From positions 16,479-80,478 of the forward strand of contig CADBIU010000027.1 in the NCBI GenBank assembly GCA_902794825.1: 64,000 nucleotides of DNA, read 5' to 3'. Below, one piece after another: positions 1 to 64,000 of this stretch. The position numbers and the translations under genes were made by a program. The notes beneath the pieces are model-generated. The model was given only the letters and a program-made list of their open reading frames with translations, had not been told where the DNA came from and ran no database searches. Numbering within the stretch: position 1 is the stretch's first letter; each line of letters starts with the position of its first letter. Origin of the DNA: an uncultured Lachnospiraceae bacterium (GTDB lineage: Bacteria > Bacillota > Clostridia > Lachnospirales > Lachnospiraceae).

Positions 1-2
1 AT

Positions 3-878
3 ATTTTCGGCTGGACCAATTCCGGCATCCGCTTCTCGCAGTTTGAAAATCCCAAGAAGGCGCTCTATCAGGCGGCCCACAATGAGATGGTGGCCTCCGC
101 GATCGTCGTGAAGAAGGGCCATGAGATCAATCCCGATTTCAAGATCGGCTGCATGCTCGGTTTTGTGCCGTTCTATCCCTATTCCTGTGACCCGGATGAC
201 ATCATGCAGGCTGTGGAGGCCATGCACGAGAGATATGTATTCTCCGACGTCATGTGCAGGGGACACTACGGCGCCTATGCTTATAAGGAGTGGGAGAGAG
301 AGGGAACCGCGCCTGTAATGGAAGAAGGCGACGCGGAGATCCTGGCACAGGGAACTGTGGACTACATCGGCTTCAGTTACTACATGACCAACACTGTTAA
401 GGCTAAAGTCGAGAAGGCCGGCGCAATGATCGTCGGCGGCAATGCCCATTCCGTGCCCAATCCCTATGTGAAAGTCTCCGACTGGGGCTGGGCTATTGAT
501 CCTGTAGGCCTTAGATATGCGCTGAACGCCCTGTACGAGCGCTACGAAAAGCCCATGTTCATTGTGGAGAACGGCCTTGGCGCCTATGATAAGCTGCTGG
601 ACGACAAGAACTGTGACGACAGTTACAGGATCGATTATCTGCGCGCGCACATCGAGCAGATGAAAAAAGCAGTGGAATACGATGGCGTTGAACTCATGGG
701 ATACACGCCCTGGGGCTGCATCGATGTTGTGTCCTTCACCACCGGCGAGCTGGCCAAACGCTATGGGTTCATCTATGTGGATCTCAATGACGACGGCACA
801 GGGACCGGAGCGAGATACCGCAAGAAATCTTTTGACTGGTACAAAAATGTGATCGCGACAAACGGGGAAGAGCTGTAA
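3..878 (+). CDS. 6-phospho-beta-glucosidase, GH1 (3' part)
   Basis: This is the C-terminal part of a glycoside hydrolase family 1 enzyme; the reading frame is open from the left edge, so the true start is outside the window. GH1 6-phospho-beta-glucosidases cleave PTS-imported phosphorylated beta-glucosides (cellobiose-6P, arbutin-6P) in the cytoplasm. Visible family features are the opening [16 protein letters not shown] stretch, the nucleophile motif IVENG (Glu codon at 567-569), and the C-terminal [13 protein letters not shown] and KRYGFIYVD blocks typical of the phospho-specific branch. No PTS permease is visible in the window, so the partner transporter would be upstream or elsewhere. A plain beta-glucosidase is the alternative, but the KRYGF segment favours phosphosubstrates. 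Confidence 0.9.
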
Positions 879-942
879 GAGATAAGATCAGGCAGGCGGC
901 CATCGCGGGTGCGGTGGCCGTTATGTGTAAGAAGGGAGTAGA

Positions 943-2058
943 ATGATCGCCAAAAATCAGATCTGGAAACTTTATGGAACTGAATATAAGGAGATGACCA
1001 GGGAACTGCTCTCCAAAACAGACCTTGCGAGTCTGATCGGGGACAAAAAGAAAAGAATCGGCATTAAACCCAACCTGGTGGTTGCCTCCCCTGCGGAGTT
1101 CGGTGCCACTACGCACCCCGAAGTGGTGGCAGGAATTGTCGAATATCTGCAGGAAAATCAGTTTGAGAATATTGTTATTGTGGAGAGTTCATGGGTCGGA
1201 GACCGAACTTCTGAAGCGTTTATATACTGCGGCTACAAAGAACTGTGCGAAAAATACGATGTGCCCTTTATAGACGGACAAAAAGACAAATGGCATGAAG
1301 TCGACTGCGCCGGCATGAAGCTCAATATCATTGACGCGGTGGACAGTATCGATTTCCTGATCAATGTGCCGGTGCTCAAGGGACACTGTCAGACTAAAAT
1401 GACCTGTTCGCTCAAAAACCTCAAGGGACTTATTCCCAACACGGAGAAATCACGTTTTCACCGCATGGGTCTGCACAAACCGATCGCGCATCTGCAGGCC
1501 GGGATCCGGCAGGACTTCATCGTTGTGGACCATATCTGCGGAGACCTGGATTTTGAAGAGGGCGGTAATCCGGTGGTGCGCAACTGTGTAATGGCGGCGG
1601 CGGATCCGGTGCTGGTGGACAGCTATGCCTGCAGTCTTCTGCATTACACACCGGACGATGTTCCCTATGTGCGGATGGCGGAACAGCTGGGAATCGGATC
1701 AGCGGATCTTGACTCCGCGCAGATCATCGACCTCGGCGGTTTCCATGGCTATGCCGGCAAGGAGATGAAGGAGGACCTTCCCCGGGAGCACAAGATCCTG
1801 GAAGTGTCCTACGCTGTCAACGAAGTCGATTCCTGCAGCGCCTGCTACGCGAGCCTTTCCGGAGCGCTGTGGAGACTCAAGGAGGAAGGTCTTCTCGATA
1901 AGCTGGATACACCGATCGGCATCGGTCAGGGTATGCAGGGCAAGACCGGAAAGCTGGGCGTAGGAAAGTGCACGAAAGACTTCGACGTGTGCATCATGGG
2001 ATGTCCTCCGGACGAGGATAAGATCTATAATGAACTAAAGGCGTATATACTGCGCTGA
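943..2058 (+). CDS. DUF362 domain-containing protein
   Basis: A 371-residue protein recognised as DUF362 by the KPNLV motif near residue 46, the TTHPEVV segment, the LINVPVLKGHCQTKMTCSLKNL block and the SRFHRMGLHKPIAHL segment. The family is often associated with iron-sulfur proteins, but its reaction is not settled. The C-terminal 90 residues hold a cysteine set (CSACYAS, then GKC, VCIMGC) that could bind a cluster; this is inference. The start is an ATG with AAGGGAG about 6 nt upstream. It lies 64 nt after the GH1 gene and is followed by a strong terminator, so it may be the last gene of that transcript. Substrate and role are unknown. Confidence 0.8.
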   Translation: MIAKNQIWKLYGTEYKEMTRELLSKTDLASLIGDKKKRIGIKPNLVVASPAEFGATTHPEVVAGIVEYLQENQFENIVIVESSWVGDRTSEAFIYCGYKELCEKYDVPFIDGQKDKWHEVDCAGMKLNIIDAVDSIDFLINVPVLKGHCQTKMTCSLKNLKGLIPNTEKSRFHRMGLHKPIAHLQAGIRQDFIVVDHICGDLDFEEGGNPVVRNCVMAAADPVLVDSYACSLLHYTPDDVPYVRMAEQLGIGSADLDSAQIIDLGGFHGYAGKEMKEDLPREHKILEVSYAVNEVDSCSACYASLSGALWRLKEEGLLDKLDTPIGIGQGMQGKTGKLGVGKCTKDFDVCIMGCPPDEDKIYNELKAYILR

Positions 2059-2084
2059 GCCGTTCAGACAGACGGGCGACAGAT

Positions 2085-2135
2085 AAAAAATCTCCTGTAG
2101 AGCCGGGGTGATCCCGGATTTACAGGAGATTTTTT
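2085..2135. terminator. bidirectional intrinsic terminator
   Basis: A perfect 15-bp inverted repeat (2085-2099 and 2121-2135) ends in six A/T at each side and contains a second small CCGGG/CCCGG stem in its loop. It sits between the convergent DUF362 and GH13 genes and can serve both. Confidence 0.9.
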
Positions 2136-2138
2136 CTA

Positions 2139-3719
2139 TTATTTTATTACAACGAAGGACTGGGCACCAACGGTGAGAACACCGTTATCGAGGGAAGTCC
2201 TGCCCAGCTCGAACAGCACGCTGCCTTCAAGTTTCGCGGCCGCGGAAGCGGGGAGTGCGACGGACTGTTCACTGCCTGCGGGATTCACTGCGCAGAGCAG
2301 GTCACCGCGCCTGTAGACGAAAGGCTTTCCGGCTTCACTGCACACGACCTTAAAGTCCGCGTCTGCCTGCAGGTCTTCTTCCTGATGGCGAAGCGTCAGG
2401 ATCGCGCGTACGGTGTTCAAAAGGGATGCGGGATCCTTTTCCTGCGCCGCAACGGTAGGGGCATCCTCGCTGCTGTCTACCGGAAGATAGAGATCAGACG
2501 CCTCGCCTTCGGAGAAGCCCAGGTTTGCGCTGCCGTCCCACTGCATGGGGGTTCTGGCTCCTGTGCGGAAGTATCCGCCCTCCTTGGTAGGCACATCGAG
2601 GTACTTCATACCGATCTCGTCGCCATAGTACAGGAAGGGTACGCCGGGAAGTGTGAAGAGGAAGGAGTAAGCGAGCTTAAGCTCGGTCGTATCCAGGTTA
2701 TAACTGGGACGGATCGTGTCATGGTTGCAGGTCAGAACAGAGATGTATCCATGATCTTTGGTGTCCTCATACCACTCCAGATACTGGTCAAGGAAACGGG
2801 CTATGCTGCCGCCTGCATCTTTCTTGAAATAACTGTGATCTTCTGCATTCCTGTCTCCGTGAATGCTGCCGCCGTGGTTGTAATAGTCGCGCATCAGTGT
2901 GGAGTAACCGCCGCCCTGCTCGTTGAGAACGAAGTCCATGTCGTAGCCGCAGCGCAGGGACAGGGAAGGATTGCTCCATTCCGCCACCATCGCGGCATCC
3001 GGGAACTCGAGGTCCAGCATGCGGCGCACATCCTTCCAGATCGCACTGGTACCGCTCTTCTTCTCATCGTCGTTTTTGACCAGGGAGGAAGCCATGTCTA
3101 CGCGGAAGCCGTCGCAGCCGTGGGAGAGCCAGAACCGCATGATGTCCTTAAGAGCCTCGCGGGTAGCGATGGCCGCAGGATCGCGGAAGCTCTTCTGCCA
3201 GGGTTCGGTCACCTTGTAGAAACCGTAATTGAGGGCGGGCTGGCACTTGAAGAAGTTCAAAATATAGCAGCCGCTTCTCTCGCTCTCACCGCCGACATAG
3301 GGGAGTCCGCCGGCGCCCTGGAAGCAGAAATCCGTCCAGATGAAGCGGTCGGAGTATTCATTTTTCTCCACCTTCTGGCTTTCGACAAACCAGGGGTGCT
3401 CCTCGGAAGTATGGCCGGGGACCAGGTCAAGAAGGACCCGGATGCCCTTCTCATGGGCTTTGTCAAAGAGACGGTAAAGATCTTCGTTGGTGCCGTAACG
3501 GGGTGCCACTTTTTTGTAGTCGCGGACGTCGTAACCTGCATCTTTAAAAGGGGAGTCGTAGCAGGGATTGATCCAGAGAGCGTTGCAGCCAAGGCTCTTA
3601 ATATAATCCAGCTTTTCGATGATCCCGTTGAAATCTCCGATGCCGTCTGAGTTTGTATCCTTGAAAGACTGAGGGTAGATCTCATAGAATACAGTGTCTT
3701 TTAACCATTTTGCTGCCAT
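2139..3719 (-). CDS. alpha-glucosidase / oligo-1,6-glucosidase, GH13
   Basis: A 526-residue cytoplasmic alpha-amylase-family enzyme that hydrolyses short alpha-glucans such as isomaltose- or maltose-type oligosaccharides; the exact linkage cannot be read from sequence. It begins DTVFYEIYPQSFKDTN, and the GH13 catalytic triad is visible: nucleophile Asp208 in GFRVDMAS, acid Glu247 in VAEWSNP and Asp334 in TCNHD. A small beta-sandwich tail follows. The start chosen is the ATG at 3719 because a GGAGGAA ribosome site lies 5-10 nt upstream; an in-frame ATG 15 nt further up overlaps that site and is unlikely. It diverges from an AraC regulator that may control it. No signal peptide. Confidence 0.9.
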   Translation of the reverse strand: MAAKWLKDTVFYEIYPQSFKDTNSDGIGDFNGIIEKLDYIKSLGCNALWINPCYDSPFKDAGYDVRDYKKVAPRYGTNEDLYRLFDKAHEKGIRVLLDLVPGHTSEEHPWFVESQKVEKNEYSDRFIWTDFCFQGAGGLPYVGGESERSGCYILNFFKCQPALNYGFYKVTEPWQKSFRDPAAIATREALKDIMRFWLSHGCDGFRVDMASSLVKNDDEKKSGTSAIWKDVRRMLDLEFPDAAMVAEWSNPSLSLRCGYDMDFVLNEQGGGYSTLMRDYYNHGGSIHGDRNAEDHSYFKKDAGGSIARFLDQYLEWYEDTKDHGYISVLTCNHDTIRPSYNLDTTELKLAYSFLFTLPGVPFLYYGDEIGMKYLDVPTKEGGYFRTGARTPMQWDGSANLGFSEGEASDLYLPVDSSEDAPTVAAQEKDPASLLNTVRAILTLRHQEEDLQADADFKVVCSEAGKPFVYRRGDLLCAVNPAGSEQSVALPASAAAKLEGSVLFELGRTSLDNGVLTVGAQSFVVIK

Positions 3720-3777
3720 TTGTAATTCCTCCATATAAACAAGAGAATGAATATGTTTATGTATTGCGGCGGGTTTC

Positions 3778-3806
3778 TTGCTGTGCCCTGCCTGTGATAG
3801 TATAAT
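3778..3806 (+). promoter_or_regulatory. sigma-A-type promoter for the AraC gene
   Basis: TTGCTG, 17-nt spacer, TATAAT. Transcription would start near 3813, about 70 nt ahead of the AraC-family gene. The same 150-nt gap must also hold the promoter of the divergent GH13 gene. Confidence 0.6.
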
Positions 3807-3884
3807 ACGATAAACAGAACATATAATTCTTGCGATATTGCAGGAATTTCTAACAGGATTCTATGTTTTTTATGAGAGGTGAGC

Positions 3885-4781
3885 ATGCCGGAAACAACGA
3901 ATCAGGCCGCGGTGAGAGAAAAAGCGAGGCACGGCGATATTTTCCTGCCGGTGAACAGCTACCATTGTCTGGTGCCCGTGACATACAGAGAGCTCGCGCT
4001 TCACTGGCACGAAGAGATGGAGATCACGCTGATCCGTGAGGGGACGTCGGACTACCGGGTCGGGCAGGAACCCTTTCGCGCAGAGGAGGGCGATATTATT
4101 CTGATCCCTCCTTACTGCACGCACTCCGCGTATGAGATCCCCGGCAGGACAATGGTCTCAGACAGCCTGGTCTTTCATCTGGATCTGCTCGGGGCACAGG
4201 GACAGGACCTGTCGGCCTCCAAATATCTGAGGCCGCTGGCAGAAGGCCAGCTGCAGATGCCGGGGGTGATCCGTACTTCCGACAGAGGCTACCGGGAGAT
4301 CAAAGAGGCCTTTCTGGGCGCGCTGGATTGTTTCCGGAATCGTCCGCCATTCTATGAGATGCGGCTGAGGGAGAGCCTGCTCCATGTGATCATCCTGCTT
4401 TTTGAATACGGCTATATCCGGGAACCGCAGGAGAGCCGCAGCACATTCGAGAACCGGCTGCAGCTGAGGACCGTCCTGCAGTATATCGCAGAGCATTACC
4501 GCGAGAAGATCAAGGTGGCGGACCTGGCAGGCCTGAGCGGGTTCAGCGAGAGCTATTTCATGAGCTTTTTCAAGCAATATGTGGGCATGAGCTGCATTCA
4601 GTATATTAATCACTACCGGGTCCAGAAGGCGGCGCACGCGCTAGAGGAGACTTCGCAGCCGGTGATGGAGATCGCGATGGACCACGGGTTTGATAATATT
4701 TCCTATTTCAACCTGCAGTTCCGGAAGGAGTTCGGCATGACGCCGCGCGAATTCAGAAGTCAGCACAGAAGGGGGGCGTGA
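3885..4781 (+). CDS. AraC family transcriptional regulator
   Basis: A 298-residue regulator with an N-terminal cupin-like sensing domain (HWHEEMEIT and GDIILIPPYCTHSAYE are characteristic of sugar-responsive AraC proteins) and a C-terminal double helix-turn-helix of about 100 residues (LRTVLQYIAEHYREKI, LAGLSGFSESYFMSFFK, ending GMTPREFRSQ). It is divergent from the GH13 glucosidase and 4 nt upstream of a WYL regulator, so it probably controls carbohydrate genes here. The start is taken as the ATG at 3885, 5 nt after GAGAGG; a GTG two codons earlier overlaps that site. The effector is unknown. Confidence 0.9.
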   Translation: MPETTNQAAVREKARHGDIFLPVNSYHCLVPVTYRELALHWHEEMEITLIREGTSDYRVGQEPFRAEEGDIILIPPYCTHSAYEIPGRTMVSDSLVFHLDLLGAQGQDLSASKYLRPLAEGQLQMPGVIRTSDRGYREIKEAFLGALDCFRNRPPFYEMRLRESLLHVIILLFEYGYIREPQESRSTFENRLQLRTVLQYIAEHYREKIKVADLAGLSGFSESYFMSFFKQYVGMSCIQYINHYRVQKAAHALEETSQPVMEIAMDHGFDNISYFNLQFRKEFGMTPREFRSQHRRGA

Positions 4782-4785
4782 GTAT

Positions 4786-5766
4786 ATGGCAAAGGTTAAT
4801 AATCACAAAATGGCGCTTTTATATATGATGCGGGAGCTGCTTCTGAAGACGGACGAGGAACATGTGCTGAATGCGACAGACCTGATCAGGACACTGGAGA
4901 ACATGGACCTGGAGGCGGACCGCCGCACCATTTACAGCAATGTGGAGATCCTGCAGGATTTTGGCATCGACGTGATCAAAAAAGAGAGCGGCCAGGGATA
5001 TTATATCGGATCGCGGGATTTCGAACTGCCGGAATTAAAGCTCCTGGTCGATTCCGTGCAGTCCTCCAAATTTATCACTGAAAAAAAATCGCGGGAGCTG
5101 ATCGGCAAGCTCATGCGGCTGACAAATGAGCAGAAGGCCAGGCAGCTCAACCGCGCGGTCTTTATCCGAAACCGCATGAAGACCGGCAACGAGAGTGTCT
5201 ATTACAATGTAGACGCGCTTCACGAGGCAATGAACCTGAACCGTCAGATCGAGTTCAAATACGGAGAGTGGAATACCGGTAAGAAGCTGGTGGAGAAGAA
5301 GGGCGGCAGGAAGTATCTGGTCAGTCCCTGGGCGCTCACCTGGGACGACGAGAATTATTACCTGATCGCTTTCGACGAGGCTGCAGGCATCATCAAGCAC
5401 TATAGGGTCGATAAGATGATGAAGATCGATCTGACTGAACGGGAGAGGGTCGGGCAGGAGGCCTTTCAGGATTTTGACCTGGCGGCGTTCTCCAAAAAGA
5501 CCTTCGGCATGTTCGGAGGGCCCGATGCGGATGTGGTGCTCCGCTGCAGGAACGAACTGGCCGGCGTCATCATCGACCGCTTCGGCACAGAGATTTCGAT
5601 CGTGCCGGAAGACGGCGGGTACTTTCACGTGCATGTCACAGTCGCGGTGAGTCCGCAGTTCTACGGATGGGTGACCGGCATCGGAGCGGGGATCGAGATC
5701 AGCTCGCCCCGGGAGGTGCGCATCGGCTATAGGGAATACCTGCAGGGAATCCTGTCAAAGTATTGA
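4786..5766 (+). CDS. WYL domain transcriptional regulator (YafY-like)
   Basis: A 326-residue protein with an N-terminal winged HTH (about residues 1-70, with DRRTIYSNVEILQDFGIDV), a central WYL domain whose conserved core appears as WDDENYYLIAFDE, and a C-terminal WCX-like extension. WYL proteins sense ligands, often nucleic-acid or sugar related, and act as repressors or activators. It starts 4 nt after the AraC gene and is almost certainly co-transcribed with it. A second WYL protein of identical length (326 aa) at 19075 shares its layout. The target is unknown; the nearest downstream genes are KDPG aldolase and a sugar kinase. Confidence 0.88.
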   Translation: MAKVNNHKMALLYMMRELLLKTDEEHVLNATDLIRTLENMDLEADRRTIYSNVEILQDFGIDVIKKESGQGYYIGSRDFELPELKLLVDSVQSSKFITEKKSRELIGKLMRLTNEQKARQLNRAVFIRNRMKTGNESVYYNVDALHEAMNLNRQIEFKYGEWNTGKKLVEKKGGRKYLVSPWALTWDDENYYLIAFDEAAGIIKHYRVDKMMKIDLTERERVGQEAFQDFDLAAFSKKTFGMFGGPDADVVLRCRNELAGVIIDRFGTEISIVPEDGGYFHVHVTVAVSPQFYGWVTGIGAGIEISSPREVRIGYREYLQGILSKY

Positions 5767-5786
5767 AATTTCTGATTTTTGGCGAA

Positions 5787-5824
5787 CTTGTCCATTTATT
5801 GTTCGATCTTGTCTATGTACAAGT
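5787..5824. promoter_or_regulatory. candidate operator ahead of eda
   Basis: Two direct CTTGTC half-sites 21 bp apart (5787 and 5808) are followed by an inverted copy, giving CTTGT-N6-ACAAG at 5808-5823. Spacing of two helical turns on the promoter side of an operon suggests a regulator-binding site. The regulator is not identified. Confidence 0.35.
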
Positions 5825-5896
5825 CAAAAAGTAATGGGTAAAATATTATTAGTTTCAGGCACATCAGCTGCAAGTGAAAAGGAGATGTATAGCAAA

Positions 5897-6535
5897 ATGA
5901 AAGATTTTAAGGCTGAATTCAGAAAAATTGGTATTGTTCCCGTAGTAGTATTGGATGATGCGAAGGACGCGGCACCTCTTGCCAAGGCGCTCGTAGAGGG
6001 CGGTCTTCCCTGCGCAGAGGTTACATTCCGTACCGCAGCGGCGGCAGATGTGATTAAGAATATGGTTGAGGAATTTCCTGAGATTCTGGTAGGTGCAGGA
6101 ACAGTCCTGACAACTGAGCAGGTCGACCGCGCAGTAGAATGCGGCGCTAAGTTTATCGTAAGCCCCGGCCTCAATCCGGAAGTCGTAAAATATTGCCTGG
6201 ACAAAGGTATTCCGGTCACTCCCGGCACACAGACTCCCAGCGAGATGGAGCAGGCTATTGCTCTCGGTCTTGACTTTGTCAAGTTCTTCCCTGCAGAGCC
6301 CGCAGGCGGCCTCAAGATGATCAAGGCTGTCGCAGCTCCTTATGTAAACCTGAGCTTCATGCCCACCGGCGGCATCAACGCCAACAACGTAAGAGATTAT
6401 CTTGCATATGACAGGATCGTAGCTTGCGGCGGCAGCTGGATGGTTCCGAACAAGCTTGTCAAGGAAGGCAAGTTCGACGAGATCAAGGCTCTGGTAGCAG
6501 AAGCAGCAGCAATCGTTAAGGAAATCCGCGGCTGA
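5897..6535 (+). CDS. eda: 2-dehydro-3-deoxy-phosphogluconate (KDPG) aldolase
   Basis: Class I aldolase that splits KDPG (or 4-hydroxy-2-oxoglutarate) into pyruvate and glyceraldehyde-3-phosphate, the last step of Entner-Doudoroff and hexuronate breakdown. The Schiff-base lysine is Lys129 in FVKFFPAE and the catalytic Glu41 is in EVTFRT; GAGTV and PTGGIN phosphate-binding segments are present. The frame is open upstream to 5834, but homologous sequence begins at MKDFKAEF and AAGGAG lies 12 nt before 5897, giving the usual length (about 212 aa). It is followed after 30 nt by a PfkB kinase that would make its substrate, so the two form a pathway operon. Confidence 0.92.
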   Translation: MKDFKAEFRKIGIVPVVVLDDAKDAAPLAKALVEGGLPCAEVTFRTAAAADVIKNMVEEFPEILVGAGTVLTTEQVDRAVECGAKFIVSPGLNPEVVKYCLDKGIPVTPGTQTPSEMEQAIALGLDFVKFFPAEPAGGLKMIKAVAAPYVNLSFMPTGGINANNVRDYLAYDRIVACGGSWMVPNKLVKEGKFDEIKALVAEAAAIVKEIRG

Positions 6536-6565
6536 TCAGTCGCAAATATTTAGGAGGGAAGCAGA

Positions 6566-7669
6566 ATGAAATTTGACCTTAAACCCGAGGGAACCTACAA
6601 ATATGACGCTGTCAGCCTTGGCGAAGTAATGCTCCGCCTTGATCCCGGCGAGGGACGCATCCGCACAGCCCGTTCTTTCCGCGCATGGGAAGGCGGCGGC
6701 GAGTACAACGTTATCCGCGGCCTGCACAAATGCTTCGGCATGAACACAGCTGTTATCACCGCTTTCGCTGACAACGAAGTCGGCAAACTGATGAAGGATT
6801 TCATCGAGCAGGGCGGCGTAAGCACAGACCTGATCTACTGGAAGAAGACCGACGGTATCGGCAGGATCTGCAGAAACGGCCTGAACTTCACAGAGAGAGG
6901 CTTCGGCATCCGCGGCGCTACGGGCTGCTCCGACAGAGCAAACACCGCTATTTCCCAGGCTACACCTGAAGATTTCGATTTCGAGTACATTTTTGGAACG
7001 CTTGGCGTTCGCTGGATGCACACCGGCGGTATCTATGCGGCTCTTTCCGAGCAGGCATGCGAGACCGTTATCGCGGCATGCAAGACTGCTAAGAAGTACG
7101 GCACATTCATTTCCTACGACCTGAACTATCGTCCTTCCATGTGGAGCGCGATCGGCGGACTTGCAAAGGCGCAGGAAGTTAACAGGGAAGTTGCCAAGTA
7201 TGTCGACGTCATGATCGGCAACGAGGAAGACTTCACTGCATGCCTCGGCTTCAAGATCGAAGGCAACGATGAGAACCTCAAGGAACTCAACATCGAAGGC
7301 TACAAGAAGATGATCGGCGAAGCAGCCAAGACATATCCCAACTTCAAGGCTGTCGCTACGACTCTTCGTACAGTTAAGACCGCTACCGTTAATGACTGGA
7401 AGGCAATGTGCTGGGCAGACGGCGAGATCTACATGTCCAAGGAATACAACGGACTTGAGATCATGGACCGTGTAGGCGGCGGCGACTCCTTCGCTTCCGG
7501 CTTTGTATATGGCCTGATGACAACCGGCGATCCCGAGAAGGCTGTCAACTACGGTGCAGCTCACGGCGCACTGGCTATGACAACTCCCGGCGATACCTCC
7601 ATGGCTACCGTTGACGAAGTCGAAGGCAGAGATAATCCGGCTTTGTTGCGGAGTGCTGATTTTTTCTAA
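6566..7669 (+). CDS. kdgK: PfkB-family sugar kinase, probable 2-keto-3-deoxygluconate kinase
   Basis: A 367-residue ribokinase-fold kinase. The C-terminal PfkB signature contains the catalytic base Asp307 in GGGDSFASGF, and the N-terminal half shows LGEVMLRLDP and the glycine-rich EGGGEYNV stretch. Placement directly after KDPG aldolase (30-nt gap, GGAGGG ribosome site) argues for KDG as substrate: KDG to KDPG, then aldol cleavage. It is somewhat longer than usual KdgK enzymes (about 310-340 aa). Other PfkB sugars cannot be excluded. Confidence 0.85.
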   Translation: MKFDLKPEGTYKYDAVSLGEVMLRLDPGEGRIRTARSFRAWEGGGEYNVIRGLHKCFGMNTAVITAFADNEVGKLMKDFIEQGGVSTDLIYWKKTDGIGRICRNGLNFTERGFGIRGATGCSDRANTAISQATPEDFDFEYIFGTLGVRWMHTGGIYAALSEQACETVIAACKTAKKYGTFISYDLNYRPSMWSAIGGLAKAQEVNREVAKYVDVMIGNEEDFTACLGFKIEGNDENLKELNIEGYKKMIGEAAKTYPNFKAVATTLRTVKTATVNDWKAMCWADGEIYMSKEYNGLEIMDRVGGGDSFASGFVYGLMTTGDPEKAVNYGAAHGALAMTTPGDTSMATVDEVEGRDNPALLRSADFF

Positions 7670-7820
7670 AAATAGTGTATATATAGAAAGAAGCAGCACA
7701 TACTGTTGCGGCGGCAGCCCGGCAAACGGGCGTTAAAGAATCCGGTTATGTGGGACATCAGCAGAGAGGGGGATTCTCTGCAAGGTGGACCTATACATAA
7801 TATGTGACTCCTTGATAGCG

Positions 7821-7876
7821 GAAAAGGGGGCGTTTTCACGACACACTGCAGTGTGTTGCGAAAACGCCCTCTTTTC
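7821..7876. terminator. long intrinsic terminator after kdgK
   Basis: A long near-perfect hairpin: GAAAAGGGGGCGTTTT pairs with AAAACGCCCTCTTTTC, with inner arms ACACACTGCA/GTGTGT. It is flanked by A and T runs and could act in both directions. Confidence 0.8.
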
Positions 7877-7885
7877 TTGCGCGTA

Positions 7886-8033
7886 GCAATGAGCCATGCG
7901 TGGACAAGACTGATACCAGACGATGTGAGCTGGCTCACGATCGGATGGTAACAGGATTGGACACATACGGCGAATGCCGCGACAATCGCTGGGCCGCGAA
8001 ACGGCACAGCGATTTGTCGGCATGGCTCATTGC
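7886..8033. other. nested inverted-repeat region between kdgK and iorA
   Basis: The 511-nt gap from 7670 to 8180 has no gene. Outer arms GCAATGAGCCATGC (7886-7899) and GCATGGCTCATTGC (8020-8033) are exact reverse complements 120 nt apart. Inside are GTGAGC-TG-GCTCAC (7925-7938) and an imperfect GACAATCGCT / AGCGATTTGTC pair. This could be a structured RNA or a small non-autonomous element. Further on, AAAGTGTA (8090) and TACACTTT (8112) form another inverted pair that may be an operator for iorA. Function unknown. Confidence 0.4.
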
Positions 8034-8180
8034 ATATCGAACGCCATGCGCAGACGTGAAAGCATTTGTGTCCTGCACGTTAATGTGGTAAAGTGTATCT
8101 GTTATGCGAATTACACTTTCAGAGAAATGACTCGATATACGGCATATTCAAAGAAATGACACAATAAAGAGGTAATCAAC

Positions 8181-8540
8181 ATGCACAAAGAGTTTCTGAT
8201 GGGAAATGAAGCCATCGCCCTCGGCGCTCTGGCGGCCGGTGTGAATCTGGTCGCGGGTTATCCGGGGACGCCGTCTACGGAGGTTCTGGAGACGATCGCG
8301 AAGAGGAACCCCGGCAATGTATATGTGGAATGGTCGATCAATGAGAAGGCGGGCATGGAAGTGGCTGCGGGCGCGGCCTATGCGGGCGCGCGTGCACTGG
8401 TGACCATGAAGCAGGTAGGACTGAACGTGGCTTCCGATCCCCTTATGAGCCTGGAATACATTGGCGTTAAGGGCGGAATGGTCGTGCTTGTGGCGGAATA
8501 CCCGCACGTTTGCAATGTTTTCCAAAGTGCCGGTCTTTGA
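8181..8540 (+). pseudogene. iorA: indolepyruvate:ferredoxin oxidoreductase alpha subunit, N-terminal piece (frame broken)
   Basis: The N-terminal pyrimidine-binding part of IorA: LMGNEAIALGALAAGV, YPGTPSTEVLE, EWSINEKAGMEVAAGAAYAGARALVTMKQVGLNV and SDPLMSLEYIGVKGGMVVL. The matching frame fails after LVAE at about 8500; the remaining 12 or so residues are out-of-frame translation before a TGA. The homologous sequence resumes in the +1 frame at TRTFAMFSKVPVFDPSS. The conserved DDPG..HSSQNEQD block of this family is missing, which fits a deletion of about 35 nt at 8495-8505. Either the gene is inactive in this strain or the assembly has lost a few bases. Confidence 0.85.
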
Positions 8541-10056
8541 TCCGTCCTCTGTGAGCGAAGCCTATGAGATGATCCAGGAGGCCTTTGACTTCTCGGAAAA
8601 ATATGGAACGCCCGTATTCTTCCGCGCGACCACAAGGGTGGATCACGGCTATGAGGCGCTGGAAGTCAAGGATCCGGAGGAATACTATGTCAATAAGCCG
8701 GAAGGGTTTGTGAAGGATCCTTCCAGATGGGTCATCTTCCCGAGGCTGTCTGTGAAGAACCATGCGCTGATCGAAAAGAGAAATGCTGATCTGAAGAGCG
8801 TCTTCTCGGAGTACCACCGCAACAAGATCCTGTGGGAGAAGGACAGCGCAAAGTGCCGCAGAGGCATTGCGACTCAGGGCGTCAATTTTATGTACACATT
8901 GGACTCCCTGCATGACGAAAATGCACGCGTTATGAGAGTGGCGACGCCGTTCCCGTTCCCGGAGAAACTGGCGCGGGAATTCCTTGCAGGGCTCGACGAG
9001 GTGCTTTGCATCGAGGAGTTAGATCCCGTGATCGAGCGCGCGCTTACATATGTCTGCGGCAAGTATAGTCTCGATGTAAGGATCTGCGGCAAACTGACCG
9101 GGGATATCTCGCCCTCAGGCGAGAACTCTATGGAGATCGTAAAAGGGGCGCTGGCGGAGTTTTTGAAATACAATGAAACTGATACGACAGTTGAAGAAGC
9201 TGAGCGGGCGGCGGATGAAACAAAAGAGGAGCCGGCAGCAGAGCTTCCGCAGCCTCCGGCACTGCCCGTCAGACCGCCGGTGCTGTGCGCGGGATGTCCC
9301 CACAGGGCGTCTTTCTACGCGGTCAAGGCCGCGATGCGCGGGAAGAAGACCATTTACTGCGGAGATATCGGCTGCTATACGCTCGGAAACGCGGCGCCTC
9401 TGGACATGTGCGACACCTGCCTGTGCATGGGCGCGGGCATCGGTATTGCGCAGGGCGTCGGACATATTGAACCTGATACTAAGTGCTTCGCCTTTGTGGG
9501 AGACTCGACATTCTTCGCGTCCGGGATCACGGGCACTGTGAACGCGTTTTACAATCAGGCGGATATGACGCTGATCGTACTGGACAATTCGACGACGGCC
9601 ATGACAGGCCATCAGCCGCATCCGGGCACCGGGCGCACAGTCATGGGGCAGGTCGTGGAGAAGGTCAGCATTGAGAGAGTTCTCAGAGCGATCGGCCTGA
9701 CAGTGGTGGAAACTGTGGATCCTTTGGACTATGCGCTTAGTGTGGAGACAGTAAAGCGTGTGGCGGATGAACCCGGCGTAAAAGCTATCATATTCAGATC
9801 TCCCTGCATAGCGATCTCTAAACCGAAGGGCCGGTCCCAAGTGGATCCGGATAAGTGCGTCGGCTGCAAAAAATGCATCCGAGAGCTGGGATGCCCGGCG
9901 CTCATACTGGATGAGGACGGCAAAAAAGCGAAGATCGACACTTCCGTCTGCACGGGCTGCACGCTCTGCGAGCAGCTCTGCCCGGTAAAAGCGATCTCCG
10001 GCGGCACGAAAAATGACACGGCAGGAATGAAGCCGGAAGGAGGCCGTCATGAGTAA
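8515..10056 (+). pseudogene. iorA: indolepyruvate:ferredoxin oxidoreductase alpha subunit, C-terminal piece
   Basis: This carries the rest of IorA: FSKVPVFDPSS joining region, TPP-binding half (CGDIGCYTLG, CMGAGIGIAQG, GDSTFFASGITG, DNSTTAMTGHQPHPG) and a C-terminal 2x[4Fe-4S] ferredoxin domain (CVGCKKC ... C and CTGCTLCEQLCP). The intact enzyme converts aryl pyruvates from Trp, Phe and Tyr to aryl-acetyl-CoA, reducing ferredoxin. The ATG at 8515 is simply the first in-frame ATG of this piece and has no convincing ribosome site, supporting the view that it was once fused to the piece starting at 8181. iorB follows with an 8-nt overlap. Confidence 0.85.
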
Positions 10057-10642
10057 GAATATAATTTTGTGCGGCGTAGGCGGACAGGGCACTATTTTGG
10101 CGTCGAGGCTGATCGCGACGGCGGCGATGGATAAGAATATTCCGATCAAGACTGCGGAGACCATCGGTATGGCGCAGCGCGGCGGCAGTGTTTTCAGCCA
10201 CCTGCGGCTTGGCGAGGGGACCAATTCACCGCTTATTGGAAAGGGTGAAGTCGACCTGATCATCGGCTTCGAGCCCGGCGAGACCGTGAGGCAGCTCCCT
10301 TTTCTGAAAAAGGGCGGCGCAGTGGTGGTAAGCAGCAGACCGGTAATGCCGGTGAGCGCTATGATCGGCCAGTCGAAATATGACGCGGAAGCTATGATCG
10401 AATATCTCAGGGCTAATGTGGAGCATCTGACCATTGTGGATGCGGACAAAGCCGCGGAAGAACTCGGCTCAGCCAAAGTATTGAATGTCGTGCTTCTCGG
10501 CGCGGCGCTAAAAAGCGGAGAGCTGGGACTTGATGAGAGCGATCTTGAAAACGCGATCCGGGAGAAGGTCCCGGAGAAGTTCCTTGAACTGAATAAAAAG
10601 GCTTTAGCCTGGAGCAAGGGGGTAAACCAAAATGCAGATTAA
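10049..10642 (+). CDS. iorB: indolepyruvate:ferredoxin oxidoreductase beta subunit
   Basis: A 197-residue subunit of the pyruvate/2-oxoacid:ferredoxin oxidoreductase gamma-domain family: CGVGGQGTILASRLIATAA at the N-terminus, ETIGMAQRGGSVFSHLR, and the IIGFEPGETVRQLPFL segment. It pairs with IorA to form the aryl-pyruvate oxidoreductase. It overlaps iorA by 8 nt and the next gene by 11 nt, so the three are translationally coupled. Because it is intact while iorA is broken, loss of iorA would have to be recent. Confidence 0.92.
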   Translation: MSKNIILCGVGGQGTILASRLIATAAMDKNIPIKTAETIGMAQRGGSVFSHLRLGEGTNSPLIGKGEVDLIIGFEPGETVRQLPFLKKGGAVVVSSRPVMPVSAMIGQSKYDAEAMIEYLRANVEHLTIVDADKAAEELGSAKVLNVVLLGAALKSGELGLDESDLENAIREKVPEKFLELNKKALAWSKGVNQNAD

Positions 10643-11867
10643 TGAAAAACAGTTGGCACAGGTAAACCATCAGATCCGGCGTCTGATCGCGGCGGACAAT
10701 TTCTACGGAAAACGCCTCAAAGAGGCGGGCGTAGACCATGTCAGCAGCGTTGAGGACTTCCTGAATCTGCCTTTTTCCGAGAAGCAGGATCTTCGCGAAG
10801 CATATCCTCTCGGACTTATGACCTGTAAAGAAGAGGAGGTTGTCAGGATCCATTCTTCATCCGGTACAACAGGAATGCCCGTCATCATTCCCTATACCGC
10901 CAAGGACGTCGACGACTGGGGCGAGATGTTCAAGCGCTGCTATGAGTTTGCCGGAATCACCAAAAAGGACCGCATTCATATCACGCCCGGATACGGCCTG
11001 TGGACTGCAGGTATCGGCTTCCAGAACGGCTGTGAGAAACTCGGCGCGATGGCGATCCCCATGGGACCCGGCAACACCAACAAGCAGCTGCAGATGATGA
11101 TGGACCTTAAGTCCACAGTTCTGTGCGCGACGTCTTCCTACGCTCTTCTTCTGGCGGAAGAGATCGAGAAGCGCGGCATCGCGGACAAGATCCACCTCAA
11201 AAAGGGCGTTATCGGATCCGAGCGCTGGGGCGAGAAGATGCGCAAGCGCATTTCCACAGAGCTGGGCATTGAGCTGTATGATATTTACGGACTGACTGAA
11301 ATCTACGGACCCGGCATCGGCATCAACTGCAAGTATGACACCGGAATGCACTACTGGGACGACTATATTTATCTGGAGATCATCGATCCGGCAACGGGTA
11401 AGAACGTCCCCGACGGCGAGTGGGGCGAGATCGTCATCACGACGCTTGTCAAGGAGGGCGCGCCGCTCATCCGTTTCCGCACTCACGACCTTTCCAGGAT
11501 CATTCCGGGCGAGTGCCCTTGCGGAAGCAAGTTCCCCCGCATTGATGTGATCACAGGCCGAAGCGACGACATGATGAAGATCAAGGGCGTCAATGTATTC
11601 CCCAAGCAGATCGAAGAGATCCTGGGAACCTTCCCCGAACTCTCCAGCGAGTACCAGATCCGCATCTCTCATCTGGACGGCAAGGACAGTATGCGAATTT
11701 ATGTCGAAGCCAGCGGAAGCAACGATTTCAAGGCTCTGCAGCAGCAGGTCGCGGCTGCGGTCAAGAGCAAGATCGGCTTCACGCCTATCGTATATGTGGT
11801 GGAACTCGGTTTCCTTCCCAGAAGCGAGAAGAAGTCCAAGAGAGTCATCGACGAGCGCTTCCAATGA
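10632..11867 (+). CDS. paaK: phenylacetate-CoA ligase family protein
   Basis: A 411-residue adenylate-forming enzyme. The phosphate-binding signature HSSSGTTGMPVIIPY, the A5-like YDIYGLTEIYGPG and the hinge region ITGRSDDMMKIKGVNVFP are plain. It converts aryl-acetates to CoA thioesters at the cost of ATP, or, beside iorAB, may run with aryl-acetyl-CoA produced by IorAB to recover energy. This gene order (iorA-iorB-paaK) is common in anaerobes. The ATG lies inside the end of iorB, with AGCAAGGGGG upstream as ribosome site. The acyl substrate (phenylacetate, indoleacetate) is not determined by the sequence. Confidence 0.9.
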   Translation: MQINEKQLAQVNHQIRRLIAADNFYGKRLKEAGVDHVSSVEDFLNLPFSEKQDLREAYPLGLMTCKEEEVVRIHSSSGTTGMPVIIPYTAKDVDDWGEMFKRCYEFAGITKKDRIHITPGYGLWTAGIGFQNGCEKLGAMAIPMGPGNTNKQLQMMMDLKSTVLCATSSYALLLAEEIEKRGIADKIHLKKGVIGSERWGEKMRKRISTELGIELYDIYGLTEIYGPGIGINCKYDTGMHYWDDYIYLEIIDPATGKNVPDGEWGEIVITTLVKEGAPLIRFRTHDLSRIIPGECPCGSKFPRIDVITGRSDDMMKIKGVNVFPKQIEEILGTFPELSSEYQIRISHLDGKDSMRIYVEASGSNDFKALQQQVAAAVKSKIGFTPIVYVVELGFLPRSEKKSKRVIDERFQ

Positions 11868-11903
11868 TCAAAAACACCGGTCAAAACAATATTATCAAAG
11901 TGG

Positions 11904-11933
11904 AAAAGACAGGCGCAGGCGCCTGTCTTTTTT
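11904..11933 (+). terminator. intrinsic terminator of iorAB-paaK
   Basis: AAGACAGGCG-CAGG-CGCCTGTCTT followed by TTTT, 37 nt after the paaK stop codon. Confidence 0.88.
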
Positions 11934-11981
11934 GTTATACTTAAGGGTAAGACATTAGTATGCAGTCCAGGAGGAAATTCA

Positions 11982-13412
11982 ATGAAAGTATGTCTGTTAA
12001 ATGAGTCTTTTCCGCCGGTCATTGACGGCGTCGTTAATGTAATGATGAATTACGCAGACTATATGATGCGCGATTACGGCGCGGAGATCGAAGTCGGAAC
12101 TCCCGAGTATCCTGACGGGAAATATGATGACTATCCGTATCAGGTTGTGGCTTATCCGAGTTTTGACACTGCGGCGCAGACAAACGGATACAGAGCCGGC
12201 AACCCTCTGGTGGGGAAAGCTGTATCGAAACTGGCCGATTTTGAGCCGGATATCATTCATGCGCACGGCCCCGCGTCTGCATTGGTGGTGGGGCGGCTTG
12301 TCCGCGAGATGACCGGCGCGCCGATCGTCTTTACCTATCATACGAAGTATGACATCGACATCCGCAGAGCGGCCAAAATAAACCTGATCGCCGATGGGAC
12401 GATCAAAGCTATGGTCGGCAATATCGAAGCCTGCGATGAAGTCTGGACGGTCAGCGACGGCGCGGGACAGTCTTTGAAGGCACTGGGCTTTCAGGGCGAT
12501 TACCGGGTGATGAACAACGGCGTGGACTTCGCTAAGGGCAGAGTCGATAAAGAGACCGTTGACAAGGTCACAGCCGGTTATGATCTGCCGGAAGGAGTCC
12601 CGATGTTTTTGTATGTCGGGAGGATCATCAACTATAAGAACCTGCCTCTGATCATGGACGCGCTCAAGATCCTTGCGGACAGCGGCCAGGATTTCAGGAT
12701 GGTATTCGTTGGCAAAGGCCCCGACAAGGAGATTTTGGAGCAGAAAGCGGTGGAATTGGGACTGATGGGAGGAAACGCTCCCAAGGTCTTCTTTACCGGT
12801 CCGATCTATGACAGGGACGCGCTGCGTGCGTGGAACACAAGGGCCGACCTCTTCCTGTTCCCGTCGACCTTCGATACAAACGGCCTTGTGGTGCGCGAGG
12901 CTGCAGCCTGCGGACTGGCAAGTGTTCTGATCAAAGATTCCTGCGCGGCGGAGGGAATCACGGATGACCGCAACGGATTTATCATCGAGGAGTCCGCGGA
13001 AGCTATGGCGGAGCTTTTAAAGAGGCTCTGCGGCGATCTGTGCGGCGATCTGGACCACGTACACGACGTCGGACAGCACGCGATGGACGAGATCTATCTC
13101 TCCTGGAGCGAGTGCGTGGCAAAAGCGTATGAGCGCTATCAGTATATTTTGGCCAGAAACAAGATCGGAGCTATGCCGCATCGCAAGGAGCAGATGACGG
13201 ACAACATGGTGAAGATCGTCGCAAAGGCTATGGAAGAAGAGAACAAGGTCCGCAGAAATGTCCAGGAAGCGTTCAGAACTATGCGAGGCAGGGCGCTGAC
13301 AATGATGGAGTACACGAAAGCGGAACTCAAAGCCATGGATACACAGAAACTTCGCTGGGATGATATCGCCGAGGATCTTTGGGCTGAGACTGAGGAGCTC
13401 TTTAAGAAGTGA
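11982..13412 (+). CDS. GT4-family glycosyltransferase
   Basis: A 476-residue GT-B fold glycosyltransferase. The N-terminal acceptor domain begins MKVCLLNESFPPVIDGVVN; HAHGPASALVVGRL and FTYHTKYDID resemble diacylglycerol glucosyltransferases and related enzymes. The donor-binding C-terminal domain shows YVGRIINYKNLPLIMDAL, FVGKGPDKE and the E-x7-E-type motif FPSTFDTNGLVVREAAACG. It probably moves glucose from a nucleotide sugar to a lipid or glycan. A terminal charged helical tail of about 90 residues follows. It overlaps the next GH13 gene by 4 nt, suggesting joint action on an alpha-glucan or glycolipid; the acceptor is unknown. Confidence 0.85.
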   Translation: MKVCLLNESFPPVIDGVVNVMMNYADYMMRDYGAEIEVGTPEYPDGKYDDYPYQVVAYPSFDTAAQTNGYRAGNPLVGKAVSKLADFEPDIIHAHGPASALVVGRLVREMTGAPIVFTYHTKYDIDIRRAAKINLIADGTIKAMVGNIEACDEVWTVSDGAGQSLKALGFQGDYRVMNNGVDFAKGRVDKETVDKVTAGYDLPEGVPMFLYVGRIINYKNLPLIMDALKILADSGQDFRMVFVGKGPDKEILEQKAVELGLMGGNAPKVFFTGPIYDRDALRAWNTRADLFLFPSTFDTNGLVVREAAACGLASVLIKDSCAAEGITDDRNGFIIEESAEAMAELLKRLCGDLCGDLDHVHDVGQHAMDEIYLSWSECVAKAYERYQYILARNKIGAMPHRKEQMTDNMVKIVAKAMEEENKVRRNVQEAFRTMRGRALTMMEYTKAELKAMDTQKLRWDDIAEDLWAETEELFKK

Positions 13413-15163
13413 AAAAGCAATATGATTTCCGGAAGATGTCATTTTATCAGATCTGGATCCGCAGCTTCTGCGACGGTAACGGAGACGGGATCGGCGATCT
13501 GTACGGAGTATATGACAAGCTGGAATACATCAAGGAGCTGGGAGTGGACGGCATCTGGTTCAGCCCGATCTATCCCTCGCCCAACGCGGATTACGGCTAT
13601 GACATCTCCGACTACAAGAATATCCATCCCGATTACGGGACGCTTGACCAGTTCAAAAAAGTGCTGGACCGGGCCCATGAGCTGGGCTTGAAGGTGCTGC
13701 TCGATCTGGTGATCAATCACACTTCTGACGAGCATCCCTGGTTTATCGAGAGCTGCAAAGGGAAAGACAATCCCTACAGCGATTACTATATCTGGCGGGA
13801 TCCGCGCTTTAAGGGAGAGGAAAAGCTGCCGCCCAACAACTGGTACAGTCAGTTTGAGGGTATAGCGTGGGAATATAACGAACAGAGAAAACAGTATTAT
13901 CTGCACGTTTTTGCCAAAAAACAGCCCGATCTCAACATGGACAATCCCAAAGTCCGGGAAGAGGTAAAGAGCATCATGCGCTTCTGGCTGGATCTGGGCG
14001 TGGACGGCTTCCGGGAAGATGTCATCAATTTTATCTCCAAGAATCCGGATATGCCGGACGGATGGTCCTTCGTGCCCGCGATCAACGGCCTGCCCTTTTA
14101 CAAGGACGGCCCCAACCTGCACAGTTATCTGAAGGAGTTTCGTGAAGTGGCGAAGGAATACGGCGCCATACAGATCGGAGAGGCGCCTTTTACCTCGGTG
14201 AAGACAGCGCTCACATACATTGGCGGGCGGGACCGGGTCCTGGATATGCTGATCCAGTTCGACACCATGTTCGCGGACTGTTTCATGACGGAATATGTAT
14301 ATCATGGCTTCAGACTGCGCAAACTCAAGAGAGCTTTCCGCCGGTGGCAGTACGGGCTGCAGGGAAAGGCGTGGTTCGCGCTCTATTTTGAGAACCACGA
14401 TCATCCCCGGGTCGTGAGCCGTTACGGCAATCGCCGCTACTGGAAAGCGTCCGGCTCCATGCTGGCGGCCTGCTATATTTTGCAGCGCGGGACGCCTTTC
14501 TTATATCAGGGGCAGGAACTGGGCATGACTAATATCGCGCTCAACTCCATAGACAAATACATAGATGTGGCGGCGAAAAACGCGTATAATTCATTTTTCC
14601 TCAAGGATTCGGTGGAGCGCAGACTCGAGCGCATCCATGTCTCTACGAGGGACTCCGCCAGGACTCCCATGCAGTGGACGGACGGCCCGAATGCCGGATT
14701 TACCACAGGCAAGCCCTGGTTTTATGTAAACCCCAATTACTCTTATATAAATGCGGAGACGGAAGACAGGGATCCCCTGAGTATCCTGAATTTCTACAAA
14801 AGGTGCCTGGCGCTGAGGAAGCGGAGCAAAACGCTGCTGTGGGGCACTTACAGAGAATACTTCCGCGGCAGCAGCCGGATCTATATGTATGAGAGAAAGT
14901 ATGAGGACAAGGACCGCGGCTGCGAGGAAAGGATCCTTGTGATCTGCTCTTTTTCTACACAGGAGCTGCGCTATCCCGCGCCGAGGGGCTATAACATGGC
15001 TAAGGGAAAGCTGATACTGGACAATTATATCTCCGGGGAGGAGATGGAGACCGCTCCGACAGAGAATACAGGCGCCGGGATCCCGGGGAAACTGCATCCC
15101 TATGAGGTCCAGGTCTGGAAATTCCGGAAGAGGCCGCGGACACAGACAAAAAATGATCGTTAA
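13409..15163 (+). CDS. alpha-glucosidase / oligo-1,6-glucosidase, GH13
   Basis: A 584-residue GH13 enzyme with the oligo-1,6-glucosidase layout: YQIWIRSFCDGNGDGIGDL start, VINHTSDEHPWF (region I), Asp204 in GFREDV (nucleophile), Glu258 in IGEAPF (acid/base) and Asp331 in ENHDHPR. The V(I)NHTS motif and absence of a signal peptide fit an intracellular exo-acting enzyme on isomalto- or malto-oligosaccharides. The start is GTG overlapping the glycosyltransferase stop (GTGA), so translation is coupled. It differs from the 2139-3719 enzyme and is not a close duplicate. Confidence 0.9.
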   Translation: MKKQYDFRKMSFYQIWIRSFCDGNGDGIGDLYGVYDKLEYIKELGVDGIWFSPIYPSPNADYGYDISDYKNIHPDYGTLDQFKKVLDRAHELGLKVLLDLVINHTSDEHPWFIESCKGKDNPYSDYYIWRDPRFKGEEKLPPNNWYSQFEGIAWEYNEQRKQYYLHVFAKKQPDLNMDNPKVREEVKSIMRFWLDLGVDGFREDVINFISKNPDMPDGWSFVPAINGLPFYKDGPNLHSYLKEFREVAKEYGAIQIGEAPFTSVKTALTYIGGRDRVLDMLIQFDTMFADCFMTEYVYHGFRLRKLKRAFRRWQYGLQGKAWFALYFENHDHPRVVSRYGNRRYWKASGSMLAACYILQRGTPFLYQGQELGMTNIALNSIDKYIDVAAKNAYNSFFLKDSVERRLERIHVSTRDSARTPMQWTDGPNAGFTTGKPWFYVNPNYSYINAETEDRDPLSILNFYKRCLALRKRSKTLLWGTYREYFRGSSRIYMYERKYEDKDRGCEERILVICSFSTQELRYPAPRGYNMAKGKLILDNYISGEEMETAPTENTGAGIPGKLHPYEVQVWKFRKRPRTQTKNDR

Positions 15164-15191
15164 AAACAGATAGTAATAAAAGGAACATGAC

Positions 15192-16937
15192 ATGAGTGGA
15201 ACACAAATTTTCGAACTGATCACAGGGATGCTGAGCGGACTTGCGCTGTTCATATTCGGCATGAATGTGATGAGCGATACATTGACTTTGATGGCCGGCG
15301 GAAGCCTGAGCGGGGCGATAGACAAACTTACCGGCAAACGCATTGCCGGATGGGCTTTCGGAACACTGCTGGCAGTCTTTGTCCAGTCATCGGTGACTAC
15401 AGTCATGACGGTAGGTCTTGTTAATTCTGAGATCATAACCGTCGCGCAGTCAGTCGGGGTCATGATCGGCGCAAATCTTGGAACTACTGCTACTGCATGG
15501 CTGCTCAGCCTTAACTCCCTGGGAGGATCTTTCCTGCTGACGCTTCTCAAACCCTCTTCGTTTACTCCGTTCCTTGCGATCGGCGGCGTGGTTTACCTGA
15601 TGTTTGCCAAAAGCGCCAAGAAGAGGTCGATCGGGACGATTATCGTGGGATTTTCCGTCATGATGATTGGAATGGACACGATGAGCAACGCGGTGGAGCC
15701 TCTCCAGAACGTTCCGGCTTTTAACCAGATGATGTTCAGTTTTTCGAACCCGTTCCTGGGCGTTCTTGTTGGTATAGCGTGTACGCTCCTTATCCAGAGT
15801 TCAGCGGCGGCGATCGGTATTCTGCAGGCTCTGGCGATGTCGGTCGGCGTGACCTATTCCATGGCGATACCGATCGTCTGCGGCGCTCAGCTGGGAACCT
15901 GCATGACTGCCATTCTGGCGTCCCTCAGCTTCAACAACAGGGGCAAAAGAGCGGCGCTGATCCATCTTTCTTACAATGTGATAAGAAATGCTTTGTTCCT
16001 GGTGATCTTCTACCTGATCAATGCGATAGTGGGAATTCCTTTTCTCAAGGCAGAGACAGGCGCGGTCGGGATCGCGGCGTTCCACACGCTGATCAACCTG
16101 GCCGGAAGCGCTGTTTTCCTGCCGCTGGGAGATTTCCTGGTCAAACTGGTGCATCGGATTCTCCCTTTCAACGCGAAGGAGAAAGAAGAGGAAGCAGATA
16201 CTCTTACCATGCTCAACCCGCTGTTCCTGTCCAACCCCTCATTTGCGCTGGATCAGGTCTGGACTGCTTCGTCTATGCTGGGAGACGCGGTTCAGGAATA
16301 TTTTGACGCCTACCTGGATATGATCGGACAAAACCTTCCGGAGCAGCCCGACAAAGTCCGGGAACTGGGAGAGAAGACGGAAAGATACGTTTCGCAGCTC
16401 AGGAAATACTGCTTGCGCTTGTCTCAGCAGAAGATGCAGGATAAGGCTGCCAGGACCCTGTCGCTTTTGACCGGATCCATCAATAACTACGCGGAAATGG
16501 CAGAGAAGATCACCGCCATGAAGGAGACCTTCCTCGCGTTCAGAAAAGAGGGAACCGGCTTTTCCGAGGAGGCGGCAAAGGACCTGAAAATGTTCGGCAG
16601 CGCGGTTCAGGAAATCCTGGAGGTAACAGTCCACAATTATACAACCCGGAACACAAGGCTTGCGGGTACGATCCAGGCGTACAGAGAAGTCATCACAGAT
16701 ATGTTGGGGAAGATCAACAGAAGAAGCGTCAGAAGGCTTCACAACGGTATCTGCAGTCCGGAAGGAAGCAGGACTTTCTCGGAGATCTGCACGGGATATG
16801 AGAGGATCATCGACCGGTGCGACAGTATCGCAAGGCACATTCTGCGGATTTCCCAGGAGCCGGAGGTACCGCCTACGCAAGAACAGTACGATGCGATCAA
16901 GGCGCTCTTTGAGGACAAGTTCGAAGAACTCGAGTGA
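15192..16937 (+). CDS. Na/Pi cotransporter family protein with PhoU-like tail
   Basis: A 581-residue membrane protein: two inverted Na/Pi repeats, each with a QSS signature (FVQSSVTTVMTVGLV and LIQSSAAAIGILQAL), spread over roughly residues 1-320 with about eight to nine hydrophobic segments, then a cytoplasmic PhoU-like helical domain from about residue 360. Such proteins move phosphate with sodium and may sense phosphate status. A terminator follows directly. A paralogue with the same architecture is at 32584. No Pho-type neighbours (pst, phoB/R) are seen. Confidence 0.9.
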   Translation: MSGTQIFELITGMLSGLALFIFGMNVMSDTLTLMAGGSLSGAIDKLTGKRIAGWAFGTLLAVFVQSSVTTVMTVGLVNSEIITVAQSVGVMIGANLGTTATAWLLSLNSLGGSFLLTLLKPSSFTPFLAIGGVVYLMFAKSAKKRSIGTIIVGFSVMMIGMDTMSNAVEPLQNVPAFNQMMFSFSNPFLGVLVGIACTLLIQSSAAAIGILQALAMSVGVTYSMAIPIVCGAQLGTCMTAILASLSFNNRGKRAALIHLSYNVIRNALFLVIFYLINAIVGIPFLKAETGAVGIAAFHTLINLAGSAVFLPLGDFLVKLVHRILPFNAKEKEEEADTLTMLNPLFLSNPSFALDQVWTASSMLGDAVQEYFDAYLDMIGQNLPEQPDKVRELGEKTERYVSQLRKYCLRLSQQKMQDKAARTLSLLTGSINNYAEMAEKITAMKETFLAFRKEGTGFSEEAAKDLKMFGSAVQEILEVTVHNYTTRNTRLAGTIQAYREVITDMLGKINRRSVRRLHNGICSPEGSRTFSEICTGYERIIDRCDSIARHILRISQEPEVPPTQEQYDAIKALFEDKFEELE

Positions 16938-16965
16938 TCGTCAGAAAAGAAAATACTAAAAAAGA

Positions 16966-17006
16966 ACAACCCTGCGGGCTTTCTTAAAAGGCCTGCAGGG
17001 CTGTTT
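16966..17006. terminator. intrinsic terminator
   Basis: AACAACCCTGCGGGC pairs with GCCTGCAGGGCTGTT and ends TTTT; convergent with the small gene on the minus strand, so it may serve both. Confidence 0.8.
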
Positions 17007-17044
17007 TATGTTATGTAGAAGTTATATCGGAGCCAGATCCGCGG

Positions 17045-17344
17045 TCAGATCTTCTGAGTGTAGTCCTTGTAGATGAATGCATAGCAGGTGCCGCCGTTAG
17101 GGTCGTTGATCAGCAGTCTGTACCACTTGCCGTCTGCGGTGATACCGTCGACTTTCAACTTGTGGCCATACTCATAGGTCTTGGCGATCGGGCCGTTCGG
17201 GGTGTACCTGCAGTTCAGGCTGGAAGATGTAACCTTTACCCAAATGGGAGTAATGCTCTTAACGTCGATCTCCTGTCTTCCTACGCCGCCGGTTACTCCT
17301 TCAAGTTCTTCCGCATTCAGTTTGTTTTCTTTCAGGTCGCTCAT
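17045..17344 (-). CDS. small exported-type protein: double-glycine leader plus SH3-like domain
   Basis: A 99-residue protein in two parts. Residues 1-20 read as a classical double-glycine leader (LNAEELEGVTGG), the signal cut by C39-peptidase ABC exporters after Gly20. The remaining 79 residues resemble a bacterial SH3 domain (SLNCRYTPNGPIAKTYEYG, then GKWYRLL), a fold that often binds cell-wall peptides. AAAGGAG sits 7 nt before the ATG. No exporter or immunity gene is near, so any exporter is elsewhere. The likely role, a secreted wall-binding or bacteriocin-like protein, is inference; leader recognition is by eye. Confidence 0.65.
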   Translation of the reverse strand: MSDLKENKLNAEELEGVTGGVGRQEIDVKSITPIWVKVTSSSLNCRYTPNGPIAKTYEYGHKLKVDGITADGKWYRLLINDPNGGTCYAFIYKDYTQKI

Positions 17345-17549
17345 CTTAATTCTCCTTTCATGAACGTTGAATGATCAAAATATTAATATGTGTGTTGTTT
17401 TCAGCTTGTTTTCAGCATGTATTGTTTTAAGAGGTCCGACCGGCTGCGCCGGCCGCTCGTTTGTTGTTTATAACATTATATACTTGGCCGGATCAGTATT
17501 TCCACGAAAAAAAGAAAGGAGATTTCCCGGAATATCAGGCGGCTGTATC

Positions 17550-17567
17550 TGTACAAACATATGTACA
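17550..17567. promoter_or_regulatory. paired palindromic site upstream of the short ORFs
   Basis: TGTACA-N6-TGTACA: two self-palindromic hexamers 6 bp apart, 63 nt before the first short ORF. This is a plausible dimer-binding operator; no regulator is assigned. Confidence 0.35.
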
Positions 17568-17629
17568 CCCCCTCTGTTAAGATTAAGACCATAGAAGAAA
17601 GCAAACAGATTTACACAAGGAGGTCTGCT

Positions 17630-17734
17630 ATGAAAGGATATCTGAACGAAGACGGTTACATGGGATTTGTCAACGGCCGCTATATTTTGTTCGCGAGCGA
17701 GGCCGAGTATGAAGAGTATATGATGGAGGATTGA
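17630..17734 (+). CDS. 34-residue acidic peptide
   Basis: An ATG preceded by an excellent ribosome site (AAGGAGG, 6 nt) opens a 34-codon frame with sequence MKGYLNEDGYMGFVNGRY followed by an acidic, tyrosine-rich end (EAEYEEYMMED). Composition is ordered and soluble, not random. It is followed after 4 nt by a 23-codon hydrophobic ORF, and both precede a terminator, forming a tiny two-gene unit. No function is recognised. Confidence 0.55.
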   Translation: MKGYLNEDGYMGFVNGRYILFASEAEYEEYMMED

Positions 17735-17738
17735 TGAT

Positions 17739-17810
17739 ATGGTGAAGGCAATCGGCTGGCTTCTCGGCGTCGCTGCATTTTTGTGTATGAGCATGCAGGT
17801 GATCGCCTGA
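17739..17810 (+). CDS. 23-residue hydrophobic peptide
   Basis: A 23-codon ORF, MVKAIGWLLGVAAFLCMSMQ then VIA, giving a single short membrane-spanning helix with a positively charged start. It begins 4 nt after the stop of the 34-residue ORF; a ribosome site (GGAGG) lies within the end of that ORF. It could be a small membrane peptide partnering the acidic peptide. Unrecognised. Confidence 0.45.
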   Translation: MVKAIGWLLGVAAFLCMSMQVIA

Positions 17811-17834
17811 GATTTGGGAATTACAAACGGATAG

Positions 17835-17869
17835 AAAAAAAGGCTGCCGCTTATGCGGCAGCCTTTTTT
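17835..17869. terminator. bidirectional intrinsic terminator
   Basis: AAAAAAGGCTGCCGC-TTAT-GCGGCAGCCTTTTTT, serving the short-ORF unit on plus and the tRNA-Leu pair on minus. Confidence 0.92.
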
Positions 17870-17876
17870 ATCCGAC

Positions 17877-17960
17877 TGCGGAAGATGGGACTTGAACCCA
17901 CACGGTGTACCCACCACAAGATCCTTAGTCTTGCTCGTCTGCCAGTTCCGACACTTCCGC
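17877..17960 (-). tRNA. tRNA-Leu (anticodon AAG)
   Basis: An 84-nt class II tRNA. Acceptor GCGGAAG pairs with CTTCCGC, anticodon stem CAAGA/TCTTG encloses loop CTAAGGA (anticodon AAG), a long variable arm follows, and the T-arm is TGGGTTCAAGTCCCA. CCA is not encoded. Second of two tRNA-Leu genes in tandem. Confidence 0.9.
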
Positions 17961-17988
17961 ATATTATCCTCTTAAGAAATATAGAGGA

Positions 17989-18071
17989 TGCAGGAGATGG
18001 GACTTGAACCCACACTATGTTGCCATAACAGGCACCTGAAGCCTGCGCGTCTGCCATTCCGCCACTCCTGC
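17989..18071 (-). tRNA. tRNA-Leu (anticodon CAG)
   Basis: An 83-nt class II tRNA. Acceptor GCAGGAG/CTCCTGC, anticodon stem CAGGC/GCCTG with loop TTCAGGT (anticodon CAG), long variable arm and T-loop TTCAAGT. It is the promoter-proximal gene of the pair; CCA is not encoded. Confidence 0.92.
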
Positions 18072-18082
18072 GAACAGATGCT

Positions 18083-18111
18083 ATTTTACATAAAACCTGC
18101 GAGCTTGTCAA
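18083..18111 (-). promoter_or_regulatory. promoter of the tRNA-Leu pair
   Basis: On the minus strand TTGACA, 17-nt spacer, TAAAAT, placed 12 nt before the tRNA-Leu(CAG) 5' end. This is a near-consensus, stable-RNA-type promoter. Confidence 0.85.
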
Positions 18112-18187
18112 ATATAAAACGTCAATAATTTTATGATATAGTAGAATGGATCAGTTAATTGCACGCTCATGGAAGGAGAAATACAGT

Positions 18188-18970
18188 ATGTATGCACTTG
18201 TGACAGGCGCCAGTGCCGGAATCGGACTTGAGATCGCCAGATATCTCGCGGTAAAGGGGTATGACCTGATTCTTACAGCGAGGCGCGAAGACCGCCTGCA
18301 GAAGGTGCGCAGGCAGATCCTGGACAAATATCCGGACAGGAAGGTGCTGGTGATCCCGGCGGACCTCTCGAGGCGCGAAGAGTGCCTGCGGCTCTTTGAG
18401 GAGTCATGCGCCGGAGCCGGCAGTGAAAATATTGATTTTGTCGTCAATAACGCAGGCATGGGCGTCTACGGACGTTTCCTCGAGACGGATCTTGAGAAGG
18501 AGCTGACACTGATCGACCTGAACGTGACGTCAGTGCATATTTTGTCCAAACTATTTCTGAGACTGATGGTGAAGAACGGACACGGAATTCTGCTAAATGT
18601 CGGTTCCTGTGCGGGATTTACATCCGGGCCTACTTTCTCGAGTTACTACGCGTCGAAGAATTATGTGGTGAGGCTGACAGAGGCGATCCACGAGGAACTG
18701 CGGCAGGCGAAGAGTCCGGTGAAGGTGTGCTGCCTGTGCCCCGGTCCGGTGGATACCGCCTTCAACGATAATTCGGGAGTGACAGTATCGGGTAAGCAGA
18801 TCACGGCGAAGCAGGCAGCCCGGGAAGGCGTTGACGGCGCGCTGAAGGGAAAGATGCTGGTCATCCCCGGAACGAAGATGAAGCTGGTTACCGTGGGATC
18901 ACACATTCTCGGAGAGCATCTGTCTACCAAGATCAACTATCACGTCCAGAAAAAGAAAGCGGGAGAGTGA
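18188..18970 (+). CDS. short-chain dehydrogenase/reductase (SDR)
   Basis: A 260-residue classical SDR: TGASAGIG cofactor motif at residues 6-13, NNAGMG in the middle and the catalytic Tyr153-xxx-Lys157 (YYASK). It oxidises or reduces an alcohol/ketone with NAD(P)H; the substrate is not evident, and the sequence resembles the DltE/YqjQ-like SDR branch. The upstream in-frame ATG (18146) lacks a ribosome site; the ATG at 18188 has GGAAGGAG 9 nt ahead and begins directly before the cofactor motif, so it was chosen. Confidence 0.88.
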   Translation: MYALVTGASAGIGLEIARYLAVKGYDLILTARREDRLQKVRRQILDKYPDRKVLVIPADLSRREECLRLFEESCAGAGSENIDFVVNNAGMGVYGRFLETDLEKELTLIDLNVTSVHILSKLFLRLMVKNGHGILLNVGSCAGFTSGPTFSSYYASKNYVVRLTEAIHEELRQAKSPVKVCCLCPGPVDTAFNDNSGVTVSGKQITAKQAAREGVDGALKGKMLVIPGTKMKLVTVGSHILGEHLSTKINYHVQKKKAGE

Positions 18971-19074
18971 CCGGACAGATGCTTATGTGATTTTTATGTA
19001 ATAAACGATATAATAGAAAGACAGGGAATACAGAAAGCAGAATCAGGTGCTCAGATAGTTATTGGAGGTACAGC

Positions 19075-20055
19075 ATGACTAATATCCGCAACAAGCAGCG
19101 ACCTTTTCGGATGCTCAAGTATTTGTATGAGAATACGGATGAGAACCATCCGGTTTCCACACCTGACCTTGTAAAGATCTTTCAGGCGGAAGACGCGCAT
19201 GCTTCCAGAAAAACGGTAAAGGACGATATAGACGTCCTGATCGGAGAAGGATTCGATATCGTTACGGTCAGAAGCACGCAGAATTCGTTTTTCCTGGCTA
19301 ATCGCAAGTTTGAGATCCCGGAGATCAAGCTTCTGATCGACGCGGTCTCTTCTTCGAGGTTTATCAACAAGGAGAAAAGCGCAGTCCTGATCGAAAAGCT
19401 GACCGGTATGGTGAGCAAGGCGCAGGCGGAGAAGATCCGGCGGCATCTTTATACGGCGGACCGGGTCAAGGCGGACAATCGCCAGATTTACTATACGGTA
19501 GATGCAATCACAGACGCCATCAATGAGGGAAAGAAGATCAGCTTTCAATATTTTGAATACAATGGAGCCAAGGAGAGGCTCCTGCGCCGCGATGGGGCAA
19601 AATATCATGTGAGCCCCTACGCGCTTGTTTGGGACGACAACCATTATTATATGCTGGGATTTTCGGATGACAGACAGAGAATGGTGAATTATCGTGTTGA
19701 CCGCATGTGCAATACGGAAATGACGGAGGAAGCCGCTGTACCTATGCCTGCGGGATTTGACATGGAGGAATACGTACAGCACCAGTTCCGCATGTTTGCG
19801 GGAGAGGAGGTGGAAGTTGTCCTGGAGTGCCGAAATGACATGATGAAATACATTGTCGATCAGTTCGGAGAGGAAGTCGAGACGCGGCCGGCATCGAAGG
19901 AGACATTCTTCGCCAGGGTAAGCGTCGCGGACAGCCCGACTTTTTACGGATGGGTATTTCCTTTTGAGGGAAAGGTTAGGATCGCGGAGCCTCAGGAGAT
20001 TCGGGACAAATATATGGCTATGGTGAGGGCGGCCGCAGAGCAGGTTTACGAGTAG
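19075..20055 (+). CDS. WYL domain transcriptional regulator
   Basis: A 326-residue regulator with N-terminal winged HTH (SRKTVKDDIDVLIGEGFDIV), the WYL core seen as WDDNHYYMLGFSDD, and a C-terminal WCX-like domain ending YGWVFPFEGKVRI. It has the same length and layout as the WYL protein at 4786 and is a diverged paralogue. GGAGGT lies upstream of the ATG. It precedes a GH3 gene and may control it; ligand unknown. Confidence 0.88.
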   Translation: MTNIRNKQRPFRMLKYLYENTDENHPVSTPDLVKIFQAEDAHASRKTVKDDIDVLIGEGFDIVTVRSTQNSFFLANRKFEIPEIKLLIDAVSSSRFINKEKSAVLIEKLTGMVSKAQAEKIRRHLYTADRVKADNRQIYYTVDAITDAINEGKKISFQYFEYNGAKERLLRRDGAKYHVSPYALVWDDNHYYMLGFSDDRQRMVNYRVDRMCNTEMTEEAAVPMPAGFDMEEYVQHQFRMFAGEEVEVVLECRNDMMKYIVDQFGEEVETRPASKETFFARVSVADSPTFYGWVFPFEGKVRIAEPQEIRDKYMAMVRAAAEQVYE

Positions 20056-20061
20056 AACGAA

Positions 20062-20325
20062 ATGATTCGGGCCGGAGACAGAGGAGAACCGGAAGATGTA
20101 TCAGATCGAGATCAGAGCGCGACTGCAGTCAAGGCGATGCGCCAGGCCTGCAAGAACATTCTTTACACAGTCGGCAACAGCGGATACTACACGATCAACG
20201 AGCAGACGGAAGGCGGACTGACCCGTATGCAGAAGATCTTCTACGGTATTGATGCCCTTACAGCTGCGATCGTGATCATCCCGTTAGTGCTCGTGTTCAT
20301 GAATTGGAAGAAGAAAACGGCATAG
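20062..20325 (+). pseudogene. C-terminal remnant of a GH3-type membrane-anchored glycosidase
   Basis: From about 20125 the frame reads KAMRQACKNILYTVGNSGYY, then GGLTRMQKIFYGIDAL, followed by a hydrophobic helix and NWKKKTA. This looks like the extreme C-terminus of Lachnospiraceae GH3 beta-glucosidases that end in a membrane anchor, without the catalytic domains. The ATG at 20062 has no ribosome site. It ends 8 nt before an intact GH3 gene, so it probably marks deletion or recombination between neighbouring GH3 genes. A free-standing small membrane protein is the alternative. Confidence 0.6.
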
Positions 20326-20333
20326 GAGGATCA

Positions 20334-22760
20334 ATGAAGCACAAAGATTTAATTGATCAGCTGACTTTGGAAGAAAAGGCCGCCCTGCTCGGCGGAAAGG
20401 GGGAGTGGGACTCCAGAGACATCCCCAGACTGGGCATTCCGTCGATGATCATGTCAGACGGCCCTCACGGACTCAGGCGTCAGGCGGGAGCAGGAGATCA
20501 CCTCGGTCTCAACGCTTCCCTTACGGCGACATGTTTTCCGACGGCCGCTACTATGGCGAACAGCTGGGACAGAGATCTGGGAACGGAAGTCGGCGTCGCA
20601 CTGGGCGAAGAGGCCAAAGCGATGGGCGTCAATATTTTGCTCGGACCGGGCATGAATATAAAGAGAAGCCCGCTGTGCGGACGAAATTTCGAGTATTTCT
20701 CCGAAGACCCGTATCTGGCGGGCAGAATTGCAGCATCTTATGTAAAGGGAATCCAGAGCCAGGGGGTATTCTCCTGCATCAAGCACTTCGCGGTCAACTC
20801 TCAGGAGGAACGCCGCATGGCGATGAACGCGGTCGTAGACGAGCGAACCCTCCGGGAGATCTACCTGACCGGATTTGAAGTGGCGATCGACGAGTCGAAG
20901 CCCGGCGCCGTTATGACCTCCTACAACCAGGTCAACGGCGAGTATGCCAATGAGAGCATGCACCTTCTCAAAGAGATCCTCCGCGAAGACTGGAAGTACG
21001 ATGGGTTCGTGGTATCCGACTGGGGCGGAGCAAACGATCATGTGACGGCAGTCAAGGCCGGCTCCGATCTCGAGATGCCTGCACCCGGACTCGGCTCCGC
21101 GAGAGAACTGGTAGAGGCGGTGAAGAACGGTTCCCTCTCTATGGAAGATCTGGACGCCCGTGTGGATGAACTGCTGGATGCAGTGCTGACCACCACAGAG
21201 GCGGCCAAAGGCCGCAGCGAGGAGTTCGATATCGAAGGCCACCACGCGCTGGCAAGAAAGGCAGCGGCTCAGTGCGCGGTACTTCTCAAGAACGAAGGCG
21301 CGATCCTTCCTCTTAAAGCGGGAACAAAAGTTGCCGTAGTCGGAGATTTCGCATTCCTTCCCAGATATCAGGGCGCCGGATCCTCCATGGTCAACTCCAC
21401 GAAGGTTGAGACGATCGAAAACTTGATCAAAGAAGAGGACCTGGAAGTCACAGCGATGTGCCATGGCTATAAGAGAAGCGGCGAAGCCGACTCCACGCTC
21501 TTAAGCGAGGCGGTTAAGGCCGCGGAAAGTGCTGATGTGGTACTGTATTTCTTCGGTCTGGATGAGATGAGCGAATCGGAAGGCCTCGACCGTACGCATA
21601 TGCATATTCCGCAGGTTCAGGTAGATGTGCTCCGGGCGATGGCGAAAGTCAATCCCGATATTATCGGTGTGATCAGCGCCGGATCCTCCATCGAGATGGA
21701 GTGGGAGGACAGCCTTAAAGCGATCCTGCACGGCTATCTGACAGGCCAGGCGGGCGCTGGCGCCATGCTCGACCTGATCATGGGCCGCGTCAATCCGTCC
21801 GGCAAACTGGCGGAGACTTATCCCATGGTCTATGAGGACACGCCGCCCCAGCCGTATTATCCCGCCAAGGAGAGAAATTCCGATTACAGAGAAGCGCTGT
21901 TTGTCGGGTATCGCTATTTTGACACATTTGACAAAGAGGTCCGCTATCCCTTCGGATACGGTCTCTCCTACACGACCTTCGAGTACTCGGACCTCAAGGT
22001 CGACGACAAGGGCGTGACCTTCACGGTAAAGAACACCGGTGCCTGCGCCGGCGCGGAAATCGCACAGCTCTACGTCGGTCTTCCGGATGCCAATATACTG
22101 AGAGCCCGCAAGGAGCTCAAGGGCTTTGCAAAGGTATTCCTGGAAGCAGGCGAGTCGGGGACCGTGACAATCCCGTTTGACAACTATACATTCCGCTATT
22201 GGAATGTGAAGAAGAACGGATGGGCAGTCGAGGGCGGAACCTACGCGGTTTGTGTGGGCAGTTCTGTGGCGGACATCCGCCTGTCAGGCACAATTGACGT
22301 TGCAGGAGAGGATGCTCCCGCACCTTACGACGATGCGAAACTTTCCGCTTACAGAGAAGGAAAGATCCAGGCGATTCCGGATGAAGCGTTCGCTGAACTC
22401 CTTGGCGGCCCGATCCCGGATGGCAGCTGGGGCAGTATGCTGACCGAAAATGACGCGATCTGCCAGCTCGGTAATGCAAAGAGCGGTCTTGCGCGCTTCG
22501 TCTACAAGCAGCTTGAAAAGAAAAAACAGGAAGCAGACGCAGCCGGCAAGCCCGACCTGAACGTTCTGTTCATCTACAACATGCCTTTCAGGGCCATCGG
22601 CAAGATGACCGGCGGACAGGTTGACAAGAAGATGGTGGACGGCATGGTGGACGCCGTGAACGGACACTTCTTCAGCGGACTCGGTAAGGTGATCGGCGGT
22701 TACTTCTCCAACAAGAGCGCCAACAGAAAGTACGAGAAATTGCTGAAGGGAGACAAGTAA
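20334..22760 (+). CDS. beta-glucosidase-type glycoside hydrolase, GH3
   Basis: An 808-residue three-domain GH3 enzyme. The (alpha/beta)8 domain (about 1-300) shows MSDGPHGLR, GPGMNIKRSPLCGRNFEYFSEDP and KHFAVNSQE, with nucleophile Asp229 in VVSDWGG; the second domain carries the acid/base region with GAGSSMVNS; a fibronectin-III-like domain starts near FPFGYGLSYTTFEY. A helical tail of about 120 residues follows and is not part of the common family. There is no signal peptide, so it acts in the cytoplasm on imported beta-glucosides. The start chosen is ATG 20334 with AGGAGG 5 nt upstream. Terminator at 22801. Confidence 0.92.
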   Translation: MKHKDLIDQLTLEEKAALLGGKGEWDSRDIPRLGIPSMIMSDGPHGLRRQAGAGDHLGLNASLTATCFPTAATMANSWDRDLGTEVGVALGEEAKAMGVNILLGPGMNIKRSPLCGRNFEYFSEDPYLAGRIAASYVKGIQSQGVFSCIKHFAVNSQEERRMAMNAVVDERTLREIYLTGFEVAIDESKPGAVMTSYNQVNGEYANESMHLLKEILREDWKYDGFVVSDWGGANDHVTAVKAGSDLEMPAPGLGSARELVEAVKNGSLSMEDLDARVDELLDAVLTTTEAAKGRSEEFDIEGHHALARKAAAQCAVLLKNEGAILPLKAGTKVAVVGDFAFLPRYQGAGSSMVNSTKVETIENLIKEEDLEVTAMCHGYKRSGEADSTLLSEAVKAAESADVVLYFFGLDEMSESEGLDRTHMHIPQVQVDVLRAMAKVNPDIIGVISAGSSIEMEWEDSLKAILHGYLTGQAGAGAMLDLIMGRVNPSGKLAETYPMVYEDTPPQPYYPAKERNSDYREALFVGYRYFDTFDKEVRYPFGYGLSYTTFEYSDLKVDDKGVTFTVKNTGACAGAEIAQLYVGLPDANILRARKELKGFAKVFLEAGESGTVTIPFDNYTFRYWNVKKNGWAVEGGTYAVCVGSSVADIRLSGTIDVAGEDAPAPYDDAKLSAYREGKIQAIPDEAFAELLGGPIPDGSWGSMLTENDAICQLGNAKSGLARFVYKQLEKKKQEADAAGKPDLNVLFIYNMPFRAIGKMTGGQVDKKMVDGMVDAVNGHFFSGLGKVIGGYFSNKSANRKYEKLLKGDK

Positions 22761-22800
22761 CAATGAAGGATCGGGGAGAAGAAGAAATTATGAGTGAATT

Positions 22801-22850
22801 GGCAGGCAGCCGGGCAGAAATCCGCCCGGCTGCCTGTTTGCTTTTTTTTT
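22801..22850 (+). terminator. intrinsic terminator of the GH3 gene
   Basis: GGCAGGCAGCCGGGC pairs with GCCCGGCTGCCTG, followed by a long T run. It separates the GH3 gene from the antiporter operon. Confidence 0.88.
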
Positions 22851-22930
22851 ATTTAGGAGTATGCTATAAAGAGCGAATTTTACATATGCATTACAATTGA
22901 CATTTATCAGGCTTGAGGACGGGAGACATT

Positions 22931-23389
22931 ATGGCAATACTGCTGTTTCTTCTGTGGATCATATGGAATGGAAAGGTGAATGCGGAAATTATCCTTTTTG
23001 GCGTCGCACTGACTGCGCTTGTACTTTTATTTGCTGTAAAGGTATTGGGATACAGCCTTGAAAGCGAACGCCGATTCTGGAGAAATTCTCCGCTTTTTTT
23101 GCGTTATGTGGGGGTTCTGATCGGAGAGATCTTCAAAGCGTCTCTGGCAGTGGCGAAACTTGCCTGCAGCCCCGGAGGAAGCCCTGACCCTGTGATCGTG
23201 GAGTTTCACTCCGGACTGCCTTCTGACTTTCAGAATGCGCTGCTGGCTAATTCGATCACGCTGACGCCCGGAACGTTTACTCTGATCCAGGAGGGGGACC
23301 GTTTTGTGGTGCACTGTCTGCGCAGAGAGTATGCGGAAGGGATTGACGAATCTGTTTTTGTAGAGCTCCTGAGAAAGGTGAAACTATGA
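22931..23389 (+). CDS. mnhE: Mrp-type antiporter subunit E
   Basis: A 152-residue MnhE/MrpE protein: two N-terminal membrane helices, then a soluble domain with NAEIILFG, VGVLIGEIFKASLAVAKLA and the C-terminal NSITLTPGTFTL signature. It opens the operon of a cation/proton antiporter complex in the membrane. The start is ATG 22931 (GGGAG upstream); the frame runs upstream to a TTG at 22913. It overlaps mnhF by 4 nt. Confidence 0.9.
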   Translation: MAILLFLLWIIWNGKVNAEIILFGVALTALVLLFAVKVLGYSLESERRFWRNSPLFLRYVGVLIGEIFKASLAVAKLACSPGGSPDPVIVEFHSGLPSDFQNALLANSITLTPGTFTLIQEGDRFVVHCLRREYAEGIDESVFVELLRKVKL

Positions 23390-23739
23390 TGACGGTAGAA
23401 CAAGCTTATCATATCTTATACGGCGGAGTGCTGATCGTCCTGATCCTCCTTATAGGCGCGATGGTCATACGCTCGATCATCGGGCCGCGCAGCACGGACC
23501 GGATCATGTCCGTCAATATGCTCGGGACGATGACGATCTGCTCGATCGCGGTTTTGTCAGTTCTGCTGGATGAGGGGTATCTGGCGGACGTCGCGATGAT
23601 CTACGCGATGATCAGCTTCGTCGCGGTGCTGATGATGGCGTCCATGTTCGTGCCGTCGAAGCCTAAGGCGCCGGTACTGGACCGCGGTAAGGACATGGAT
23701 ACAGCAGCCGAAGGAGAATCCGGAGGTGAACAGAAATGA
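23386..23739 (+). CDS. mnhF: Mrp-type antiporter subunit F
   Basis: A 117-residue MnhF/MrpF protein with three hydrophobic segments, RSIIGPRSTDRIMSVNMLGT between them and the YAMISFVAVLM ending characteristic of the family; a hydrophilic tail follows. Overlaps with subunits E and G (ATGA-type, 4 nt each) show coupled translation. Confidence 0.9.
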   Translation: MMTVEQAYHILYGGVLIVLILLIGAMVIRSIIGPRSTDRIMSVNMLGTMTICSIAVLSVLLDEGYLADVAMIYAMISFVAVLMMASMFVPSKPKAPVLDRGKDMDTAAEGESGGEQK

Positions 23740-24116
23740 TTTTGGAATGGATGAGATTTGCTATAGCGGCAGTTTTGGCCATACTGGGCCTGTGCTCTTT
23801 TGGCGCGGCAGTGCTGGGGGCATACAGGTTCGGATTTGTCCTGAACCGTATGCACGCAGCCGGAATCGGTGATACGGCGGGGATCTTTCTTATGATCGCG
23901 TCGCTTGCGGTGGCGCGCGGACTGCATATGGATACGCTCAAACTTATCGTGCTCGTATTCTTTTTGTGGTTTACTTCGCCGGTTTCTACTCATTTTCTGG
24001 GGCAGGTGGAGTTCTACACCAATCCGCTGCTGGGCAGACATGTTAAGAAGGCAGATCTCCCTGAACGGACAGATCTTACGGAGCAGACGAAAGGAGACGG
24101 CGATGGTGCTGACTAA
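23736..24116 (+). CDS. mnhG: Mrp-type antiporter subunit G
   Basis: A 126-residue MnhG/MrpG protein: three membrane helices, GAAVLGAYRFGFVLNRMHAA and KLIVLVFFLWFTSPVSTHFL blocks diagnostic of the family. It follows subunit F with a 4-nt overlap and overlaps the next small subunit by 14 nt. Confidence 0.9.
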   Translation: MILEWMRFAIAAVLAILGLCSFGAAVLGAYRFGFVLNRMHAAGIGDTAGIFLMIASLAVARGLHMDTLKLIVLVFFLWFTSPVSTHFLGQVEFYTNPLLGRHVKKADLPERTDLTEQTKGDGDGAD

Positions 24117-24453
24117 GATTGCCGAAATCATACTGCTGATCCTGCTGGTGGTCTGCGCCGTGGGCGTAAACTTCGGAAAGAGTCTTCTGCAGGCAGTGAT
24201 CATATTTATGTCATACAGCTCGATCATGTGCATCCTGTGGGTGCTTTTGGAGTCGCCGGACCTGGCGATCACGGAGGCGGCAGTCGGAGCGGGCGTCAGC
24301 AGCGTTCTGTTCATGCTGACGCTGCGGAGAATCCACACAGAGGATCTGAGGCTGGAGGCGCTGCAGCAGGAGGCGGGAGAGAGCGATCCCTCGCAGAGCG
24401 CTGAGGCTTCACAGAATGAGAGCAGTTCGGAAACCGGGATAACGGGAGAATAG
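24103..24453 (+). CDS. DUF4040 / MbhD-like subunit
   Basis: A 116-residue protein with two to three hydrophobic helices, matching the DUF4040 (MbhD) component, which corresponds to part of MrpA in split systems: FGKSLLQAVIIFMSYSS and ESPDLAITEAAVGAGVSSVLF are the family core. An acidic, serine-rich tail of about 40 residues is unique. The start is ATG 24103 with AAAGGAG 7 nt before it; the longer open frame starting at 23905 is within mnhG in a different frame. Confidence 0.85.
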   Translation: MVLTKIAEIILLILLVVCAVGVNFGKSLLQAVIIFMSYSSIMCILWVLLESPDLAITEAAVGAGVSSVLFMLTLRRIHTEDLRLEALQQEAGESDPSQSAEASQNESSSETGITGE

Positions 24454-24455
24454 AC

Positions 24456-25427
24456 GTGAAGATCTTCGATTTGAATTTTGATGTGGAAGAGGACCCGATC
24501 CCTGACGGAGAGGAACACGATCTTCTCGAGAATGTCATGGATGGCGAGGAAGTCCATGACAGTCCAAGGGAAAAGGTCAAAACAGAGAAAGAGTATTATA
24601 GAAATTATGTGCGCAGCACACAGTGGGTGCAGAAACTGATCCTGACAGAAAACAGAGGATTTAACGTTTTTTATTCCTCTGTGGCGGTGGTCAGTTGTGT
24701 TCTTCTGATCGGTATGCTCCTTTTTACGATCTCATATCTGCCGCGCTACGGCGTGGAGAATCCGGAGAGCGCGCTGGTGGTGAAGAGATATGTGGAGAAC
24801 GGCCTTCAGGAGACGGGGGCGGTGAATATAATCTCGGGGATCATTCTGGACTACAGGGCGTTCGATACACTGGGAGAATCCCACGTGCTGTTCACGGCTC
24901 TGATGTGCGTGACAGTGCTCCTTCTCAGGGATTCGAAGAACATGCGCACGCAGTATGAGGACTTCTATACGATTCGTGACGAGAAGTACCACGAGCTCTA
25001 CAGGGAGTCCATCATGAAATTTGTGGCGGCGGTTCTGCTTTCCTGCCTCCTTCTCTATGGAGCTTATGTGCTGCTGAACGGGCAGATCTCGCCCGGCGGC
25101 GGTTTCTCCGGCGGCGCGGTGCTGGGGGCAGGTCTGATCATCTGCGCGGCCGCGTTTGGATTCAGAAGTACCGACAGGGTGATCACTAAGAGGACCGCGA
25201 ACCTGATCGCCTTCTTTTCGCTCGGATTTTACAGTTTCGCGAAGGGATACGTATTCTTTACAGGAGCAAACGGGCTGGAGAACCACATTCCTAAGGGAAC
25301 GCCCGGCGCGATCCTCAGCGGCGGCCTGATCCTTCCGCTGGATATTGCGGTGGGTCTTGTGGTGGCAACCACGATGTTCGGTTTTTACAGTCTGTTCCGC
25401 AGGGGCAGCATCGGAGGAAACAAGTGA
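24456..25427 (+). CDS. MbhE-MnhB fusion subunit
   Basis: A 323-residue protein. After a charged N-terminal part of about 60 residues, the middle region reads as MbhE-like (IILDYRAFDTLGESHVLFTA), and the C-terminal half as MnhB/MrpB (NGQISPGGGFSGGAVLGAG and GAILSGGLILPLDIAVGLVV). In canonical Mrp systems these regions belong to MrpA's C-terminus and MrpB; here they are one chain, while DUF4040 is separate. GTG start with GGGAGA 7 nt upstream. Confidence 0.85.
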   Translation: MKIFDLNFDVEEDPIPDGEEHDLLENVMDGEEVHDSPREKVKTEKEYYRNYVRSTQWVQKLILTENRGFNVFYSSVAVVSCVLLIGMLLFTISYLPRYGVENPESALVVKRYVENGLQETGAVNIISGIILDYRAFDTLGESHVLFTALMCVTVLLLRDSKNMRTQYEDFYTIRDEKYHELYRESIMKFVAAVLLSCLLLYGAYVLLNGQISPGGGFSGGAVLGAGLIICAAAFGFRSTDRVITKRTANLIAFFSLGFYSFAKGYVFFTGANGLENHIPKGTPGAILSGGLILPLDIAVGLVVATTMFGFYSLFRRGSIGGNK

Positions 25428-25804
25428 TGGAAAACCTGATCGCCAACAGCACGGAAGCCGTGGCTGTCATCTTATTCGGTATCGGATTTACGATGCTTCT
25501 CTTTCACAGAAACCTCTTCAGGAAACTGATCGGGCTCAACGTCATGGATACGGGCGTATTCCTGTTCCTGGCGTCCATGGGATATATCGAGGGCCGCAAA
25601 GCGCCGATCATCGTCAACGGCGTGCAGAGCACGGAGGCTTATATCAACCCGCTTCCGGCGTCCCTGGTCCTGACAGGTATTGTTGTATCCGTTTCGGTGA
25701 CCGCGATCATGCTGTCACTGACAGTCCGCCTGTATATGCGCTATCACACGCTGAACCTGGACGAGATCTACAGAATGGCCGACCATCTGGAAGATGACCG
25801 GTAA
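25427..25804 (+). CDS. mnhC: Mrp-type antiporter subunit C (NuoK-like)
   Basis: A 125-residue NuoK/MnhC homologue with three membrane helices: GIGFTMLLFHRNLFRKLIGL, then NPLPASLVLTGIVVSVSVTA, the family signature. Start ATG overlaps the previous stop by one base (TGATG); a GTG one codon earlier is possible. Confidence 0.88.
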   Translation: MENLIANSTEAVAVILFGIGFTMLLFHRNLFRKLIGLNVMDTGVFLFLASMGYIEGRKAPIIVNGVQSTEAYINPLPASLVLTGIVVSVSVTAIMLSLTVRLYMRYHTLNLDEIYRMADHLEDDR

Positions 25805-25819
25805 ACGAAGGAGCCGACA

Positions 25820-27307
25820 GTGGACTTTATCAGAAACTTTCCGATGTTCAGCGTTGTGCTGAGCCTGTTCTCAGGCGTTTTGTGCACTATGCTGAGCGGC
25901 AAAAAAGCAAGAATATACACGATCATCTACGAGTGCATTCTGTTAGTCATGGTTGCAGCGGTTCTCCGCTATACTGTGGTGACCGGGGAAGCCTTTACCT
26001 ATGTGCTGGGAGAATTTCCTGCCCCCTGGGGGAATGAGCTTCGGGCCGGCACGCTGGAAGCGTCGATCGCGGTCCTGTTCATCGCAGTGATGCTGTGCGC
26101 GGTGCTGGCGGGCCAGCACTATGTCCGCAAGGATATTGACGAGAGCAAGGTCAACATCTATTATGCGATCCTGAACCTGATGACAGCAGCCCTGATGGCG
26201 ATGACCTGGACCAACGATATTTTCTCCGGATACGTATTTCTGGAGATCCTGACGCTGACAAGCTGCGGCGTCCTGATAGTGCGCGAGATCGGCAGAACGA
26301 CACTGGCGGCGGTGCGCTACATGATCCTCAATCTGGTGGGGTCGGGCCTGTTTCTTCTGGGCGTTGTGCTCCTGTACGATATCACGGGAAATCTTCTGAT
26401 GGTGCCGATGCAGCGCGAGATCGCGATGCTGTACCAGGATCCGGGCGCCCGGGTCGTGCTGATCATGGCGACAGGCATCCTGACCATCGGACTCTCGATC
26501 AAGAGCGGACTTTTCCCCTTCCACTACTGGATGCCGGACACTTACGGCTGGGCTACGCCTACATCCGGAGCGGTGCTCTCGTCGCTGGTCTCCAAGTGCT
26601 ACATCTTCTTGTTGATCAAAATATACTGGCGCGTGATCGGGATCGATATCTTTACGGATATGCCGATCCGCAACGTTTTGTTTGTGCTTGGACTGTGCGG
26701 AATGGTGTTCGGCTCGGTCTCGGCGATCCGGGCGGAGAATATAAACCGGATGGTGGCTTTCTCGTCTGCGGCACAGATCGGCTACATCTATATGGGGATC
26801 GGACTGGGCGGAACCGCGGGCTTTACCGCAGCGGTGTTCCACATCATGGCCCACGCGGTCACCAAATCCCAGCTGTTTCTGACAACGCCGAGACTTGCCG
26901 CGGTGTCCGGAAACAGCCTGCGGTTCAAGAATCTGCAGGGCTGCGCCCTCAGAGATCCCAATGCGGGACTGTTTTTCCTGATCCCGAGCCTTTCGATGAT
27001 CGGTATCCCCATTTTCGCAGGCTTTTCGTCAAAACTCTTTTTTGCTTTGGCGGCCGCGGACAGGGGCGGGATCAAACTGATCCTGGTCATGCTGGCGCTG
27101 GCGGCAAGTTCGCTGCTGAACGCATTGTACTTTATAAGGACGCTGATCCGTATCTATACACAATCTGACTCTGTAAAAGAGAAAGTCAGACACCATCTGG
27201 ATTACAATATCCCAATGGCCGTCCTGACACTTGCCAATCTGGCGATGGGACTTTTCAGCGGCGTTTTCGCGGCGCTGATCGGGCAGGGATTTGGAATGTT
27301 CTACTGA
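25820..27307 (+). CDS. proton-conducting antiporter-like subunit 1 (MnhD/NuoN type)
   Basis: A 495-residue polytopic protein of the complex-I antiporter-like (Proton_antipo_M) family, about 14 helices. Conserved elements are SLKSG-like SIKSGLFPFHYWMPDTYG (channel lysine plus HxW motif), TSGAVLSSLVSKCYIFL and VAFSSAAQIGYIYMGIG. It would carry ions across the membrane. GTG start, AAGGAG 8 nt before. First of four consecutive paralogues. Confidence 0.88.
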   Translation: MDFIRNFPMFSVVLSLFSGVLCTMLSGKKARIYTIIYECILLVMVAAVLRYTVVTGEAFTYVLGEFPAPWGNELRAGTLEASIAVLFIAVMLCAVLAGQHYVRKDIDESKVNIYYAILNLMTAALMAMTWTNDIFSGYVFLEILTLTSCGVLIVREIGRTTLAAVRYMILNLVGSGLFLLGVVLLYDITGNLLMVPMQREIAMLYQDPGARVVLIMATGILTIGLSIKSGLFPFHYWMPDTYGWATPTSGAVLSSLVSKCYIFLLIKIYWRVIGIDIFTDMPIRNVLFVLGLCGMVFGSVSAIRAENINRMVAFSSAAQIGYIYMGIGLGGTAGFTAAVFHIMAHAVTKSQLFLTTPRLAAVSGNSLRFKNLQGCALRDPNAGLFFLIPSLSMIGIPIFAGFSSKLFFALAAADRGGIKLILVMLALAASSLLNALYFIRTLIRIYTQSDSVKEKVRHHLDYNIPMAVLTLANLAMGLFSGVFAALIGQGFGMFY

Positions 27308-27320
27308 GGGAGGTTAAGAC

Positions 27321-28763
27321 ATGCTGATGATCGCGGCAATACTGATACCTGTAGCGGCAGGGATCGTGATATCGGCGGTCCCCATGGAGGACCGGACGAG
27401 AAAGATACTGTACATGTGCAGCGTGCTCCTTACAGATATCGCCGCTGTTTTTGCGGCAATGAGCGGCGGTACGCTGCGCCTGTCGGAACTGTCAGAAGGT
27501 GTGGCTATAATCTTCAGAGCTGACACGCTGGGCAGGTGCTTCCTGGCAGTGACAATACTGCTGTACACCTGTGTGCTCTTTTATTCCTTCGAGTACATGA
27601 AGATGGAGGAGCGGATCCCGACTTTCTACGCATTCTACCTGATCTCCATGGGAGCGCTCATTGCGGAATGCTTCGCGGGGAATCTGGTCACGATGTACCT
27701 GAGTTTCGAGTTCCTGACACTGACCTCTATGCCGCTGGTGCTCCATGAGAGGACCAAAGAGGCTGTCGCAGCAGGCCTCAAGTACCTGTTCTACTCAGTA
27801 GCGGGCGCTATGATGGGTCTTCTCGCGATTTTCTTCGTCTATCATGTTGCGAAGAACCCGGAACTCTTTGTCTACGGCGGCTTTATGGATCCGTCAAAAT
27901 ATACCGGCGAGGAGACTGTCCTTCTGGCGGCTGTTCTGGCGGGTATTGTCGGCTTCGGCGCCAAAGCGGGTATGTATCCGCTTCACGGATGGCTTCCGAC
28001 CGCGCATCCCATCGCGCCGGCTCCCGCCTCCGCGCTGCTGTCCGCCATGATCGCCAAGGGAGGCGTTCTGGCGGTGATCAGGCTTGTATATTTCTCTGTG
28101 GGGGATCAGCTCCTGCGGGGGACCTGGGCGCAGCTTGCCTGGATGTGCCTCGCGACCCTGACGATCCTCATGGGTTCCACCATGGCTTTCGGTGAGGAAA
28201 ATCTCAAGAAGAGACTTGCTTATTCCACAGTCAGCCAGATCTCCTATATCATGCTCTCGCTCTCTCTTTTGACAGACGCGGGTTTGCGGGGAGGGCTTCT
28301 GCATGTGTTCAGCCACGCCTGCGCCAAAGGCTGCCTGTTCCTGGTGGCCGGCGTCTTTATCTATAAGCTCAGGATACGCAGAGTTACTGAACTTATGGGG
28401 ATCGGCAGGACAATGCCCCTCACACTGGCGTGTTTCACACTTGCCTCTATCTCCCTTGTGGGAATACCGCCGATGGGCGGATTTACAAGTAAATGGGCCA
28501 TCGCGACGGCGGCTATGGACAGCGGAGCGGGCGTTTTCGCGGTCCTGGGTCCTGTGGTCCTGCTGATCTCAGCGCTCCTGACCGCGGGCTATCTGCTGCC
28601 GGTCATGGTAGACGGTTACTTCCCGGGTATGGTGACGGGATACGAAGACGATGAGAAAGCTGAGCCCAATGCGCTTATGCTGATCCCGATGTTCATCCTG
28701 TGCGCGGGATCCATGCTGGTAGGCGTATTCGGAAGTTCCTTTATGGGAGGACTGGTATTCTGA
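27321..28763 (+). CDS. proton-conducting antiporter-like subunit 2
   Basis: A 480-residue member of the same family, with FGAKAGMYPLHGWLPTAHP (the channel lysine/histidine region), APASALLSAMIAKGGVLAV and RLAYSTVSQISYIMLSLSL. It starts 13 nt after subunit 1 with GGGAGG ahead of the ATG. Role as a MnhD/NuoL-type ion channel is inferred from the motifs. Confidence 0.88.
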   Translation: MLMIAAILIPVAAGIVISAVPMEDRTRKILYMCSVLLTDIAAVFAAMSGGTLRLSELSEGVAIIFRADTLGRCFLAVTILLYTCVLFYSFEYMKMEERIPTFYAFYLISMGALIAECFAGNLVTMYLSFEFLTLTSMPLVLHERTKEAVAAGLKYLFYSVAGAMMGLLAIFFVYHVAKNPELFVYGGFMDPSKYTGEETVLLAAVLAGIVGFGAKAGMYPLHGWLPTAHPIAPAPASALLSAMIAKGGVLAVIRLVYFSVGDQLLRGTWAQLAWMCLATLTILMGSTMAFGEENLKKRLAYSTVSQISYIMLSLSLLTDAGLRGGLLHVFSHACAKGCLFLVAGVFIYKLRIRRVTELMGIGRTMPLTLACFTLASISLVGIPPMGGFTSKWAIATAAMDSGAGVFAVLGPVVLLISALLTAGYLLPVMVDGYFPGMVTGYEDDEKAEPNALMLIPMFILCAGSMLVGVFGSSFMGGLVF

Positions 28764-28788
28764 CACTGAAAACGGGAGGAGATCGATC

Positions 28789-30306
28789 TTGAGCCCTGTA
28801 TTTTTGCTGATCCCGATCCTGCTGCCCATTGCGGGCGGACTGGCGATGCTGATCAGACCTCTGAAAAAAGAAAAGAAAAGGAGAATCTGCTGCGAAACCC
28901 TGGCCCTTTTGACGTCTGCCTGTGTCTGGGCGGCCGCCCTTTGGGTACAGCGCGATTCTGTCACGATCTACAGCTTCACCCGCGGGTTTGCGGTGAACTT
29001 CTGCGTGGACGGCATGGCGAATGTGTTCGCGATCATGATCTCCCTGATGTGGCCGCTCGTCCTTCTGTATGCCTTCGAGTATATGAAGGGTGACGAAGGG
29101 AGAGACCGCTTTTTTGCCTTTTATATGATGACTTACGGCGTGACGCTGGGCGTCTGCTACTCGGCGGACATGATCACGATGTATGTATTTATCGAAATGC
29201 TGACGCTGGTTACGATCCCGCTTGTGTCTCACTATGGCGGACACGAGAGTATGTACGCGGGGCGCAAGTACGCCGCTTACACCATCGGAGGCGCTTCCCT
29301 GGGCTTTGTGGCGGTGGTCCTGACAACAGTGTTCGGCATGTCTGGAATCTTTAAATACGGCGGAAGCATCGACGTAAGCTATGACCCCGCTATGATGCAG
29401 CTGGCATTCGTGCTGGGCTTTGTCGGATTCGGGGCCAAAGCGGCGGTATTCCCTCTGCACGACTGGCTGCCGACGGCTTCTGTCGCGCCGACTCCTGTAA
29501 CAGCGCTTCTGCATGCGGTGGCGGTGGTCAATTCAGGCGTCTTCGCTGTGATGCGGATGACTTATTTCGTCTTCGGGGCGGATTATCTGCGGGGAACAGC
29601 GGCGCAGGCGATCTGCCTTTCACTTGCGATATTTTCGCTTCTCTTTGGCGCCGCCCAGGCGTTGAGGGGGCGCCATTTTAAGAGACGGCTTGCCTACTCC
29701 ACAATGAGTAATCTTTCCTACATGCTCCTTGGGACAATGACGCTGACGCCGCAGGGACTTAAGGCAGGACTGGCGCATATGGTATTTCACGGCGTCATCA
29801 AGATCAGCCTGTTCATGTGCGCGGGCGCTTTTATGCATCAGGCCCGGAAATCCTATATCTATGAGCTGAACGGGATCGGCCGGCGGATGCCCGCTACTTT
29901 TACAGCCTGCACGCTCTGCGCTCTGTCTCTGACGGGAATCCCGCCCTTCTGCGGGTTTGTCTCCAAGTGGCAGCTGCTGTCAGCAGGACTCGGGGCCGCT
30001 TCGGATGCAATGAAAATGCGGACGGCGGATTCGACCGTCTCGCGGATCCTTCCTTATCTGCTGTACGCAGGGGTAGTGGCGCTGATCATCGCTGCTTTTC
30101 TGTGCGCGATGTACACGATCAGTATTACGGTGAGAGCTTTCTTCCCTCTGGACGAAAAGGACCTGTATAAGAGCAGCAAGGTCAGGGAGGCGGGGCCGCT
30201 CATGCTTGTTCCCCTCTATGCCTTCGGAGTATGCAATATTCTGTTCGGAATGTTCCCGGGACCGATCCTGGCCGTACTGACGGCGATAGGAGAAGGAAGG
30301 CTTTGA
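28789..30306 (+). CDS. proton-conducting antiporter-like subunit 3
   Basis: A 505-residue member with FGAKAAVFPLHDWLPTASVA, TPVTALLHAVAVVNSGVFAV and RLAYSTMSNLSYMLLGTM. Its extended central loop (residues about 395-415) is charged. The start is a TTG preceded by GGGAGGAG, 8 nt; no ATG in the vicinity fits. It lies 25 nt after subunit 2. Confidence 0.87.
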   Translation: MSPVFLLIPILLPIAGGLAMLIRPLKKEKKRRICCETLALLTSACVWAAALWVQRDSVTIYSFTRGFAVNFCVDGMANVFAIMISLMWPLVLLYAFEYMKGDEGRDRFFAFYMMTYGVTLGVCYSADMITMYVFIEMLTLVTIPLVSHYGGHESMYAGRKYAAYTIGGASLGFVAVVLTTVFGMSGIFKYGGSIDVSYDPAMMQLAFVLGFVGFGAKAAVFPLHDWLPTASVAPTPVTALLHAVAVVNSGVFAVMRMTYFVFGADYLRGTAAQAICLSLAIFSLLFGAAQALRGRHFKRRLAYSTMSNLSYMLLGTMTLTPQGLKAGLAHMVFHGVIKISLFMCAGAFMHQARKSYIYELNGIGRRMPATFTACTLCALSLTGIPPFCGFVSKWQLLSAGLGAASDAMKMRTADSTVSRILPYLLYAGVVALIIAAFLCAMYTISITVRAFFPLDEKDLYKSSKVREAGPLMLVPLYAFGVCNILFGMFPGPILAVLTAIGEGRL

Positions 30307-30389
30307 CGGCAAAACATTGATAAGTATTGAAAAAATGCGGAAAAATAACGGCTAGAACAGCTGTTTTTTCCGCGGAACGGAGCACAGGG

Positions 30390-32525
30390 ATGCTTATTGC
30401 GACGATCGTTTTCGGACCGTTTGCCGGAGCGGCAGCTGCGGCCGCCATAGGGAAAAAGAGTGAAAAAGCCGGAGAATACGCGGCTCTTTTCCTGACGCTC
30501 TGCGTACTTGGACTGTCGCTGGCCCTTGTGCCTCTGGCGGGTACAGCGACCCTCTATCCGTCCGCGGAAGGGGCAGTCGGGGCGTCCTTTGTGATCCCGG
30601 GAATACTGTCCGGAAGCGGACTGACTTTCTGTGTTACGGGGTTCAGGGCAGTGTACGCTGTGATCACCGCGATCATGTGGGTCGGGACAACGATGTTTTC
30701 CCCGGAATATTTTGCCCACGAGAAGGAAAACCTGGGAAGGTACAAGTTTTTCGTGCTGTTTACGCTGGGAGCTGTTGAGGGCGTCATGCTCTCGGCAGAC
30801 CTGATGACGGCGTTTGTGTTCTTTGAGGTGCTGTCCTTTACATCCTTTACATGGGTAATCCATGAACAGACCCGGGACGCGATCCGCGCCGGGTACACCT
30901 ACCTGTTTGTTGCGGTGATCGGCGGTCTCATGCTGTTCATGGGTCTGGTGCTCCTCGACCGCACTGTGGGAACGCTGTCTTTTGCCGGGTTGTCGGAGGC
31001 GCTCAAGGGCGCAGGCTCTTCGGCGGACAGTCTCGCGCAGCCCAAGGTACTGGCGGCAGGCGTACTGATCCTTCTCGGCTTCGGCGCAAAGGCGGGTATG
31101 TTCCCGCTGCATGTCTGGCTCCCCAAGGCCCATCCGGCGGCGCCTTCCCCTGCATCCGCCCTTCTGTCAGGCATACTGACCAAGGTCGGCGTATACGGAA
31201 TCCTGATGACAGCGCTCTATGTGCTGGCCGGAGATTTCCGGTTCGGGCTGATCGTGCTGGCGGCGGGAATGATCACCATGCTGCTGGGAGCAGTTCTGGC
31301 GCTGTTCTCTGTCAATCTCAAGCGCACGCTGGCTTGTTCCTCCATGTCTCAGATCGGATTTATCCTGACGGGCGTGGCAGTGACGGTGCTCATGGGAGCT
31401 GTCGGCGAGAAAGAAGCCGTGATGACAGCGCTGGCCGGCACAGTGCAGCATATGGTCAACCATTCGCTGCTCAAACTGACGCTGTTTATGTGCACGGGCG
31501 TGGTGGTCATGAACCTTCACAGCCTGACATTGGACGATATCAGGGGCTTTGGCAGGAACAAGACTTCTCTCAAGATCGCATTTGCTCTCGGAGGCCTCGG
31601 GATCAGCGGCGTGCCGCTCTTTAACGGCTATATCAGTAAGACTCTGCTCCACGAGGGAATTGTTGAAGCCATTCATGTCATGGCTGAGGCGAGGGAATTC
31701 GGCCTTTCGACGATCGATGCGGCGACGGCAGGGAATATTACTGATATTTTGAGAGTCGGCGAATGGATCTTCCTCTTCTCCGGCGGCCTGACTTTTGCCT
31801 ACATGCTCAAACTGTTTATCTGCATCTTTGTGGAGAAGAACCGGGATGAGGAGCGTCAGGAGCGGTATGACAGTTCTGCGAAGTGCATGAATCCCGTGAG
31901 TACAGCGGCGATCCTGGGATCGTCTCTGTTCATGGTGATCCTGGGAATGCCGCCGGTGACGAAGAGACTGATCGCTTTTGCTCTGGGTGAGGACGAGATC
32001 CTTGAATTTGCGGCTTTCACATTGGAGAACTTAAAAGGAGGCGCGATCTCTCTGGCGATCGGCGCCCTGGTCTATCTGTTTGTCGTAAGGCGCCTGCTGT
32101 TCAGGGAAGGTTCCTATGTCAACCTCTGGCCGGAGAAACTGGATCTGGAGGAGGGACTTTACAGGCCCGCACTGACAAAATGGATTCCGGGAGTCCTTCT
32201 CGCGGCCGCTTCCGTTTTCGGCGAGAACAAAGTGCTGAGACCGGTGTGCGGATTCTGCCTTGATATGGTGCAAAAGACAGCATACTGCTTCAGCGTCAGC
32301 ACGGACTATCTGATCCTGGAAATGAGGAATTCCGTACTGCGGGAGAAAAAAGTGCGCAAAGCAGGCATGGGACAGGTCAGCCGCTTCCGCATGCTGCGGG
32401 AGGGCACAGCGGCGGCTGTAAACCCTATTTTGCGCAATTTTACGTTTGCTTTGCTTATGACTTGCCTTGGAATCCTGATGATTTTGGGAGTTTTGCTGAT
32501 TGCAATTGTGCATATTACTCCATAG
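30390..32525 (+). CDS. proton-conducting antiporter-like subunit 4, long NuoL/MrpA-type
   Basis: A 711-residue member: FGAKAGMFPLHVWLPKAHPA, SPASALLSGILTKVGVYGI and RTLACSSMSQIGFILTGVAV give the antiporter core; a C-terminal extension of about 200 residues contains further helices resembling the NuoL/MrpA tail. The frame is open 21 codons further upstream, but ATG 30390 has GGAG 7 nt ahead and gives a family-like N-terminus. It closes the ten-gene operon. Confidence 0.85.
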   Translation: MLIATIVFGPFAGAAAAAAIGKKSEKAGEYAALFLTLCVLGLSLALVPLAGTATLYPSAEGAVGASFVIPGILSGSGLTFCVTGFRAVYAVITAIMWVGTTMFSPEYFAHEKENLGRYKFFVLFTLGAVEGVMLSADLMTAFVFFEVLSFTSFTWVIHEQTRDAIRAGYTYLFVAVIGGLMLFMGLVLLDRTVGTLSFAGLSEALKGAGSSADSLAQPKVLAAGVLILLGFGAKAGMFPLHVWLPKAHPAAPSPASALLSGILTKVGVYGILMTALYVLAGDFRFGLIVLAAGMITMLLGAVLALFSVNLKRTLACSSMSQIGFILTGVAVTVLMGAVGEKEAVMTALAGTVQHMVNHSLLKLTLFMCTGVVVMNLHSLTLDDIRGFGRNKTSLKIAFALGGLGISGVPLFNGYISKTLLHEGIVEAIHVMAEAREFGLSTIDAATAGNITDILRVGEWIFLFSGGLTFAYMLKLFICIFVEKNRDEERQERYDSSAKCMNPVSTAAILGSSLFMVILGMPPVTKRLIAFALGEDEILEFAAFTLENLKGGAISLAIGALVYLFVVRRLLFREGSYVNLWPEKLDLEEGLYRPALTKWIPGVLLAAASVFGENKVLRPVCGFCLDMVQKTAYCFSVSTDYLILEMRNSVLREKKVRKAGMGQVSRFRMLREGTAAAVNPILRNFTFALLMTCLGILMILGVLLIAIVHITP

Positions 32526-32583
32526 AATAAAAAGACAGGGTAAAAAATAGAAACAATAATGAGCAAGAAAAAAGGTATATTTA

Positions 32584-34395
32584 ATGAGCATATTTGACTT
32601 CCTGACACTCTTCGGCGGTCTCGCTATGTTCCTTTACGGAATGCGGCTTATGGGAGACGGCCTCAAAGAGAGCTCCTCCGGAACCCTCAAGAAGGCAATG
32701 GAGTCGGTTACCAACAACCAGTTCAAGGCATTTCTTCTGGGTTTGGGCATTACGGCGATCATTCAGTCGTCTACGGCTACGATCGTCATCACATCAGGTC
32801 TGGTCGGAGCGGGTCTTCTGACGCTTCACCAGTCCATCGGTATCATTATCGGCGCTAACGTCGGTACTACCGTCACGGGCCAGATCATCAGGCTTCTGGA
32901 TCTGGACACAGGAGGCGGAGCCACCTCCTGGCTGCAGCTTTTCAAACCGTCGTCTTTGGCGCCCATCGCGCTGATCATCGGCATTATCATTATCATGGGA
33001 GGCCGGCTCAAGAGTTCGCGGCAGATCGGAAATATCGCGATCGGCTTCGGTATTTTGTTCTCGGGCCTTATGAACATGACCGCCGCTGTCAATGTCCTGA
33101 CAGAGTCAGGCATGGTGGAAGGGCTGTTCACCGGCCTTGGCAACAACCCGGTCCTCGGCTATCTGACAGGTGCGGCCGTCGCGTTTGTGCTGCAGAGTTC
33201 ATCGGCTACGATCGGTATCCTGCAGGCCTTCTCCGCATCGGGCATGCTGACATTTAAGGCAGTGTATCCGGTCATTGTCGGCGTCTATCTCGGCGACAGT
33301 GTGACCACGGGTATTGTCTGCTTCATCGGTGCGAGCGCGGAGCAGAAGAGAGTAGGTATCGTCAATATTCTCTTCAATATCGGCAAGATGGCGCTGATCC
33401 TGATCGGCGTTGCGATCCTGCGTCAGTTTGGTTTTCTGGACGGAATCTGGGACAAAGTAGTGAACTCCGGCGTGATCGCGAACACCAATACAGTCTTCAA
33501 CCTGGCTGCAAGTATCCTGTTGTTCCCGGTAGTCGGGGTGTTTGAGAGGACGGGAGTCCGCCTTGTGCCCGACGACAAGGAAAAGCCGAACAAATACCAG
33601 GACAAGCTGGACGCGCTCAACCCCATGTTCTTCGATACGCCGGCGCTGGCGTTGCGAAGCTGCTACGATATCCTGCTTACTTTATGCCGTTCTTCCAGGG
33701 CCAATATTGAAAAGTCCTTCGGGCTTTTAGAAAATTATGACGAAAAAGTCTATGAGGAGATCGTGGAAGAAGAGGCGAATCTTGACCTGCTCACAGACCG
33801 CGTCAGCCGCTATATCGTGGAATATCTTCCGCATATTCGGGACGCGCAGAACGCGGCGATCCTCGACCAGTACTACAAGGTTGTGACAGATTTCGAGCGC
33901 CTTGGCGACCATGCGGTGAATATTGCCGACAATGCCGGCAGTATGCACAGACTGCAGAAAAAGTTCACGAAGACCGCGATCAGCGAGCTGGAGATCCTCG
34001 AGGACCTTCTAAGGGAGATCCTTGACAATGTGGACCTTGCGTTCGGAAAGAGGGACGTGGATGCGGCGTTCAGGATCGAACCGCTGCAGCAGGTTGCCAC
34101 CGACATGGTCAGTAAACTCAAGAGACACCATCTTGACAGAATGAGTAAAGGTGAGTGCGACATTTTCACAGACGCCAACTTCGAGAACCTGATGTCGGAC
34201 ATGCAGAGAATTGCCGACGTCAGCACCAACATCGGCGAGGCGACGCTGGTCCGCGTCAACCCTGAACTTGCCGATAATGAGCACGATTACTTCGCCGCGC
34301 TGCGCTCGGGTCAGAACAAGGAATACAACGAACAGTTCAACAGCGCGTACGAGAAATATAAGGACCGTTTCAGAAAAGTGGCGGAGAACGGTTGA
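32584..34395 (+). CDS. Na/Pi cotransporter family protein with PhoU-like tail
   Basis: A 603-residue transporter: IIQSSTATIVITSGLVGAG and VLQSSSATIGILQAF are the paired QSS motifs of the Na/Pi repeats; GANVGTTVTGQII follows the first. About nine membrane helices are followed by a PhoU-like helical domain (LGDHAVNIADNA near residue 440). It is a paralogue of the 15192 gene. The start is an ATG with AAAAGG upstream. Its stop codon overlaps the -35 element of the next promoter. Confidence 0.9.
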   Translation: MSIFDFLTLFGGLAMFLYGMRLMGDGLKESSSGTLKKAMESVTNNQFKAFLLGLGITAIIQSSTATIVITSGLVGAGLLTLHQSIGIIIGANVGTTVTGQIIRLLDLDTGGGATSWLQLFKPSSLAPIALIIGIIIIMGGRLKSSRQIGNIAIGFGILFSGLMNMTAAVNVLTESGMVEGLFTGLGNNPVLGYLTGAAVAFVLQSSSATIGILQAFSASGMLTFKAVYPVIVGVYLGDSVTTGIVCFIGASAEQKRVGIVNILFNIGKMALILIGVAILRQFGFLDGIWDKVVNSGVIANTNTVFNLAASILLFPVVGVFERTGVRLVPDDKEKPNKYQDKLDALNPMFFDTPALALRSCYDILLTLCRSSRANIEKSFGLLENYDEKVYEEIVEEEANLDLLTDRVSRYIVEYLPHIRDAQNAAILDQYYKVVTDFERLGDHAVNIADNAGSMHRLQKKFTKTAISELEILEDLLREILDNVDLAFGKRDVDAAFRIEPLQQVATDMVSKLKRHHLDRMSKGECDIFTDANFENLMSDMQRIADVSTNIGEATLVRVNPELADNEHDYFAALRSGQNKEYNEQFNSAYEKYKDRFRKVAENG

Positions 34396-34420
34396 CAGAA
34401 CCGTTACAATTTGGTAATAA
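34392..34420 (+). promoter_or_regulatory. promoter of the ZTP riboswitch-fhs unit
   Basis: TTGACA, 17-nt spacer, TAATAA. The -35 box overlaps the stop codon of the Na/Pi gene; transcription would begin near 34427, just ahead of the aptamer. Confidence 0.85.
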
Positions 34421-34435
34421 CATGTGTGTAGAATA

Positions 34436-34515
34436 AAGGTTTTCGGTTACTGACGGGTTTGTGGAGCACCACATGGGAACCGGAAATTGTGAAGAAGTCG
34501 ACCGTCTGGGCAGTG
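34436..34515 (+). ncRNA. ZTP (pfl) riboswitch aptamer
   Basis: The 5' domain reads GGTTACTGACGG then a GTGG-AGCA-CCAC hairpin and GGGAACCGG; the 3' domain is CCGTCTGGGCA, the highly conserved ZTP-riboswitch block. This class binds ZMP/ZTP, signals of 10-formyl-THF shortage, and typically turns on folate and purine genes. It stands upstream of fhs, a classic target. A terminator-like hairpin follows at once. Assignment is by eye; a covariance search would settle it. Confidence 0.85.
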
Positions 34516-34525
34516 ATAGGTAGTA

Positions 34526-34565
34526 GAGCAGATACTGTAAGACTACCGTTACTGCTCTTTTTGTG
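34526..34565 (+). terminator. riboswitch expression-platform terminator
   Basis: GAGCAG (34526-34531) pairs with CTGCTC (34552-34557), followed by TTTTTG. GGTAGT / ACTACC inside (34519-34524 and 34542-34547) gives a competing pairing, as expected of a switch. Confidence 0.75.
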
Positions 34566-34769
34566 TAATTATTCAGCACCCCGGGAAAAAGTCCGGAAAC
34601 AGACCGGGGAGCTTGTTCACCGGGCTGTTTCCGGACTTTTTCCCGGGGCGGACAAGGCGCGCAGCGCCTCTGGACGCCTACAGTCCCGAATGCGAAGCAT
34701 TTGGGACGTGGGTGCTGAATGCGAAGCACCCCGGATGCGAAGCAATCGGGACGTGGTGCTGAGTAATTA
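34566..34769. repeat. MITE-like hairpin element between riboswitch and fhs
   Basis: A 204-bp element with 15-bp imperfect terminal inverted repeats (TAATTATTCAGCACC and GGTGCTGAGTAATTA, 14/15). Inside, 34579-34602 and 34625-34648 are a perfect 24-bp inverted repeat with a 22-nt loop, followed by three small hairpins each with a TGCGAAGCA-type loop (near 34690, 34715 and 34735). No ORF. It looks like a non-autonomous mobile element or REP-type sequence inserted into the leader; no other copy was noticed in the window. Confidence 0.7.
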
Positions 34770-34812
34770 TAAAAAATATACAGTATACCAACATTAAATT
34801 CAGGAGGAAAGA

Positions 34813-36498
34813 ATGGGATACAAGAGTGATATCGAAATTGCGCAGGAATGTCAGATGCTTCCGATCACCGAGATCGCGGCAAAGGCAGGCATCAGTGACG
34901 AATACCTGGAACAGTACGGCAAATACAAGGCCAAGATCGACTATAAGTTTCTGAAGGATTCCGACAGGAAAGACGGCAAGCTTATCCTTGTTACAGCGAT
35001 GAACCCTACGCCTGCAGGAGAAGGAAAGACAACAACAACCATCGGTCTGGCGGATGGTCTTCAGAAGCTCGGCAAGAAGGTTATGGTAGCACTGCGCGAG
35101 CCCTCCCTCGGACCGGTTTTCGGCGTCAAGGGCGGCGCTGCAGGCGGCGGATACGCTCAGGTCGTTCCCATGGAGGACATCAACCTTCACTTCACAGGTG
35201 ATTTCCACGCGATCGGTGCCGCGAACAACCTGCTGGCAGCAATGATCGACAACCACATCTACCAGGGAAATGAGCTGAACATCGATCCCCGCAAGATCAC
35301 ATGGAAGAGATGCGTGGACATGAATGACCGCCAGCTGCGCTTTGTAGTGGACGGACTGGGCGGAAGAGTCAACGGAACGCCCCGTGAGGACGGCTACGAC
35401 ATCACAGTTGCCTCCGAGATCATGGCGGTCCTCTGCCTTGCCAGCGACATCAACGACCTCAAGGAGAGGCTCTCCAGGATCATCGTCGGCTATACATACG
35501 GAAAAGTCAGCGAGCAGAAGCCCGTCACAGCAGGCGACCTGCACGCTCAGGGCGCTATGGCTGCTCTTCTCAAGGACGCCCTCAAGCCCAACCTGGTACA
35601 GACTCTTGAGCACGTGCCCGCGATCGTACACGGCGGACCCTTCGCCAACATCGCTCACGGATGCAATTCCGTGACCGCTACAAAGATGGCTATGAAGCTT
35701 GCGGATTACGCAGTAACAGAGGCAGGTTTCGGCGCTGACCTCGGCGCGGAGAAGTTCCTGGATATCAAGTGCCGTATGGCCGGCCTTCGTCCCAACGCGG
35801 TGGTCATAGTTTCCACAGTCAGAAGCCTTAAGTACAATGGCGGCGTTGCTAAGGCAGACCTTGGCGCGGAGAACCTTGAAGCCCTTGAGAAAGGTCTTCC
35901 CAACCTTCTCAAGCACGTCAGCAACATCCGCGACGTATACGGTCTTCCCTGCGTAGTCGCCATCAATGAGTTCCCTACCGATACAGCGGCGGAAGTCAAA
36001 CTTGTGGAAGACAGATGCAAAGAGCTCGGAGTAAATGTCGTCCTCTCCCAGGTATGGGCCAAGGGCGGCGAAGGCGGCAAGGCTCTCGCTGAGGAGATCA
36101 TCCGTCTCGTAGAGCAGCCCTCCGATTTCCGCTATTCCTATGAACTGGAAGGAACCATCGAGGAGAAGCTCACCAAGATCGCGACCAGGATCTACGGCGC
36201 GCGCGGCGTAGTGATGACCGCTGACGCGGCCAAGCAGGCGAAGCAGCTCGAGGCAATGGGCTTCGGAAACTGCCCGATCTGTGTTGCGAAGACACAGTAC
36301 AGCCTGACCGACGACCCGAAGAAGCTTGGCGCTCCCAAGGACTTCGATATCACGGTCCGCGGCGTCAAAATATCGGCGGGCGCAGGCTTTGTCGTGGCGC
36401 TCACCGGCGATATCATGACCATGCCCGGCCTTCCCAAGGTACCTGCTGCGGTCAAGATTGACGTAGATGAAAACGGAAAAATTACAGGTTTGTTCTGA
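34813..36498 (+). CDS. fhs: formate-tetrahydrofolate ligase
   Basis: A 561-residue enzyme of normal length that makes 10-formyl-THF from formate, THF and ATP in the cytoplasm, feeding purine synthesis and, in acetogens, the methyl branch of Wood-Ljungdahl. The ATP-binding loop [13 protein letters not shown] has Lys72; [23 protein letters not shown] and [13 protein letters not shown] are other family signatures. AGGAGG lies 7 nt before the ATG. Controlled by the ZTP riboswitch about 300 nt upstream. Confidence 0.97.
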
Positions 36499-36650
36499 CA
36501 AAAAGTCGGAAATGTCCTAATTTATGTCGTTTTTCTGCCTGTTTTTCTAAAGGGGATTCGGGTATCATAACCATTGTCAGCAGAGAGCTGACACATTATC
36601 AATTACCCCCCTATACATTATTAACATCCCCTAAGAGATGGAGCTCCGTT

Positions 36651-36690
36651 CTGAGGCTTAAGCCCGGAATGGGGCTTTGTTTCTTTCAGG
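36651..36690 (+). terminator. probable terminator after fhs
   Basis: AGCTCCGTTCTGAGGCTT folds on AAGCCCGGAATGGGGCTT with G-U pairs, then TGTTTCTTT. The 324-nt gap to 36822 also has a TGTCAG/CTGACA hairpin at 36575-36593 and a G9T7 run at 36689-36704; no gene is seen. Confidence 0.5.
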
Positions 36691-36822
36691 GGGGGGGTTT
36701 TTTTATCCCCCGCGGAAAGAGATTTGTGGTATTGTAGTATATATTCGGTAGTACAATATTTTGACAGTAATCATAGATAGACCGGCGCTGCGCGGCGGCG
36801 TCAGGTTTTTGGAAGGATAGTT

Positions 36823-38325
36823 ATGAAGACAGCGTATATTGGCGGTATTTTACTGGACGGCACAAAGGACATGGTGCCGCAGAAGGGGAAGACAGTCATT
36901 GTGGAGAACGGCAGGATCGCGGACATTATCTCCGCGGACGAGCTTGTGCCCTCAGGCTGCAGGATCGTGAATCTCAGGGGCTGCTATCTGATGCCCGGAC
37001 TGATCAATCTTCACGTACACCTCAACTCCGGCGGGAAGCCTTCCGGAAAGAAGAAAGCGCCGGAAGACTATGTGCGCCTTGCGCAGATCGCCGCTTCCAA
37101 TAAGATCGCCGGAGAGGGCGTGCGCGCGCTTATGCGGGGATACGCCAATACAGCGCTTCACAGCGGCGTGACCACGATCAGGACAGTCGGAGGAATTTCT
37201 GATTTTGACGGGAGACTGCGGGATGAGATCGAAAAGGGCTGCAAAGTAAGACTCAAGGCTGAGAAGGAAGGCACGAGCCGCACGAGCAGCCTGCCTGAGA
37301 CGATCCGGAAGGCGAGAACAGGCATGTCCAGAATTCCTGTGGGCGCTGCTGCCCCTGAAGGGATCGGCGCGCTGCTGCGCGGAGGCACGTCCGGCGAGAC
37401 AATGCCCGGTCCCAGGATCCTGACGAGCAATAAGGGAATCTCGGTGCCCGGCGGACATATGGCCGGATCGCTGGCTTACTCTGTTTCCACCCCCGAAGAG
37501 GCGGTACGGTGTGTGCGCAAGATCGCGGCGGAGCGACCTGACCTGATCAAGTTGATGATCACCGGCGGGATCATGGACGCGGAGAAAGAGGGCGAGCCCG
37601 GAGTTCTGAAGATGCCTCCGGAGATCATTGAGGCGGCCTGCAAGGAGGCTCACGACCGGAGACTCCCGGTGGCGGCCCATGTGGAGAGCACAGAGGGCGT
37701 TGTCGCCGCTCTCAGGGCGGGCGTTGACACGATCGAACACGGAGCAATGCCTACAGACGAGATGATGGAACTCTTCAAAGAGAAGGGATCTTCCCTTGTG
37801 ACAACGATCTCACCGGTCATTCCTCTGGCGCTGTTAGATACAGGTAAAACAAATGCGCGGTCTATGGACCGATACAATGCGGGGATCGTACTGCGCGGTA
37901 TCATTGAGTGCGCCAGAAGGGCGCTGAGGGAGGGAATTCTCGTAGGCTTGGGCACGGATACCGGCTGTCCCTATGTCACTCACTATGATATGTGGCGTGA
38001 ACTCTACTACTTCAATGCTTTCTGCGGCGTATCCGAAGCCTTTGCACTTTACAGCGCGACCCTTGGCAACGCGAAGATTGCCGGCATTGGCGCGGAGACG
38101 GGCAGTATTGAAGTTGGAAAGGCTGCTGATTTCCTTATCACAGCGGGCAATCCGCTGGAGAGCCTGCGCGCACTGAGAAAACCGAAAATGGTGGTCGCAA
38201 GAGGCGTGCTGATCAGAGAGCCTGTCATCAGGAAAAATGTGGAGATGGAACAGTCCCTGGACAGCCTGCTTCACTACGGATATGAAGATCTGGATGTTCT
38301 GCTCAGGAAAGGAACAGGCAGATGA
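36823..38325 (+). CDS. amidohydrolase family protein
   Basis: A 500-residue amidohydrolase. The N-terminal metal-binding NLHVHLNSG, the later AAHVESTEG and DTIEHGAMP histidines, and LGTDTGCP (final Asp) outline the metallo-dependent TIM barrel; composite beta-sandwich ends are seen at both termini (GCYLMPGLI, VGKAADFL). The closest family resemblance is imidazolonepropionase-like or aryldialkylphosphatase-related amidohydrolases. Substrate unknown. It overlaps the following cysteine-cluster gene by 4 nt. Confidence 0.85.
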   Translation: MKTAYIGGILLDGTKDMVPQKGKTVIVENGRIADIISADELVPSGCRIVNLRGCYLMPGLINLHVHLNSGGKPSGKKKAPEDYVRLAQIAASNKIAGEGVRALMRGYANTALHSGVTTIRTVGGISDFDGRLRDEIEKGCKVRLKAEKEGTSRTSSLPETIRKARTGMSRIPVGAAAPEGIGALLRGGTSGETMPGPRILTSNKGISVPGGHMAGSLAYSVSTPEEAVRCVRKIAAERPDLIKLMITGGIMDAEKEGEPGVLKMPPEIIEAACKEAHDRRLPVAAHVESTEGVVAALRAGVDTIEHGAMPTDEMMELFKEKGSSLVTTISPVIPLALLDTGKTNARSMDRYNAGIVLRGIIECARRALREGILVGLGTDTGCPYVTHYDMWRELYYFNAFCGVSEAFALYSATLGNAKIAGIGAETGSIEVGKAADFLITAGNPLESLRALRKPKMVVARGVLIREPVIRKNVEMEQSLDSLLHYGYEDLDVLLRKGTGR

Positions 38326-38984
38326 GCGAGAGGGCGGAAGGAACCCGGCGCAGACTCTATGGAGCCCAGGACATGGTCAGGATCTCCAGCAGTTCATGCG
38401 CGGGCTGCGGAGCTTGCTGCAGAGGGATGTCAGACACGATCGTTCCTGATCCCTATGACGTGTGGCAGATGGGCCTTATCACCGGGAAAACTTTTGAAGA
38501 GTTAATGGGAGCGGGCATTGACCTGCATGTGGAGGAAGGAGTGATCCTTCCTCACCTTATGATGAAGAAAGATACTGAGGGCTGTTACTTCCTGGGAGAG
38601 GACGGGAGATGTACGATCCACGCGTACCGGCCGGGCATTTGCAGGCTGTTCCCGCTGGGAAGGCAGTATGACGAAGAAAAGACCTCCTACTTCATCGTCC
38701 CGGAAGGGTGCGTGAAGGGAGGCCTGTCCAAAGTCAGGATCGACAAGTGGCTGGGAATTCCGGATCTGCCTGCCTATGAGGACTTCAAGTCCCGCTGGCA
38801 TTCTTTTATCCGAACACTCACGGCGAGAATCGCCGCGGAGCAGTCAGATGAGATTCGCAGAAACATCAATCTGTATTTTCTCCGGCTGTTTTTTGTGCAG
38901 CCTTACAATCAAAACCCGTCTGCGAGCACATTCTATGAGGATGTGTCAGACAGAATGAAAAGATTCGCGGACGCTGTGCTGTGA
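38322..38984 (+). CDS. YkgJ family cysteine-cluster protein
   Basis: A 220-residue protein with CAGCGACCRG near residue 27 and later CYFL, CTIHAYRPGICRLFPLG and a final EGC, the CxxCxxCC...C pattern of the YkgJ family (putative Zn or Fe-S binders). Function unknown. It is translationally coupled to the amidohydrolase (4-nt overlap), so may serve in its maturation or pathway; this is inference. Confidence 0.85.
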   Translation: MSERAEGTRRRLYGAQDMVRISSSSCAGCGACCRGMSDTIVPDPYDVWQMGLITGKTFEELMGAGIDLHVEEGVILPHLMMKKDTEGCYFLGEDGRCTIHAYRPGICRLFPLGRQYDEEKTSYFIVPEGCVKGGLSKVRIDKWLGIPDLPAYEDFKSRWHSFIRTLTARIAAEQSDEIRRNINLYFLRLFFVQPYNQNPSASTFYEDVSDRMKRFADAVL

Positions 38985-38986
38985 GG

Positions 38987-40156
38987 TCAGCGTTTGTCTA
39001 CATATTCCGCATTCATCACCGGCATGGTCATGGAGGAGCCGTCCATCATTCGGGCGCTCACTTCCCTGTACATGCCGTATATTTTGACCGGAACTCCCTC
39101 CGGAGGGAGCTGGCCGTGAAGTGTCTTGGTATAAGTGGCGCACAGTATGCCTGAGGTCAGGCCGAGGAAATCGCCGCTCATCTCAATGAAAACCTCGGTG
39201 CTTCCGTCCGTTCCGGGGCGGATCTCCGCGATGGTTCCCTCGACAACGACATTGGTGCCTGTGTACTTGGCAGGGTTGCGGTAAAGAGATGAGTAGCTTG
39301 CGGATATGCAGCCGGCCTTGAATTCCTCGGGGGTAGGCGTAGTGCAGGTGACCTCCAGCGTGCAGACGCTGTCCTCGTAATGGATCTCCAAAATATAGCG
39401 CTCTTTTGGCTCAAGAGTCACGGACTCCGCCAGCGTCCACTTATCCACTTCCTCAGAGGTGCGGTCCGCGTACTTGGCGGTTACCGTCAGGTCCTTGCAG
39501 CCGGTGGAGATCACTGTCCCCTCCTCGGTGCTCCCCTTGTAAGAAGCCGTCAGGCGGACGATCTCCCTGGTGGTGCACTGGATGGAGAGCGCGCAGGAGA
39601 ATCCCTCATATTCGATATTGACGGTCGTGATCTTTTCCTTCTCCAGTACGGAGGGGTTGGCGACCCGCCATCCGCTCTCAACGGGAGTCTTGTTTCCGTC
39701 CCGGATCGCGTAGACATGAATACCCGGATTGGTATCTGAGATCTGCGTTCCGGCGGACGTTTCGCCGTCGTACTCCGCGGTGATCGACTGGATCAGGCCG
39801 GAAGTGCACTGGACTTCGCATTGTGTGCTGGCTTTCTCATAAGTGATCGTGACAATGCTTACCTCAGCGTCTTGCAGCGTCTGAGGCTCCGCTATGGACC
39901 ATCCGGTGACTTTTTCGCTGTGGCCGTCCTTGAAATAGGCGGTCACGATAAACCCGGTGTTTTTGTCGTCAAGAACGACACCGGCCTTGGTATCCCCGGT
40001 GTATTCTGCCGTGATATGGTCGACGATCTTCCTCTTGGGCTTTGCGCCGATAACGATGGCGGTAATGACCGCGGCTGCCAGCAGCACTGCCGCAGCGATC
40101 AGAAAGCACTTGCGATGTTCTTCCCAAAAGGTATTATTGCCCTTGTCTTTATTCAT
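38987..40156 (-). CDS. membrane-anchored protein with tandem Ig-like repeats
   Basis: A 389-residue protein. A short charged start is followed by one membrane helix (about residues 17-36), leaving the rest outside. Three repeats of about 75-80 residues (beginning ITAEYTGDTKAG, ITAEYDGETSAG and LTASYKGSTEEG, each ending in a C-x(n)-V/S-CT pair) resemble bacterial Ig-like folds, each with two cysteines probably forming a disulphide. The C-terminal 110 residues (YTGTNVVVEGTIAEI) look like an OB-fold. It is convergent with the YkgJ gene, 2 nt apart. GAGGTGG precedes the ATG. Function unknown. Confidence 0.7.
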   Translation of the reverse strand: MNKDKGNNTFWEEHRKCFLIAAAVLLAAAVITAIVIGAKPKRKIVDHITAEYTGDTKAGVVLDDKNTGFIVTAYFKDGHSEKVTGWSIAEPQTLQDAEVSIVTITYEKASTQCEVQCTSGLIQSITAEYDGETSAGTQISDTNPGIHVYAIRDGNKTPVESGWRVANPSVLEKEKITTVNIEYEGFSCALSIQCTTREIVRLTASYKGSTEEGTVISTGCKDLTVTAKYADRTSEEVDKWTLAESVTLEPKERYILEIHYEDSVCTLEVTCTTPTPEEFKAGCISASYSSLYRNPAKYTGTNVVVEGTIAEIRPGTDGSTEVFIEMSGDFLGLTSGILCATYTKTLHGQLPPEGVPVKIYGMYREVSARMMDGSSMTMPVMNAEYVDKR

Positions 40157-40289
40157 CTATCCACCTCGCTTATCATTTCTGTGGGGTGTGTACAATTCCA
40201 ATACTAATAACGGCAAAATATAATCTGCATTACGTTCGCTCAAATCCGCATTTCGTTCCTTTATATATAATATTATATCGATTTAAGTC

Positions 40290-40318
40290 TTGACATAAAA
40301 GCATTACAGGCATAACAT
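40290..40318 (+). promoter_or_regulatory. promoter of the metal-efflux operon
   Basis: TTGACA, 17-nt spacer, TAACAT, with the predicted start site inside the palindromic operator that follows. Confidence 0.8.
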
Positions 40319-40321
40319 ATA

Positions 40322-40355
40322 GACAAACATATGAATAAATGTTCAAATGTTTGTC
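40322..40355. promoter_or_regulatory. ArsR/SmtB-type operator
   Basis: A 34-bp imperfect palindrome. Outer arms GACAAACAT and ATGTTTGTC are perfect; the centre TGAATAAATGTTCA is the TGAA...TTCA core recognised by ArsR-family metal sensors. It spans the transcription start, so bound repressor would block initiation. Confidence 0.75.
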
Positions 40356-40391
40356 GTAAGCGTTGAAGAATCAGGAGATTTGAAAACAGTA

Positions 40392-40769
40392 ATGGAAAGA
40401 ACAAGAATTTACGCCGCGGCGGAGGCGCCGTGCTGTGACGAAAAAGAGGTGCACGAGGACAAGGTCCGCTTTGTCAACGAGAACATGCCCTCAGAGGATG
40501 ATCTCTACGATCTTGCGGAACTGTTCAAGGCGTTCGGCGATTCCACGAGAATACGCATACTGTTCGCGCTCTTCGAGGCGGATATCTGCGTGTGTGATCT
40601 GGCGGAGTCGCTTAACATGACACAGTCCGCGATCTCGCATCAGCTGCGCCTGCTCAAACAGGCGGGACTCGTAAACGGACGCCGGGAAGGCAAGCAGATC
40701 ATCTATTACCTGGCGGATGAACACGTAAGGACTATCATCTCGATGGGATTGGAACACATCAACGAATAA
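40392..40769 (+). CDS. ArsR/SmtB family metal-responsive repressor (CadC-like)
   Basis: A 125-residue winged-HTH repressor: LFKAFGDSTRIRILFALFE, then the metal-binding helix motif ICVCDLAE, recognition helix TQSAISHQLRLLKQAGLV, and wing GRREGKQIIYYLADE. The CxC pair plus N-terminal Cys-Cys-Asp-Glu indicates Cd/Pb/Zn sensing of the CadC type. The frame is open to 40347, but that ATG lies in the operator; ATG 40392 is preferred, although AGGAG is 15 nt away. Represses the HMA protein and P-type ATPase behind it. Confidence 0.88.
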   Translation: MERTRIYAAAEAPCCDEKEVHEDKVRFVNENMPSEDDLYDLAELFKAFGDSTRIRILFALFEADICVCDLAESLNMTQSAISHQLRLLKQAGLVNGRREGKQIIYYLADEHVRTIISMGLEHINE

Positions 40770-40770
40770 A

Positions 40771-40802
40771 GATCATGCGCTCAAAACGAGGAGCGCGTGA
40801 TC
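40771..40802 (+). other. hairpin between arsR and the HMA gene
   Basis: GATCATGCGCTC and GAGCGCGTGATC are nearly complementary with a 7-nt loop and no T run, so it is more likely a processing or stability hairpin than a terminator. Confidence 0.5.
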
Positions 40803-40844
40803 AGGAGCTGCGCCGGAGGCGCATCTGCAAAAAAGGAGACAATT

Positions 40845-41063
40845 ATGAAAAAGACTTACAAGATCGATGTGGACTGCGCGAACTGCGCGAACAAGATGGA
40901 GCAGGCGGCGAAGAAGACAGAGGGCGTCAAGGACGCGACCGTCAATTTCATGGCGCTGAAGATGAAGGTGGAGTTCGAGGACGGCGCAGAGCCCGCCGCA
41001 GTGATGCAGGAAGTGCGCAGGAACTGCAAGATCGTCGAGGATGACTGCGAGATCTTCCTGTAA
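40845..41063 (+). CDS. heavy-metal-associated (HMA) domain protein
   Basis: A 72-residue free-standing HMA domain. The metal site is Cys11-x-x-Cys14 in VDCANCANK. Such proteins pass soft or divalent metals to a P1B ATPase; in most ZntA/CadA proteins this domain is fused at the ATPase N-terminus, which here lacks it. AAAGGAG lies 7 nt before the ATG. Confidence 0.88.
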   Translation: MKKTYKIDVDCANCANKMEQAAKKTEGVKDATVNFMALKMKVEFEDGAEPAAVMQEVRRNCKIVEDDCEIFL

Positions 41064-41100
41064 AGAGGCGTGACGGAGGCTCCTCAAGGAGATGATAAAA

Positions 41101-43050
41101 GTGACTAAACTGACAGAAAATCTGAATAAAAAACAGAAGAACCTGCTGCTGCGCATCATCGCGGCAGCAGTTATGCTTGTCATATTGTTTATTTTGCCGC
41201 TGGATGACTATCCAATTGTGCGGTTCCTTCTCTTCCTGATCCCGTATTTCACCGTGGGATATGACATCCTGCGCAAGGCTTTTAAGGGAATCCTGAACCA
41301 TCAGGTCTTTGATGAGTGTTTTCTTATGGCGGTGGCTACCATCGGCGCGATGATCCTGGGAGAATATACCGAGGGCGTGGCGGTCATGCTGTTCTATCAG
41401 ATCGGAGAGCTGTTTCAGAGTATTGCCGTCGGCAAGAGCAGACGCAGCATCAGCGATCTGATGGATATCCGCCCTGACTACGCAAACCTCGAGCAGGACG
41501 GAGAAGTGGAGAAGGTAGATCCCGATGAGGTCGAAGTCGGCAGTATCATCGTGATCCGGCCGGGCGAGAAGGTTCCGATCGACGGGATAGTTGTAGAGGG
41601 AAATTCCTCACTCAATACCAGTGCCCTGACCGGCGAGAGTCTTCCCAGAGACGTCAAGCCGGGCGATGAGATCATCAGCGGCTCTGTAAATATGAGCGGC
41701 CTGCTGCGCGTCGAGACTACCAAAGAATTCGACGAATCCACCGCCTCCAAGATACTGGAACTGGTGGAGAACGCGGGCGAGCGCAAGGCCAAGTCCGAGC
41801 AGTTCATCACCAAATTCGCGAGATGGTATACGCCTGCGGTGTGCTACAGCGCGCTGGCTCTTGCGATTCTCGGGCCGGTAATCAATGTTTTGGCCTTTCA
41901 TAAGGCATCTGACTGGGCGCTTTGGTCAGACTGGATCTACAGGGCGCTCACCTTCCTGGTCATCAGCTGCCCCTGCGCGATCGTAGTCAGTGTTCCGCTG
42001 TCCTTCTTCGGCGGGATCGGCGGCGCGAGCAGCGAGGGAATCCTGATCAAGGGTTCCAATTTCATGGAGACCCTGGCCAATGTCAAATACCTGGTCATGG
42101 ACAAGACCGGAACCATTACCAAAGGCAATTTCGAGGTTACGGCGGTCCACGATGGGCGGGACCAAAACATAGACTCAGCAGAAATCTTAGAACTCGCCGC
42201 ATTGGCAGAGTGCCACTCCTCACACCCCATAGCCTCGAGCATCCGGCGCGCGTATGAAGCAGGCGGCGTAGAACTGGACAAGAGCCGGGTGGCGGATGTG
42301 CAGGAAGTCAGCGGCAAGGGCGTGATCGCAGTTGTCGACGGGATACAGGTTGCAGCAGGAAATCTCAAACTGATGCGTCAACTGAACATCGAATGTGAAG
42401 CCTGCCACCATGTGGGGACCATTGTATATGTGGCGAAGGGAGCTGTGGATGGCCCGCTTTCCTACATCGGCCATGTAGTCATCTCCGACGAGATTAAGCC
42501 GACTTCCGCGGAAGCCATCAGTGCATTGAAGAAGGCAGGCGTTGTGAAGACAGTCATGCTGACCGGCGATATCACTTCTATGGCGGAAAGCGTGGCGAAA
42601 GAAGTGGGCCTTGATGAGGTGCATGCGGAGCTCCTGCCGGAAGACAAAGTGACGCATGTGGAGAAGCTCATTGCTGAGAAGAACGCGCAGGCAGGTCCCG
42701 GCGCCGCGCTTGCCTTTGTCGGCGACGGCATCAACGATGCGCCTGTCCTCGCTATTGCTGACCTGGGTATAGCGATGGGAGCCCTTGGCTCCGACGCGGC
42801 TATTGAGGCGGCAGATGTCGTCCTTATGGATGACGATCCGGCGAAGATCGTCAAGGCGATCCGCATTGCGCGCAAGTGCATCCGTATCGTCAACGAGAAT
42901 ATCTGGTTCGCCATCGGCGTGAAGTTCCTGTGCCTGATCCTCGGCGCACTTGGAATCGCGAATATGTGGCTCGCGATCTTCGCGGACGTGGGCGTCATGG
43001 TGCTCTGCGTGCTGAACGCGGTAAGGGCGCTGTTTGTGAAGAATGTGTAA
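41101..43050 (+). CDS. P1B-type heavy-metal ATPase (Zn/Cd/Pb efflux)
   Basis: A 649-residue P-type ATPase. TGESLP in the actuator domain, Cys290-Pro-Cys292 in the metal-channel helix, phosphorylated Asp334 in DKTGT, SSHPIAS in the N-domain and GDGINDAP at the hinge are all present. CPC and the ArsR partner point to Zn/Cd/Pb export. It lacks an N-terminal HMA domain. The GTG at 41101 has AAGGAG 9 nt upstream; an ATG at 41092 overlaps that site. Confidence 0.9.
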   Translation: MTKLTENLNKKQKNLLLRIIAAAVMLVILFILPLDDYPIVRFLLFLIPYFTVGYDILRKAFKGILNHQVFDECFLMAVATIGAMILGEYTEGVAVMLFYQIGELFQSIAVGKSRRSISDLMDIRPDYANLEQDGEVEKVDPDEVEVGSIIVIRPGEKVPIDGIVVEGNSSLNTSALTGESLPRDVKPGDEIISGSVNMSGLLRVETTKEFDESTASKILELVENAGERKAKSEQFITKFARWYTPAVCYSALALAILGPVINVLAFHKASDWALWSDWIYRALTFLVISCPCAIVVSVPLSFFGGIGGASSEGILIKGSNFMETLANVKYLVMDKTGTITKGNFEVTAVHDGRDQNIDSAEILELAALAECHSSHPIASSIRRAYEAGGVELDKSRVADVQEVSGKGVIAVVDGIQVAAGNLKLMRQLNIECEACHHVGTIVYVAKGAVDGPLSYIGHVVISDEIKPTSAEAISALKKAGVVKTVMLTGDITSMAESVAKEVGLDEVHAELLPEDKVTHVEKLIAEKNAQAGPGAALAFVGDGINDAPVLAIADLGIAMGALGSDAAIEAADVVLMDDDPAKIVKAIRIARKCIRIVNENIWFAIGVKFLCLILGALGIANMWLAIFADVGVMVLCVLNAVRALFVKNV

Positions 43051-43146
43051 TATCTGATTTTATAGAAAGGCTGTCGCAAGATGATCAGCGGCCCGGCGGG
43101 GCGGTTTGTCGGCTTGCGGGGGCCTTTTTTGTGGGTTTTGGCAGGC

Positions 43147-43203
43147 TTTTTGGCTTGGTGCGCGGAGGCGGGGCAGAGTTTTTGGCTTGCTGCGCGGAGG
43201 CGG
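43147..43203 (+). repeat. tandem direct repeat
   Basis: Two 25-bp copies (43147-43171 and 43179-43203) differ at one base, period 32 bp. They lie in the gene-free stretch 43051-43653, rich in G and T runs. Confidence 0.7.
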
Positions 43204-43267
43204 CCCAACCTTTGGGGGGGATTTTTGAAATCGGATGGTGCGATTTTAGCTTGTTTTCGAGAGAAGG

Positions 43268-43545
43268 CCCATCCACTCGAAGCTTTTTAAAAAACTGATG
43301 GTGAGAAAGAAGCCATCTTCAGTGAAAGTACCCATCCTCGGACAAGTCTTTGAAAATCGGATGGAGAAGCACCCCTTCCTCGAGCAGGTCTTTTAAGATT
43401 TCGATGGAGAGAACTAGATTTCTTGCGTGGTAGTACCCCCTCCATGAACAAGATTTTAAAATCCGGATGGGGTTTGTGAATTCTAACGAGGCGGTTGAGC
43501 CTCCGGAGGCTCCATCCGATATGAAAAATATTCAAGAAGGATGGA
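43268..43545 (+). repeat. array of five degenerate hairpin repeats
   Basis: Five imperfect palindromes of 32-37 bp with the layout CCATCC-CTCGAACAAG-TCTTTTAAAATC-GGATGG: 43268-43302, 43331-43364, 43376-43407, 43436-43472 and 43511-43545; a half copy is at 43224-43243. Spacing is irregular (45-75 bp), loops contain TTTTAAAA. It has neither identical repeats nor uniform spacers, so is not CRISPR. It may be decayed REP-like hairpins or binding sites ahead of the subtilase. Confidence 0.6.
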
Positions 43546-43653
43546 TTGCCAAGGCAGCGCTATTCTCAAGGCAGTTCTATCAAATGAAAAACGAGCAGGA
43601 AAAGATGATATAATAAATGCATTACTATCAAATTTCACCGGAGAAATAAAATC

Positions 43654-46600
43654 ATGAAAAAAACATTTATCGCCCTGGCCATGTGTGTGACCTTGGCCTT
43701 TTCATCAAATAGCACCGCCCTTGCGGCCTGCGAATGGAGCGCATCCGCTTCCACAACTGACGAGCAGAAATTGTATGTCGAAGGGGAAGCTCTTGCGATC
43801 GTGAGAGGAGATGTGCAGTTGCAAAGTCCGGGAAAGGCTGAGCGCATCGCGCAGGTCAGCGCAGAGGCTATTGAAGATGCCATCGGGGACTGGAACAGCA
43901 GTGGATATGACGCGTACCGAACAAATATAGCTCTGCCAAAAGCAATCTTGACAAAAGAAAGCGGGCGGCAGTTCGCAGAAGATGAGACCTTCGCGATCTG
44001 GAGCGTCAGCGACCGTAATCAGACGACAGAAGAGATTCTGCAAGAGCTTCGGACCAATCCTGACGTGATCGCTGCGGAGCCGAATTACATTGCTTATGCG
44101 GCGAACGAAGAGGCGGCAGAAGCGGTGGAAGCAGAGCCTGAAGAAGCGGCAGAGGAGGCGGAAGCGGAGACGGAAGAAGCAGAAACCGCAGATCCTGAAG
44201 AGGAAAGCCCGGAAGAAGATAATTCAGAAGCCGACAACACCGAACCCACAGTAACCAAGGGAGATCTCTCCCCCATGCAATGGTCAAACGGGAGCCCCGG
44301 CTCGGAATCACCCGCGATCTATACCACCCCTCTCTCACCGACCGCCGGCTACACTATGGAGGTGCCCGGCTGGCAGGAAGGGCGTACGAACCCGAATGCC
44401 CCTGTAAACGCGGGAGGCACGATCTGTATTATGGATACCGGCGTTGATACGGATCACCCTGATCTGCAAGGTGTGCTCTACGAGTTTACACCGGAGCAGC
44501 AGGCCAAGTATGGATGCGGCAAGTACGGCTATAACGCCAGCGGCGACGGCCGGCCGGAAAATGAGCAGAAAGCGACTGATTCCCACGGCACGCATGTGGC
44601 GGGCATTATTGCCGCGAACTGGAACGGTGAAGGAACATCCGGCATTGCTAATGGCGTCAAAATATTCTCGGTCAACGTATTTGGCGGAAACGGGACGGAG
44701 CAGGATATTAAATCCAACGTCAAAGGCTTCCAGTTTCTTTTGGATGTGGCGCAGGAAGTCAATCTCAAGGCTGTCAACTGCTCCTGGGGCACGGCGCAGC
44801 CAATATTCATTCTCTCCGTCATGATGGATGAGCTGGGACGCAAGGGCGTCAACACCGTCATTGCTTCAGGAAATCGATACTGCGATCTGGATGATTCTAT
44901 CGACCTGGGCAGTATGACCAACAGTGAATACGTGATCGTCGTGGATGCCGCGTCTATGGATGGAAAGATGACGGATTTTTCATGCTGGGGCCAGGGCACG
45001 ACTGATGTTTTTGCGCCGGGCGGCGGGATCTTCTCCTCCGTGACGCAGATCATTCGGGAGGATCTGATGGGCGAGGTCTACAGCTATCAGGACAACACGC
45101 GCTTTATTCCCGAAGTGACGCCCGAGGAACATCTGCTGTCCGGGATCGAGCGCTTTGACTTAGAAGAGCCGGGCGTGCGCTTTTTTGACTCAAATCCGGC
45201 GCTGAGCGGGGAGGCCAAAGAGATCGGAGAGATCAATACAGCAAACGGCTTCGACGATAAACGGGCAGCGGCCATTCGCCTTTCTGATCTTAAAAAGGAG
45301 GCGCAGAGGGAACACGCGGGCTTCTCTGCGATTAACGGATATGTATATATGGCGATCCCGGTGTCTTCCGGGGAAAACGTCGAGTGGATCGGTGTCAAAA
45401 CAGCGATGAGCGACGGCTTCAAACCTAACGGCGGGATCGATTCGGTCACTTGCAAAGGCGCGGACGGCGAGCCGGTCGAGATCGACTGCCTGTGTTCGGG
45501 CGCGCTGAAGAAGGGTTATGAGACAGGTGCCTTCAGCAATATTTATCAGTGTCAGTGGGCACAGCTCAGCTTCAATGTAAAGGGCTTTATCGATGCGTCG
45601 AACGAGCTCCATGAAATGCTTCAGAAGGGCATGGAACAGGAGAAGATAAATAACCTCGGGATTGCCGATTACCAGGGACAGACTTATCTGATCGCGCGGA
45701 TCGGGATCGGTCATGTCGCAAAGGACAGCCAATCATATGAGTGCACACAGGATACCACTCTCTATTTTGACAATGCGGCAGCTGGCGATGCAGATGCTTA
45801 TACGGGCTCCTATATGTTCATGTCCGGCACATCGATGGCGGCGCCGGCGGTGACCGGGTGCCTTGGTGTGATCGCGAAGGATGAGCCCGCGAATGCTTCG
45901 CTTTCGGAGGAAGAACTCATGGAAGCGGCGCGCGGAAGAGCTGCCAAACTTCTTGCAGCAGTTGACTATGACGAAGCTCTCTCCGGGCTCTGCAGCACCG
46001 GCGGAAGGGTCAACCTGCACGGACAGACGGACTTTGCCCGCAAGGCACCTTTGATCAGCAAAGCACAGGTGGAGGACCGGGGGCTGGAGCTGTCGGGATG
46101 GTATTTTGGCGAGGAAGGAACTCTGGCAATAGACGGCGTAGAAATCGAAACGCAGACGTGGCAGGACAATGTAATCACGGCAGATATCCGCGCACTTCCC
46201 AACGGATTGCATGTGGCGGCGGTCACAAATGCGGACGGCGCGGTGAACCGGGCAGTGTTCAGTACTTCCTCTCAGGACGCGGAGGGCCGCATGCTCTTTG
46301 AAAGATCCCACAGCGTTCCTGTTCTCTATCCCGCGTTTATCGCGGACCAAAGCCACCGTATCTACGGACCGATGGCGATAAGCGGCGGAAAGATCTACAC
46401 GATGACGAATACGGCCAAGTACAAAATAGTGCAGGCAATATGGAGTTATGATATCGAGCAGGACAGCTGGGAGCGGCTTCCATTGCCCGAAGGATGCGAT
46501 CCGCAGTCGATCAGAGACGGGGACTTTGCTTCTCTGCGTGACAGACTATACCTGTATGGCATACACCTTTCAACAGATGAATCCGGATTAAACGTGAGCA

Positions 46601-47520
46601 GAGGATGCTTGTGGCGCTATGAGCCTTACGGAGATTTTTGGGAACAGCTGGAGATTCCTTTACCTGATAACGCCGAAGGTATCTGCGCGCTGGGAGACGA
46701 ACTCTTTGTGGTGGGCGGCAGTGTTTACGACATGCAGCTCGAAGGAGCGCCTGCCGACAGTGATGGAGCTTACAACGCCGGTTTCTACAAGGCGGACCTC
46801 GCACGCGGCGCGCTTGTCCGGGTTGGCGGGAAACTTCCCGATGATGCCGCCATGGAAAATCTGAAGATTACTGCAGGCAGAAACAGGATGTACATTTACG
46901 CGGAAATCGATGATAGTTTCTACGAACAGCCCGGGGAGACTTCGGAAAACGGAATTGTGTATCGAAAGACAGTCTCAGGAGGAAGGCTCTTCCGCATAGC
47001 CTATGATGGCGCTGAGAACAAGATCACTTTTGAAGAACTGACAGATACTCTCAATGAAACATTGGGGGATGACCTGCGCACGGACTACGAGTACAAGATG
47101 GGCGGGGATGTACCCGGCGAGCACTTCGCGATCGCGGGTCTTGATACGGGCGTCGCGATCATCGGATCTTCTAAAGTCGGTGAAGACGTGCATATCATAA
47201 ACGATACCGACGAGAAAGCGTTGCTTTACGACAAAGCCACTTGCTATCACAAGGCTTTCGATCCGATCGCGGCTTTCAGCGGCGGAAGGCTTTATGTGAT
47301 CGGCTACAATGGAACTGAGCCGGATATAATGTACTTCCGGTCCCAGGAAATGACGCCGCAGGCAGCAGCAAACGAAAGCGGCGCGCCCGAAGGAGCCGGC
47401 GGCAGCGTCAGCGGAGGTGGAATGGATCCCACGGTCATTGGCGGAGTGACTATCGGATTGTTTGCGGTACTGATCATTGCGCTTTCAGTCACACGCAGAA
47501 AGCACAGAGCAGATGAGTGA
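43654..47520 (+). CDS. secreted S8 family serine protease (subtilase) with propeller-like tail
   Basis: A 1288-residue protein. Residues 1-25 are a signal peptide (KK followed by a hydrophobic stretch, cleaved after an Ala region); residues about 110-150 are propeptide-like (ILQELRTNPDVIAAEPNY); a Glu/Ala-rich linker (about 150-200) follows. Catalytic residues: Asp261 in MDTGVDTDHPDL, His311 in DSHGTHVAG, Ser727 in MSGTSMAAPA. His-Ser distance is 416, much longer than in plain subtilisins, so about 250 residues are inserted. Downstream, repeats such as WSYDIEQDSWERLPLP and WRYEPYGDFWEQLEIPL look like Kelch blades, and a membrane anchor lies near residue 1265. Surface protease, role unknown. 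Confidence 0.88.
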   Translation: MKKTFIALAMCVTLAFSSNSTALAACEWSASASTTDEQKLYVEGEALAIVRGDVQLQSPGKAERIAQVSAEAIEDAIGDWNSSGYDAYRTNIALPKAILTKESGRQFAEDETFAIWSVSDRNQTTEEILQELRTNPDVIAAEPNYIAYAANEEAAEAVEAEPEEAAEEAEAETEEAETADPEEESPEEDNSEADNTEPTVTKGDLSPMQWSNGSPGSESPAIYTTPLSPTAGYTMEVPGWQEGRTNPNAPVNAGGTICIMDTGVDTDHPDLQGVLYEFTPEQQAKYGCGKYGYNASGDGRPENEQKATDSHGTHVAGIIAANWNGEGTSGIANGVKIFSVNVFGGNGTEQDIKSNVKGFQFLLDVAQEVNLKAVNCSWGTAQPIFILSVMMDELGRKGVNTVIASGNRYCDLDDSIDLGSMTNSEYVIVVDAASMDGKMTDFSCWGQGTTDVFAPGGGIFSSVTQIIREDLMGEVYSYQDNTRFIPEVTPEEHLLSGIERFDLEEPGVRFFDSNPALSGEAKEIGEINTANGFDDKRAAAIRLSDLKKEAQREHAGFSAINGYVYMAIPVSSGENVEWIGVKTAMSDGFKPNGGIDSVTCKGADGEPVEIDCLCSGALKKGYETGAFSNIYQCQWAQLSFNVKGFIDASNELHEMLQKGMEQEKINNLGIADYQGQTYLIARIGIGHVAKDSQSYECTQDTTLYFDNAAAGDADAYTGSYMFMSGTSMAAPAVTGCLGVIAKDEPANASLSEEELMEAARGRAAKLLAAVDYDEALSGLCSTGGRVNLHGQTDFARKAPLISKAQVEDRGLELSGWYFGEEGTLAIDGVEIETQTWQDNVITADIRALPNGLHVAAVTNADGAVNRAVFSTSSQDAEGRMLFERSHSVPVLYPAFIADQSHRIYGPMAISGGKIYTMTNTAKYKIVQAIWSYDIEQDSWERLPLPEGCDPQSIRDGDFASLRDRLYLYGIHLSTDESGLNVSRGCLWRYEPYGDFWEQLEIPLPDNAEGICALGDELFVVGGSVYDMQLEGAPADSDGAYNAGFYKADLARGALVRVGGKLPDDAAMENLKITAGRNRMYIYAEIDDSFYEQPGETSENGIVYRKTVSGGRLFRIAYDGAENKITFEELTDTLNETLGDDLRTDYEYKMGGDVPGEHFAIAGLDTGVAIIGSSKVGEDVHIINDTDEKALLYDKATCYHKAFDPIAAFSGGRLYVIGYNGTEPDIMYFRSQEMTPQAAANESGAPEGAGGSVSGGGMDPTVIGGVTIGLFAVLIIALSVTRRKHRADE

Positions 47521-47580
47521 TTTGCGGCTCTTGAAATGAATAGACCTGGGGAGAGAATTGCTGCCCGTAACGGAAAGATA

Positions 47581-47642
47581 AGGCGGAAAGGACAACGGCA
47601 CTTTGTTAAAAAGTGCATTTAATGGTTGTTTTTTCCGCCTGT
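47581..47642 (+). terminator. terminator-like hairpin after the protease
   Basis: AGGCGGAAAGGACAAC pairs loosely with GTTGTTTTTTCCGCCT, with an inner GCACTTT/AAAGTGC stem and a T run, 60 nt past the stop codon. Confidence 0.55.
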
Positions 47643-47684
47643 TTACAGTAAGATACTATTTGTCGAATGAAAATCATATGACAT

Positions 47685-47757
47685 GGGGGCGTAGCTCAGT
47701 TGGGAGAGCGCGACACTGGCAGTGTTGAGGTCATGGGTTCAAGTCCCACCGTCTCCA
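47685..47757 (+). tRNA. tRNA-Ala (anticodon GGC)
   Basis: A 73-nt tRNA: acceptor GGGGGCG/CGTCTCC including the G3-U70 wobble that identifies alanine tRNAs, D-arm GCTC...GAGC, anticodon stem CGACA/TGTTG with loop CTGGCAG (anticodon GGC), T-arm ATGGGTTCAAGTCCCAC, no encoded CCA. The integrase gene ends about 33 nt downstream, so the tRNA 3' end is the probable attachment site of the island. Confidence 0.9.
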
Positions 47758-47778
47758 GTTTTTGCGAAAAATGAAGTT

Positions 47779-47808
47779 CGAAAAATGCCTTATTTAAAGG
47801 CTTTTTCG
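47779..47808. terminator. terminator overlapping the integrase 3' end
   Basis: CGAAAAATGCCTT pairs with AAGGCTTTTTCG; it can end both tRNA-Ala and integrase transcripts. Confidence 0.65.
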
Positions 47809-48896
47809 GGCTTCGTCTTTTTTTGGAGATGCCGGGTGACTCCAAGGTGACTCTCAGGTGACTCGCCGAAGAAACAGATGACCTTGCAATTTGGATTTTC
47901 CTCTTCGAGCGGATCGAGCCGGAGTTCATCAATTTCACCCAGCATGCGGGATCTTTCTTTCATACGGTTGCGGTCTTTGATATAGACGTTTTTCGTAAAA
48001 TTAATATTGGTATGGCCTATCTGATCAATGATCATCGCATCGTCAACGTCAGCTGCATTTAGAATAGACGCATAGGTCTTCCGGAACTTGTGAGGGGGCC
48101 TGTACGGGATATTCAGCTCAGCACAGATCGTTCTCAGATGCCGCCTTACCTGGCTGGCCCGGACACGATTCCCAACGTAACGTTTTTTAAACCGTCCCGG
48201 TTCCTGTTTGAACAGATATCCTCCGCCGGTCTTTTCCGCGATTTCCTTGATTTCGCGGACCCATTCGAGAGCGCTATCGGGAATCGCCACACGTCTGATC
48301 CCTGCTTTTGTTTTAGCGCCTTCCCTGACTGTTTCCATCTGCTTCCCTGTAGCATCTGCCTGGGTTTCGGTCCGGCGTACGAGGATGTAACGTTCTTCCA
48401 GGTTTATATCCTCCGCAAACAAAGCAGTACATTCGCCGATGCGCTCGCCCGTATTCATTGACAGCAGGATACAGCGGGTATAGGGATCCGGATTTGAAAG
48501 GCAGTATGACTTCAAGAGCTTATATTCATCAGGATAATATACTTCCTCTTCCGTAGTGGATGTCGTATGACGGAATCCGTTTACGTCGGTACGAACATGC
48601 GAAATTACATCATCCGCTGTGTATGTGATCAAGTCCTCATCTTCTGCACGATTTAAGATCCCCTTCACTATGTATTTTATCCGCCCCAGCTCTTTCGCTG
48701 TGATCCTTTTATTAGGGTCTTCTTCTGTCGGGCTGCCTGCGTCATAAATATCCTGAAGGAAACGGGTCCATTCTTTCCGGGTGATCTTTTCAATTGATTT
48801 CTTATTGATAGCTGCATTTTTAATATACTTGTCGCATGTCTTGCGATATCTAAGAGCGGTTGAGCCTAAGATCATCCCGCGGGCGAGTTTTGCCAT
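47790..48896 (-). CDS. tyrosine recombinase / phage-type integrase (catalytic part)
   Basis: A 368-residue frame holding the core-binding and catalytic domains. The active-site landmarks are TGERIGE (first Arg), RPPHKFRKTYAS (H-x-x-R), and IGHTNINFTKNVY (last His and nucleophilic Tyr). It integrates or excises the island at tRNA-Ala. Homologous sequence continues upstream of its first ATG in the same frame (ECKKPEDVFTEWN), and its N-terminal arm is in the overlapping frame 48872-49201, so the full protein needs a -1 shift in an A7 run or is broken. Confidence 0.85.
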   Translation of the reverse strand: MAKLARGMILGSTALRYRKTCDKYIKNAAINKKSIEKITRKEWTRFLQDIYDAGSPTEEDPNKRITAKELGRIKYIVKGILNRAEDEDLITYTADDVISHVRTDVNGFRHTTSTTEEEVYYPDEYKLLKSYCLSNPDPYTRCILLSMNTGERIGECTALFAEDINLEERYILVRRTETQADATGKQMETVREGAKTKAGIRRVAIPDSALEWVREIKEIAEKTGGGYLFKQEPGRFKKRYVGNRVRASQVRRHLRTICAELNIPYRPPHKFRKTYASILNAADVDDAMIIDQIGHTNINFTKNVYIKDRNRMKERSRMLGEIDELRLDPLEEENPNCKVICFFGESPESHLGVTRHLQKKTKPEKAFK

Positions 48897-49201
48897 ATTC
48901 CATTCTGTGAAGACGTCTTCCGGCTTTTTGCATTCGGACTCCTCCTTTTTTTCTTCCTTTCCTTTTGAATCTTTATGATCTCGTTCTCAACATCTTCCCG
49001 ATTCTTTCTTTTGATCCTCCTTCCGTCGGGGAGACGGCAATACCATCTTCCGCCGCTTTCAAAGATTTTGTATTCATAGGAATCTAATAAGTTCATTCGT
49101 TCACACTCCTCGTATTGAGTGCGAATGCTGCCAAAATCTATTATGCCTGCAGCAATAGCGTAATTCAATATTTCGGAGTCTATAGTAAAATGATCGGTCA
49201 T
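48872..49201 (-). pseudogene. integrase N-terminal arm, in the -1-shifted frame
   Basis: The first 90 residues (IDSEILNYAIAAGIIDFGS, then YEYKIFESGGRWYCRLPDGR and the charged helix REDVENEIIKIQKER) match the usual start of Lachnospiraceae island integrases; the last 20 residues are off-frame. The junction is A AAA AAA G (48946-48952, minus strand); a -1 slip there joins KKK to KEESECKK and the catalytic frame. ATG 49201 with GAGGTG ahead. Either programmed frameshifting or a true mutation. Confidence 0.65.
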
Positions 49202-49255
49202 TTTCACCTCGGTGGGAAGGATGAAAGAAAGGTTGGCGTATCAAAGCTCAAAATA

Positions 49256-49309
49256 AAAACCTACAGTTCCGGCATAGCCATTGAAGGTTTAACCGGTTCC
49301 TGTAGGTTT
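49256..49309. terminator. intrinsic terminator
   Basis: AACCTACAG-TTCCGG pairs with CCGG-TTCCTGTAGGTT around a 20-nt loop. It lies just past the end of the small minus-strand ORF at 49315. Confidence 0.6.
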
Positions 49310-49314
49310 GAGGT

Positions 49315-49497
49315 CTATTCGTTCTTTCGTCTGCTAGTAGTTTTGCGGCCTTTTTGTTCAGCTGATTGTACTGAAGTCCTTATGATTTCTTTAACTGCCT
49401 CATAAGGAGTGGGGTCTTTCGTGCCGCATATGTCCCTGAGACAAAGCAGTTCATGAGCTGCTTTGTGGTTCGTCCGCTGTCTGTATCTGTTCTTCAT
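49315..49497 (-). CDS. small basic hypothetical protein
   Basis: A 60-residue ORF starting MKNRYRQRTNHKAAHELL with a DPTPYEAVKEIIR segment and a basic tail. The composition looks protein-like, similar to small accessory proteins of Lachnospiraceae mobile elements, and a terminator follows immediately; but no clear ribosome site precedes the ATG. Function unknown, possibly a regulator of excision. Confidence 0.45.
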   Translation of the reverse strand: MKNRYRQRTNHKAAHELLCLRDICGTKDPTPYEAVKEIIRTSVQSAEQKGRKTTSRRKNE

Positions 49498-49907
49498 TGC
49501 TTTAATTATCAAGGCATGCTAAGTAAGCATTTTGTGATTACGACGACATCCGTTGGACGGGAAACGCCGGGTTCTCAGAACAGCTATACCTTGTTCATCA
49601 GAACCACCTATTCAGCCAAGAGAGAATGAAAGCACAAAATACAATCACATATATGTGCTTTTAATTGTTTTGATTGTAAATCAACTACAAGCGTATGTCA
49701 AGAAAAATAATCACATTAAATAATCACATATACGTTATTATTAATTGTGAGCATGCTTTATGGTTTATTCTTTTTGAAAAGAAATGGTTGTGTTATTATA
49801 TTTATTAGGCTTTGTTTTTTTAAATGGAATACTGTGAGAAAACTATTTTAGTAGTTTTATTTCACGAGGTAGTTTTGTAATATACAGCGTTTGGATTGGA
49901 GAGCATT
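49498..49907. other. AT-rich control region of the island
   Basis: No gene is seen in this stretch. It is visibly more AT-rich than the flanks and contains repeated ATCACATATA-like sequence, the palindrome CACATATATGTG (49646-49657) and AAAGCAC/GTGCTTT arms around it. It probably holds divergent promoters for the small ORF/integrase and the XRE gene, with operators for the latter. Confidence 0.4.
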
Positions 49908-50630
49908 ATGGATGAATCTGTTAAAGCCATAAAAGGCCCTGATGATGAGCATACTCCTGAAGAAACCGTTGATAAAACGATAGAACCGGATGCTCTTCGG
50001 ATCATAAGTCAGAATTGTTCTATGGAGTATATTAAGCGATTAAGAGAATCGCCTGATACAGACATATTCAGTACTGCTTATCGCGTGGGGAGCAGGATTC
50101 GACTTATACGTAAAGCAAAAGGCCTGACACAGGCAGAGTTGGGCGAAAAAGTGGGTCTTACTGCGGACCGGGTACAAAAATACGAGAATGGAATAAGAAA
50201 ACCAAAACCTGAGCTGATTCAGGAATTTGCAACAGCATTAGGGGTAAACAGAAAAGCATTGGAAGATCCCATTACATCGGATCCGGTAGGTGCCCTGTTT
50301 GCATTATTTGAAATGGAGCTGCTGTATAACCTTAAAGTAGAGCGGTCGCCCGATAATAACAGTACTGTTTTGACATTTGGTCATGGTGTCTCTCCTCAAT
50401 TGGATGCGTTTCTGGCTGAATGGGAGAAAGCATATAAACACTTTAATGAAAAGATTAATCTTGCTTCATCTGAGAGGGAAGCAAAAGATATTGTTAATTC
50501 CTATACGAAGTGGAAATACTCTGTATCACAGGAGTCCGTTGGTGAAATGTCAAAGCAGAGTCAGAGGGAATTATTAAAAAAACAGATAGAACTGCTTAAC
50601 CAGGAGTTAGAAATACTTGGGGAAGAATAA
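49908..50630 (+). CDS. XRE family HTH transcriptional regulator
   Basis: A 240-residue protein. An acidic N-terminal region of about 55 residues precedes a clear HTH (IRLIRKAKGLTQAELGEKVG then ADRVQKYENGIRKPKPE, about residues 60-115). The C-terminal part is helical with a probable coiled coil (QSQRELLKKQIELLNQELEI). Typical of island repressors controlling excision and cargo. The frame starts at TTG 49896, but the ATG at 49908 has GGAG 7 nt upstream. Confidence 0.85.
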   Translation: MDESVKAIKGPDDEHTPEETVDKTIEPDALRIISQNCSMEYIKRLRESPDTDIFSTAYRVGSRIRLIRKAKGLTQAELGEKVGLTADRVQKYENGIRKPKPELIQEFATALGVNRKALEDPITSDPVGALFALFEMELLYNLKVERSPDNNSTVLTFGHGVSPQLDAFLAEWEKAYKHFNEKINLASSEREAKDIVNSYTKWKYSVSQESVGEMSKQSQRELLKKQIELLNQELEILGEE

Positions 50631-50693
50631 AGAGCACAGATTTATACTGTAAATTCATATAGCAGCGAACGCTGGTAACAGGCAGCGTTTTGT

Positions 50694-50726
50694 GAGGTTC
50701 CTTTACTGTGAGGAGCCTCTTTTTTT
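50694..50726 (+). terminator. intrinsic terminator of the XRE gene
   Basis: GAGGTTCC pairs with GGAGCCTC and is followed by T7. Confidence 0.8.
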
Positions 50727-50934
50727 GTGTGATCAACATTTTCTGATAAGCAATCGGCCGATAAAGTGTGAAGAACAGAGACCGAATATGATTTGGAAAT
50801 ACAAAAATTCCGGTGTTATATCCAAAAGGACAACTCAAGCGGCAAAAAATGCACGATTTTCGAGAAATTCCGATATATCTATTGTGGGCGGGGAAATTAG
50901 ATAACAAGATGCTCCCTACGAAAGGTTGGATAAC

Positions 50935-51495
50935 ATGGAAAATCGACATGATAATGATGATTTCAAGAACATGGACAACAACGGTGCTGTTTCAGTGAAA
51001 GAGAATGCAGGCTTTGCCGCGAATATTATGTTTGCAATAAGGGAGAGCAATTGGTTGCAACCGACGGGACATAATGTTTCGTGCGATCGTATCTACCATG
51101 CATTTCTCAGCATTAACGCAAACGAGAAAGGCAGCCGCAATGCCATACAAATGTATGCGCTTGTGGTTGAGAACATTACGGTAACGGCTTGTAATGCGGT
51201 AATGCTGCGGGGGATTGATATTAGGGTTAACAGACAGGATCTCCTCGGAGATATTCAAATGGCAGGATCTGCCGGGGGTGTTGATTATTACTATATTGCG
51301 GTCCCGGAAGAACCGGAAATGATAGAGGCGGCTGAATCGGCAGTACGACCGGAGTGGGGGATCATGACAGTCGATCAATCAGGCAATGTCAAGGTAATCA
51401 AGGAACCTGCCCGACTGAAGATCATCCGTCGCGAGGATGCTCTGTCTAATATCATTATCAAATTATTGGGGGACAGCGTCTTATTTATCGAATAA
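50935..51495 (+). CDS. hypothetical protein, possibly MmcB-like nuclease fold
   Basis: A 186-residue protein of unknown function. Its central part GIDIRVNRQDLLGDIQM, followed by VDYYYIAVPEEPEM and GIMTVDQSGNVKVIKEPARL, resembles the layout of MmcB/restriction-endonuclease-like proteins (E-x-K-x-S-x-x-D, then C-D-x-x-Y-x-A-V-P), with the catalytic residues apparently altered. This is a weak visual match. ATG 50935 is preferred over TTG 50926 because AAAGG is at a better distance. Confidence 0.5.
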   Translation: MENRHDNDDFKNMDNNGAVSVKENAGFAANIMFAIRESNWLQPTGHNVSCDRIYHAFLSINANEKGSRNAIQMYALVVENITVTACNAVMLRGIDIRVNRQDLLGDIQMAGSAGGVDYYYIAVPEEPEMIEAAESAVRPEWGIMTVDQSGNVKVIKEPARLKIIRREDALSNIIIKLLGDSVLFIE

Positions 51496-51634
51496 TATCG
51501 CTGTATTATTTGGCATGGCAATTCTGGCGGCCGGATTTATCTTTGGAGCACAGGTATAGATGTATCCTCCGAGCCAATAGCCATGTATCTCAACCCTTTC
51601 ATTAACACACTTATCATTCATACACTTCGTAGGA

Positions 51635-51666
51635 AAGGTGCCGGAACCATAATGCTCCGGCACCTT
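51635..51666. terminator. intrinsic terminator
   Basis: AAGGTGCCGGA and TCCGGCACCTT form a perfect 11-bp stem with a 10-nt loop, 140 nt after the 50935 gene. Confidence 0.65.
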
Positions 51667-51779
51667 ACTTCAAAAAAATCATCACTTGTTTACTTATAAA
51701 AAAACCATTCCGCTATATCCCTTATGAAAACAGAAAAAACGGAGTGTCAGAACAGGGAAACACATGGAAATTAGATCGA

Positions 51780-52110
51780 ACAGGGCAAGGGAAGCTCAGT
51801 TCAGGTCACGTATTAATTGTCTTCCGGAGCGAGTCTGAGCCGCTCCTTCAGATAATAGCGAATAAGCGAAACAGATCAGAATCCTGCGTCCGTACCGGGC
51901 GGGGAACAACGGCAAGCAGCGTTTTCTGCTTAACGGCACCGCTCAGCCGGATCGTGGCGGCGTCCGCTCCGACGATATAAGGGGCCGAAAAAATCCGATG
52001 TACGACCAGCGCGCGCCGCAGAGCGCTATATGCCCGTCAGGGCGACCCTAACGTGACAGTCCAAGGACGACATACCCAGTCTAAAACACGGGTGGGGGCA
52101 TCTTAACATG
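51780..52110 (+). other. gene-free, hairpin-rich segment (possible structured RNA)
   Basis: Within the 655-nt gap 51496-52150. GC-rich compared with its flanks and full of local stems: GGAGCG/CGCTCC (51825-51845), ATCGT/ACGAT near 51950-51976, AGCGC/GCGCT (52008-52026), GCCC-GTCA-GGGC (52032-52043). The 78-codon ORF across it lacks protein-like composition. It could be a structured ncRNA or leader of the recombinase gene; unassigned. Confidence 0.35.
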
Positions 52111-52150
52111 TAATAGGCGGAAAAAGCATTGAAGAAAGAGAGGAAGAACT

Positions 52151-53143
52151 ATGCCCAGAAAAAGGGAAAGCTTTAAGTATGCGCTCAATAAGCGGGCATT
52201 TCGAAATACAAAAAACGACAAAAATGACAACACAGAGACCACGTATAAGCGAGGCATTGATCAATTCGTTCAGTGGGCAAAAAAGCGAGGGTGCAAAACG
52301 GCGGAGGAAGTCACGAAGGAACTTATCCAGGAATATGAAGAGTATCTGGAAGGACATCCGAAGTCCTATCAACCGTCGACAATTCACACATTCCTGACAC
52401 CGGTCTGCGTTGCCGCAGGCGTGTCGATGGACGAGATCAGAAAACCGAAAAGGACAGCGGGAAGAATCGTCCGCAGCCGAGATAACGATACTGATGAAAA
52501 TAACCGCAAGAATTCGCAGGGACTCAAAGAGGAATGCAGTCCCAAATACGCGAGGGTCGTGTCGTTTCAAAAGGCGGTTGGCATCCGTCGGGCGGAACTT
52601 GCGGATTTATTGGGGATGGACCTGATCTACACGGGCGAAGACCGGTCTGTTCTTGTCCGGCAGGGTAAAGGGGGAAAAACGCAGTTGCAGCGTATTCTTC
52701 CGCAGGATGTTGATAAAGTCCGTGAGATCTTTGCCGGCATTGAAGACATGGAAAAAGTATTCAGTAAAGAGGAGCTCAATAACAAGATCGATTTTCATGG
52801 TATGCGGGCAGAAAACGCCAGAAGATGCTACGTATACTATGCGGAAAAGATCGAAGCAGAGCCGGGATTTGCAGAAGAAATGAGGCGCAAGCTGATGAAC
52901 CGCTGGCTTGACGGACATGAAAGGTTTCGTAAAACGAATCCTGATGCCTGGCTGCGGCAGAAGAAGCTTTTCGAGCGGGAAATTGACGACCGCCCCTATA
53001 GGCTTCGCGGAGACAATCTGACCAAGGCGCTGGCATCCGGATCGCCGAAGGAATATAACCGCCTGGCGCTGATGTGCGTGTCTGTGATGCATCTGGCGCA
53101 CTGGAGGCTTGATGTGACCGTGACGAATTACATTGTGAAGTAG
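52151..53143 (+). CDS. tyrosine recombinase-like protein (second)
   Basis: A 330-residue protein with an integrase SAM-like N-terminal domain (TTYKRGIDQFVQWAKKRG) and a diverged catalytic domain: GIRRAELADL (Arg), VRQGKGGKTQ (beta-hairpin Lys), DFHGMRAENARR (H-x-x-R), and HLAHWRLDVTVTNYI (His and putative nucleophile Tyr). All key residues can be aligned, so it may be active. GAGGAAG precedes the ATG. Such second recombinases are common inside Lachnospiraceae mobile elements. Confidence 0.75.
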   Translation: MPRKRESFKYALNKRAFRNTKNDKNDNTETTYKRGIDQFVQWAKKRGCKTAEEVTKELIQEYEEYLEGHPKSYQPSTIHTFLTPVCVAAGVSMDEIRKPKRTAGRIVRSRDNDTDENNRKNSQGLKEECSPKYARVVSFQKAVGIRRAELADLLGMDLIYTGEDRSVLVRQGKGGKTQLQRILPQDVDKVREIFAGIEDMEKVFSKEELNNKIDFHGMRAENARRCYVYYAEKIEAEPGFAEEMRRKLMNRWLDGHERFRKTNPDAWLRQKKLFEREIDDRPYRLRGDNLTKALASGSPKEYNRLALMCVSVMHLAHWRLDVTVTNYIVK

Positions 53144-53194
53144 CCGCACTTGCGGCCGAATTATAAGCATCTATCAGAAAAGGAGGAAGAGATA

Positions 53195-53638
53195 ATGAGA
53201 TTTGATACTGATAACATCGACTTGTTGCCTTTTAGCAGTGACACACACCTGATGCACCACCTTGGCTATCTTTTTCGCACAGACAGAGCTCAGAAGTGGA
53301 CGAACAGGCATACTGACCAGAATCGTATTATTATGAATGATTCGCTTTATGCAGTCGGTTCGACTCTGGAGAGCAGAAAAGCTACGGAAAAGATGATGAG
53401 GGACCTTATCCGGGAGCTTAAGACGGACTACAAGCACCTGTATATGTGCAGGATCGAGTGTCCCGATGATAGAGTGTATTACTTCGATGATTCGCTGTTC
53501 AGAGAAGCATCGGATATCATTCGGGGGCTTGATGAAGATCTTGCTAAGCTTGACAAGAAGATTCTGTTTGCGGTTACCCATGAGGATCAGACAAGAGAAT
53601 TCCTGCATTTTCATCTTTTGATCTTTGAAGAGCGGTAG
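53195..53638 (+). CDS. hypothetical protein with an HFH motif
   Basis: A 147-residue protein in the same direction, 51 nt after the recombinase, with AGGAGG 8 nt before the ATG. The C-terminal end reads FAVTHEDQTREFLHFHLLIF, in which HFH within a hydrophobic strand resembles the HUH motif of Rep/relaxase-type proteins, but no convincing catalytic tyrosine follows. Otherwise unrecognised. A strong terminator follows. Confidence 0.55.
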   Translation: MRFDTDNIDLLPFSSDTHLMHHLGYLFRTDRAQKWTNRHTDQNRIIMNDSLYAVGSTLESRKATEKMMRDLIRELKTDYKHLYMCRIECPDDRVYYFDDSLFREASDIIRGLDEDLAKLDKKILFAVTHEDQTREFLHFHLLIFEER

Positions 53639-53691
53639 GTAATTATTTCTGTTTACGTTTTTGAATATTGATGGTTGCTGAAACGCTGCTG

Positions 53692-53741
53692 AAATCCCCT
53701 GTGATTACTACTATATGTAGTATGACAGGGGATTTTGTTTT
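53692..53741. terminator. intrinsic terminator before the BREX locus
   Basis: AAATCCCCTGT (53692-53702) and ACAGGGGATTT (53725-53735) form a perfect 11-bp stem, with an inner TACTA/TAGTA stem, followed by a T-rich tail. It isolates the BREX operon from upstream genes. Confidence 0.85.
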
Positions 53742-53817
53742 ATCCGTTTTCTCGCCCAACCTGCGTAATCGACCTTAAATATAGAAGAATTCTGTCTCAT
53801 AGGCGTCGGTATTGCTG

Positions 53818-53823
53818 TATAAT
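53818..53823 (+). promoter_or_regulatory. -10 element of the BREX operon
   Basis: A consensus TATAAT, 41 nt before brxA; the -35 region (TCTCAT at 17-nt spacing) is weak, so an activator or low basal expression is likely. Confidence 0.45.
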
Positions 53824-53863
53824 TATAGTTGCGTTTTTATATCAAAAAATAGACAGGTATTAT

Positions 53864-54472
53864 ATGAATAGTAATCAAAGAGGCTACAGTGCAGGTGCCG
53901 TCAAGCACGCATTCTGGTTTATGGAATTCCGTAAGGTGGTTACTCTCAGAGAAGAGGGAAAAGCCTGGGAAGAAATAAAGAAGACGAACGAAGAGGAGAA
54001 CCTGTTCGGTGCGCCAACCCCTGCACGGGCAAAGCAGATTTGGAATACTGTATCAGCGAGAGTAAAGGCGTTGGACGGTAGTTTCTATCCCATTTTTGCA
54101 GATAGTGATCTGGCTTCTCAGAAGCTGTTCGCGCTTGTAGCAACTATGTCTAATGACATGTTGTTCGCGGAGTTTGTGTATGAGATCATCCGCGAGAAGA
54201 TGATCATCGGAATCAACGAGTATTCACCCAGCGATATCCGCCTGTTCTTCAAGCATAAGCAGGAACAGAGTGAGAAAGCTGCTGGATGGACGGACCAGAC
54301 ATTGGAAAGACTTGGACAGAGTTATCGGAACTTCCTATATGAAGCCGGTATGACAGATAATGGCAGAGAGATCAGAAAGATCCTCAAACCGATATTGGAT
54401 CCGGAAATGGAGAGATGGCTTGAGGATCAGCATATGGATTACTGCCTCAAAGCACTGAAAGGGGTGAGATGA
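53864..54472 (+). CDS. brxA: BREX protein BrxA (DUF1819)
   Basis: A 202-residue DUF1819 protein, the small NusB-like DNA-binding component at the head of type 1 BREX loci. Family features are the opening YSAGAVKHAFWFMEFRKV, the GKAWEEIKKTNEEENLFGAP segment and PARAKQIWNTVSARVKAL. The open frame extends to 53735, but homology begins at ATG 53864. Ribosome site weak (ACAGGT). It overlaps brxB by 4 nt. Confidence 0.88.
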   Translation: MNSNQRGYSAGAVKHAFWFMEFRKVVTLREEGKAWEEIKKTNEEENLFGAPTPARAKQIWNTVSARVKALDGSFYPIFADSDLASQKLFALVATMSNDMLFAEFVYEIIREKMIIGINEYSPSDIRLFFKHKQEQSEKAAGWTDQTLERLGQSYRNFLYEAGMTDNGREIRKILKPILDPEMERWLEDQHMDYCLKALKGVR

Positions 54473-55050
54473 TGGCATCAATACAGAAAAGACTGGATGA
54501 GATGGAAGCCGCGATCAAAAAGCCTTCTTTCAGGCAGAGCAGCGGCAGGGCGAACGAAGTCAATTACTGGGTGTTCGACTATCCGCCGGAATACGAGCTG
54601 GAAGTGCGTGAGCGGGTGGAGTACCTGAAGAAAAAGAATCAGAAAGGTGTTGACGGATTTGAGCTGGTTGTTTTCGATCTGTACGACATCATCATGGACT
54701 ATCTGGAGAAAGAAGACTTCCTTGAGCAGTGCTACAGGTTCGAAAAGAGGCGCGGACTGGACAGGATCACGAAGGCAGTAAACAGTGCCATGAAGATCAA
54801 CGATGACGACAGCTATATCGTGCAGTATATCAGGGATCATACGCCGGAAAACGCCGTTGTGTTTCTGACGGGGATCGGGAAGTGCTATCCGATCCTCCGC
54901 TCGCATAAGGTGTTGAACAACCTTCATCAGGCGTTTGTGAGAGTGCCGGTGGTCATGTTCTTTCCCGGCACATATGACGAACAGGAGCTCGTCCTGTTCA
55001 ATGAGATCAAAGATGACAATTATTACAGAGCGTTCAGGCTCGTAAAGTAA
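54469..55050 (+). CDS. brxB: BREX protein BrxB (DUF1788)
   Basis: A 193-residue DUF1788 protein: YWVFDYPPEYELEVRERV, then FELVVFDLYDIIMDYLE, FLTGIGKCYPILRSHKVLN and VVMFFPGTYDEQELVLF are hallmark segments. Required for type 1 BREX in studied systems, biochemical role unclear. Coupled to brxA by TGATG overlap; a second ATG is one codon later. A hairpin separates it from brxC. Confidence 0.9.
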   Translation: MMASIQKRLDEMEAAIKKPSFRQSSGRANEVNYWVFDYPPEYELEVRERVEYLKKKNQKGVDGFELVVFDLYDIIMDYLEKEDFLEQCYRFEKRRGLDRITKAVNSAMKINDDDSYIVQYIRDHTPENAVVFLTGIGKCYPILRSHKVLNNLHQAFVRVPVVMFFPGTYDEQELVLFNEIKDDNYYRAFRLVK

Positions 55051-55052
55051 AA

Positions 55053-55079
55053 TTGAACGGGGAACTGTCCCCCGTTCAA
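55053..55079 (+). other. hairpin between brxB and brxC
   Basis: TTGAACGGGG and CCCCGTTCAA form a perfect 10-bp stem followed by six A, ending a few bases before the brxC ribosome site; it may attenuate transcription or stabilise the upstream mRNA. Confidence 0.55.
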
Positions 55080-55095
55080 AAAATGGAGGAAAACC

Positions 55096-58000
55096 ATGCA
55101 GCTCAAGGACATGTTCGTAAAGCCAATCGACCGTGATATTCAGGGCGTCATAATAGTGGGACAGGGCGAAGAGACCAACGTTGCCCAGGAGCTGGAAGAA
55201 TACGTTGTTACAAAGGAGCTGCAGAAGCATTTCGCAGATTTCTTCGCTGCCTACAAGAAGGGAATTCTCGGCACGACCCCGAAGATGGGCGTATGGATCT
55301 CCGGTTTCTTCGGCAGCGGTAAATCTCACTTCCTTAAGATCCTTTCTTACCTTCTGGAGAACCGGAAGGTCGGCGACCGCACGGCTCTGGATTATTTCAC
55401 AGAGGACAAGAAGATCACGGATCCGATGGTGCTGGCGGATATCCGGCTCGCAGCCGAGACGCCGTCCGACGTGGTCCTTTTCAATATTGATTCCAAGAGC
55501 GATACCGGCAGCAAGCAGAACAAGGACGCCATCGTCAACGTTTTCCTTCGCGTGTTCAATGAGATGCAGGGATACTGCGGCGCCCTGCCGCACCTGGCGG
55601 ATCTGGAGCAGCAGCTCACTGAAGCCGGACGGATGAAAGAGTTCGAAGAGGCTTTTGAGAACGAGTATGGCAAGTCCTGGAAGGAGAACCGTCATAAATT
55701 CGACTTCATCCAGGATACCGTTGTCGATGTTCTGACGGACATGGACTTCATGAGCGAACATGCAGCGCGCAACTGGTGCGAGAAGGCAGCGGAGCCGTAT
55801 CAGATCAGCATTGAGGATTTTGCCAAAAGAGTGAAAGCCTACATCGATTCCAAGGGCAAGAACCATCACGTGGTATTTCTCGTTGACGAGATCGGGCAGT
55901 ATATCGGCGAGGACTCCAAACTGATGCTCAACCTGCAGACGGTAACGGAAGAGCTGGGTAAGGAGTGCAAGGGCAAGGCGTGGGTCATCGTGACCAGCCA
56001 GCAGGACATCGATTCCATCACGAAAGTGAAGGGAAATGACTTCTCCAAGATCCAGGGTCGATTCGATACCAGGCTGTCTCTGTCTTCGGCGAACGTGGAT
56101 GCGGTCATTAAGAAGAGGATCCTCGACAAGACCGATACGGCAGCGCAGACGCTGCGCCTTCTGTATGAGCAGAAAGCGACGATCATCAAGAACCTGATCG
56201 TCTTTAATGACGTCGTGGAGAAGAAGCTCTATTCCGGAGCAAAGGACTTTACGGAAGTATACCCTTTTATTCCGTACCAGTTTAACCTGCTTGCCAGTGT
56301 TTTGACATCCATCCGTACGCACGGTGCTTCCGGCAAACATCTGTCGGAAGGTGAGCGTTCCATGCTGGCGCTGTTTAAAGAGTCGGCCGCAAGACTGAAA
56401 AATGAAGAGATGGGCGTCATTGTACCGTTCCATCTGTTTTATGATGCACTGGAGAATTTCCTGGACCATAGTCACAGGGGTGTGATCCTGCGCGCCTATG
56501 ACAATACGAAGATCAATCCCGAACATAAAGAGAGCGGCGTCTTTGTCGTTGACGTGCTCAAGACATTGTTCATGATCAAGTATATCTTGGAAATCGAGGC
56601 GAATGTGGACAATATCACCAGCCTCATGATCAGCAATATCGACGATGACCGCATTGAGCTGAAGGGCAGGGTGGAAGATGCCCTCAAGGTACTGCAACAG
56701 CAGATGCTGGTGCAGAAGAACGGAAGCATATATGTTTTCCTGACGGATGAGGAACAGGAGATCAACCGCGAGATCGACAGCCAGAATGTCGAGATGGCGG
56801 AGGTAATCAACAAAGTGTCCGAGATGATCTATGAGGATATCTTCAAGGACAAGTATTACCGCTACCCGGCTTTCAACGGGCGGTACGCTTTCTATTTCAA
56901 CCAAATGGTGGATGACAGGCTGTATAAGGCTAATCAGAGATATGATATCGGGCTCCGTATTTTGACACCGTGGTATGAGGGCGGGAACGATGATACGACC
57001 CTGCGCATGATGTCCGGCCAGGGCAAAGAAGTGCTCGTGGTTCTTCCGAACGACGCTGCCTTCCTAGAGGAGATCCGGGTCTATCTCAAAATAGAGAAAT
57101 TCCTGCGGTTGAACACCTCTGTACAGCTGACCAAGTATGAGACCATCAAAGAGGCGAAACGCGTGGAGATGCGCGAGCGCAGCGCTAATGCCAAGGTGTA
57201 TCTGACCGAGAACCTGAAGGACGCGGTCATCTATGTCAACGGTGATACCGTCAGGACCGGCGCCAAAGAAGTGACCGGCCGCATCAACGAGGCGATTGGA
57301 AGGCTGGTGCAGACGGTTTATCATAAGCTTTCTTATATCGAAGCAGCTTTCGGGGAAGCGGACATCCGGAAGATGTTTAAGACATCGAACCAGCTCACGC
57401 TGGACCTTGAAGGCGGACGGGAAGTGAACGTCAACGCGCTGGATGATGTGCTGGGATTCATCTCCGACAACAGCCGGATGCACATGAAGACTTCCATGAA
57501 GACCGTGAAGGACCGCTTCATGAAAGCGCCGTACGGGTTCGTCGAGGACGATGTGCACTGGCTGGTGGCGAAGCTCTTCAAGCGCGGAGACCTCGCGTTT
57601 ACAGTGAACGGGGCCACCGTCAGTTCGATCAATAAGACTGATGAGGAACTGATCAGCTTTATTACCAAAAAAGCGTTTGTCGAAAAACTGCTGATGGAGA
57701 GAAAAGTCGGACCGAATCCGAAAGACAAGAAAGCAGTCAAGGATATCATGAAAGAGGTGTTCGGAGTCGGCTCCGTATCCGATGACGACGACACCATCAT
57801 GAAAAACTTCCATCGCTATGCGCAGAGCACGTTGAATGAGATCCTGCGTCTTGAGCCGCAGTACCAGAGATATGCATATCCGGGCAAAAAAGTGCTGGAT
57901 TCGGGTAAGCGCCTGATGCAGTATGCGATCCAGATCCAGGAACCGCTGGACTTCTTCCAGAAAATGTCGAAGATGCGTGACGCCTTCTATGACTTTGCGG

Positions 58001-58743
58001 AGGATTACGAGCCGGTCAACGCCTTCTTCGGCAGTGAGCAGCAGGAGATCTTCACGCGTGCGCTCGATATGCTTGCCATCTACGATGACAGCAAGACCTA
58101 TATCGTGGACAGCGAGCTGGAGCAGATCGTCCGTGAAATGAGGGGTATCGTCACACAGGAGAGACCGTACAAGAATATCCCCAAGCTGCCTGCCCTGCGC
58201 GATAAGTTTATGAAATCATACGGCGAAGTGCTGAGCAGGGAGGAGAAGCCGGTATTGGATGCCATCGATCAGGCCAGAAAGCGCGTGATCGAGGTGCTGG
58301 ATACCAAAGAATATGCGGATAATTACAGGTCCCGTTACAGTACGCTGTTCGCCGAGATCAGAAGCGGCGCGGAGTATTGTAACAATATCTCATCTCTCCG
58401 TAGCTATGCCGATAAGGCTAACGCACTGAAGATCCGCCTTCTGAACGAGATGACCGCCCGTGATAATGAGATCGCAAAGCGGAAAGCGGAAGAAGCGAAG
58501 AAAAAAGCGGAGGAAGAAGCCAGGAAGGCACGCGAAGCTGGCAAGACTGTTTCTGTGCAGCCTGATCCGGTGGTGATCGAATTCAAGGAAAAGAAGATCA
58601 AGAACGTTCCGGTCAAGGAGCTCACGCATATGGCGACCTGGAGACTGGAGAGCAAGGAAGATGTTGAGAAAGCATTATATGTTCTCCGAGGGGAGCTCTT
58701 AGCTAAGCTGGAAGAGTATGATGTGGTGAATGTAGAGTTCTGA
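55096..58743 (+). CDS. brxC: BREX protein BrxC (P-loop ATPase)
   Basis: A 1215-residue ATPase, the size usual for BrxC. Walker A is GFFGSGKSH with Lys76, Walker B is VVFLVDEIGQY with Asp264-Glu265; the start QLKDMFVKPIDRDIQGVI is typical of the family. A charged coiled coil with Lys/Glu/Ala runs lies near residues 1125-1160. It is a central component of phage exclusion together with PglX and PglZ. AGGAGG-type site (GGAGG) 7 nt before ATG. No disruption seen. Confidence 0.93.
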   Translation: MQLKDMFVKPIDRDIQGVIIVGQGEETNVAQELEEYVVTKELQKHFADFFAAYKKGILGTTPKMGVWISGFFGSGKSHFLKILSYLLENRKVGDRTALDYFTEDKKITDPMVLADIRLAAETPSDVVLFNIDSKSDTGSKQNKDAIVNVFLRVFNEMQGYCGALPHLADLEQQLTEAGRMKEFEEAFENEYGKSWKENRHKFDFIQDTVVDVLTDMDFMSEHAARNWCEKAAEPYQISIEDFAKRVKAYIDSKGKNHHVVFLVDEIGQYIGEDSKLMLNLQTVTEELGKECKGKAWVIVTSQQDIDSITKVKGNDFSKIQGRFDTRLSLSSANVDAVIKKRILDKTDTAAQTLRLLYEQKATIIKNLIVFNDVVEKKLYSGAKDFTEVYPFIPYQFNLLASVLTSIRTHGASGKHLSEGERSMLALFKESAARLKNEEMGVIVPFHLFYDALENFLDHSHRGVILRAYDNTKINPEHKESGVFVVDVLKTLFMIKYILEIEANVDNITSLMISNIDDDRIELKGRVEDALKVLQQQMLVQKNGSIYVFLTDEEQEINREIDSQNVEMAEVINKVSEMIYEDIFKDKYYRYPAFNGRYAFYFNQMVDDRLYKANQRYDIGLRILTPWYEGGNDDTTLRMMSGQGKEVLVVLPNDAAFLEEIRVYLKIEKFLRLNTSVQLTKYETIKEAKRVEMRERSANAKVYLTENLKDAVIYVNGDTVRTGAKEVTGRINEAIGRLVQTVYHKLSYIEAAFGEADIRKMFKTSNQLTLDLEGGREVNVNALDDVLGFISDNSRMHMKTSMKTVKDRFMKAPYGFVEDDVHWLVAKLFKRGDLAFTVNGATVSSINKTDEELISFITKKAFVEKLLMERKVGPNPKDKKAVKDIMKEVFGVGSVSDDDDTIMKNFHRYAQSTLNEILRLEPQYQRYAYPGKKVLDSGKRLMQYAIQIQEPLDFFQKMSKMRDAFYDFAEDYEPVNAFFGSEQQEIFTRALDMLAIYDDSKTYIVDSELEQIVREMRGIVTQERPYKNIPKLPALRDKFMKSYGEVLSREEKPVLDAIDQARKRVIEVLDTKEYADNYRSRYSTLFAEIRSGAEYCNNISSLRSYADKANALKIRLLNEMTARDNEIAKRKAEEAKKKAEEEARKAREAGKTVSVQPDPVVIEFKEKKIKNVPVKELTHMATWRLESKEDVEKALYVLRGELLAKLEEYDVVNVEF

Positions 58744-58815
58744 TACAGCAATCTTCTGTTCGTATACGGTAAGTGTTGTGTTTTATGAAAGCCTAAAGAA
58801 AGGTGTATTGAGAAT

Positions 58816-61404
58816 ATGAAGTTTTATTTCGCCGGCGGTGCCATGGAAGTAGGCGGGAGTTGTATACATCTGCAGATTGCCGGAAAAGGGATACTGATGG
58901 ACTGCGGGATCCGGCAGAGCGGGAACAGGGAGGCGTTTCCGGATTTTCGCGGTATTCAGGAGAGAGGCGGTGTTGACGCTATTTTGATCAGTCATGCGCA
59001 TATGGATCACACAGGATCGCTGCCGGTCATCAGCAAGGCTTATCCGGCGGCGCGGATCTATATGACGAAAATGGCGATGGAACAGACGCGGGTGCTTCTG
59101 TTTGACAGCCTGAAGCTGATGGACCGTCGCGAGGAGGAGATCCCGCAGTATTCCCGGGAAGATGTGCTCTCCATGCTGGAAAGGATCACGCCGATCGCCT
59201 ACCAGCAGGAAATGCCGATTCCGGAGCTGAACATGAAGGTGACGGCCTATCCTGCGGGGCATATCGCGGGGGCGGCCTGCCTGTATCTGCAGACGGAAGA
59301 GGGGAGCATCTTTTATTCCGGGGATGTGTCCGGGTTCGCACAGCAGACGATCGAGGGGATCGGGATCCCGAAACTCCGCCCGGACGCGGCAATCCTCGAG
59401 TCCACCTACGGAAACCGCCTGCACGCATCGAGGAGTCTCGAAGAGGCGAGACTTGTTGAAACCGTGGCGGACTGCGCACGGAAGGGAATGAAAGTCCTGA
59501 TCCCTTCCTTCGCGCTCGGCAGGTCACAGGAAGTCCTTCTGATCCTTCGTAAAGCGATGGGCGATGGCAAAATACCGCACATCCCCGTTTATGTGGATGG
59601 CATGGTGCGCGACATGAATCGCGTCTATGCCGGTAATCCGACTTTTCTGCGGAGAAACCTCGCGAAGAGGATCATGAGGGGAGAGGACCCGTTTTATACG
59701 GAGGATATCCGCGCCGTGCAGGTGACGGAAGACAGGGACACACTGGTGAATGCGCCGGGAGCTGCTGTTTTCGTCTCCAGTTCGGGAATGCTGTCCGGAG
59801 GACCCAGTGTACTCTATGCGCAGAAGCTCCTCCCGCGGGAGGATGCCTGCATAATCCTGACAGGATATCAGGACGAGGAGTCGCCGGGCAGAAAACTGAT
59901 GGACCTGCTGGACGAGAATGACCATTCGACGGACCCCGAACGGGAACGACGGATCACGCTCGATAAGGTAACCGTCCCTGTAAAGGCGCATACGGTCATG
60001 GTGGGCCTCTCTGCGCATGCGGACCAGTCGGAACTGTGCGGGATCATTGAGAGGATATCCGCCCGCAGAGTGATCCTGGTGCACGGCGACGAAGATGCGG
60101 TCCGCGCGCTCGGGGAACAGCTTTCTTCCGATGTCCGCAGGCAGATCTATCAGCCGTCCGTCGGGGAAGAAGTCGTCATTTCCATCGGATCGAAGCGGGC
60201 GCAGCTTATGAACGGCCTTTCGACACATATGAACTGTACGACTTTTGACGGGGATGAGGACGCGCTCCGGCTGTGGGACTTTGTACGCATAAGTTACAGC
60301 GGGAGAGCGTTTACTGTGCAGGAGCTGGCTTACCTGTGGTACGGGAATACTGAATGTATGACGGAAGACCGGCTGCAGGCGTTTCAGGAGAAGCTGCTGG
60401 GAAGCCTCTTTTTTGACAGGCATGCGCGGCGGCTGTACCTTTTGGTGCCGTGCACGGAAGAAGAGATCCACGAGAAGCGCAGGACGAAGGAACCGAGCGC
60501 CCAGGATGTGGAAGCCGTCGTTCGTGAACTTGCGCAGAGAGGAGCGGCGGACAGCGGGGAGGAGATCGAGATCAAAAAGCTCGGTTTCTATCCTGAAGAG
60601 AAGCGTGTCGTCCTCACGGTGGATTTCCCGGATGTATTGCCGCCGGAAAGGATCTTAGAGATGAAGGAAGCGCTGTGCGCGCAGACCGGATGGGAGCTCT
60701 CCGTGAAGCCGACGATGAATTTCGCGAGCGCGGGGATGCTGCTTGAGAGTCTGTTCCCGCAGAGGATATTGAAGTCGTCGTACTTTACCGAAAAGAAGTA
60801 TTATCAGGTGACGCTCAGTGAAATACAAGCGGACGATGCGCAGTCGTGCGAGCGATTTTGTCAAAAGACAGGATGGCGCCTTGTGATCACCAATCTTGGA
60901 ACGGGAAGCACCGTTTACGGGCATCCCGGAGAAGAAGCTGCATCTAACGAGAGCGGAACGCGTGAAGAAGGCGAACGGATGTGGTTGTACCCGCAGCCCG
61001 GTCAGGAAAAGGCGGAACAGAACCTCGCCTTCAGCCTGATCGACATGGCATTTGCGGAAAGTGAGATCAAACCGTACAAGAAGGGACGCAAAAATGACAT
61101 CGAAGGACTGTACCTGGAATTGTCCTTCCTCTCTCCCGCGCTGGGGATCCGATGCTCCGCGATCCTGGAAGAAGTCGCCAGGCAGATCGGCTGGCGGCTT
61201 CACATCAGCGAGAGCGTTAACCAGAATCAGCTGCAGATGATCGCGGCGCAGATGTGCGCGCAATACGGCGTCACGCAGAAAAAGGCGGCGTCTTACCTGC
61301 CGGCGCAGCGCAGTATCCGGATCCAGAACCTGCCGGACACGCCGGTGCCTGCCAAGATGAAAGAGGACTTTTTGGAACGGACGGGAGTGCCGATCGTAGA
61401 GTAG
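58816..61404 (+). CDS. MBL-fold beta-CASP nuclease-like protein embedded in BREX
   Basis: An 862-residue protein. Residues 1-450 are a complete metallo-beta-lactamase/beta-CASP domain: His60-x-His62-x-Asp64-His65 in SHAHMDHTG, YPAGHIAGA, SGDVSG, ESTYGNRLH, VLIPSFALGRSQEVL, and VGLSAHADQ near the end (beta-CASP motif B). Such proteins are usually RNases of the CPSF73/RNase J-related group. The C-terminal 410 residues contain no domain I recognise. It lies 72 nt after brxC and 27 nt before pglX, in the same direction, so is part of the operon. Not one of the standard six BREX genes; its role in defence is inference. Confidence 0.85.
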   Translation: MKFYFAGGAMEVGGSCIHLQIAGKGILMDCGIRQSGNREAFPDFRGIQERGGVDAILISHAHMDHTGSLPVISKAYPAARIYMTKMAMEQTRVLLFDSLKLMDRREEEIPQYSREDVLSMLERITPIAYQQEMPIPELNMKVTAYPAGHIAGAACLYLQTEEGSIFYSGDVSGFAQQTIEGIGIPKLRPDAAILESTYGNRLHASRSLEEARLVETVADCARKGMKVLIPSFALGRSQEVLLILRKAMGDGKIPHIPVYVDGMVRDMNRVYAGNPTFLRRNLAKRIMRGEDPFYTEDIRAVQVTEDRDTLVNAPGAAVFVSSSGMLSGGPSVLYAQKLLPREDACIILTGYQDEESPGRKLMDLLDENDHSTDPERERRITLDKVTVPVKAHTVMVGLSAHADQSELCGIIERISARRVILVHGDEDAVRALGEQLSSDVRRQIYQPSVGEEVVISIGSKRAQLMNGLSTHMNCTTFDGDEDALRLWDFVRISYSGRAFTVQELAYLWYGNTECMTEDRLQAFQEKLLGSLFFDRHARRLYLLVPCTEEEIHEKRRTKEPSAQDVEAVVRELAQRGAADSGEEIEIKKLGFYPEEKRVVLTVDFPDVLPPERILEMKEALCAQTGWELSVKPTMNFASAGMLLESLFPQRILKSSYFTEKKYYQVTLSEIQADDAQSCERFCQKTGWRLVITNLGTGSTVYGHPGEEAASNESGTREEGERMWLYPQPGQEKAEQNLAFSLIDMAFAESEIKPYKKGRKNDIEGLYLELSFLSPALGIRCSAILEEVARQIGWRLHISESVNQNQLQMIAAQMCAQYGVTQKKAASYLPAQRSIRIQNLPDTPVPAKMKEDFLERTGVPIVE

Positions 61405-61431
61405 TAAGTAATACAGAGGAAATATATAACA

Positions 61432-62247
61432 ATGAACAAAACCGCCATCAAGAGCTTCGCCATCTGGGCAAGAAACAAACTGATCGCCGACATCAGTTAC
61501 CGCGCAGGCCTGATGGGCATTACGCCGAACGGGATTCACCCCGCGCTTCCGCAGTCAACCGGCCAGACGAAGTTTTATGACATCGGAACAGCGGAGCCCT
61601 ATGCGATCAGCGGCGAAGCCATCCGCCAGCGCGAGCACCTGGCTGAACTGATCCGAAGAAAAGAGAAGGATTTCGATTACAAAACTGCCTATAAGTATAT
61701 CATTGAGGAGGTTGCCTACACTTGGTTCAACCGCCTGATCGCTGTGCGCTTTATGGAGGTCAACGACTACTTGCCGAGCCACATCCGCGTCCTGTCCTCC
61801 GACCAGGGCAAAATAGAGCCGGATCTGGTGACGACCCCCTTCGACGCGGATCTCGATTTTTCAAGGGATGAGCAGCAGGCCATCATCGACCTCAAGAACG
61901 AGAACAAGCTCGATGAGGTTTTTCGCTTATTGTTCATCAAGCAGAGTAATGCGTTGAATGAGATCCTCCCTGCGCTTTTCGAAAAGACGAACGACTATAC
62001 GGAGCTTCTGCTCAATCTGTCCGTCGTCGATCAGGACGGCGTGGTGTATCATCTGGTGCATGATATCCCGGAAGAGGATTTTGATATCGAACGCGGCGGC
62101 CAGGTAGAGATCATCGGGTGGCTGTATCAGTATTACAATACAGAACCTAAAGATGAAACATTTGCTCTTCTCAAGAAAAATGTAAAGATTACAAAAGAAA
62201 GAATACCTTCAGCAACGCAATTGTTCACACCGGACTGGATCGTTTGA
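61432..62247 (+). pseudogene. pglX: BREX methyltransferase PglX, N-terminal part ending at an internal TGA
   Basis: The first 271 residues of PglX (BrxX), the N6-adenine methyltransferase that marks host DNA: NKTAIKSFAIWARNKLIADI, RLIAVRFMEVNDYLP, TELLLNLSVVDQDG. The frame stops at TGA (62245-62247) in SATQLFTPDWIV-stop-YMVENSLGRLW, exactly where homologues read WIVRYMVENSLGRLW or WIVKYM. The frame is open again in phase directly after it, so a single C-to-T change of CGA (Arg) explains it. AGAGGAAA ribosome site upstream. Confidence 0.88.
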
Positions 62248-62250
62248 TAT

Positions 62251-63249
62251 ATGGTCGAGAACAGTTTGGGAAGGCTGTGGATTGAGCATCTGATGGTTTG
62301 CGGTGATTCCAGAACAGAAGCGGAAATAGCTGCGGGTTTCGGATGGAACTACTATCTACCGGAAGCAGAACAGGAACCAGAAGTAGTAGAGCAACTGAGG
62401 AAGATCAGAGAAGAACGCAAGGACCTGACGCCAGAGGCAATCCGGTGTATCGATCCTTGTATGGGCAGCGGGCATATCTGTGTCTATCTGTTTTCAGTTC
62501 TGATGCAGATTTATGAGAGTGCCGGATACGGGCAGAGGGAAGCTGCGAAAAGCATTCTTGAGAATAATCTGTATGGTCTTGATATCGACGACCGCGCATT
62601 TCAGATGGCGTATTTTGCCGTCATGATGAAGGCGAGAGAGTACAACAGGCGGATTCTGAACGGGGAGAATCGGCCTAATTTGTATTCGATTCAGGAGAGT
62701 AATGACATTGATCGGGAGCAGCTGAAGTTCTACGGGAAGGGAATGGAGAAGGCTGAGAGAGAAGCGGCGCTGCAGGATATGACAGAGCTGCTTGATACCT
62801 TTGTGGATGCGAAAGAGTATGGTTCAATCCTGACTGTGAAGATGTATGATTGGGAGCGATTGGAAAGACTTGCAAATGACTACGAAAGTGAGGGGCAGAT
62901 CAGTTTCGAATCGGTAGGGCTGGAGGAAACGAGTGCGGCGCTGACTCAAATCATTGAACAGGGGAGGTGCTTGGCACAGAAATATGAGGTTGCTGCCACA
63001 AATCCACCTTATATGAGTGGGGCTAATATGAGCCCAAGATTACAGAGGTATGTTCAAAGTGGTTATCCAAACAGCAAGATGGATTTATACTCTGTTTTTA
63101 TTGATAGACTACAAGAATTTGGCAAGAAGGATTCTGTCATAGGATTAATGACTTCATATACATGGATGTTTCTTACCTCGTTTGAAAAATTCAGGATGGA
63201 TTTATTAAGCTCTAATCCTGAATCCGTGAAGCTCAGCTTCAAAATATAA
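62251..63249 (+). pseudogene. pglX: PglX, middle part after the stop, cut by an IS
   Basis: Continues PglX in the same frame: MVENSLGRLWIEHL, methyltransferase motif I DPCMGSGHICVYLF, and the catalytic NPPY at 63001-63012 (AATNPPYMSG). Homology ends near residue 320 of this piece (TSFEKFRMDLL), about 63210; then about 12 unrelated codons and a stop are read. Full PglX is about 1200 residues, so the target-recognition half is missing here. A transposase on the opposite strand begins at once, showing that an IS disrupts the gene. Confidence 0.85.
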
Positions 63250-64000
63250 GGATCGGCTCACAAAAGGCATTTTTTATTGATGCCTACCGTGATGATCCCT
63301 GTTTACGGGTTACCTGTAGTTGAATTGCTGGTTGCCAAAGGCTCCCTATGGATATAAGAGCGCACTTAATAAAGGCTGTACTGATGTTTTATGCTGGCGG
63401 ATTTCATTTTACGATAAAACCAGCTGCTGATGCAGATCCATAAATACCGGAATCCAGACATTACTCTTTCCAAGTGAAAGAATGAGTCTCCTGGCATGTT
63501 CTTTGACATGACCGGCGATCAGGACCAGGTTGCTGATCACTGTGCGGATCCTGCGGCGCTTTACCTTTCGTTTCGTTTTGGGAGCACTGCCGCTCTTAAG
63601 CGACTTCTGGCCGATAATGCGCAGGACATTATAAGCGAGTACAGTGAGCTCCAGAACAAGCTCGTTAGTATCAAACTTCCCGGAAGGAAACCGCTCGACA
63701 TCCATATCCGTCTTGATCTCGCTGTGATACTGCTCGCTTTCACCATGCTCATGGTAAAGCCGGATCACATCGTCATCAGACTGGCCAAGGTTTGTCCACC
63801 AGGTATTTACCTCGATATCGGCAGGAAACAGATATTGGCCATGCTTATCAATGGTGCGCTCGATGATCTCGTAGCCTATACGAAGGCAGATGGTCTTCTG
63901 TTCACCGTTGACTGTCGTATAGGGAACATCCTTCCAGCTGCTTCCAATGTATACGGTTTTCCCCTCACGGGGATGACGGATATCCTTACAGCAGTCCTGT
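63210..64000. mobile_element. IS1380-family insertion sequence (partial, right end outside window)
   Basis: The left boundary is put at about 63210, where PglX homology stops; no inverted repeat or target duplication could be fixed because the other end lies outside. From 63250 to 63408 the sequence has no ORF, then the transposase reads on the minus strand. Insertion separates pglX from any downstream pglZ and brxL. Confidence 0.7.
63409..64000 (-). CDS. IS1380 family transposase (C-terminal part)
   Basis: A reading frame open to the right edge on the minus strand, about 197 residues. ADIEVNTWWTNLGQSDDDVI, then the signature YHEHGESEQYHSEIKTDMD, RFPSGKFDTNELVLELTVLA and a basic tail (KTKRKVKRRRIRTVI) identify the DDE transposase of the IS1380 family. 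The catalytic Glu is in the HGESEQYHSE block. The N-terminal half is beyond the window. Looks intact here. Confidence 0.88.
   Translation of the reverse strand, partial: QDCCKDIRHPREGKTVYIGSSWKDVPYTTVNGEQKTICLRIGYEIIERTIDKHGQYLFPADIEVNTWWTNLGQSDDDVIRLYHEHGESEQYHSEIKTDMDVERFPSGKFDTNELVLELTVLAYNVLRIIGQKSLKSGSAPKTKRKVKRRRIRTVISNLVLIAGHVKEHARRLILSLGKSNVWIPVFMDLHQQLVLS

Follow-up and report, generated by a model that had tools for sequence, protein, structure and literature searches.

Background

The brxC-pglX gap of type 1 BREX loci is known to accommodate genes other than those of the BREX core. In the type 1 system of the pEFER BREX island (PMC8565348), a non-core gene that has brxC on one side and pglX on the other encodes BrxU; it is a GmrSD-related DNA restriction enzyme, and protection against phages has been shown for it. 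As for nucleases, the classes named in section 35 (part 1 of 2) of PMC12839542 are HNH, HKD, PD-(D/E)XK, TOPRIM/OLD, HEPN, PIN and Schlafen, and the main text of that paper makes no mention of lactamase, CASP or MBL. Furthermore, none of the papers listed by a literature search of accessible main texts connects beta-CASP with BREX.

The MBL and beta-CASP core is itself found in several known proteins, among them CPSF73, INTS11, TTHA0252 and the archaeal aCPSF1/FttA (KH-CPSF). In the last of these, two KH domains lie N-terminally (PMC3095777, PMC11616081), and one of the two is without GXXG (PMC3095777). Moreover, the recruitment of a beta-CASP core to defence is exemplified by Cas14 of type VII CRISPR (PMC10910872). 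The present study concerns a BREX locus in which a beta-CASP gene occupies the same position as BrxU. A predicted beta-CASP nuclease thereby joins the cargo recorded for this slot. More broadly, the work delineates a patchily distributed group of bacterial CPSF-like nucleases whose C-terminal half is built of repeats and whose role could be tested in cultured members.

Organisation of the locus

The window, meaning the whole stretch of DNA that was analysed, comprises 64,000 nt of assembly GCA_902794825.1 (contig CADBIU010000027.1, positions 16,479-80,478 of the forward strand); the genome, here G000, consists of 127 contigs and is 84.6% complete. Pfam, NCBIfam and PADLOC models place brxA, brxB, brxC, an MBL/beta-CASP ORF and pglX on the + strand in the order of type 1 BREX, the last gene being broken. 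brxA (53864-54472) matches Pfam PF08849 (1.9e-57, 194 bits) and PADLOC BrxA (6.9e-74), brxB (54469-55050) matches Pfam PF08747 (3.4e-43, 147 bits) and PADLOC BrxB (6.8e-73), and brxC (55096-58743) scores 1326 bits with NCBIfam NF033441, whose cut-off is 400. The following ORF (58816-61404) is intact and encodes 862 aa with above-cut-off matches to Pfam Beta-Casp (88 bits), RMMBL (48 bits) and Lactamase_B_6. It is separated from brxC by 72 bp and from pglX by 27 bp, and neither gap holds a promoter- or terminator-like site, although this is a weak test. Its G+C content is 57.2%, versus 46.2-51.5% for brxA, brxB and brxC. The gene calls, order, common direction and tight spacing given in the first-pass annotation are thus borne out by the profile matches and by the length of the gaps.

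The pglX gene is interrupted twice. Its first fragment (61432-62247, + strand; PADLOC PglX 3.4e-100, model positions 1-254) ends at an in-frame stop, while the second (62251-63249, + strand; 3e-106, model positions 257-559) is truncated ahead of an IS1380-family element, of whose transposase the C-terminal part is present (63409-64000, - strand). The match of this partial gene to NCBIfam NF033539 covers 63409-63768 (2.1e-32, 112 bits, cut-off 180), and the window ends with its contig inside the element. The first-pass annotation was silent on the split pglX with the IS1380 element at the contig end, and on the search results for PglZ and BrxL that follow.

Pfam PF08665 found no PglZ in G000 or in G574, a genome that has lost brxC; the same model matches 2 of 14 control genomes, and the PglZ protein of a congener (G549) was therefore used as query instead, together with its BrxL. 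Both queries recover themselves in G549. In G000, 84.6% complete and with the contig ending in pglX, PglZ gave no match and BrxL a weak one of 23% only. The PglZ query was likewise without a match in the genomes of two other carriers, L084 and L085, in a search that included no positive control.

The catalytic core

Residues 1-450 (58816-60165, + strand) form the MBL/beta-CASP catalytic core, as delimited by alignment, PDB profile search, AlphaFold2 models and fold comparison. The MBL motif HxHxDH and the beta-CASP and RMMBL domains are all present, and nine residues (H60, H62, D64, H65, H149, D170, E195, H401 and H423) are invariant in 17 of 17 aligned proteins. The PDB profile search retrieved chains of KH-CPSF (2e-90), INTS11, CPSF73, Cas14 and TTHA0252, and the structure model matches the same folds. 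The core is therefore a nuclease of the CPSF73/INTS11/FttA/TTHA0252 type, and the MBL/beta-CASP fold proposed initially is confirmed by the above-cut-off Pfam matches and the invariant active-site residues.

A histidine at motif C of such enzymes points to RNA rather than DNA as substrate. H423, the histidine at motif C, suggests RNA as the substrate of the present protein. Of the described systems, the archaeal aCPSF1/FttA is the closest by both NCBIfam model and PDB profile. The aCPSF1/FttA equivalog model TIGR03675 nevertheless gives 316 bits against the 580.2 needed, over model positions 179-628 only, leaving out the N-terminal KH part of the model. TTHA0252, CPSF73 and INTS11 share the catalytic core, and the matches to them end at about residue 450.

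The C-terminal half

The 410-residue tail had been described as unrecognised. By sequence this description stands, since no family could be named; the structure prediction that had been called for was run, and the AlphaFold2 models show a winged-helix-like domain and four alpha-beta repeats. The former, named by eye, occupies residues 478-548 (60247-60459, + strand) and is modelled as helix-helix-helix-strand-strand. The repeats, each modelled as alpha-beta-beta-alpha-beta, follow in tandem on the same strand as R1 (residues 558-634, 60487-60717), R2 (634-704, 60715-60927), R3 (732-801, 61009-61218) and R4 (801-862, 61216-61401). Their relationship is supported by profile comparison with hhalign, at 97.3% for R1-R2 and 95.2% for R1-R4; R3 is the most diverged, with 83.2% to R1, 58.1% to R2 and 3.6% to R4.

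Foldseek with the tail yielded 12 matches at E <=0.001, namely five NusA or NusA-containing chains, five of archaeal KH-CPSF/FttA and two ribosome chains. The matches to NusA and KH-CPSF have E values of 1e-4 to 1e-3, but a TM of only 0.14-0.16 of the query and an rmsd of 9-20, in a table that leaves the aligned chain segment unspecified. The repeats may thus be termed KH-like by fold comparison only, and the tail would probably bind RNA. No GXXG was seen by eye at the expected helix turn, and the Pfam and PDB profile searches assigned the repeats to no KH family by sequence. In particular, no solved structure related to the tail emerged from the PDB profile search, whose best match, to ATP synthase b at E 0.096, was put down to chance, and the pooled repeat profile reached 0.09 at best. 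Pfam found no KH domain in 17 tails (best PolC N-terminal I, 0.069, in two), while among 48 repeat units PolC N-terminal I (0.0059) and CinA_KH (0.057) matched one unit each. PHROGs had no match for the tail.

Whereas aCPSF1/FttA carries two KH domains at its N-terminus, the protein described here would carry a winged-helix-like domain followed by KH-like repeats, four in number, at its C-terminus; the lack of GXXG is shared with one of the two archaeal KH domains. A literature search, as far as the sources were accessible, gave no account of a beta-CASP protein from bacteria in which KH-like repeats form the C-terminal part.

The brxC-pglX gap in related genomes

Within the bacterial family of the window, 35 loci were readable across the brxC-pglX gap, and 10 of them carry inserts there. 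A beta-CASP gene is not among these inserts, and no match to the gene of the window occurs in any of the 38 stretches of the family sample. Moreover, the second BREX locus of the window's own genome is without the gene. The protein thus looks like BREX cargo and not like a core part of the system. The inserts were tested at seven loci, and those of five matched defence families, either established or candidate ones: HEC-01A/B, PDC-M02B, bSEFIR (twice) and an OLD-like ATPase. The likeness to BrxU lies in the position of the gene, co-directional between brxC and pglX; BrxU differs in that it restricts DNA and has been shown to protect against phages, whereas the present protein is a predicted beta-CASP nuclease.

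Distribution and phylogeny of the family

The first-pass annotation had proposed asking whether close relatives repeatedly lie between brxC and pglX. They do not: outside the window, BREX genes stand beside two of 45 distinct relatives, L084, another assembly with near-identical DNA, and L085, a sister genome with brxC deleted. No BREX gene accompanies the other 43 in the stretches read, several of which span just 4-8 kb. The annotation had reckoned that homologues mostly outside BREX as housekeeping genes, with the arrangement confined to this genome, would speak against it; the relatives are indeed mostly outside, but the sister genome and the second assembly share the arrangement. In the tree, the two BREX copies form one terminal pair nested in same-genus non-BREX copies (support 100/100), that is, the BREX copies have a single-clade origin.

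Among 62 genomes of the genus, BrxC is present in nine and the beta-CASP gene in eight. The latter count leaves aside two of ten matching genomes, G518 and G567, where the match lies within other proteins (25% over 99 residues at an E of about 5e-4). In the family sample of 397 genomes, BrxC is present in 37 (E 1e-100) and the long form in five; the latter include G711, a 57-residue match in a 90-aa frame, with no MBL gene in the stretch and outside the 45 loci. Across both samples, BrxC and the beta-CASP gene occur together only in the window's own genome, G574 being scored as without BrxC. The rarity of the long form in the family (5/397) is unlike a housekeeping gene and counts against the explanation favoured below.

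In the phylum sample, in which the neighbourhoods of 20 of the 30 other carriers were read, two further genera have conserved, non-defence-like neighbours in 4/4 and 7/7 carriers. Searches of 72,556 plasmids and 50,697 phages gave no record in which 80% of the protein is matched at one place. A peptide-pattern scan for relatives was not exhaustive because it used two patterns only, and it missed both genera known as carriers. The family is patchy in the phylum, and its members are mostly stand-alone on the chromosome.

The junctions themselves are not confined to one assembly. That of the MBL gene with pglX is common to the window, L084 and L085, and that of the brxC 3' end with the MBL gene to the window and L085. 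These are separate assemblies, and an assembly or binning artefact is accordingly very improbable, even though L084 and L085 are metagenome-derived records, G000 is fragmented and incomplete, and contigs end nearby. Purifying selection acts on the beta-CASP core (dN/dS 0.025, window versus L085).

Origin and possible role of the gene

The explanation that we favour, with a probability of roughly 0.65, is that a stand-alone RNA-processing nuclease, present as a chromosomal copy in the same genus, was captured once as BREX cargo. The product would be a beta-CASP ribonuclease that depends on zinc and belongs to the CPSF73/INTS11/FttA/TTHA0252 type, and its chromosomal relatives probably serve RNA processing or RNA decay. 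One such copy would have entered the brxC-pglX slot of a type 1 BREX on a single occasion, where it is probably co-transcribed with the BREX genes. In the proposed mechanism, single-stranded RNA would be held by the repeat array and delivered for cleavage to the di-zinc centre, which lies between the lobes formed by the MBL and beta-CASP domains. The capture is supported by the relatives without BREX neighbours, the scarcity of the gene on plasmids and phages, the nested pair in the tree, the second BREX locus, the higher G+C content of the gene, the purifying selection on the core, and the slot inserts together with BrxU as precedent.

A defence role of the gene is possible. The gene could be a second, nested one for defence, encoding an RNA-cutting effector and retained in the slot on account of the protection that it gives by itself, comparable to BrxU acting against modified phage DNA. 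The slot shared with BrxU (PMC8565348) and the defence-type inserts at five of the seven loci tested are consistent with this, as are the intact frame in L085 in spite of the brxC deletion, a type I methyltransferase gene close to three relatives, one relative after a type I restriction gene and another 5 kb from JetA/JetB. However, for 38 of the 45 relatives, inspection of the stretch by eye revealed neither BREX genes nor any evident defence gene nearby. The methyltransferase cases belong to one clade, whose fourth row, L090, has no match in the 408 bp available upstream, and a broken copy, that of G024, lies beside restriction genes just the same. No PADLOC model matches the protein, and the conserved neighbours in the two other genera are not defence-like. 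Of the earlier suggestion, the nested second gene stands, and its defence part appears rather unlikely to us. The same annotation had also raised a new BREX variant, in which the beta-CASP protein would be a dedicated component working with BrxC and PglX. Its place inside the operon, tightly spaced and with no promoter- or terminator-like site in the gaps, agrees with such a part, but the genus, family and gap samples, the second BREX locus and the single terminal pair in the tree speak against it, and it was rejected with hardly any probability left.

Two further readings were considered. The NCBIfam Cas14 model matches residues 1-450 with 251 bits, and Cas14 chains are among the PDB matches, from which a type VII CRISPR-like nuclease acting with guide complexes might be supposed. 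This score is far under the curated cut-off of 800 (NF045584), covers model positions 1-435 of 612 and leaves the C-terminal part unmatched; an ordinary short paralogue in the same genome scores higher (426), and there is no cas gene among nine neighbouring proteins tested. The Cas14 identity was dropped on the cut-off and the paralogue, and its likelihood is close to nil. It is improbable, too, that the phylum holds a bacterial counterpart of FttA/CPSF with its KH-like array at the C-terminus, cutting nascent or messenger RNA and perhaps ending transcription, which one lineage would have recruited into BREX as an RNA-cutting arm for when DNA-based defence fails. As regards the single capture of a stand-alone nuclease, the low overall fold scores behind the KH assignment and the failure of the repeats to match a KH family by sequence count against it, as do the frequent defence-type genes in the slot and the closeness of type I restriction or Wadjet genes to 5 of the 43 other relatives.

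BREX loci of the genome

The BREX genes of the window form a single row on the forward strand, composed of brxA (53864-54472), brxB (54469-55050), brxC (55096-58743), an 862-residue MBL/beta-CASP ORF (58816-61404) and pglX (from 61432). The gaps flanking the MBL gene are short, 72 bp on the brxC side and 27 bp on the pglX side, and a weak scan found no promoter- or terminator-like site in either; over 53600-62000 the same scan gave 9 promoter-like (6.1 expected, s.d. 2.3) and 9 terminator-like sites (6.8 expected, s.d. 2.6). An inverted repeat with a 12-pair stem lies between brxB and brxC (55053-55079).

As assembled (2.74 Mb, 127 contigs, 84.6% complete, the window being the terminal part of contig C27), this BREX copy is damaged: pglX shows an in-frame stop after 271 codons, and a second fragment then ends just short of an IS1380-family transposase which reaches the contig end. 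Locus L084, from a contig of another assembly, is 99.1% identical to the window over 3.45 kb; its pglX reads open across the position of that stop, and its MBL gene contains a divergent patch with a frameshift. With the proteins of the congener G549 as queries, PglZ found no match in this genome (G000) or in G574, and BrxL matched G000 only weakly (23%).

A second type 1 BREX locus exists in the same genome (L076, contig C41, 11642-19734), with BrxA, BrxB and BrxC 86%, 97% and 91% identical to those of the window. Here pglX begins 22 bp after brxC, with no MBL/beta-CASP gene between them, and the locus likewise ends in pglX close to the contig end. Upstream of both loci there is a tyrosine-recombinase-like gene (52151-53143 in the window; weak SAM-like and XerC matches; L076 copy 81% identical), which may mark a mobile island.

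Probable capture of the MBL/beta-CASP gene

The arrangement pointed out in the first-pass annotation, a beta-CASP gene between brxC and pglX, is real, and, as far as sampled, it is best read as a single-lineage event in which a nuclease gene that otherwise stands alone was captured in a known BREX cargo slot. Apart from the window, the surroundings of relatives were read at 45 distinct loci: 12 from genus, family and order searches, 12 from a two-pattern scan, one from the family sample and 20 from the phylum sample (20 of its 30 other carriers). Contig ends limit several of these stretches to 3.4 to 8 kb. Two of the 45, L084 and L085, showed BREX genes, the latter on the same contig as L051 of genome G574. 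In L085 (1-995) a deletion fuses brxB to roughly 30 terminal bases of brxC; next come the MBL gene, still open despite the deletion, and the start of pglX. From this remnant, the ancestor had the order of the window. At the other loci, genes found nearby include those for a LarA-family racemase, pdxS, phosphoglycerate mutase and DAHP synthase. In the two best-sampled genera of the phylum sample the neighbours are conserved in 4/4 and 7/7 carriers (the transporter label in the latter was given by eye, as no NCBIfam model matched the tested neighbour at 1e-10).

In a 35-protein tree, the window copy pairs with that of L085 (support 100/100), and this pair is nested in a six-row group (100/100) together with four same-genus copies from outside BREX. 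The G+C content of the MBL gene is 57.2%, versus 46.2, 49.0 and 51.5% for brxA, brxB and brxC. Synonymous divergence between the window and L085 is 0.19 for the MBL gene, 1.1 for brxA and 0.34 for brxB, and this inequality makes the locus a mosaic. The dN/dS of the core (residues 1-450) is 0.025, which corresponds to strong purifying selection, and that of the tail 0.24, a weaker constraint.

The brxC-pglX slot and defence neighbours

BrxU is the published insert at this slot (PMC8565348). The region downstream of brxC was surveyed at each of the 38 further BrxC places in the sample of the window's family, Lachnospiraceae going by its named relatives, and none of the 38 stretches gave a beta-CASP match. 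Two end with the contig and one has no pglX, leaving 35 readable gaps, 25 empty and 10 holding one or two genes (L172, with insert, and L187, without, were scored by eye after the automatic brxC end failed). Seven of the ten insert loci, all except L172, L173 and L179, were examined for defence families, and five match known or candidate ones: HEC-01A/B (L159), PDC-M02B (L175), bSEFIR (L184 and L186) and an OLD-like ATPase (L188); the inserts of L163 and L181 gave no such match. Within the genus, the slots of G549 and G524 are also filled, with PDC-M14A- and PDC-M16A-like matches. As separate observations, pglX is read as two consecutive ORFs in L159 and L170, as in the window, L160 carries two PglX-like genes in tandem, and in G514 a Septu pair (PtuA, PtuB; PADLOC) separates pglX from a PglZ-like gene (L078, 4655-6681).

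Defence genes also occur near relatives. A divergent type I methyltransferase gene lies within about 180 bp of the long-form gene in L061 (= L093), L091 and L096, which share one four-row clade of the tree; in the fourth row, L090, the available 408 bp gave no match to that methyltransferase gene. In L064 the long-form copy is preceded by a type I restriction gene, and in L057 homologues of JetA and JetB are located at a distance of about 5 kb. These neighbours would be compatible with a possible defence role of the beta-CASP gene.

Distribution of the long form

G000 has a single long-form gene, one short paralogue of 538 residues (29% identical) and two local matches that are weak. The tail, absent from this paralogue, tells the long form from the short kind, which is widespread (120/150 family genomes at 1e-20). 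Counting G000, tail-bearing matches occur in 10/62 genomes of the genus (8 once two weak ones are removed) and in 5/397, 4/392 and 31/398 genomes of the family, order and phylum samples; the two-pattern scan of an 84,980-species collection gave 19 loci. By tblastn, the core was matched in 259 of 72,556 plasmid and 11 of 50,697 phage records, but coverage of the protein reached 80% at no place. These 11 phage records (H21-H31), unannotated and derived from human faecal samples, encode relatives of the core at 23-31% identity, with the tail absent. A further match to the core is PHROG 36352 (function unknown). The long-form gene is broken into two ORFs in G1070 (L149) and three in G024 (L064).

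The protein family

The more lasting interest lies in the family itself, bacterial nucleases of the CPSF type whose C-terminal half is KH-like and built of repeats. The core matches archaeal KH-CPSF (2e-90), INTS11, CPSF73, Cas14 and TTHA0252, and the whole-protein model (pLDDT 82.3, pTM 0.59) matches the same folds structurally. All 17 aligned rows share H60, H62, D64, H65, H149, D170, E195, H401 and H423. The scores against the aCPSF1 (316 bits) and Cas14 (251 bits) models are below their cut-offs of 580 and 800.

The tail is predicted to contain a winged-helix-like domain and four alpha-beta-beta-alpha-beta units, R1-R4 (pLDDT 85.6, pTM 0.39), and the low pTM makes the single units more reliable than their packing. 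Profile comparison relates R1-R2 (97.3%), R2-R4 (95.4%), R1-R4 (95.2%) and R1-R3 (83.2%), with lower values for R2-R3 (58.1%) and R3-R4 (3.6%). Sequence searches with the tail gave no significant KH family match. Twelve Foldseek matches reach an E value of 0.001 or lower, five to NusA or NusA-containing structures, five to archaeal KH-CPSF/FttA and two to ribosome chains, with TM-scores of 0.14-0.16 of the query; since the match table contains no aligned segment, we infer that the KH fold would be the part common to the modelled tail and these structures. The KHa domain of MTH1203 was recognised only in the structure and, like the tail repeats as judged by eye, lacks GXXG (PMC3095777). Longer members, of 907 to 1093 aa, are found in distant genomes of the phylum (L150, L152 and L153).
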